From IMG/VR virus record IMGVR_UViG_3300031227_000410, positions 1-24,430 of that record: a DNA stretch of 24,430 nucleotides. One strand, written 5' to 3'. Position 1 is the stretch's first letter. The number at the start of each line of letters is the position of its first letter. Below the pieces are notes generated by a model. That model saw nothing but the letters and a program-made list of their open reading frames with translations. It ran no database searches and was not told the origin of the DNA. The position numbers and the translations under genes are program-made. The stretch is from a virus. This document shows positions 1 through 24,430 of the stretch, piece after piece.

Positions 1-23
1 GAATAGTGCAAGGAGGAACGGTA

Positions 24-248
24 ATGTATATTAACGATATTCGTATGGTGATGGTAGACGGAAGAGTCCAGATAGATGTCGGTGACTTAATAAAAGAACT
101 TGATAACCTTCGACAATACTGGAGGGACTACAATAATAGCGCCCTTGTGAAGAGTAAGGTTCATACACTTAATAACATTATTGAATCACTAACGGTTTTT
201 ATAACTGATTGGGAATTTGTTAATGCCGAGTGCAAGGAGGAACGGTAA
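24..248 (+). CDS. Small hypothetical phage protein (74 aa)
   Basis: Function is not recognised. The 74-residue protein is charged and probably mostly helical, with a leucine-rich middle (about residues 20-60) that could be a short coiled coil. The ATG at 24 is preferred over the in-frame GTG at 6 because AAGGAGG at 10-16 lies between them at ideal spacing. The last six residues, Glu-Cys-Lys-Glu-Glu-Arg, are encoded by the next copy of the family A cassette, and the stop overlaps the next start as TAATG. It is the first of four tiny genes in a row, an arrangement common in early accessory regions of phages. There are no membrane segments and no cysteine motif apart from the cassette-encoded Cys. 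Confidence 0.72.
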   Translation: MYINDIRMVMVDGRVQIDVGDLIKELDNLRQYWRDYNNSALVKSKVHTLNNIIESLTVFITDWEFVNAECKEER

Positions 249-412
249 TGAGTTCACAAGTAGCAGGATGGATTTTACTTATTATTGCCCAAGCGTATGG
301 AGGCACCTGTATACTATTCGGGATTAAGGGTAGAAGGACGGAATGGGTCGTGGCGTTTTTGGGTGGATATTTGATTTGTATGATTGGTGCAGTTTTAGCA
401 TTAACGGCGTAA
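248..412 (+). CDS. Small two-helix membrane protein (54 aa)
   Basis: This 54-residue protein has two hydrophobic segments, roughly residues 6-25 and 33-53, separated by a short positive turn (Lys-Gly-Arg-Arg near residues 27-30). It looks like a hairpin inner-membrane protein with a cytoplasmic loop. It starts at the ATG overlapping the previous stop by one base (TAATG) and uses the second family A cassette as its ribosome binding site. Small membrane proteins of this kind occur in phage early regions, where some alter the host envelope or exclude other phages, but nothing in this sequence assigns a role. Length and hydrophobicity would also fit a holin-like protein. The position, far from any endolysin and among early genes, argues against that. 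Confidence 0.68.
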   Translation: MSSQVAGWILLIIAQAYGGTCILFGIKGRRTEWVVAFLGGYLICMIGAVLALTA

Positions 413-430
413 GTGCAAGGAGGAACGGTA

Positions 431-613
431 ATGGGGTTTAAAATAGGTGATAGCTATAAATATCAAAAGCAAAAACTTCATATTCGCGGTTTTGTTGATA
501 AGCAAGTTATATATAGGATATGGGCAAAACATCGGAAGCGATGGGAATATTTTGCAATATCAGAATGGTTGTGCGATAGGTCCGTGGTAGATGGCTGGTG
601 GGAAAAAGTGTAG
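431..613 (+). CDS. Small hypothetical phage protein (60 aa)
   Basis: This 60-residue basic protein is rich in Lys, Arg, Trp and Tyr. The spacing of charged and aromatic residues suggests a small beta-rich fold (a central Tyr-Arg-Ile-Trp segment followed by a Trp-rich C-terminus). No known family is recognised. The start at 431 is fixed by the third family A cassette (AAGGAGG at 417-423). The previous gene ends at 412, and the cassette begins directly after its stop. The net positive charge would allow nucleic-acid binding, but no motif supports that specifically. Confidence 0.68.
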   Translation: MGFKIGDSYKYQKQKLHIRGFVDKQVIYRIWAKHRKRWEYFAISEWLCDRSVVDGWWEKV

Positions 614-628
614 GTGCAAGGAGGAAAG

Positions 629-772
629 ATGAGAAAAGTAGAGATAACCTTTCCGGTTGAGAAGCCAGATGAAGAGGCGGTAAACTTGGCAACATTCATT
701 CTGTCACTGCTTAAGGAAACCGAGTACGAGAATGTTGTAATTTCAGTTGTCGAGTGCAAGGAGGAAAGATGA
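629..772 (+). CDS. Very small hypothetical protein (47 aa)
   Basis: A 47-residue acidic open frame begins at ATG 629, directly after the fourth family A cassette, and ends at TGA 770-772. It starts Met-Arg-Lys-Val-Glu-Ile-Thr-Phe-Pro and has a beta-alpha-beta feel: a strand, a helix near residues 14-32 and a final strand. The C-terminus Glu-Cys-Lys-Glu-Glu-Arg comes from the fifth cassette, and its stop overlaps the helicase start as ATGA. The strong ribosome site, the tight coupling and the shared C-terminal tail with the 24-248 gene support a real gene despite its size. Function is unknown. Confidence 0.62.
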   Translation: MRKVEITFPVEKPDEEAVNLATFILSLLKETEYENVVISVVECKEER

Positions 773-2121
773 CGTATGAAGATTTCATTACATCAAAGTC
801 ACACAGCGGACTTAACCATGGATTCAAGCCTCATTTCATTCCAGATAAGGCATACGATTTTCAGAAGCATTTAATCGAGTGGGCGACGGTCAAGGGCCGT
901 GCTGCTATATTTGCAGACTGCGGGTTAGGAAAGACTTTGATTCAGTTAGCGTTTGCTCAAAATTGCATTGAGAAAGAAAACAAATCAGCGTTAGTTGTAA
1001 CGCCACTGGCTGTTGGTCAACAGACCGTGAGAGAAGGCGAAAAGTTTGGCATGGAGGTTAAGAGGTCAAAGGATGGCACGGCTTACGATTGTATTACCGT
1101 AACGAATTACGAGCGGTTACACCATTTCAATCCTGATGATTTCTGTTGTGTTGTTCTGGACGAGTCGAGCGCGATTAAGAATTTCGACGGTAAGCGACAA
1201 GGTATCGTAAAAGAGTTTATGAAAAAGACACCTTACCGATTGCTATGTACGGCAACGGCAGCGCCGAATGATTATATCGAGCTTGGCACATCGGCTGAGG
1301 TCCTCGCAGAAATGGGGCGTATGGATATGCTCTCGACTTTCTTTGTTAATGACGAGAACAGCAATCATCCAATATGGTGGGGCGCACGTTGGCGATTCAA
1401 GAGACACGCCGAGCAAAGGTTTTGGCAATGGGTTTGTTCATGGGCGCGAGCGATTAGAATGCCGTCAGACATTGGATACAAGGACGATGGATTTATCTTG
1501 AAAGAATTACACACATCGGAAACGGTTGTACGTTCTTCGTATCTCAGGGAAGGAGAATTATTTAGATTGCCAGCGGTGCAACTTGACGAACAGCGAGAAG
1601 AACGGAAGCAGACAATAAACGAACGGTGTGAAGAGGTTTGTAAAAAGATAGCCAATTATGAAAGGTCTGTTGTGTGGTGTCATCTGAATGTTGAGGGCGA
1701 TCTATTAGAGAAGATGATTCAACAAGGTAAGCAGATTTGCGGCAGTCAATCCGATGACGAGAAAGAGGAATTGTTTGCCGCTTTTAGTTCCGGGGAATTG
1801 CCGGTATTGATAACGAAACCGAAGATCGGTGCATGGGGATTGAATTGGCAACATTGTAATCATATGACGTTTTTCCCTTCTCATTCGTTTGAGCAATACT
1901 ATCAAGGGGTTAGACGGTGTTGGAGATTCGGACAGGAACGCGAGGTGTATGTTGATTTGATTACAACTGAGGGCGAGCTTGGAGTTATGCATAACTTACA
2001 ACGGAAAGCAGAAGCGGCCGATAAGATGTTTGAAATGTTAGTTGCTTATATGTCTGATGCTGTGAGGATTGATAAACGTACAAACTACGGACTTAAAGCG
2101 GAGGTTCCATCGTGGCTATAA
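769..2121 (+). CDS. SNF2-family phage DNA helicase/ATPase
   Basis: This 450-residue superfamily 2 ATPase resembles the compact SNF2-like helicases of phages. Motif I is Ala-Asp-Cys-Gly-Leu-Gly-Lys-Thr (residues 49-56). Motif II is Asp-Glu-Ser-Ser (131-134), where many relatives have DEAH or DESH. Motif III is Thr-Ala-Thr-Ala-Ala-Pro-Asn-Asp (161-168). The second RecA-like lobe ends in motif VI with QGVRRCWRFGQ (379-389), typical of SNF2 proteins. It should use ATP to translocate on double-stranded DNA in the cytoplasm, for remodelling or replication/recombination. The start at 769 follows the fifth family A cassette. It overlaps the methyltransferase by 10 bases. Helicase plus methyltransferase is a frequent phage pair. 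No nuclease domain is present. Confidence 0.9.
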   Translation: MTYEDFITSKSHSGLNHGFKPHFIPDKAYDFQKHLIEWATVKGRAAIFADCGLGKTLIQLAFAQNCIEKENKSALVVTPLAVGQQTVREGEKFGMEVKRSKDGTAYDCITVTNYERLHHFNPDDFCCVVLDESSAIKNFDGKRQGIVKEFMKKTPYRLLCTATAAPNDYIELGTSAEVLAEMGRMDMLSTFFVNDENSNHPIWWGARWRFKRHAEQRFWQWVCSWARAIRMPSDIGYKDDGFILKELHTSETVVRSSYLREGELFRLPAVQLDEQREERKQTINERCEEVCKKIANYERSVVWCHLNVEGDLLEKMIQQGKQICGSQSDDEKEELFAAFSSGELPVLITKPKIGAWGLNWQHCNHMTFFPSHSFEQYYQGVRRCWRFGQEREVYVDLITTEGELGVMHNLQRKAEAADKMFEMLVAYMSDAVRIDKRTNYGLKAEVPSWL

Positions 2122-3065
2122 GAGATCAAAAGATTACAAACCAGTATGCAATTTACAATGGCGATTGCGTAGAAGTTGCAGAGACTTTACGTGATGCATG
2201 CATGGACTTTAGTGTTTACTCTCCACCATTTGGGGGGCTTTACACTTACAGTAGCGACGATAAAGACATGAGCAATTGCGCTGACTACGAGCAGTTTTTT
2301 GAACACTACGAATGGATTGTAAAAGAGATTGCACGGATTACTAAGTCCGGGCGAAGTACAGCGGTGCATTGTCAGGATGTCAAAAGTGGTGAGTATTTGC
2401 GAGACTTGCCAGGCGATATTATCCGGCTACATGAAAAGTACGGTATGCGATTACATGCGAGGTATGCTGTTTGGAAAGAGCCGTTGACGGTTGCAATCAG
2501 GACGCGGGCGCTCGGATTGACGCACAGGCAAATAGTGAAAGACTCGGCACGGTGCAATAATGCCGGTGCTGACTATCTATTGGTTATGAGAAAGGCAGGA
2601 GAGAATAAGGAACCTATCCAACACCCGAAGGGATTGCTTGAATATGCAGGGGCGCGACATATCCCTGATGGACTTGTCACGAGATACGGTGATGGATCAG
2701 CAGACCCACGGGTTAATAAATTAAGTCATTGGATATGGCAACAATACGCTTCTTCGTTTTGGGATGATATCAGGCTTTCAAATGTGCTTGAATATAAGAA
2801 GGCTCGAGATCCAGAGGACGAAAAACACATCCACCCATTGCAACTTGATGTAATCGACAGATGTCTGACGTTGTGGACTAATCCAGGTGACAATGTATTT
2901 ACGCCATTTATGGGAGTTGGATCAGAAGTTTATGGAGCGGTAAAACTTGGTCGGCGTGGTGTCGGGGTTGAACTGAAAGAAAGTTATTACAACCAAGCGG
3001 TTAAAAACATTCATACACTTGAGACTGACGTTGAGCAACCTGGACTTTTTACGGAGGGCTTATGA
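2112..3065 (+). CDS. Beta-class DNA methyltransferase (N4-cytosine or N6-adenine)
   Basis: This 317-residue AdoMet-dependent DNA methyltransferase has its catalytic motif Ser-Pro-Pro-Phe (37-40) before the AdoMet-binding motif Phe-Met-Gly-Val-Gly-Ser (about 268-273). That order defines the beta class. Ser-Pro-Pro, rather than Asp-Pro-Pro, favours N4-cytosine methylation, though some N6-adenine enzymes share it. After the AdoMet motif the sequence Gly-Arg-Arg-Gly-Val-Gly-Val-Glu continues the Rossmann fold. The GTG start at 2112 has GGAGGT at 2100-2105 and overlaps the helicase end by 10 bases. No restriction endonuclease lies nearby, so it is probably an orphan enzyme that protects phage DNA or marks it for expression. 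The target sequence cannot be read from the protein. Confidence 0.9.
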   Translation: MAIRDQKITNQYAIYNGDCVEVAETLRDACMDFSVYSPPFGGLYTYSSDDKDMSNCADYEQFFEHYEWIVKEIARITKSGRSTAVHCQDVKSGEYLRDLPGDIIRLHEKYGMRLHARYAVWKEPLTVAIRTRALGLTHRQIVKDSARCNNAGADYLLVMRKAGENKEPIQHPKGLLEYAGARHIPDGLVTRYGDGSADPRVNKLSHWIWQQYASSFWDDIRLSNVLEYKKARDPEDEKHIHPLQLDVIDRCLTLWTNPGDNVFTPFMGVGSEVYGAVKLGRRGVGVELKESYYNQAVKNIHTLETDVEQPGLFTEGL

Positions 3066-3421
3066 TGTACGAATACGAGAGCAACTACAAAGGCGAGATT
3101 AAGGCACTCGCTAACGAGTCCTACCATTTTGGTGGGACTGATGCATACACTGAGATTTGGGACCGGCTTGAAAAGATGAAGCGCAACGGGCTGCGGCATG
3201 GTGAGAAGTATACCAGTGGATATTTCTACGGTATTGAGCAGCTTGAGAAGTTTGTCGATGCATTTTTTAATTGGAGCGCAAGCGCACACTATCATTCAGC
3301 GCGCACTGATATTGTCAAGGGCAGGATGAAGAACGTAGACACAGAGATAGAGCGCATCACCGCGTCGGCTGTGAAGAACGGCATACTTGTACCGGTGCAT
3401 GTCGTGAAGGAGGCTGTATGA
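3062..3421 (+). CDS. Hypothetical phage protein (119 aa)
   Basis: This 119-residue soluble protein is not assigned to a family. It is probably helical, with Tyr and His residues clustered near 90-100 (Ser-Ala-His-Tyr-His-Ser). The start overlaps the methyltransferase stop as ATGA; a second ATG at 3065 is also possible and would shorten it by one residue. It ends in a strong ribosome site (AAGGAGG) for the next gene, with another ATGA overlap, so it belongs to a translationally coupled run with the DNA methyltransferase. No membrane segment, signal peptide or metal-binding cysteine set is visible. Confidence 0.75.
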   Translation: MMYEYESNYKGEIKALANESYHFGGTDAYTEIWDRLEKMKRNGLRHGEKYTSGYFYGIEQLEKFVDAFFNWSASAHYHSARTDIVKGRMKNVDTEIERITASAVKNGILVPVHVVKEAV

Positions 3422-3804
3422 AAAACCGCTATAGCATCTACTGGTTTTTCGGTGCGCTTGTATTCTTCTTTCTCGGCGCAGTGTTCACGTATCAGATGGC
3501 TGAGATGTACCAGGCAGGACTGCAACACTCAAGCACGTTTGACGTTAGGCTGTTGTGGGTTGCCGTTGGAACGTGCCTGGTAATGACATTTGTTTGTTTG
3601 GCTTTCTCACAACCGCTTGACTTGCTCAACTATATTTCCCGGCTTGAGAAGACGGTGAAGGGGCAGCGACGGTGTATCGAATCATACGAGCGCGACGCGG
3701 TTGGAGCTGATCGGCGGCACTATGCAAAGGATATACTGGACAAGAACGGACGGCTGAGAGATATCAAGATTCACTATATCGACGAGAGGAGGAAAGGAGC
3801 ATGA
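3418..3804 (+). CDS. Membrane protein with cytoplasmic C-terminal helix (128 aa)
   Basis: Two hydrophobic segments (about residues 7-25 and 42-60) are followed by a charged C-terminal part of about 65 residues with heptad-like leucines and many Arg/Glu/Asp. That is consistent with an inner-membrane hairpin carrying a cytoplasmic coiled coil. No family is recognised. It starts within an ATGA overlap at 3418 and ends Arg-Arg-Lys-Gly-Ala, which is the translation of the first family B cassette. Two small membrane proteins follow. A superinfection-exclusion or lysis-related role is conceivable but not supported by a specific motif. Confidence 0.72.
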   Translation: MKNRYSIYWFFGALVFFFLGAVFTYQMAEMYQAGLQHSSTFDVRLLWVAVGTCLVMTFVCLAFSQPLDLLNYISRLEKTVKGQRRCIESYERDAVGADRRHYAKDILDKNGRLRDIKIHYIDERRKGA

Positions 3805-4232
3805 AGGATAAAAGCGACTGGGAAGATGATTTGTGGCAGATAGATTACGCGCAGGCATTGGGCGAGATTCCTGAACCGCAGAAAGAAAAACTACATGAAA
3901 AACTACATCGGGTGCGTGATGTAGTTTGTAAAATGATAGATAATGACGCATTGCATCGGATTGGAATTGTTTTACTTGTCGGCTTCGGTGTTGCTATCAA
4001 CTTTTTTATGACGAAGTACATTTCCCTTCACTGGTGGTATGAGGTCCCTGGGTTTTTTGGAGTTGCCGTTCAGCAGGACTGGAAGGTTTTTCTATTCTCG
4101 CTTCCCATGGTTATAGTCAATAGCAATATGTTTTTAGCGGCTTGTATCCCGTTATTTCTTGCGGTTCAACTTGTTGTTGGCTTACCGTATTGGATTTGTA
4201 CCGGCAAGAGTCTAATGACAATATTTGATTAA
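3801..4232 (+). CDS. Multi-pass membrane protein (143 aa)
   Basis: The acidic N-terminus (residues 1-20) and a duplicated Glu-Lys-Leu-His Glu-Lys-Leu-His segment (29-36) precede two or three hydrophobic stretches at about 52-70, 96-110 and 111-131, with a Trp/Tyr-rich loop at 76-90. It is probably an inner-membrane protein with a cytoplasmic N-terminus. No family is recognised. It starts at the first family B cassette, overlapping the previous stop as ATGA. The EKLH repeat is encoded by an exact 12-base tandem duplication, and the second copy forms part of a perfect inverted repeat (3900-3927), which is unusual inside a coding region. Confidence 0.7.
   Translation: MKDKSDWEDDLWQIDYAQALGEIPEPQKEKLHEKLHRVRDVVCKMIDNDALHRIGIVLLVGFGVAINFFMTKYISLHWWYEVPGFFGVAVQQDWKVFLFSLPMVIVNSNMFLAACIPLFLAVQLVVGLPYWICTGKSLMTIFD
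3885..3927 (+). repeat. 12-base tandem duplication joined to a 10-base inverted repeat
   Basis: GAAAAACTACAT occurs twice with no gap (3885-3896, 3897-3908). The second copy continues into AAACTACATC (3900-3909), followed by an eight-base loop and its exact reverse complement GATGTAGTTT (3918-3927). The unit is in frame and encodes Glu-Lys-Leu-His twice. The 3' arm could pair with either copy, giving two alternative hairpins. This could be a protein-binding site, an RNA element or a slippage product. Confidence 0.75.
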
Positions 4233-4247
4233 GTGGAGGGAAGGAGC

Positions 4248-4397
4248 ATGATAGGTGTAGTAATATTATTTGTTGTGGGTTTGCTTTTGGGAATATGGAT
4301 TGTATGGGACAGGGATAAAACCGAAAAAGAGTATTCAGAATATGAGGAGGCTGTCAATAAAGCATGGGAAGGTTTCAAGGGGAGGAAAGGAGCATGA
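4248..4397 (+). CDS. Small single-pass membrane protein (49 aa)
   Basis: A 49-residue open frame starts at ATG 4248 behind the second family B cassette. Residues 2-19 form one transmembrane helix (Ile-Gly-Val-Val-Ile-Leu-Phe-Val-Val-Gly-Leu-Leu-Leu), followed by a charged, tyrosine-containing helix of about 28 residues. It ends Gly-Arg-Lys-Gly-Ala at the third cassette, with an ATGA overlap into the next gene. The topology (hydrophobic N-terminus, charged tail) is shared with the next gene. Function is unknown. It resembles small phage membrane proteins and, more distantly, Rz-like spanins, but there is no nearby endolysin. Confidence 0.66.
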   Translation: MIGVVILFVVGLLLGIWIVWDRDKTEKEYSEYEEAVNKAWEGFKGRKGA

Positions 4398-4660
4398 GTG
4401 CACAGGCAATAATTGGTATTATATTTGGAGGTATTTTAGTAATCATTTTTATTGGTGTGCCGGTTTGTTTGGGTATAGATTCATGGAAATTGAGACGGAC
4501 TCTCTGGCTGTCAAAACAAGCGGCGGCAGTACGCATAACTGGGCAGGAGAGAATAGATGAACTTAGGAGGCTCAAGGAAAAGGAAATAGCAGACCCTGAC
4601 TACCGCGAAGGTATGAAGGAGGTTGAGAAATTCTTAAGCGAAGGGAGGAAAGGAGCATGA
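4394..4660 (+). CDS. Small membrane protein with charged helix (88 aa)
   Basis: The ATG at 4394 is chosen because the family B cassette (4381-4397) supplies the ribosome site; upstream in-frame starts would lie before it. The 88-residue product has one hydrophobic segment (about residues 5-27) and a long charged helix rich in Arg, Glu and Lys (32-85) that could form a coiled coil. It ends Glu-Gly-Arg-Lys-Gly-Ala at the fourth cassette. It is similar in layout to the 49-residue protein just upstream, so the two may interact or share an origin. No family is recognised. Confidence 0.7.
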   Translation: MSAQAIIGIIFGGILVIIFIGVPVCLGIDSWKLRRTLWLSKQAAAVRITGQERIDELRRLKEKEIADPDYREGMKEVEKFLSEGRKGA

Positions 4661-4686
4661 CATTGACGAACACCGCACGAAAGTAA
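4657..4686 (+). other. Nine-codon frame behind the last family B cassette (probable remnant)
   Basis: The fourth family B cassette starts a frame encoding Met-Thr-Leu-Thr-Asn-Thr-Ala-Arg-Lys and then TAA (4684-4686). Every other cassette copy starts a gene of at least 47 codons. The frame overlaps the -35 and spacer of the promoter at 4663-4692. It is best read as the stub of a gene whose remainder was replaced when the downstream module was acquired. A functional leader peptide is a less likely alternative. Confidence 0.45.
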
Positions 4687-4692
4687 TATAAT
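4663..4692 (+). promoter_or_regulatory. Sigma70-type promoter of the sugar module
   Basis: TTGACG at 4663-4668 (5 of 6 matches to the -35 consensus) and a perfect TATAAT at 4687-4692 are separated by 18 bases. Transcription would start near 4699, leaving a purine-rich leader of about 50 bases before the binding-protein start. It is the clearest promoter seen in the window. It lies exactly where the coupled run of early genes ends and the transporter genes begin. Confidence 0.72.
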
Positions 4693-4738
4693 GCACTTAC
4701 ATTATTAGAGAAGGGACAAGGGAAGGGAAAAACTTTAC

Positions 4739-4746
4739 GGAGGTGA
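4739..4746 (+). promoter_or_regulatory. Ribosome binding site that fixes the binding-protein start
   Basis: GGAGGTGA at 4739-4746 is a full match to the anti-Shine-Dalgarno sequence. The GTG at 4743 lies inside it and cannot be the start. The ATG at 4752, five bases beyond the site, is the proper start and places the signal peptide directly at the N-terminus. Confidence 0.85.
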
Positions 4747-4751
4747 CGCTG

Positions 4752-5999
4752 ATGAAGCGAACCATACTATTTTTTCTTATCTTACTGCTTCCACTAATGG
4801 CATTCGCCGGTGGTGGAAACGAATCCAACGAAATAACAATAGCCGGTGGGCGCTCGCCATGTTTTGAGGCTCCTATTGCTTTATTTCAATCACGCTACAA
4901 CTACACTATTTCACACATTGACGTTGACTTTGGGACTGGCGAGTCCATCACGATGGACGCACTGCTTGCAGCCGGAACACCACCTGATATTTACATCGAC
5001 TTTATAGGTAGGTCAGGCAAGTATCTTGACCCGGCGTATGCCCTGGCGCTTGATATTGATGAGAGCCTTTATAATGAGGGTGCTCTTGATTGGTGTCGCA
5101 GAGACGGCGTGTTGTACGCTTTGCCATTTGCCTTTCCAGGTCAGGCGATGTGTATCAATACGAGTATGACAAAAGGCTGGGTGCCAAATGACGATTGGAC
5201 GATTGATGATTTCGTTGAAGCGTGTAAAGTTATCAAGTCTCAAGCGGTTGATGGTTATTTTGCAAGCGGTTTATTCGCCGCTAATCCGAGCGGAGATTAT
5301 CTGCACGTTAACTGGTTTGGAGCTTTCGGTGTGGACCTGTTCAAGAATGGGGATTACACGAAGAGTACTGCAAATTCACCGCAGGCCGTTAAGGCTTTCA
5401 CTTTTCTCAAGATGCTGGTGGACGAAGGTTTTGTAGATCCGAACGCTGCAGCAATGAGCGATGATGATTACGTAGCTCAATGGTCGAGCGGTAAGATTGC
5501 TCTTGCACCGATACGGCCGAGCTGGGAGAGGTTTTACGTTCCCGGCGCGATTGAAGCGGGAAAACTTGATGAAGCATTTGATACTGAATACGTACCATTT
5601 CCGCATGATCCGAGCATTGCTGGCGCGCCTACAACTGGCGGTGGTAGTTTGGCAGTCGGACACAAGACAGATGACGTAGACAAGGCCGAAGCGATTCAAG
5701 AACTTATACTTCTGCTTACAGGCAAGGCGTTTCAGACCGAGCAGGTAACATCAAACGAAGGCTTTCCAACGCGTACCGATGTTGTAGGGTTGAATCCAAG
5801 TGCCGATGAACAGGTGGTTGGAAGGATAGCTGCTAAGTTTGGCTTTATGGATGTTGGCTATGCGAATAGCTGGTACTATGAAAGCCGTGCGGTTATGCCT
5901 GATGTTTTGAGAGAGTTGTACGCCGGGAATATCACACCGGAGCAGGCCGCGAAGTTGTACGCCGACACGGTTGATAAGATTATAGCCGACGCGCAATAG
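4752..5999 (+). CDS. ABC-transporter extracellular sugar-binding protein (SBP_bac_1, CUT1 type)
   Basis: This 415-residue family 1 solute-binding protein would capture a sugar outside the inner membrane and deliver it to the two permeases encoded downstream. Residues 1-19 are a classic signal peptide (Lys-Arg, a hydrophobic stretch, then Ala-Phe-Ala), cut before Gly-Gly-Gly. No lipobox cysteine follows, so the protein should be soluble in a periplasm, which fits an outer-membrane host. The body has typical features: an early Ile-Thr-Ile-Ala-Gly-Gly strand, a Pro-Asp-Ile-Tyr segment near residue 79, and Trp/Tyr-rich loops that could stack on a sugar ring. Three bases separate it from the first permease. 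CUT1 binding proteins take varied oligosaccharides, polyols and sialic acids, so the ligand is undetermined. Such genes are rare in phages. Confidence 0.88.
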   Translation: MKRTILFFLILLLPLMAFAGGGNESNEITIAGGRSPCFEAPIALFQSRYNYTISHIDVDFGTGESITMDALLAAGTPPDIYIDFIGRSGKYLDPAYALALDIDESLYNEGALDWCRRDGVLYALPFAFPGQAMCINTSMTKGWVPNDDWTIDDFVEACKVIKSQAVDGYFASGLFAANPSGDYLHVNWFGAFGVDLFKNGDYTKSTANSPQAVKAFTFLKMLVDEGFVDPNAAAMSDDDYVAQWSSGKIALAPIRPSWERFYVPGAIEAGKLDEAFDTEYVPFPHDPSIAGAPTTGGGSLAVGHKTDDVDKAEAIQELILLLTGKAFQTEQVTSNEGFPTRTDVVGLNPSADEQVVGRIAAKFGFMDVGYANSWYYESRAVMPDVLRELYAGNITPEQAAKLYADTVDKIIADAQ

Positions 6000-6002
6000 A
6001 TA

Positions 6003-6845
6003 ATGAAGAAAGCACTTCCATACTTGCTTTTACTTCCCGTGCTCGCAGTATGGATGCTTACGCGGGCCGTGCCGTTAGGGATAGCGGTACGGCTCTCTTT
6101 CATCAAGACAAACTACATTACAGAAACCTATGTATATTTCAAAAACTATCAACAGATATTCACGGACCCCAGCATAGTACAGACATTTAAGAACACGCTC
6201 CTTTACATGATAACTATTGTTCCGGCGTATATGTGCTTTGTACTTTTCATGGCGTTTCTTATCAATGACTTGAATAAGAAGGTTCAGCATGTTGCAAGGT
6301 TTTTCGTATTCTTACCGACGTTTGTATCAGGAATAATAATAGCGAATAGCTGGAAGTGGATATTTCACCCGCGTGCTGGCTTGATAAACTGGCTGTTAGG
6401 ACTGGGAGGTATCGAGCCGGTGCAGTGGTGGAGTTCCACGGTAACGTCAGTATTCCCGATATCGTTTATACACGTTCTATCGGTAGGAGGCGGGACGATT
6501 ATACTATTCCTTGCTGCGCTTGGAGGGATAGACACACAGATTATTGAGAGCGCGAAGATAGACGGGGCGAGCCGTTGGCAGATAAAACGATTCATTCAAC
6601 TGCCGATGATTTCACCGACGATAGCGTTGATGAGCTTGATGTGTACTATTTCCACGTTGCAGATTTTTGAGTGGATCTACATGCTCGCGCCGAGGGACTA
6701 CGCGGCAACGATGATGTACAGGATTTATCACGATGGATTTCTGTACGGTAAGCCCGGGCTTGCGGCGGCTGAGAGCATGGTGCTGTTGGCTATTATTTTA
6801 GTATTGGCGGTAGCGCAAAAGAGGTTACAGAAATGGCAATTTTAG
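6003..6845 (+). CDS. ABC sugar transporter permease, MalF-type (280 aa)
   Basis: This inner-membrane permease of the MalF/UgpA class has about six hydrophobic helices. The cytoplasmic coupling (EAA) loop is at about 182-201 (Glu-Ser-Ala-Lys-Ile-Asp-Gly-Ala, then Gln-Leu-Pro), where the transporter ATPase docks. Length is normal for short MalF-like subunits. It starts at ATG 6003, three bases after the binding-protein stop, and its end overlaps the zinc-ribbon gene by 13 bases. It would pair with the 7185-8015 permease to form the translocation pore. The intact EAA loop argues for a functional, ATPase-driven transporter, although no ATPase is encoded nearby. Confidence 0.9.
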   Translation: MKKALPYLLLLPVLAVWMLTRAVPLGIAVRLSFIKTNYITETYVYFKNYQQIFTDPSIVQTFKNTLLYMITIVPAYMCFVLFMAFLINDLNKKVQHVARFFVFLPTFVSGIIIANSWKWIFHPRAGLINWLLGLGGIEPVQWWSSTVTSVFPISFIHVLSVGGGTIILFLAALGGIDTQIIESAKIDGASRWQIKRFIQLPMISPTIALMSLMCTISTLQIFEWIYMLAPRDYAATMMYRIYHDGFLYGKPGLAAAESMVLLAIILVLAVAQKRLQKWQF

Positions 6846-7198
6846 AATACGAACAGAAAACATTCTCAACAGACTATGAGCGTATTTTTCGTGCTTGGGC
6901 TATTGAAAATCTGAAAAACTGGAAGACGGCCAAGGTTGCCAGCTATGAAATATTTATTGACGTTGTGAAGCAGAAGGTTGTTTTCACATGGATGGAAGGG
7001 CACGAAAGAAACAGCGTTTCAGATGCCGGGCATCATAATTGTTGGAGATGTGGTGGGACGCCGATTCTTTTGGAATGGATGTGCGAAGATTATCAGGCGG
7101 AATTTATCAAATGTGATCGATGTGGAATAAGGGGACCAGACGGAGGGGACGAGAAAGAGGCGTGGCGCTTGTGGGACACATGGGATGACAATAGTTAA
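6833..7198 (+). CDS. Lar-like zinc-ribbon protein lying between the two permease genes
   Basis: This 121-residue protein has a C-terminal zinc ribbon: Cys70-x-x-Cys73-Gly-Gly and Cys94-x-x-Cys97-Gly followed by Arg-Gly-Pro and Glu-Ala-Trp. This matches the pattern of Lar-type restriction-alleviation proteins (Cys-x-x-Cys-Gly-Gly ... Cys-x-x-Cys-Gly-x-x-Gly-Pro ... Glu-Ala). Residues 1-65 form an N-terminal extension that is not part of that family core. It overlaps the upstream permease by 13 bases and the downstream permease by 14, in different frames, so it is translated within the transporter operon. Lar in the Rac prophage modulates type I restriction-modification. Whether this protein does so, or has a role tied to the transporter, is unknown. 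Family assignment is moderate. Confidence 0.72.
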   Translation: MAILEYEQKTFSTDYERIFRAWAIENLKNWKTAKVASYEIFIDVVKQKVVFTWMEGHERNSVSDAGHHNCWRCGGTPILLEWMCEDYQAEFIKCDRCGIRGPDGGDEKEAWRLWDTWDDNS

Positions 7199-8015
7199 GT
7201 ACTTCCTACTTGCCATTATAATTCTTATCCTCATATTCCCGCTGTACTGGATGATACAAGGTTCCTTCCTGAACACCGCAGGGATAATGCACATGCCGCC
7301 GAGGTTGATACCTAAAAACTTGATAACGACAAACTACGAGACGTTGATTTTCGGGCAGCGGAATATACCGGACACGTACTTTTTTAACTGGATTGTAAAC
7401 TCAGCGATTTTGATAGGGCTTGCTATTGCGTTGACAGTTGCACTAACATTGCCAGCGGGCTATGCTTTCAGCGTCTACAAGTTCAAGGGGCGCAAGGGGC
7501 TATTTTGGCTATTCATGTCAACGATGATGGTTCACCGTTATATTTTAATCATTCCTATGTTTGTGGTTATCAGGAAATTACACCTACCTTCTCGGCTTGC
7601 GGCAGTGTTACCGCTGGCGTTTTCACCACTGTTGATTTTCTTGACAAAGAACTTCGTGGATACGATACCGCGATCGCTCTTGGATTATGCGACGTTGGAG
7701 GGTGTTGGAGAACTGCGGAAAATATTCACATTGATACTTCCTTTATGCGGTCCGCTTGTCGGAGTGTTAGCTTTGTTTTCTGGCCTCGGAGCGTTTGGCG
7801 ATTACTTGTGGCAGCTCCTGCTATTCTTCAAGGTTGGAGACCAGACGTTGCCGGTTGGTTTGATACAGCGGACAAGACAAACTATCGTCAATATTGAGCC
7901 GATTGGATTAAGTTTGGCAGCGGGTACGATATTGTTCATGGTGATGTTTGTAATATTTCTATTCACGAGTAAGTATTTCACGCGAGGCTTGAGCTTGCAG
8001 GGAGTTAAAGGATGA
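7185..8015 (+). CDS. ABC sugar transporter permease, MalG-type (276 aa)
   Basis: This is the second CUT1 permease, with an N-terminal helix (residues 5-23), a periplasmic part and about five further helices. The EAA loop at about 167-188 (Asp-Tyr-Ala-Thr-Leu-Glu-Gly-Val-Gly, then Ile-Leu-Pro-Leu) has diverged: the usual Glu-Ala-Ala is Asp-Tyr-Ala and the Asp-Gly is Glu-Gly. The C-terminus (Thr-Arg-Gly-Leu-Ser-Leu-Gln-Gly-Val-Lys-Gly) matches the end typical of MalG-like subunits. It overlaps the first cytidylyltransferase by four bases (ATGA). Together with the MalF-type subunit and the binding protein it forms an importer that lacks only its ATPase, presumably supplied by a shared host protein such as an MsmK/UgpC-type ATPase. 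Confidence 0.9.
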   Translation: MTIVKYFLLAIIILILIFPLYWMIQGSFLNTAGIMHMPPRLIPKNLITTNYETLIFGQRNIPDTYFFNWIVNSAILIGLAIALTVALTLPAGYAFSVYKFKGRKGLFWLFMSTMMVHRYILIIPMFVVIRKLHLPSRLAAVLPLAFSPLLIFLTKNFVDTIPRSLLDYATLEGVGELRKIFTLILPLCGPLVGVLALFSGLGAFGDYLWQLLLFFKVGDQTLPVGLIQRTRQTIVNIEPIGLSLAAGTILFMVMFVIFLFTSKYFTRGLSLQGVKG

Positions 8016-8812
8016 AGTGCATCATACCAGCGAAGGGCTGGAGCCGTCGCGTACCACAAAAAAACAAGAAGTACTTTTGCGGGCAGCCTCTTATCGCGTG
8101 GTCTATCATTCAGGCGTTAAGCTCGCGCGGTGTTGATAGCGTCTACGTTTCAACCGACGATGAGGATATAGCGAACATTACGATTGGTTGCGGTGGTGAT
8201 GTGATATGGCGCGAGTACGAGCAGAAGCCGGACGACGGCGGGGGCGTGCCTCTTTACCATGCGCTCAATGAGTTGGGATTACCTGACGATGAAGTATTTC
8301 TCTCCCTGATGTGTACTTCACCACTTCGACCGCCGCCGATGATTGACGCAATGATAGATCGGTTTTTTGAGCATGGGCTTGAAGTGATGTGGGCGCTCGG
8401 CGACCCACACGATTTATTTGTATGCAAAAAATTAAACGAAACCGACTACATACCAGTGTTATGTGTAAATGGCAATGAGTATCTGAGAGATGGCTGCACA
8501 ACGGTGATAATATCGGCAGGGCTTTCCCGAAAGAATCACGAATACCATATAGAGGCATTTGGCGACGGCGAGACGGCGGTATTTGAATCGTGCAACGAAG
8601 GCATTATTCATCCATACTTTGAAAAGATGGGAACAAGGCAAAGTTATTATCCCGTCCCGATGTGGCAAACGTGGGAAGTTGACACGCCTGATGATTTCAC
8701 TATCAGTCAAATATTGATGGAGCATTTTATCTTGAAGGGTCAGGGTGTAGGGCAGTATCGCATATATTCAAACATCAAGGGGAAAAATCATGGTATGCAT
8801 AATCCCGGCTAA
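8012..8812 (+). CDS. Acylneuraminate cytidylyltransferase-like protein 1 (CMP-sugar synthase)
   Basis: This 266-residue member of the cytidylyltransferase family (NeuA/PseF/LegF relatives) would form a CMP-sugar from CTP and a nonulosonic or similar acidic sugar. The N-terminal CTP loop reads Ile-Ile-Pro-Ala-Lys-Gly-Trp-Ser-Arg-Arg-Val-Pro-Gln-Lys-Asn (4-18); most relatives have Ala-Arg-Gly-Gly-Ser, so Gly to Trp is notable. Thr-Ser-Pro-Leu-Arg is at 102-106, and the metal-binding region is represented by Glu-Val-Asp-Thr-Pro-Asp-Asp-Phe (222-229). It starts in an ATGA overlap with the permease and overlaps its own paralogue by 23 bases. The conserved loops suggest activity. The substrate cannot be named. 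Confidence 0.84.
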   Translation: MKCIIPAKGWSRRVPQKNKKYFCGQPLIAWSIIQALSSRGVDSVYVSTDDEDIANITIGCGGDVIWREYEQKPDDGGGVPLYHALNELGLPDDEVFLSLMCTSPLRPPPMIDAMIDRFFEHGLEVMWALGDPHDLFVCKKLNETDYIPVLCVNGNEYLRDGCTTVIISAGLSRKNHEYHIEAFGDGETAVFESCNEGIIHPYFEKMGTRQSYYPVPMWQTWEVDTPDDFTISQILMEHFILKGQGVGQYRIYSNIKGKNHGMHNPG

Positions 8813-9575
8813 AGGGTTCAGCAGACGAGTACCGCAGAAGAACATCAAAGACTTTTGCGGCAAGCCGTTGCTCGCGTGGAGCATTATTCAAGCACGATGT
8901 TCCAAACTTATCACGGATGTTTACGTCTCGACTGAAAGCCGAGAGGTTGCCGCGATTGCAGAGTCATACGGCGCAAAGATTATATGGCGCGACTACAAGG
9001 ACACGCATGAGACAAACGGCGGTAAGCCAATATTGAGGGCGATGCAATTCCTACAGCGCGGGGATAATATAGGCGAAGAGTTTGTCAATATGTTTTGTAC
9101 CTCACCGCTGAGAAAGCCGGGAGACATTGACAATGTAATCAGGACATTCCACCGGACGAAAGCAAATCAGGCTTTGATGTTTGGTGAAATAGACGAGCTT
9201 GTGATATACAAAAAATGCGGCAAGGAATTAGTCAGGCCGTATCTTTCGGATTTCTGGCGCAACTATACGATGGGAACGAATAGCACTTCTGTTTGTTCAA
9301 CAGCATGGTATGAAAAGCAATACAAGTTTATGAAGAAAACGTCCGGTGAAACCGACACGGGCAATAGGGAGGCGCATCGGGGTTTTGCTAATAAGTTACG
9401 GCGAAAGATTTTTAATCGTCGAAGTCCTCTCACGATTTACCCGTGTGAGTTTTGGCAGACGTATGAAGCCGACACGCCGACAGATTTCAAGCTATGCGAG
9501 TTTTTGATGGAAACGAATATACTCAAAGGGCAGGGCGCAGAAGTCTATAAGAAGTACGCGATGGAGGAAGAATGA
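8790..9575 (+). CDS. Acylneuraminate cytidylyltransferase-like protein 2 (tandem paralogue)
   Basis: This 261-residue paralogue of the preceding gene has the same N-terminal loop with Phe in place of Trp (Ala-Lys-Gly-Phe-Ser-Arg-Arg-Val-Pro-Gln-Lys-Asn). It also shares Thr-Ser-Pro-Leu-Arg (104-108), a metal region Glu-Ala-Asp-Thr-Pro-Thr-Asp-Phe (226-233) and a common C-terminal Ile-Leu-Lys-Gly-Gln-Gly motif. The centre (130-215) differs strongly from paralogue 1, with a Lys/Arg-rich insertion near 195-211, so the sugar-binding half has diverged. Likely different substrates, or a heteromeric enzyme, are the main possibilities. It is coupled to the DUF115 gene by an ATGA overlap. The family call is firm; the product sugar is not. 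Confidence 0.84.
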   Translation: MVCIIPAKGFSRRVPQKNIKDFCGKPLLAWSIIQARCSKLITDVYVSTESREVAAIAESYGAKIIWRDYKDTHETNGGKPILRAMQFLQRGDNIGEEFVNMFCTSPLRKPGDIDNVIRTFHRTKANQALMFGEIDELVIYKKCGKELVRPYLSDFWRNYTMGTNSTSVCSTAWYEKQYKFMKKTSGETDTGNREAHRGFANKLRRKIFNRRSPLTIYPCEFWQTYEADTPTDFKLCEFLMETNILKGQGAEVYKKYAMEEE

Positions 9576-10984
9576 AGAAGATTGACACACCAGAGACACG
9601 TAAGATTGACAATCATGCATGGCTACAGAAAGACCGTGTATTCTCGCAGGAGCTGAAAGACGCCTACGAAGCGAGCGGATTCAAGCCGGTAGCTGAGAAG
9701 GATATTCACGCAAACAAAGCGGCGTTTCACGAGCAGACAATGGACAAGGTTATCCCGCACGAGACACGGCATAGTTATTACAACCATAAAACCATATGGA
9801 CCGATTACAACCGGCTCAACTGGTACAAGCCTAAGAACTTTTTCAAGCGTGTGTACCTGGACGCAAAGCGGATCCTCGCTTATAAGACAATGGGGCTTTA
9901 CCCACCGGCCGAAAGCGTACCGGACGCATGGGATAAAGACGGCAACATCATGCCTGAGAAAGCACGCGGACCGGCAATAATTCTCGGTAGCGGGCCGTCG
10001 CTCGATCCGGTGTTACCGATGCTGAAAGACTGGAAAGGCGGGCTTGTAGTCTCGACTTCACAGGCTACAAGTTGTTTGTACTTTGGAGCCGACCCGACGC
10101 ATATCGTTTGTTTTGACTGCCTTGTCATGCCGGACGAGTTTAACGCGCCGTGGCACTGGAAGAAAACCGCGCTTATTTCTCATCCGGGGATCCACCCGTC
10201 GGTCCACGAGCTATGGAAAGGCCAGAAGCTGTACTACCGGATAATGGACCCGAACACCGAGCTTTATAATACTGCTCTCCCGGTGGCGTATCCCGAAATA
10301 ACAACTGAGCATTATCCGTTTGCCGCAAGTATCCCAGCGCAGATGGCGCTTGCACGTAGGATGGGATATGACCCGCTGATTTTAGTCGGTGCAGATTATT
10401 CATGGAATGATCAGAAAGCACGGTTTACCCGGTGGGATTTCGATAAGCGCAAATGGTGGCAACGTGGCGAATGGATAGAGTCGAAGCCTGGACTACCGAG
10501 CGAGATAAACTCAGGTAACATTACCATCAAGACAAACTCAGGACGGTTGACGCAATTCGTGCAGATGTATTACCGTAAGTGTACGATGGTGGTGCAATGG
10601 CTTGACGGTGCGAACTGTATAGATTGCTCAGATGGCACCTTGACGGGGCTTATGCCAAGGGCCGATATTAAAGAAGTGATAGCGACACAAGGCGAGTGCT
10701 TGAAAGCGGATATGAAAAGCAAGCAGGAGATTCGGGACTGGCTTGAACCGTGGCTGTCTACTCAACAGGTCTACTGGCTACCGATGGATAAGGGTTGGAA
10801 GCTGGTTGACGTTGACAACTTCCGGCACAACATGCCGAGGCTGTTGGATATGTTCGCGGACGGTGGCGCAGAGCTTGACCGCGAGGCGATTATGGCGCAC
10901 TGCTTCGAGCTTGAAGCGAAAGCAAAGGCGATGAACGAGAACGGCGATTATGGTGAGGCTGGAACGGGGAGCTTTGTACCATGA
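9572..10984 (+). CDS. DUF115/Maf-like protein (MptE-like fold), probable glycosyl-transfer role
   Basis: This 470-residue protein has the DUF115 (6-hydroxymethylpterin pyrophosphokinase MptE-like) core at about 133-300. Visible motifs are Ile-Leu-Gly-Ser-Gly-Pro-Ser-Leu (137-144), His-Ile-Val-Cys-Phe-Asp (177-182) and Leu-Val-Gly-Ala-Asp-Tyr-Ser-Trp (271-278). The same core occurs in Maf proteins, which attach nonulosonic acids to flagellins. Residues 1-130 are a basic, aromatic-rich extension and 320-470 a separate C-terminal part. Its position directly behind two CMP-sugar synthases supports a transferase using their products on a protein, phage or host. A pterin kinase role cannot be excluded from sequence alone. 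It starts in an ATGA overlap with a good ribosome site (GGAGGAAG). Confidence 0.8.
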   Translation: MKKIDTPETRKIDNHAWLQKDRVFSQELKDAYEASGFKPVAEKDIHANKAAFHEQTMDKVIPHETRHSYYNHKTIWTDYNRLNWYKPKNFFKRVYLDAKRILAYKTMGLYPPAESVPDAWDKDGNIMPEKARGPAIILGSGPSLDPVLPMLKDWKGGLVVSTSQATSCLYFGADPTHIVCFDCLVMPDEFNAPWHWKKTALISHPGIHPSVHELWKGQKLYYRIMDPNTELYNTALPVAYPEITTEHYPFAASIPAQMALARRMGYDPLILVGADYSWNDQKARFTRWDFDKRKWWQRGEWIESKPGLPSEINSGNITIKTNSGRLTQFVQMYYRKCTMVVQWLDGANCIDCSDGTLTGLMPRADIKEVIATQGECLKADMKSKQEIRDWLEPWLSTQQVYWLPMDKGWKLVDVDNFRHNMPRLLDMFADGGAELDREAIMAHCFELEAKAKAMNENGDYGEAGTGSFVP

Positions 10985-11160
10985 AAAATCTACCAGTAGC
11001 ATCCGGCGACGATTCACTACTTGAGTTCTACACCTGGCTTAAGCGCAAGGTTGAGGCTACCGCTTACGGTGAGGTAGGCTTGACCTTTGTAATCCACGAC
11101 CACCACGTAGTTAGGGCGAAGAAGGAAGAGTCAATATCATGCAAGGCAGCAAACGAATAG
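10981..11160 (+). CDS. DUF2292/YezD-like small protein (59 aa)
   Basis: A 59-residue frame starts within the ATGA at the end of the Maf-like gene. Residues 22-47 (Lys-Val-Glu-Ala-Thr-Ala-Tyr-Gly-Glu-Val, Phe-Val-Ile-His-Asp-His-His-Val-Val-Arg-Ala) follow the pattern of the small DUF2292 proteins, whose core has a helix, Tyr-Gly-x-Val, a strand, and Val-Val followed by charged residues. The biochemical role of that family is not established; some members sit near sulfur-assimilation genes. The match is short, so it is only suggestive. The gene is the eighth of nine in the promoter-to-terminator unit. Confidence 0.6.
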   Translation: MKNLPVASGDDSLLEFYTWLKRKVEATAYGEVGLTFVIHDHHVVRAKKEESISCKAANE

Positions 11161-11169
11161 GAGAATAAT

Positions 11170-11421
11170 ATGGCTGATTATCCACAATGGATCAAGGTTG
11201 GCGAACCTGTACAACATGCAGGACTCGGACAGATAGTGCCGGAGACATTCCGCGCGCTCATTGACAAGATAAATGCACTTGAAGCGAAACTTGACGAGAT
11301 GGGCGACATCATTAAAGAGATGCGGGCCCCCGTTGAGAAACAAGCAAAGAAGCTCGACAAATCGGTAGGCTCTATCAAGGACACCTATACGGTCCCTGTT
11401 GAGAAAAAGAAAGGCACTTGA
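11170..11421 (+). CDS. Small coiled-coil protein (83 aa)
   Basis: The 83-residue product begins with a short Trp/Gly/Pro-containing segment (1-25) and continues as one long helix with heptad-spaced Leu/Ile/Met (about 28-66), predicted to form a coiled coil, with a Lys-rich tail. It starts at ATG 11170 behind GGAG at 11160-11163, nine bases after the previous stop. It is the last gene before the terminator at 11474. No family is recognised. The style resembles small phage structural or scaffold-like proteins at the left end of the packaging region, so it may belong to the head genes rather than to the sugar module. Confidence 0.66.
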   Translation: MADYPQWIKVGEPVQHAGLGQIVPETFRALIDKINALEAKLDEMGDIIKEMRAPVEKQAKKLDKSVGSIKDTYTVPVEKKKGT

Positions 11422-11473
11422 CAACCGTGTAGCAGTGTACTAAGTTGTAAACTAAGTAACCGATTAGAAAACT

Positions 11474-11512
11474 AAAGGTGTACTTTCCTTAAATGGAAGG
11501 TGCGCCTTTTTT
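11474..11512 (+). terminator. Rho-independent terminator closing the sugar module
   Basis: A 15-base stem (11474-11488 with 11495-11509, including three G-U pairs) with a six-base loop TTAAAT is followed by six T residues (11507-11512), partly inside the stem. It lies in the 130-base gap between the coiled-coil gene and the small terminase-like gene. With the promoter at 4663-4692 it brackets the transport and sugar-activation genes as one transcription unit. Confidence 0.82.
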
Positions 11513-11551
11513 ATTTGGAGGCGGCCTGTATTAGCAGGCAAAAAACAGGTA

Positions 11552-11902
11552 ATGCCGGTTGAGGACACACAATTTAAACCAGGGCAAAGCGGTAATCCTG
11601 CAGGTAGGCCAAAGGGGAGCATGTCATTGCTTGGCATGATTAAAAAGAAACTTGAAGACGACCCGGAAATGGCAGAGCGTATCATAATGGCATACCTTAA
11701 AGAAGCAGAGGAAGACGGCGTTAATAGACGTGATTTGATCGATCGATGGGATGGTAAGCCGAAACAGACCATCAACATGACTAACGAGAAGGATGCTGAA
11801 TGGTTGGAGCTATTTAAAGAAATAAAGAATGAAGCTAAGCCAGAAACAGAGGATGATCCTAACTCAGTACGAGAAGGAACAACCGAAGATATTGATTCTT
11901 GA
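11552..11902 (+). CDS. DUF5681-containing protein, probable small terminase subunit
   Basis: The N-terminus carries the DUF5681 signature Phe-Lys-Pro-Gly-Gln-Ser-Gly-Asn-Pro-Ala-Gly-Arg-Pro-Lys-Gly (residues 8-22), often found in proteins encoded just before phage large terminases. The 116-residue length and the position fit a small terminase or packaging accessory that recognises phage DNA. The middle is helical and the C-terminus acidic. No strong ribosome site precedes ATG 11552 (only ACAGG), while a better GGAGG at 11517 lacks a usable in-frame start nearby. Its last 74 bases overlap the large terminase in another frame. Confidence 0.7.
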   Translation: MPVEDTQFKPGQSGNPAGRPKGSMSLLGMIKKKLEDDPEMAERIIMAYLKEAEEDGVNRRDLIDRWDGKPKQTINMTNEKDAEWLELFKEIKNEAKPETEDDPNSVREGTTEDIDS

Positions 11903-13043
11903 AGGGGCGGTAAGGTCGGGTAAGACCTTTATCAACAATGCACTGTTTTATAAGGAAGTGCGGACCCACACAGGAGCAGGCCGAAATTACATTGTTACCG
12001 GCCATACAGTGGGGAGTATTAAGAGGAATATCATTGAGCCTATGAATGGCGAATTTGGATTAAGCCTTAAACTCAGCAATCAAGAAAACAGCTTTTCGCT
12101 TTATGGAAATACTGTCTACTGTTTCGGCGCTGACAAGGCCGATGCATTTAAGACAATGACCGGCATGACAGCCGACGGATGGTATGGCAACGAAGTCACG
12201 CTGCAGCATATCAACACGATACAAGAGGCTTTCAATAGAACCTCCGGGGATGATGCTCATATCATATGGGACACTAACCCGGACTTCCCAGAACATCATA
12301 TCAAGACTGATTACATAGACAACTCAGGCGAACGGTTGAGCAATGGGCAACTGCGTATTCAGGCATGGCATTTCACGATAGACGATAATCCGTATCTCGA
12401 TCCGGTGTATGTAGAGAATCTAAAGAAGAGTACACCAGAGGGTATGTGGTACGATAGGAAGATCAAGGGCTTATGGGTTGCTGCTGAAGGGCTTGTATAT
12501 GAGGGCTTTGATATCAACATACATAGAGATGAGGATATCACCATACCTGATGAATGGTCGAAGTACCGATCGATAGACTTCGGGTTCAACAATCCTTTCG
12601 TATGCTTATGGGGCGCGGTAGACAACGATAATATATTGCACATTTATGACGAGCATTATAAGGCTGAGAAACTACTCAAGTATCATGCAAGGGCAATGAG
12701 CCAGCGTGAAGGTGAGTGGACAAGGACCGTTGCCGATCATGACCGGCAGGATAGATTTGAGCTTGCTGACTTAGGCGTATCAACGAATCCCGCAAAGAAG
12801 GACGTTGAGAGCGGTATACAACGAGTAGCCGAGCGGTTAGTAGTGCGAAAGAATGGCAAGCCTGGGGTATTGATTCATCCGCGTTGTGTTAATACTATTC
12901 GTGAGTTTGGTAGGTATGTGTGGAAGTCCACCACAGAGGGGCAAGTGAAGAAAGAAGAGCCGTTGAAAGTGCATGATCACACAATGGACGCATTACGGTA
13001 TATGGTAATGGAGATAGATTACGGTGGCTTTATTATCGTTTAA
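11829..13043 (+). CDS. terL: Terminase large subunit (PBSX-like)
   Basis: This 404-residue packaging motor drives DNA into the procapsid and cuts the concatemer. The ATPase has Walker A Gly-Ala-Val-Arg-Ser-Gly-Lys-Thr (26-33), a Walker B/catalytic Glu region (Trp-Tyr-Gly-Asn-Glu, E122) and the coupling motif Asp-Thr-Asn-Pro (148-151) with Pro-Glu-His-His. The RNase H-like nuclease carries Asp250 (Ser-Ile-Asp-Phe-Gly), Asp303 (Val-Ala-Asp-His-Asp) and Asp387 (His-Thr-Met-Asp-Ala-Leu-Arg-Tyr). Length is typical for the PBSX type. The start lies inside the preceding gene. ATG 11853 is an alternative, but the Lys-Leu-Ser-Gln-Lys-Gln start resembles relatives. It overlaps the portal gene by 20 bases. 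Confidence 0.93.
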   Translation: MKLSQKQRMILTQYEKEQPKILILEGAVRSGKTFINNALFYKEVRTHTGAGRNYIVTGHTVGSIKRNIIEPMNGEFGLSLKLSNQENSFSLYGNTVYCFGADKADAFKTMTGMTADGWYGNEVTLQHINTIQEAFNRTSGDDAHIIWDTNPDFPEHHIKTDYIDNSGERLSNGQLRIQAWHFTIDDNPYLDPVYVENLKKSTPEGMWYDRKIKGLWVAAEGLVYEGFDINIHRDEDITIPDEWSKYRSIDFGFNNPFVCLWGAVDNDNILHIYDEHYKAEKLLKYHARAMSQREGEWTRTVADHDRQDRFELADLGVSTNPAKKDVESGIQRVAERLVVRKNGKPGVLIHPRCVNTIREFGRYVWKSTTEGQVKKEEPLKVHDHTMDALRYMVMEIDYGGFIIV

Positions 13044-15156
13044 CCCTAAAAAGAGATTAGATAGATTACTCTCAAAGCTCGACACGCGCCAGATTACTGA
13101 CATTGTAAGGAAGTATGATCAAAACTCATGGGCGCGTTGGATGAAGATTGCCAACGAGGAAGACGGAAAAGTAGGTGTCGGCGTTGCCGATCCGCTTGCT
13201 TCTCACGCATGGATAAATATCGCAGTTAATTATATCGCTACTAATATTGGACGCGTACCCTTTGAGCTGTTGAACGGTGATACGGTAGTTGAGAGCGGCC
13301 CGGTGTTTAAGTTGTTCGATGATGTCAATCCGTTTATGTCAGGCTTCCAGTTATGGGAAGCGACGGCAAGCTGGCTAAAGTGCAGAGGCGAGGCGTTTTG
13401 GGTATTCGACTTACTGTTGGATTCTGAGACTAATACAATGCCTCAGCAAATCTTCCTGGTAGACGGCGCGTGCATGAAAGAGGTTATCGACAAGCGCGGC
13501 AATATTACAATGTGGAAGTACAAGAAACCGGGTGCAAGAGGTGAGGATGTCATTCCTATAATGCCGAGTGAGCTGATTCAATTCAAGTATTGGAATAAAT
13601 GGAGCGCATATCGAGGCGTACCGGCATGGCAGTCAATGGGCCATGAGATAAGCATGGACAACCAGGGGGATTCTTCTAACCTTGCAATGCTTGCTAATGG
13701 CAGCGTACCCGATGGACTTCTAACTACCGATCAAGTTTTAAGTAAGGAACAGGCAAAGGAAGTACGGTTGACATGGGAGCGCAATCACAAGGGTGCTGGC
13801 AAGGCTCACCGTATCAGTGTTTTGGGTGATGGCGTAGATTACAAGTCTATCGCTTTGACACCTCGTGATATGGAATACCTGAGCATGAAGCAGTGGAACC
13901 GTCAGACGATTCTTGCAAGGCTTGGAGTGCCTGGTGTGTTGGTGGGTGTCACTGATGAAAAGAGCCCCTTGAGTGGAAGCGACACAAAGTATCAACGTAA
14001 GATATTCTGGAACCTGACATTGATGCCGGATCTAAAATTGATAGAGGATAAGCTCAAGACAGAGTTCTTTGGCCGGTTCAAGATTCCATTGGTTGGCAAG
14101 TTCAACACCGATGAGATTCCGGAGCTGCAAGAGGACGAGGCAGAGCAGACTGAGCGGATGCTCAAAGAGATAGGGCAAGGCACGATGACGATAAACGAGA
14201 TGCGCGAGTTGCAGGACCGTGATCCTGTTGCATGGGGCGATACGTGGTGGATACCTTTCAACATGGTCCCCGCATCGAGCGAGCCTGAACCTGCACCGGC
14301 GAAAGAGCCTGACTTGCGCGACGTAACTGAGATATTTCCTAAAGAGGATAAAGCCTTCTACAGTCCATTTCAAAAGGAGATGTATTGGAAGGCGCAAGTT
14401 AGGGAATGGGAACGCATCGAGAAAGGATACACCGTAGAGCTAAAGGAGTTTTTCTTCAAAGAGCGTAGCCACTTCCTGACGGTGCTTGCCGGTAAGAGCG
14501 TGAAGGCTGAGCCGTACCTCGATGATTTGGAAGCCGAGGTTATCAACTCGCAGTACTGGATTAACGAAACAGCGGAGCTAAAGAAGGTTAGCAAGGTATG
14601 GTATCTACAAGCTGTTGATGCGAGCGACCGACACATAAGGCGCTTGCTGAAAGACATCGGCGCAGAGGTCAAACCTAACTGGACTATCTACAACACTGAT
14701 GCGTTGAATTTCGTTGATACTCGATTGAGCAACATTACCCAAGAGATTATCAAGACGAATGCGACACAGATGGATGTACTGATAAAGGACGCTATCAAGA
14801 ACGGCTGGAGCGAGAAGGACACAGCCGAGGCGATACGTCAGCAGTTTGGCAAGGTGCAGAATCGTGCCTCGACGATAGCGCGTACCGAAACCGGCACGGT
14901 AATGTCAAAGGCTGAGTTCAGCGCGTTTATAGATTTGGGATACACGCATCTTGAATGGAATAGCTCGAAGGATGGCGATGTTAGGCCGAGTCACTTGATA
15001 GACGGTGAGACGGTAGAGATCGTTGATAATAACGGCAACTATACGAATGAGCTATTTAGTTGTGATGTAAAGTTCCCGCGAGACCCTGACGGTCCGGCGG
15101 GCGAGGTTATAAATTGTCGGTGCACGGCGTTGCCAGTACCGGGGGAGCCTGAATGA
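13024..15156 (+). CDS. Portal protein fused to Mu gpF-like minor head domain
   Basis: This 710-residue protein is much longer than a usual HK97-type portal (about 400-450). Residues 1-425 form the portal, the ring at the capsid vertex through which DNA passes. A proline-rich linker at about 420-440 and a helical region lead to a Mu gpF/SPP1 gp7-type domain at about 520-705, with Ile-Ala-Arg-Thr-Glu (618-622), Arg-Pro-Ser-His (655-658), Asp-Gly-Glu and Asn-Cys-Arg-Cys (697-700). That domain usually belongs to a separate minor head protein encoded after the portal; none follows here. The GTG start at 13024 lies in the terminase end. It is coupled to the protease by an ATGA overlap. Confidence 0.88.
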   Translation: MALLSFNPKKRLDRLLSKLDTRQITDIVRKYDQNSWARWMKIANEEDGKVGVGVADPLASHAWINIAVNYIATNIGRVPFELLNGDTVVESGPVFKLFDDVNPFMSGFQLWEATASWLKCRGEAFWVFDLLLDSETNTMPQQIFLVDGACMKEVIDKRGNITMWKYKKPGARGEDVIPIMPSELIQFKYWNKWSAYRGVPAWQSMGHEISMDNQGDSSNLAMLANGSVPDGLLTTDQVLSKEQAKEVRLTWERNHKGAGKAHRISVLGDGVDYKSIALTPRDMEYLSMKQWNRQTILARLGVPGVLVGVTDEKSPLSGSDTKYQRKIFWNLTLMPDLKLIEDKLKTEFFGRFKIPLVGKFNTDEIPELQEDEAEQTERMLKEIGQGTMTINEMRELQDRDPVAWGDTWWIPFNMVPASSEPEPAPAKEPDLRDVTEIFPKEDKAFYSPFQKEMYWKAQVREWERIEKGYTVELKEFFFKERSHFLTVLAGKSVKAEPYLDDLEAEVINSQYWINETAELKKVSKVWYLQAVDASDRHIRRLLKDIGAEVKPNWTIYNTDALNFVDTRLSNITQEIIKTNATQMDVLIKDAIKNGWSEKDTAEAIRQQFGKVQNRASTIARTETGTVMSKAEFSAFIDLGYTHLEWNSSKDGDVRPSHLIDGETVEIVDNNGNYTNELFSCDVKFPRDPDGPAGEVINCRCTALPVPGEPE

Positions 15157-15935
15157 TGGACGTATTGATTAAGAGTAATGGCGAATACGAGAAGAAGACA
15201 CTTGGTGATACTGAGCTGGTTGATTGGTTCAAGGAGCATACAACCGACGACGGCGATGTTACCGAGGATATTGTTTTGTTCAATGATAGCGAGGTGAAAG
15301 CGGACGGCGATGGTAAGATTCAATGGGTGATGTCCGACTATTCACTTGATAGGGATAATGAGCGGATTGATCCGGCAGGATGGGAGCTTAAGAACTACCG
15401 GGCAAATCCTATTGTACTATGGGGCCACGATTCATGGACTCCAGCAATTGGCAAGGCGAGCAATGTCAAGGTAAAGGACGAGCAGCTTATAGGTACAATC
15501 GAGTTTGACCTTGACGATCCATTAGGCGCGTTGATAGACGGCAAGGCGAGGAAGGGAATTCTAACTAAGGGCAGTGTAGGCTTTCGGTCAAAGAAGATTG
15601 AAATAGTAGAGCAGGACGATAAAGAGAAAGCTGACTTGATACACCGCAAGCAGGAGCTGTACGAATTCAGCGTTGTGAACATTCCGAGTAATCTTAATGC
15701 CAATGTGCAGTTGGATGCCGAGCCGGACGAAGCGAAAGAGTTAGAAATTGATATCGATAATGTTGCATCTGACGTAGGGGACATTCTTGATGCAGAAGAG
15801 AAAGATTCATATATAAACACCATCTTACAGGACAGGGACGAAACCAGTCTCGTAGACGAAACCAGTCTACAGCACATGTTCAAAGAAGATGATGAGAAAA
15901 TAACAATAGAGGAGTTCTTAGATGGAACCAATTAA
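15153..15935 (+). CDS. HK97-type prohead protease
   Basis: This capsid maturation serine protease (family U35) cleaves scaffold or capsid delta domains inside the procapsid. The core spans about residues 55-195. The catalytic His is probably H92 (Leu-Trp-Gly-His-Asp) and the Ser S141 (Lys-Gly-Ser-Val-Gly-Phe), followed by the conserved Tyr-Glu-Phe-Ser-Val-Val-Asn-Ile-Pro. Unlike minimal proteases it has an N-terminal extension of about 55 residues and a strongly acidic tail (about 192-260) that could act as scaffold. The tail contains a duplicated Asp-Glu-Thr-Ser-Leu. The gene overlaps the capsid gene by 14 bases, as expected for partners needed in fixed proportion. Confidence 0.9.
   Translation: MMDVLIKSNGEYEKKTLGDTELVDWFKEHTTDDGDVTEDIVLFNDSEVKADGDGKIQWVMSDYSLDRDNERIDPAGWELKNYRANPIVLWGHDSWTPAIGKASNVKVKDEQLIGTIEFDLDDPLGALIDGKARKGILTKGSVGFRSKKIEIVEQDDKEKADLIHRKQELYEFSVVNIPSNLNANVQLDAEPDEAKELEIDIDNVASDVGDILDAEEKDSYINTILQDRDETSLVDETSLQHMFKEDDEKITIEEFLDGTN
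15837..15872 (+). repeat. 18-base in-frame tandem duplication in the protease tail
   Basis: Two units of 18 bases (15837-15854, 15855-15872) share their first 14 bases, GACGAAACCAGTCT, and encode Asp-Glu-Thr-Ser-Leu-Val and Asp-Glu-Thr-Ser-Leu-Gln. The duplication sits in the acidic tail, where length changes are probably tolerated. Confidence 0.8.
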
Positions 15936-17220
15936 AACGTTAGACGACTTAAAGGTGTTTGCCGAGGAAACAGCGGCTGAAATAGCAGCGTTGAAAGCGG
16001 CGAACGAAGCAGAGCCTGAAAATCCACCGGTTACCGAGGAGAAGGTAGCCGAGCTTGATGGCAAGTTGGATGTGCTCGACAAGAAATTCAGTGAAGTGTT
16101 GATTTTCGAGAAAGCCAAGGGCGATTGGAAAGAACAGGACACGCCCGAATCCGCGTGCTATAAAGGCGCGCAATGTGTACAGGCGATAAACGAGAAGCAC
16201 CGTAACCAAAACTCAGCAGTAGCACAGAAGATGCTTGTGAAGTTGGGAGCGTTGGGAGTATCGCACGTCGGTGATGAACCACAGATAAAAGAGCTATCCG
16301 ACGGAGACGCCGGGGTAATGGAAAAGGCGGCTGATACAGCGGCAACAGTTACACCGTTAACCGGTGACAATGCAGCGGGTTCTTTTTATGGCTCGTATGT
16401 AATCCCGGTTGAATATCGAAATGAGATATCGAGGGTTGCATTGCTTGCAAGTACTATGATGCCAAAGGTTACGCGGGTAAAGGTGCCTGGTATCACAAGC
16501 TATTGGCCGGTGACCACTGATGAAATGACCTGGACGAAGGTCACCAATCAGGTAACAGCAAAGACAGAGGATAGCTTCACGCTTGCTCGTAAGACGCTCA
16601 CCACTTGCACGTATGCATCATGGCTCGGTATTACCGAGGAGTTCAGAGAAGATTCGCTCGTAGAGATCGGCGGGTACATCCGTGATATGTTCGCAGAAGC
16701 ATGGGGAAAGAAATTCGATGACCTTTGCTTAGTAGATTCGACTTACGGTGCCTTAGCTGATACCAGCACTCTTGAATTGACGATGACAGAGAATGACTTT
16801 GATTCCCTCAGCGTTGATTACATGAGCAACATGGTGAAGGAGTTGGCAACCGACAATCTGCGTGGTGGGCTTGAGTACTACTTGCATGTAACCGCATGGG
16901 ATACTGTTGAGAACGAGAAAAATGCGGTAGGCGCTTATAAGGTTAGATCACCTGCAGAGGGTGCACCGTATCGAATCAAGGGATACCCTGTTTCGACGAG
17001 TGACGCAATGACATCGACCTCAGCGGCCTCGACTTCGTTTGTAGGCTTGGGCAATCCGAAGCACATCATAAACGGTGAACGTATACCGTTTGAGTTTGAG
17101 ATTTTCGACAAGACACAGGACACCATGGCTTTCGGATTAGTGTTTTTACGATTCAGAACGAGACAAGCGTTCGTACTCCTTCACCCGGAGGCATGGGTGA
17201 AATTGACCACAAGTGCGTAA
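15922..17220 (+). CDS. Major capsid protein, HK97 fold
   Basis: This 432-residue protein builds the icosahedral shell. Residues 1-60 are a helical, acidic region with coiled-coil character, and up to about 130 it is probably the delta (scaffold) domain removed by the protease encoded just upstream. The mature part begins near the Gly/Ala/Thr-rich segment at 130-155 and includes Gly-Ser-Tyr-Val-Ile-Pro-Val-Glu-Tyr (about 157-165), typical of the N-arm/E-loop entry in Phage_capsid proteins. A Ser/Thr-rich loop (about 366-374) precedes the C-terminal strands. The 14-base overlap with the protease and the long structured gap after it fit late head operons. Confidence 0.9.
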   Translation: MEPIKTLDDLKVFAEETAAEIAALKAANEAEPENPPVTEEKVAELDGKLDVLDKKFSEVLIFEKAKGDWKEQDTPESACYKGAQCVQAINEKHRNQNSAVAQKMLVKLGALGVSHVGDEPQIKELSDGDAGVMEKAADTAATVTPLTGDNAAGSFYGSYVIPVEYRNEISRVALLASTMMPKVTRVKVPGITSYWPVTTDEMTWTKVTNQVTAKTEDSFTLARKTLTTCTYASWLGITEEFREDSLVEIGGYIRDMFAEAWGKKFDDLCLVDSTYGALADTSTLELTMTENDFDSLSVDYMSNMVKELATDNLRGGLEYYLHVTAWDTVENEKNAVGAYKVRSPAEGAPYRIKGYPVSTSDAMTSTSAASTSFVGLGNPKHIINGERIPFEFEIFDKTQDTMAFGLVFLRFRTRQAFVLLHPEAWVKLTTSA

Positions 17221-17222
17221 CT

Positions 17223-17273
17223 CTTCATGCGGCGGGCTTCGGTCCGTCGCCCTGAAATACTGGGCGCATGAAG
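17223..17273 (+). ncRNA. Intergenic RNA element able to form a perfect three-way junction
   Basis: Between the capsid stop and the next gene, 51 bases can fold with no unpaired junction nucleotides. P1 pairs 17223-17230 with 17266-17273 (8 pairs, CTTCATGC/GCATGAAG). P2 pairs 17231-17237 with 17242-17248 (7 pairs, two G-U) closed by a C(UUCG)G tetraloop. P3 pairs 17249-17252 with 17262-17265 (GCCC/GGGC) around a nine-base loop. The ribosome site AAAGGAG (17274-17280) of the next gene begins at the very next base. No T-run follows, so it is not an ordinary terminator. It may be a barrier to nucleases, a processing site or a translation control element. Confidence 0.6.
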
Positions 17274-17286
17274 AAAGGAGATTATA

Positions 17287-17889
17287 ATGGGTTCAAATGT
17301 TTACTTAGAGAACATCAAAACTTACGGCTACCAGACCGAATCAGCATCGACTCAGATTGATGTTGATATAGACCCGATTGACGGTAAGAGGGTAGCCATT
17401 AGAAGTTTTGGAATGACATGTGGCGCAACCGCAACGACTGTTACTTTTATGCAGGCGTTAGGTGAAACCACAACCACGGCGGCGGTAGCCAGTAATGCAA
17501 CGACAGGATTCATCGGCACGGCTGAGTTTCAGACTTCAGACAATGCGATTGCAACGGGCGATTATATTGCAATCGAGCTTGATGATGGAACTTACCAGTA
17601 CACCACGGTAGCAACCGGTTCATACGACGACTTCAGTATCAGCGCGGCATTGACCGATACGGTGGCGGCTGGCAACAAGGTGTGGGGGTTCGGGTTATAT
17701 TCGGACTCACAAGCAACCGGTGGACATATCAGGTACTACCTAACGGCCTCGACTTCGCATACTGAAGACCTGGACGGTGGTATTTTCTACGGCGCGGCAA
17801 AGGGCTATCCGATGAAAGCGTGGCACGCAAACGACGCGGCGGCTGCAGGTAGCGTCGACTGGATAACCGTCGAATACATAAATAAGTAG
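17287..17889 (+). CDS. Probable capsid decoration protein, copy 1
   Basis: This 200-residue protein is rich in Ala, Thr, Gly and Asp, with many beta-strand-like segments and no hydrophobic helices. It is closely similar over its whole length to the next gene (shared Ser-Asn-Ala-Thr-Thr-Gly-Phe-Ile-Gly-Thr, Asp-Asp-Phe-Ser-Ile-Ser and a common C-terminus Trp-His-Ala-Asn-Asp-Ala-Ala). It directly follows the capsid gene, where decoration or head-fibre proteins are expected; no named family is recognised with certainty. Translation starts at ATG 17287 after a structured leader with AAAGGAG. High expression and exposure on the capsid are inferred from position and composition. Confidence 0.68.
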   Translation: MGSNVYLENIKTYGYQTESASTQIDVDIDPIDGKRVAIRSFGMTCGATATTVTFMQALGETTTTAAVASNATTGFIGTAEFQTSDNAIATGDYIAIELDDGTYQYTTVATGSYDDFSISAALTDTVAAGNKVWGFGLYSDSQATGGHIRYYLTASTSHTEDLDGGIFYGAAKGYPMKAWHANDAAAAGSVDWITVEYINK

Positions 17890-17900
17890 GGGGTAGAAAA

Positions 17901-18494
17901 ATGGCTACTCAGGCTTATTTAGAGGCGATTGAACAAATAGGGTATAAGACGGAATCGGCGGCAACTCCTATCGAAATGGATATTAGTCCGCGACCTGGCA
18001 AGCGCATTGCAATCAAGAGCTATGGCTTCTCATGTGGAGCGACAGCGACGAGTGTATACGCAATGCAGAGTTTAGGTTCAGCGACTTTGACCACGGCGGT
18101 AGCAAGTAACGCGACGACCGGCTTTATTGGCACGGGCGAATTCCAGACAACCAACAACGCATTAGCCAGCAGTGACTATATCGCGGTTGAGTTGGATGAC
18201 GGCACGTATCAATTCACAACGGTAGCAACAGGCACGTATGATGATTTCTCGATAAGTGATGCTTTGACTGACAGTGTAGCGGCAGGTAATAAGATGTTTG
18301 GTTTCGGGCTTTACTCGGACACCGGGCATCAGTATATCGAGGCGCTAACTGCGAGCACGCACTTTACGAGGGATTCAGATGGCGCATTGGTAGCAGCAAC
18401 CGCGAAGGGCACGCCTATGAAAATATGGCATGCAAACGATGCGGCGGTGGCTGGCAGTGTGGACTATATCGCAGTGACCTGGCTCAACAAGTAG
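17901..18494 (+). CDS. Probable capsid decoration protein, copy 2 (tandem duplicate)
   Basis: This 197-residue paralogue of the preceding gene, about two-thirds identical by eye, aligns end to end apart from small length changes near residues 145-152. The DNA has diverged mainly at third codon positions, so the duplication is not recent and both copies seem to be kept by selection. The start at 17901 follows GGGGGTAG with a short spacer. The central Gly-Thr-Tyr-Gln-Phe-Thr-Thr-Val-Ala-Thr-Gly segment is the most conserved; the N-terminal third and the 145-170 region differ most. The two proteins may form a heteromer or occupy different capsid sites. Confidence 0.68.
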   Translation: MATQAYLEAIEQIGYKTESAATPIEMDISPRPGKRIAIKSYGFSCGATATSVYAMQSLGSATLTTAVASNATTGFIGTGEFQTTNNALASSDYIAVELDDGTYQFTTVATGTYDDFSISDALTDSVAAGNKMFGFGLYSDTGHQYIEALTASTHFTRDSDGALVAATAKGTPMKIWHANDAAVAGSVDYIAVTWLNK

Positions 18495-18502
18495 ATTCAA
18501 GT

Positions 18503-18522
18503 GGGGGGTGGTGACATCCCCC
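18503..18522 (+). other. RNA hairpin with GUGA tetraloop after the decoration genes
   Basis: An eight-pair stem (18503-18510 with 18515-18522, GGGGGGTG/CATCCCCC, one G-U) is closed by GUGA, a GNRA tetraloop. No T-run follows, and the ribosome site AAGGGG of the next small gene lies about ten bases downstream. With the element at 17223-17273 it flanks the two decoration genes, which would suit mRNA end protection or processing. Confidence 0.65.
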
Positions 18523-18539
18523 GCGATTAAGGGGTGGAT

Positions 18540-18707
18540 ATGGTAACACTAACGAAGGACATAACCATAGTGAGGCAAGGGCAAACCTTTGATCTCAAAA
18601 AAGGCGATAGGCTTAATCCCGATAAGTGGCCTGGACTTAAGAGACTGATAGAGAAGGGCTACAACGACAAGATGGAGAGAAGTGGTGGCACTGGACACGA
18701 CAAATAG
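18540..18707 (+). CDS. Small head-region protein (55 aa), function unknown
   Basis: A 55-residue basic protein starts at ATG 18540 behind AAGGGGTGG (18529-18537) and stops at 18705-18707, inside the connector gene. The N-terminus has a strand-rich pattern (Val-Thr-Leu-Thr-Lys-Asp-Ile-Thr-Ile-Val-Arg-Gln-Gly-Gln) and the middle a Lys-Gly-Asp and Leu-Lys-Arg-Leu-Ile-Glu-Lys-Gly helix. Small proteins with this layout occur between capsid and connector genes in siphoviruses, but no family is assigned. Good ribosome spacing and the 26-base overlap with the next gene support translation. Confidence 0.6.
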   Translation: MVTLTKDITIVRQGQTFDLKKGDRLNPDKWPGLKRLIEKGYNDKMERSGGTGHDK

Positions 18708-19620
18708 TCTCGTATCGCTCGATGATTGCAAAGAGGCGCTTGGAGTAGCTATCGGTCATGCACAGATTGTTGACGTATCATGCGCGGCTGATGTTGCAAC
18801 GTCGCTGGACGGTACATATTTCATTATCTCCAGTATAAACGTGGATTACTATGTATGGTTTTATATCAGCGCAGCGGATCCGGCGGTAGCAGGCAGGACA
18901 GGAATTAAGGTTACGATTACAGCGAATGCATCGGCCTCGACTGTTGCGGCTGCGTTGAACGTGGCTATAAATCTTATAACTGGATTTACGGCTGTGAGGA
19001 CGGGAGTTGTCATAAGAATAACGAATGACGATGAAGGCACGGTTACTGCAGCGGCAGATGGTGATACAGACTTCACGGTATCAACAGAAATTGAAGGGCT
19101 GACTAACGACCCTGAGTTTGACAACATCCTAAATACGATTATCAACCGGGTAAGCTGGCACGCCAATAAGGGAAGCGGACGTGAACTAAAAGCTCGAAGC
19201 CAGACTGAATACTACGATGCGGCCGGTGGGATTGAGATGTATCTTGATAATTCTCCGGCATCGGGATTGACGTTGTACCAGGATAGCGACCGGACGTTTG
19301 CATCAGGCGCGATTATTGCAAGCGGTGACTTCGTGCTGTATGAGGACAGCGGCCGGATAGTGCTAACGGGCACTACTTTCTCATCGGATTACAAGACGAT
19401 AAAAGCGGAGTACACCGGCGGATATTCAACAGTACCGTATGACTTACAAGAGGCGTGTATCGAAGAGGTAGCGAGGCTTTTTAGCATCTACCGGACAAAG
19501 TCCTTTATTGCTACATCACGAAGTACTGACTTGACCGGCACGACAGGATATAAGGAATCGGGGTTAAGCGAGGGGTTTCATCATATCTTAGACGGCTACA
19601 AAAAGATGAAGGTTCTATGA
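18682..19620 (+). CDS. Head-tail connector (gp6-like) with inserted domain
   Basis: This 312-residue protein is about three times the size of a minimal HK97 gp6-like connector. The start (Val-Ser-Leu-Asp-Asp-Cys-Lys-Glu-Ala-Leu-Gly, 11-21) and the continuation Glu-Phe-Asp-Asn-Ile-Leu-Asn-Thr-Ile-Ile-Asn (145-155) are the two halves of the connector helical start. Between them (about 27-142) lies a beta-rich insert with Gly-Thr-Tyr-Phe-Ile-Ile, Tyr-Tyr-Val-Trp-Phe-Tyr, Asp-Pro-Ala-Val-Ala-Gly-Arg-Thr-Gly and a Gly-Val-Val-Ile-Arg-Ile-Thr-Asn strand. The C-terminus resembles the ring-forming helices of connectors. GTG 18682 and GTG 18685 are both possible starts. It is coupled to the next gene by ATGA. 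Confidence 0.75.
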   Translation: MVALDTTNSLVSLDDCKEALGVAIGHAQIVDVSCAADVATSLDGTYFIISSINVDYYVWFYISAADPAVAGRTGIKVTITANASASTVAAALNVAINLITGFTAVRTGVVIRITNDDEGTVTAAADGDTDFTVSTEIEGLTNDPEFDNILNTIINRVSWHANKGSGRELKARSQTEYYDAAGGIEMYLDNSPASGLTLYQDSDRTFASGAIIASGDFVLYEDSGRIVLTGTTFSSDYKTIKAEYTGGYSTVPYDLQEACIEEVARLFSIYRTKSFIATSRSTDLTGTTGYKESGLSEGFHHILDGYKKMKVL

Positions 19621-20048
19621 GATACACCCCGGCGCAGTACGAGAGGAAGGTGAAGAAGTGGGCACGCAAAAGTCCGGAGGCTATCGAGCGCGGATTGCGA
19701 AAGGCGGCTGTTGAGATTATCGGCGAGGCGCGAGCGCATCACTTGTCAGGTCCGAAGATGGCGAAGGGTAGGGGTGGCGGATTTATGGGCTCGACGTTAG
19801 CAGCACCGACAGGCACGTTGAAACGAAGTCTTTCAAGGGCTGATGCGATTAGGATAAACGTAAAGCCCGGACAAGTAAGGGCGCAAGTTGGAACAAATGT
19901 TTCATACGGTAGGGCGCATGAGTACGGCTCAAGAAAGCGCAACTTACCGGAGCGGCCGTTCTTAAGGCCATCGGTACAGACACAGAGGAAGCGCACGTTA
20001 CAACTTATTTCGGATGAATATATAGGAGCCTACAAACGTGGCCGATAG
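19617..20048 (+). CDS. HK97 gp10-like head-tail joining / tail completion protein
   Basis: This 143-residue, very basic protein has Tyr-Gly-Arg-Ala-His-Glu-Tyr-Gly-Ser (about 99-107) followed by Leu-Pro-Glu-Arg-Pro-Phe-Leu-Arg-Pro-Ser (112-121). This pairing is characteristic of the gp10-like/tail completion family (Tyr/Gly...Glu-Tyr-Gly then Pro-x-Arg-Pro-Phe). A helical N-terminus (5-42) precedes a flexible Gly/Lys-rich loop (44-60). It would act at the head-tail junction with the connector encoded just before it. It overlaps the next gene by 11 bases. Confidence 0.8.
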   Translation: MRYTPAQYERKVKKWARKSPEAIERGLRKAAVEIIGEARAHHLSGPKMAKGRGGGFMGSTLAAPTGTLKRSLSRADAIRINVKPGQVRAQVGTNVSYGRAHEYGSRKRNLPERPFLRPSVQTQRKRTLQLISDEYIGAYKRGR

Positions 20049-20502
20049 TGTCAGACATCAAATAATGGACGCGGTTATCGCAGCACTTAATGGCATCACA
20101 ACTGCCAGCGGATACCAGACTGATGTTGCTTTGGTGAGCGAGCAGGTAATGAGCTATGACCAGATACCACCAAAGCATCTGCCGGCGTTATTCCCAATCG
20201 ACACGAATGAGGATCGGCAATGGTTCGCACTTGCTGAACAGTCTGAGAATGACATACAAGCGGAGTTGGATATTCTAATAACTGCCGTTGTGTATGATAA
20301 GCAAAATGTAACGAGACTGAAAAGGACTAATCTTTTGCGGGATGTTGAGAAGGCACTATTGAATGATGCTGATTTGAAAGCGTTGATACTGTATGCCGAG
20401 CCGCAAAGGGTAGAAACAGACGAAGGGAATATACCAGATTTTTCAATTTTCGATTATACGATACGAATAACGTATACATACGATTCAGCAAACGGAGGCT
20501 GA
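20038..20502 (+). CDS. Tail terminator-like protein
   Basis: This 154-residue protein begins with a helix (Val-Arg-His-Gln-Ile-Met-Asp-Ala-Val-Ile-Ala-Ala-Leu, 5-17) and continues with strand-rich segments, ending Tyr-Thr-Ile-Arg-Ile-Thr-Tyr-Thr-Tyr. This pattern and length are usual for tail terminator (gpU/gp17-like) proteins, and the position between the joining protein and the tail tube is the expected one. It would cap the tail tube and connect it to the head. The GTG start at 20038 has AGGAG at 20024-20028. Assignment rests mainly on order and architecture. Confidence 0.68.
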   Translation: MADSVRHQIMDAVIAALNGITTASGYQTDVALVSEQVMSYDQIPPKHLPALFPIDTNEDRQWFALAEQSENDIQAELDILITAVVYDKQNVTRLKRTNLLRDVEKALLNDADLKALILYAEPQRVETDEGNIPDFSIFDYTIRITYTYDSANGG

Positions 20503-20505
20503 GAA

Positions 20506-20892
20506 ATGGCTATTTACAAACACACGGCAGGGAGTTTCAAAGTAGAGGCTTCCGCATTAAATGAGATTGTGGACTTCAGCGTAAACGTAACTGTAAACGT
20601 TGCTGACACAACTCCCATCGGGGTGACATGGGCCGAGAATACCGAGCTTGGCAAAAGCTGGACAATGAGCATCACATGTAACTATGACCCGGACGATACG
20701 GCGCAAACCGCGTTGATAACGGCGTACACTACCGGCGATGCGCTATTGACTTCGATTGCAGCATGGGGCGGTGCAACTAGCAATTATGCAGGGAGTGCAC
20801 TGATTACTGCGGCAACGATTACCAAGTCGGTCGGCTCGCCTGATAAGTTCACCGCCACATTTACGGGGCGCGGCACACTGTCTTATACATAA
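20506..20892 (+). CDS. Major tail tube protein
   Basis: This 128-residue beta-rich protein (Val-Asp-Phe-Ser-Val-Asn-Val-Thr-Val-Asn-Val-Ala-Asp-Thr-Thr, 23-37; C-terminal Phe-Thr-Ala-Thr-Phe-Thr-Gly-Arg-Gly) is typical in size and composition for the tail tube of siphoviruses. It lies between the terminator and the frameshifted chaperone, the usual place. It would polymerise in hexameric rings along the tape measure protein to form the DNA channel. A good ribosome site (GGAGGCTGAGAA) precedes ATG 20506, consistent with high expression. Confidence 0.8.
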   Translation: MAIYKHTAGSFKVEASALNEIVDFSVNVTVNVADTTPIGVTWAENTELGKSWTMSITCNYDPDDTAQTALITAYTTGDALLTSIAAWGGATSNYAGSALITAATITKSVGSPDKFTATFTGRGTLSYT

Positions 20893-20902
20893 GGGGTAGA
20901 TT

Positions 20903-21250
20903 ATGAGTGAAGAAAACGATTTCAAACTCGGCGCATTAGAATGGGAATACATTCCGACTTTCCAGGGTAACGATAAGAAAGAAACACCGGGCAAGGCGAA
21001 GCTCAGGCAATTGACCACCAGGGAGATGAATCAGTGTATCAAGATTCGCTCGAGCGGTCCGGAAGTAAACGAGGAAAAGATTCTTGAATGCGGGCTTGTG
21101 GAACTGACAGGCTTCAAGGTAAACGGTGTGGAAATAAAGACTGCTGCGGATTTACTCGATACGCCCGGGCTTTATACTTTATTCACCGATCTATGGGTTG
21201 AGATACAAACGGGTAATATTTTACCGGAGCAAGACTCAAAAAACTCATAG
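20903..21250 (+). CDS. Tail assembly chaperone, short form (gpG-like)
   Basis: This 115-residue product is made when ribosomes stop at TAG 21248-21250. It is acidic and mostly helical in the C-terminal half, with Leu-Arg-Gln-Leu-Thr-Thr-Arg-Glu-Met-Asn (33-42) near the start of the fold. It lies between the tube and tape measure genes, as lambda gpG does. The stop codon follows one codon after the slippery heptamer A_AAA_AAC, so a minority of ribosomes should continue in the -1 frame. Both forms would coat the tape measure before the tube is built. Confidence 0.82.
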   Translation: MSEENDFKLGALEWEYIPTFQGNDKKETPGKAKLRQLTTREMNQCIKIRSSGPEVNEEKILECGLVELTGFKVNGVEIKTAADLLDTPGLYTLFTDLWVEIQTGNILPEQDSKNS

Positions 21251-21552
21251 CCGCCTTTCGCTTTGCGTTGGGCGGTAGTGATGCGGATGACCTTTGTGAG
21301 AAGCGATTCGGTAAGTGTACCGGGAGGTCGAGATTACCATGGCAAATAGCCGATGGCGAATACACGCGAGAATGTCCGGCGGTACTTGTTAATAAGTACG
21401 GTCCGTTGTGCAACATCTGGCAACGGTGGAAGCTGTTTGGCTTATGGGAAGCTGGTGGAAGTTTCGATCAACCGCATATATGGATACAAATTACTGAACT
21501 GTTAGAGCTGGAGTTTAAGAAGAAGGAAAACGATGGCATCAACCAGAGATGA
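20903..21552 (+). CDS. Tail assembly chaperone, -1 frameshift fusion (gpGT-like)
   Basis: A -1 slip at 21238-21244 joins residue 114 (Asn) of the short form to a second frame beginning CTC at 21244, giving a protein of about 216 residues. The second part starts Leu-Ile-Ala-Ala-Phe-Arg-Phe-Ala-Leu-Gly-Gly and includes Cys- and Trp-containing segments. That frame is open from 21244 to the stop at 21550-21552 but has no good start of its own (only TTG 21268 without a ribosome site), which supports fusion. The gene end overlaps the tape measure start by 20 bases. In relatives the extended form binds tape measure and tube proteins. Confidence 0.82.
21226..21276 (+). promoter_or_regulatory. Programmed -1 frameshift signal
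   Basis: Three elements are visible. An SD-like GGAG (21226-21229) lies eight bases before the slippery heptamer A_AAA_AAC (21238-21244), which is in the right phase with tca-aaa-aac. A stem-loop starts five bases later: GCCGCC (21250-21255) pairs with GGCGGT (21271-21276), with an inner CGC-TTT-GCG hairpin (21259-21267). This arrangement parallels the dnaX signal of E. coli. The zero-frame stop TAG (21248) sits immediately after the heptamer. Confidence 0.85.
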
Positions 21553-23185
21553 AGTATACGTAAACATTGTAGCTGATACTAAGAAGGCCGTTGCAGGGAT
21601 GGCGAAGTGGGCAGCGGGACTAACGGCGGCGGTTGTTGTATTACGCAAAGTATATCAATCCGTAAAGGCAATGGAACAAGCGTTCTTCGTTCAAGAGACT
21701 GCCGAGCGGAAATTCACAGCCGCATTGATGGCAACCGGTAGACAGGCCGAGATATCCGCTGAAAACATTTTCTCATATGCTTCTGCATTACAAAAAGCAA
21801 CCACATTCGGCGATGAACAAATTATCTCAGCATCTGCACTACTTCAACAATTGGCAAACCTCGACGAAGAAGGATTAAAGAAAGTCATTCCAAGTATGCT
21901 CGACTTCTCTGTGGCAATGGGCGTTGACCTTCAGACAGCGGCTTCGTTGATAGGTAAGACGATTGGAAGCACAACCAACGCCTTGACGCGATACGGCGTT
22001 GAGATTGACATGTCCGGTGATGCGTCTGAAAAACTCAGCGCGTTGGTTGTTGGCCTTGAGGAAAAATTCCAAGGCGTTGCGGTTGCAATAGGCGAAACGG
22101 CCTATGGTGCAAGTGTAAAGCTAAAGAATGCATGGAGCGATTTGAAAGAGGCCGGTGGTGAGTTAGCGTCAAAGGGGCTTCAGCCGGTTCGAGAATGGCT
22201 TACTAAAATCATAGAAGGGATGGCAGAGGGTAGAAGGAAAGCCTTACTGCTAAAAGAAGCCTTTGAAGATTTTGATACGGAAGGAAAACAACTTGAGGAA
22301 GTACAGCGAAGGATTGAGGCAATCAATGCAAAGTTAGATTACTACAAGGGTCTTGAGTGGTTGTTCCCTAAGTATGTGAGGGGATTGAAAGAAGAGCTGG
22401 CTTTATTAGTACAGACATCAACGAACCTGCAAATGAACGAGCGTGCGCTTGGAGAGCTTTCAATAGCTGAAAAGACGGCGGCATCAGAGGCTTCCTTGTT
22501 TGCAGATCAAGTCGGATTTGTCAATGATGCATGGGATGAATTCTTTCCTCAGACGACACAGGCAAAGATAGAACTTCTTATTGAGCAACTTCGTGCTATG
22601 CGCGATATGGGAAATAAAACACCCGAACAGAAAATGATTTTTGGCGATTTAATAATTGCATTGCAGGGAATCACCTTTGAAAGCGAGAAGGTGGTAGAAT
22701 CGCTTGACCTGACTAATGCTTCGATTGAAACTATGGGGGAAGATGCTCTGTTGGCATGGGTAGCAATGGAGAAGTTAAAAAAAGTAAATGCAGAGATGGC
22801 TGAGCAAGAAGCAGCACAACAAGAGCAACTACAGAAAACAAAAGACATATATATGGGATATGCCGATGCGATTCTTGGTGTAGCTGATGCGTTCGGCGCA
22901 ATGGTAGGCGGTGCAGAGGAAGGCTGGCGCGGTGTTCTTAATGCAACCAAGAGCGGTATTGTCGGGGTACTTCAAATGTATGCTAAGTTATGGGCGGTTC
23001 AATCTGTTGCGGCATTTGCTGGCGGCAATCTTGTTAGTGGTTTTAACTATGGAGCGGCGGCGGTAGGTGCTTCTGTAGCTGGTGGCATTGTGAATCAAAT
23101 AAACTTCAACGGGCCTGTTGCCGGTGAACGTGCCTTTGAGGATATCGCCTATAAGGTTATGGCTGATACAAGCGGCGCACCATGA
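21533..23185 (+). CDS. Tail tape measure protein
   Basis: This 550-residue, largely helical protein fixes tail length and helps deliver DNA. Residues 1-30 resemble the usual tape measure start (Val-Tyr-Val-Asn-Ile-Val-Ala-Asp-Thr-Lys-Lys-Ala-Val). The first 230 residues contain the conserved family region; long Glu/Lys/Leu-rich helices follow, with an alanine- and glutamine-rich coiled coil near 415-440. The C-terminus (480-535) has glycine- and alanine-rich hydrophobic stretches. At roughly 0.15 nm per residue the tail would be about 80 nm, rather short. No lytic transglycosylase or peptidase domain is visible. It overlaps the chaperone by 20 bases and the next gene by four. Confidence 0.88.
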   Translation: MASTRDEVYVNIVADTKKAVAGMAKWAAGLTAAVVVLRKVYQSVKAMEQAFFVQETAERKFTAALMATGRQAEISAENIFSYASALQKATTFGDEQIISASALLQQLANLDEEGLKKVIPSMLDFSVAMGVDLQTAASLIGKTIGSTTNALTRYGVEIDMSGDASEKLSALVVGLEEKFQGVAVAIGETAYGASVKLKNAWSDLKEAGGELASKGLQPVREWLTKIIEGMAEGRRKALLLKEAFEDFDTEGKQLEEVQRRIEAINAKLDYYKGLEWLFPKYVRGLKEELALLVQTSTNLQMNERALGELSIAEKTAASEASLFADQVGFVNDAWDEFFPQTTQAKIELLIEQLRAMRDMGNKTPEQKMIFGDLIIALQGITFESEKVVESLDLTNASIETMGEDALLAWVAMEKLKKVNAEMAEQEAAQQEQLQKTKDIYMGYADAILGVADAFGAMVGGAEEGWRGVLNATKSGIVGVLQMYAKLWAVQSVAAFAGGNLVSGFNYGAAAVGASVAGGIVNQINFNGPVAGERAFEDIAYKVMADTSGAP

Positions 23186-24430
23186 GCATAACTTCAATAC
23201 CTCAAGCGTGGCGCACGAACTTAGAGACAGGCAGCAACGCCGATGTTGAAACGCGGGTATGCCTGGACTTCAGGCAAATAGACTATCCTGATGTTGGATC
23301 AGGTTCGCCGACTTTCACGCTAGGCCGAGAGGACAATATCGTAGACCGTGCCAATTGTGAGAGCGCAACAGCGCCTGGAATACTCGGCGAAACCGGAACG
23401 GTGAGTAATGTAACATGGGCGAGAAGCTCGGTTGTTAAGCACGGGGGTGAGTATTCGTTTCTGCTTACCAAAGCGGTTGCGATCGGGACGGCAGGGGTTG
23501 CACTTTATCAGGACAACTCAAATTCAACTGATATGCATGGAATTGTACCCGGTGAGACGGTAGAGTTTTCGCAGTGGGTTTACGTTCCTTCAGCCGGTGG
23601 GCCTGATGCGGCAGAAGTATCTATTCAGTTTGCCTATTATGATAGCGCGTCATGGACTGGCGCGAGTAGTACGGCAACGACTCAAAACGTATGGGAGAAG
23701 TTGAGCGTATCGGCTACGATACCGTCAACGGCAACTGGCGTGTTAGTTCGTGTTATCATTGCATCAACTGCGGCAAATACTGAGTTTTGTTACACTGACG
23801 ATGCTATCCTAAAGCGGCACAGCGTTCCCGGTTCGCATTATCTGAGCGGTGGGTATTCAGAGCATCTTGTTGAGCTTGCAGATACCGGAACGATACGGAT
23901 AAAATGTAAACCGCAATTCGTGTTTGATGTTGCTCAAGATCAGTATGTACTAAGCTGGTACGTTTCCGATACTCAAGAGTTTAGAATTACTTATCAGGCT
24001 GGCATTGACAGGTTTAGGGTGCTATGGGAAGACGGCGGAAATGCACGGACTATGCAGTCAGCGCAGTATGATAATGGAGCAGCACAACGAAATATCAACC
24101 AATGGATAACTATTGATTTTGCCTATGACCTGACGACCGGAACGACAGCAGGGTCGAGCTTGTGGATGAACAAAACGCAAGACTCTACGGCATGGAACGA
24201 CGTAAGTAATGTCAAATCAAGCACGTTCAACAAGATGCAGATAAGGGCATACAACGGCACGGCACGAGGGTTCGATATTGCCTATGCTCTTTATATCCCT
24301 AACTATGTAGCAACCGATGCTGATGTGCAGAACGATTTTAAGGATGTATTAGACGAGCAGATATATTTCCCGATGGACGGACATTCGTTAGGCCGGACAC
24401 GATGCAATGTTACTTCCCTGACAAGCGGTT
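23182..24430 (+). CDS. Tail-tip/receptor-type protein with carbohydrate-binding-like domains (5' part only)
   Basis: An open frame begins at ATG 23182 inside the tape measure stop (ATGA) and continues without a stop to the end of the window, giving at least 416 residues. The N-terminus (Asp-Val-Glu-Thr-Arg-Val-Cys-Leu-Asp-Phe) resembles proteins encoded just after tape measures. Residues about 50-215 look like a CBM4/9-type jelly roll (Gly-Glu-Tyr-Ser-Phe-Leu, Phe-Ser-Gln-Trp-Val-Tyr-Val-Pro, Trp-Glu-Lys-Leu). Residues about 225-390 look like a LamG/concanavalin A-type domain (Ile-Asn-Gln-Trp-Ile-Thr-Ile-Asp-Phe, Met-Gln-Ile-Arg-Ala-Tyr-Asn-Gly). It could bind host glycans. The true distal-tail gene may lie further downstream. 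Confidence 0.72.
   Translation, partial: MSITSIPQAWRTNLETGSNADVETRVCLDFRQIDYPDVGSGSPTFTLGREDNIVDRANCESATAPGILGETGTVSNVTWARSSVVKHGGEYSFLLTKAVAIGTAGVALYQDNSNSTDMHGIVPGETVEFSQWVYVPSAGGPDAAEVSIQFAYYDSASWTGASSTATTQNVWEKLSVSATIPSTATGVLVRVIIASTAANTEFCYTDDAILKRHSVPGSHYLSGGYSEHLVELADTGTIRIKCKPQFVFDVAQDQYVLSWYVSDTQEFRITYQAGIDRFRVLWEDGGNARTMQSAQYDNGAAQRNINQWITIDFAYDLTTGTTAGSSLWMNKTQDSTAWNDVSNVKSSTFNKMQIRAYNGTARGFDIAYALYIPNYVATDADVQNDFKDVLDEQIYFPMDGHSLGRTRCNVTSLTSG

Follow-up and report, generated by a model that had tools for sequence, protein, structure and literature searches.

Comparative folding shows that, in a group of uncultivated phages, the gap between the stop codon of the major capsid gene and the ribosome site of the next gene is kept as a tight three-way junction on the mRNA strand. 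The element is a real, undescribed RNA that probably sets the output of the two neighbouring proteins. On the comparison of related contigs, it is a cis-acting RNA of the late mRNA and belongs to the class of intercistronic cis-acting mRNA structures. It lies in an IMG/VR-type virus record of 24,430 bases, which was analysed as a whole and is called the window here.

In the window, the HK97-type major capsid protein gene (15922..17220, + strand; Pfam Phage_capsid PF05065, E 1e-24; PHROG major head protein) ends at nucleotide 17220 and the next gene begins at 17287, leaving a gap of 66 nt. Nucleotides 17223–17273 (51 nt) form three helices and two hairpin loops throughout, leaving no junction base unpaired, and the outer helix can be extended by the pair U17222–A17274, yielding an element of 53 nt and 20 base pairs (17222..17274, + strand). 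The 5′ arm of the 9-pair outer helix, UCUUCAUGC (17222..17230), starts one nucleotide past the capsid stop codon. It leads into (i) hairpin 1 (17231..17248), with 7 pairs including two G·U pairs and a UUCG tetraloop at 17238–17241 that forms a C(UUCG)G cap, and (ii) hairpin 2 (17249..17265), with 4 pairs in a GCCC/GGGC stem and the 9-base loop UGAAAUACU at 17253–17261, which is the sequence-conserved portion. The 3′ arm, GCAUGAAGA (17266..17274), ends at the ribosome site, the Shine-Dalgarno (SD) sequence AAAGGAG of the next gene (17274..17280), 6 nt ahead of the AUG; all these features are on the + strand. The initial annotation, made from the sequence of the window alone, had described a 51-base junction without unpaired nucleotides, a C(UUCG)G loop and an adjoining ribosome site within a 66-nt gap, with no T-run after the element; every one of these features is present.

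The minimum free energy of nucleotides 17223–17280 is −28.8 kcal/mol (z −4.4), a value equalled by 1 of 200 shuffled sequences. For the exact element at 17222–17274 it is −29.6 kcal/mol (z −4.9), equalled by none of 200. We further folded 1,000 dinucleotide shuffles of the window gap: 12 (1.2%) formed any tight three-way junction and none reached an equal number of pairs, in line with the earlier claim that the arrangement is improbable by chance.

Neither the capsid nor the next gene nor the portal, each used singly as a query, brought up relatives; the terminase gave close ones, and further relatives were obtained through alignments of the capsid and next gene. Fourteen distinct contigs, the window included, show the capsid/next-gene border. 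Long gaps (>50 nt) are found in 12 of them: the window, L002, L032, L033, L034, L035, L036, L038, L040, L041, L046 and L053, the border sequence of L036 being identical in L037 and L039. In L003/L042 and L043 the gap measures only 11–12 nt and the element is absent. Defining a junction as tight when the minimum-energy fold leaves at most two junction bases unpaired, we found a tight three-way junction in the best fold of 10 of the 12 long gaps, compared to 0.1–1.2% of shuffles. For L033, the gap by itself folds best as the junction, and another fold competes once 8 upstream bases are added; in L034 the junction of the best fold is looser, with five of its bases unpaired. Single mismatches occur in L040 (C-A) and L053 (G-A), L046 has an outer helix that is marginal by itself, and stability is modest in L041, L053 and L046 (−10.6 to −13.4 kcal/mol). 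Element lengths range from 40 to 53 nt, and extra-stable loops recur with differing sequences: UUCG in the window, CUUG in L035 and GNRA in L002, L033 and L034. Outside these gaps, equally compact and stable junctions are rare in 18 contigs of the clade. Unpaired gaps in relatives had been named beforehand as the observation that would speak against the element: no relative has a long unpaired gap, and two have hardly any gap.

Beyond this group, no capsid relatives were found in bacterial or archaeal genomes, and tblastn searches with the next gene and the capsid revealed no close kin among isolated phages. A pattern combining hairpin 2 with the SD sequence matched 23 stretches in all viral contigs, with the junction only in four relatives already known, and 9 stretches in 84,980 genomes, with the junction in none. 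Isolated HK97-type phages have post-capsid gaps that are short or that contain simple hairpins; those of GBK2 and PFR1 are strong simple hairpins, followed by a U-run in GBK2.

Compensatory change in related phages, proposed at the outset as a check, is abundant, and the structural RNA then suggested is borne out by a junction conserved with such changes. For 11 members aligned outwards from the junction, 182 of 184 pairs are canonical and almost all pair positions have changed on both sides; this count is partly built in, since the helices were called one sequence at a time. Swapping arms between members lowers pairing to about 65%. When five members are aligned by MAFFT, two-sided change is seen at 7 of 16 pairs, a level matched by none of 500 shuffles. 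Sliding the partner by 1–3 columns in this alignment destroys the two-sided signal, and RNAalifold, unprompted, yields the same junction. A covariance model trained on five members, without the window and L032, recovered the window at E 1.2e-8 and L032 at E 8.9e-9, the sole further reported match having E 2.7. The model misses L002, L033, L034, L036 and L046, because these share shape more than sequence.

The pairing also discriminates between the strands. Members compared contain 11 G·U pairs against a single A·C pair, and the opposite strand of the window adopts a different, less stable fold without the junction, since two of the pairs are G·U on the mRNA. G·U bias and lack of the junction on the minus strand together argue for selection on the mRNA, and a palindrome maintained at the DNA level was rejected by the same G·U excess and strand asymmetry. 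A chance origin could draw on the frequency of three-way junctions under looser criteria, roughly one in every few kb of strand, but the repeated finding in 10 of 12 gaps, together with covariation, G·U bias and strand asymmetry, renders either a chance structure or an inverted repeat selected as DNA scarcely credible.

The loop of hairpin 2 follows a different rule of conservation from the helices. The sequence UGAAAYAYU occurs in 8 of 12 members, mostly in hairpin 2; L034 carries it in hairpin 1 instead, and L040 and L041 have a copy in each hairpin. It is missing from L002, L033, L036 and L046, where the junction is kept. Identity between lineages amounts to 82% in this loop versus 35–42% in the outer helix. 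On the capsid tree, loop-bearing members are found on either side of a well-supported split and strong branches force at least three label changes, so that the loop is probably old and has been repeatedly lost or replaced. Its conservation and history argue for recognition by something, implying an added recognition step (a protein or RNA contact) in most, not all, members.

The element is fitted closely to its two borders. The outer helix starts 0–7 nt past the capsid stop codon, or includes it, in 10 of 12 members, the interval from stop to helix being 20–23 nt in L002 and L032, and in 11 of 12 its far end falls −2 to +2 nt from the SD. No member has a TTTT between element and start codon (0/12). 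In L040/L041/L053 and in L002, the best fold reaches across the stop codon or the SD flanks, and in the window the SD is not itself covered by structure. Predicted SD accessibility is higher with the native than with the shuffled element in only 5 of 12 members, with a mean difference of 0.01; these predictions do not support the idea that the element keeps the ribosome site open.

The next gene (17287..17889, + strand) encodes a candidate decoration or virion protein of 200 aa. It has no match in Pfam, PHROG or NCBIfam, and its predicted all-beta model (pLDDT 81) matches PDB entries at low TM-scores, none of them convincing; that it is a decoration protein is a guess from its position and the predicted all-beta fold. 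The window holds a tandem paralogue of 197 aa (17901..18494, + strand; 66% identical by sequence comparison), with no structured gap between the two copies, and the relatives examined appear to be single-copy. Just past the stop codon of the paralogue, folding reveals a stable simple hairpin without a U-run (18501..18524, + strand), which has counterparts in L002, L033–L036, L038, L040, L041, L043, L046 and L053. In each of the 13 contigs examined, the stop codon of the next gene is followed, at a distance of a few to about 20 nt, by a stem structure or hairpin. This second hairpin is often UUCG-capped, and a long U-run (TTTTTT) follows it only in L038, where it resembles a terminator. Compared with shuffles, its stability is strong in the window, L002, L038, L043 and L046 and weaker in the others; in L033 and L036 it does not exceed that of shuffles. 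With the junction after the capsid gene and a hairpin after the next gene, both cistrons are trailed by structure.

Further features of the contigs were noted. The space separating the next gene from the gene for the head-tail adaptor contains a small, unlisted ORF with a GDVVNPDKWPGLAKLIE-like motif (about 18540–18680 in the window, 7240–7399 in L002 and 4200–4364 in L032). A carbohydrate-type ABC transporter set is located inside the phage contig at 4743–8015, consisting of a solute-binding protein gene (PF01547) and two BPD_transp_1 permease genes, between which lies a small gene weakly like those of Lar restriction-alleviation proteins. At 8012–9575, two consecutive paralogous cytidylyltransferase genes (PF02348) are followed by an MptE-like gene, which suggests sugar or surface modification functions.

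We tentatively propose that the element acts as an intercistronic clamp, which would protect the capsid mRNA and set the ratio of the two proteins. Upon endonuclease cleavage further downstream, 3′-to-5′ exonucleases would stall at the junction, and this stalling would protect the abundant capsid message. Since the outer helix lies 0–7 nt from the stop codon (or includes it) and at most 2 nt from the ribosome site in most relatives, endonucleases would find little single-stranded RNA, and the next message would be capped at its 5′ end as well. The next cistron would receive the same protection from the hairpin that follows it; with both cistrons protected, the two messages would outlive the rest of the operon. 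Stabilisation of the mRNA by the element is plausible and fits the presence of the second hairpin. Precedents are the structure of the malE–malF intergenic region and, in menBCE, successive protective hairpins (PMC5927463), and stopping of PNPase correlates with hairpin stability (PMC10667835). We count recurrence, covariation, the G·U bias and strand asymmetry, extra-stable loops, the fit to the SD, the absence of TTTT and the second hairpin in favour of the clamp. Against it, a plain clamp needs no conserved UGAAAYAYU loop, the elements of L041, L053 and L046 (−10.6 to −13.4 kcal/mol) are of modest stability for a firm stop to exonucleases, the element is lacking in L003/L042 and L043, and the second hairpin is terminator-like in L038 and not above shuffles in L033 and L036.

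Because the clamp leaves the conserved loop unexplained, its main rival is a translational operator, where a phage or host protein, for instance the next-gene product or the capsid protein, would bind the loop or the junction, immediately next to the ribosome site, and switch translation of the next gene. We regard this as possible, if on the unlikely side: the 9-base loop is conserved better than any other part, it is found across the well-supported split of the capsid tree and reappears in hairpin 1 of L034 and in both hairpins of L040/L041, and the helix abuts the SD, but four members (L002, L033, L036, L046) retain the junction without the loop and the structure in the window does not itself cover the SD. 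An extended version, in which a virion or host protein reads UGAAAYAYU in a new class of phage regulatory RNA and the assembly state of the capsid feeds back on partner-protein synthesis, fixing virion stoichiometry, is improbable enough to be called speculative. Coupling or insulation of translation, suggested by how exactly the element fills the space from stop codon to ribosome site, is rather unlikely in our estimate. Here the junction would govern the access of terminating capsid ribosomes to the next start: on reaching the stop codon, at which the 5′ arm of the outer helix begins, a ribosome would melt this helix, and the junction, once refolded, would bring stop codon and SD close together. 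The short spacing on both sides of the element (10 of 12 and 11 of 12 members), the 11–12 nt gaps of the element-less relatives, a geometry for reinitiation, and the folds that cross the stop codon or SD flanks in L040/L041/L053 and L002 speak for such a role; predicted SD accessibility, which is not systematically altered, and the 20–23 nt between stop and helix in L002 and L032 speak against it.

Control of transcription, either as a terminator or as a processive antitermination site like lambda nut, is very improbable. It could appeal to the likeness of hairpin 2 to boxB and to the strong simple post-capsid hairpins of GBK2 and PFR1, that of GBK2 with a U-run, but a U-run is found in no member. 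An intrinsic (Rho-independent) terminator was rejected, as a U-run is lacking in 12 of 12 members and a terminator scan made no call; the initial annotation had likewise held that the element is not a normal terminator, and this agrees with the absence of TTTT before the start codon throughout. A lambdoid nut site was rejected as well: the best boxA candidates match at 5–6 of 8 positions, the level of random sequence, and the loop has 9 nt and is not a GNRNA pentaloop.

The clamp, the operator and the coupling of translation can be separated with a clean set of constructs that nature provides, namely the loop-less members and the element-less relatives. Structured RNAs in phage structural operons are poorly catalogued, and the post-transcriptional setting of the capsid:partner ratio in phages is largely open. 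An element of 40–53 nt with strong comparative support and a defined location is absent from Rfam; its shape is retained while most of its sequence turns over, and sequence-led RNA searches miss such elements.

We compared the element to known RNAs. Rfam 15 at gathering level gave no matches in the window and none in the loci of 11 relatives. The best weak match is Mu-gpT-DE (RF03012), with 17.9 bits at 17250–17289 versus a gathering threshold of 49, and none of the relatives searched matches it. Like the element, Mu-gpT-DE lies, judging by its name, downstream of a phage head gene, and it was reportedly described by Weinberg in 2017. Only the ends of its model (CCCUGA and the ribosome site) align to the window, and the helix of the model pairs with the ribosome site, whereas the window helices do not. 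The element is undescribed in the literature searched, a set outside which the catalogue paper of Mu-gpT-DE falls.

Hairpin 2, GCCCUGAAAUACUGGGC, resembles lambda boxB, GCCCUGAARAAGGGC, in its hairpin core (GCCC UGAA... GGGC). Unlike lambda boxB, it has a different loop, is not accompanied by a boxA, and is placed inside a three-way junction between capsid and next gene. Hairpins with a C(UUCG)G cap occur in phage intercistronic regions and are known from T4; the element resembles these in placing a hairpin with a UUCG cap between two cistrons of a structural operon in a phage, but here that hairpin forms an arm of a junction, and relatives carry other loops in its place. The malE–malF type (REP and similar) is defined structurally by a stable structure between cistrons without a U-run, and this is what we find. 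As in that type, the structure is stable, lacks a U-run and directly follows a highly expressed cistron in an operon (PMC5927463); it differs from malE–malF and REP in that a tight junction with a conserved loop is set at the next ribosome site, in place of a repeated palindrome.
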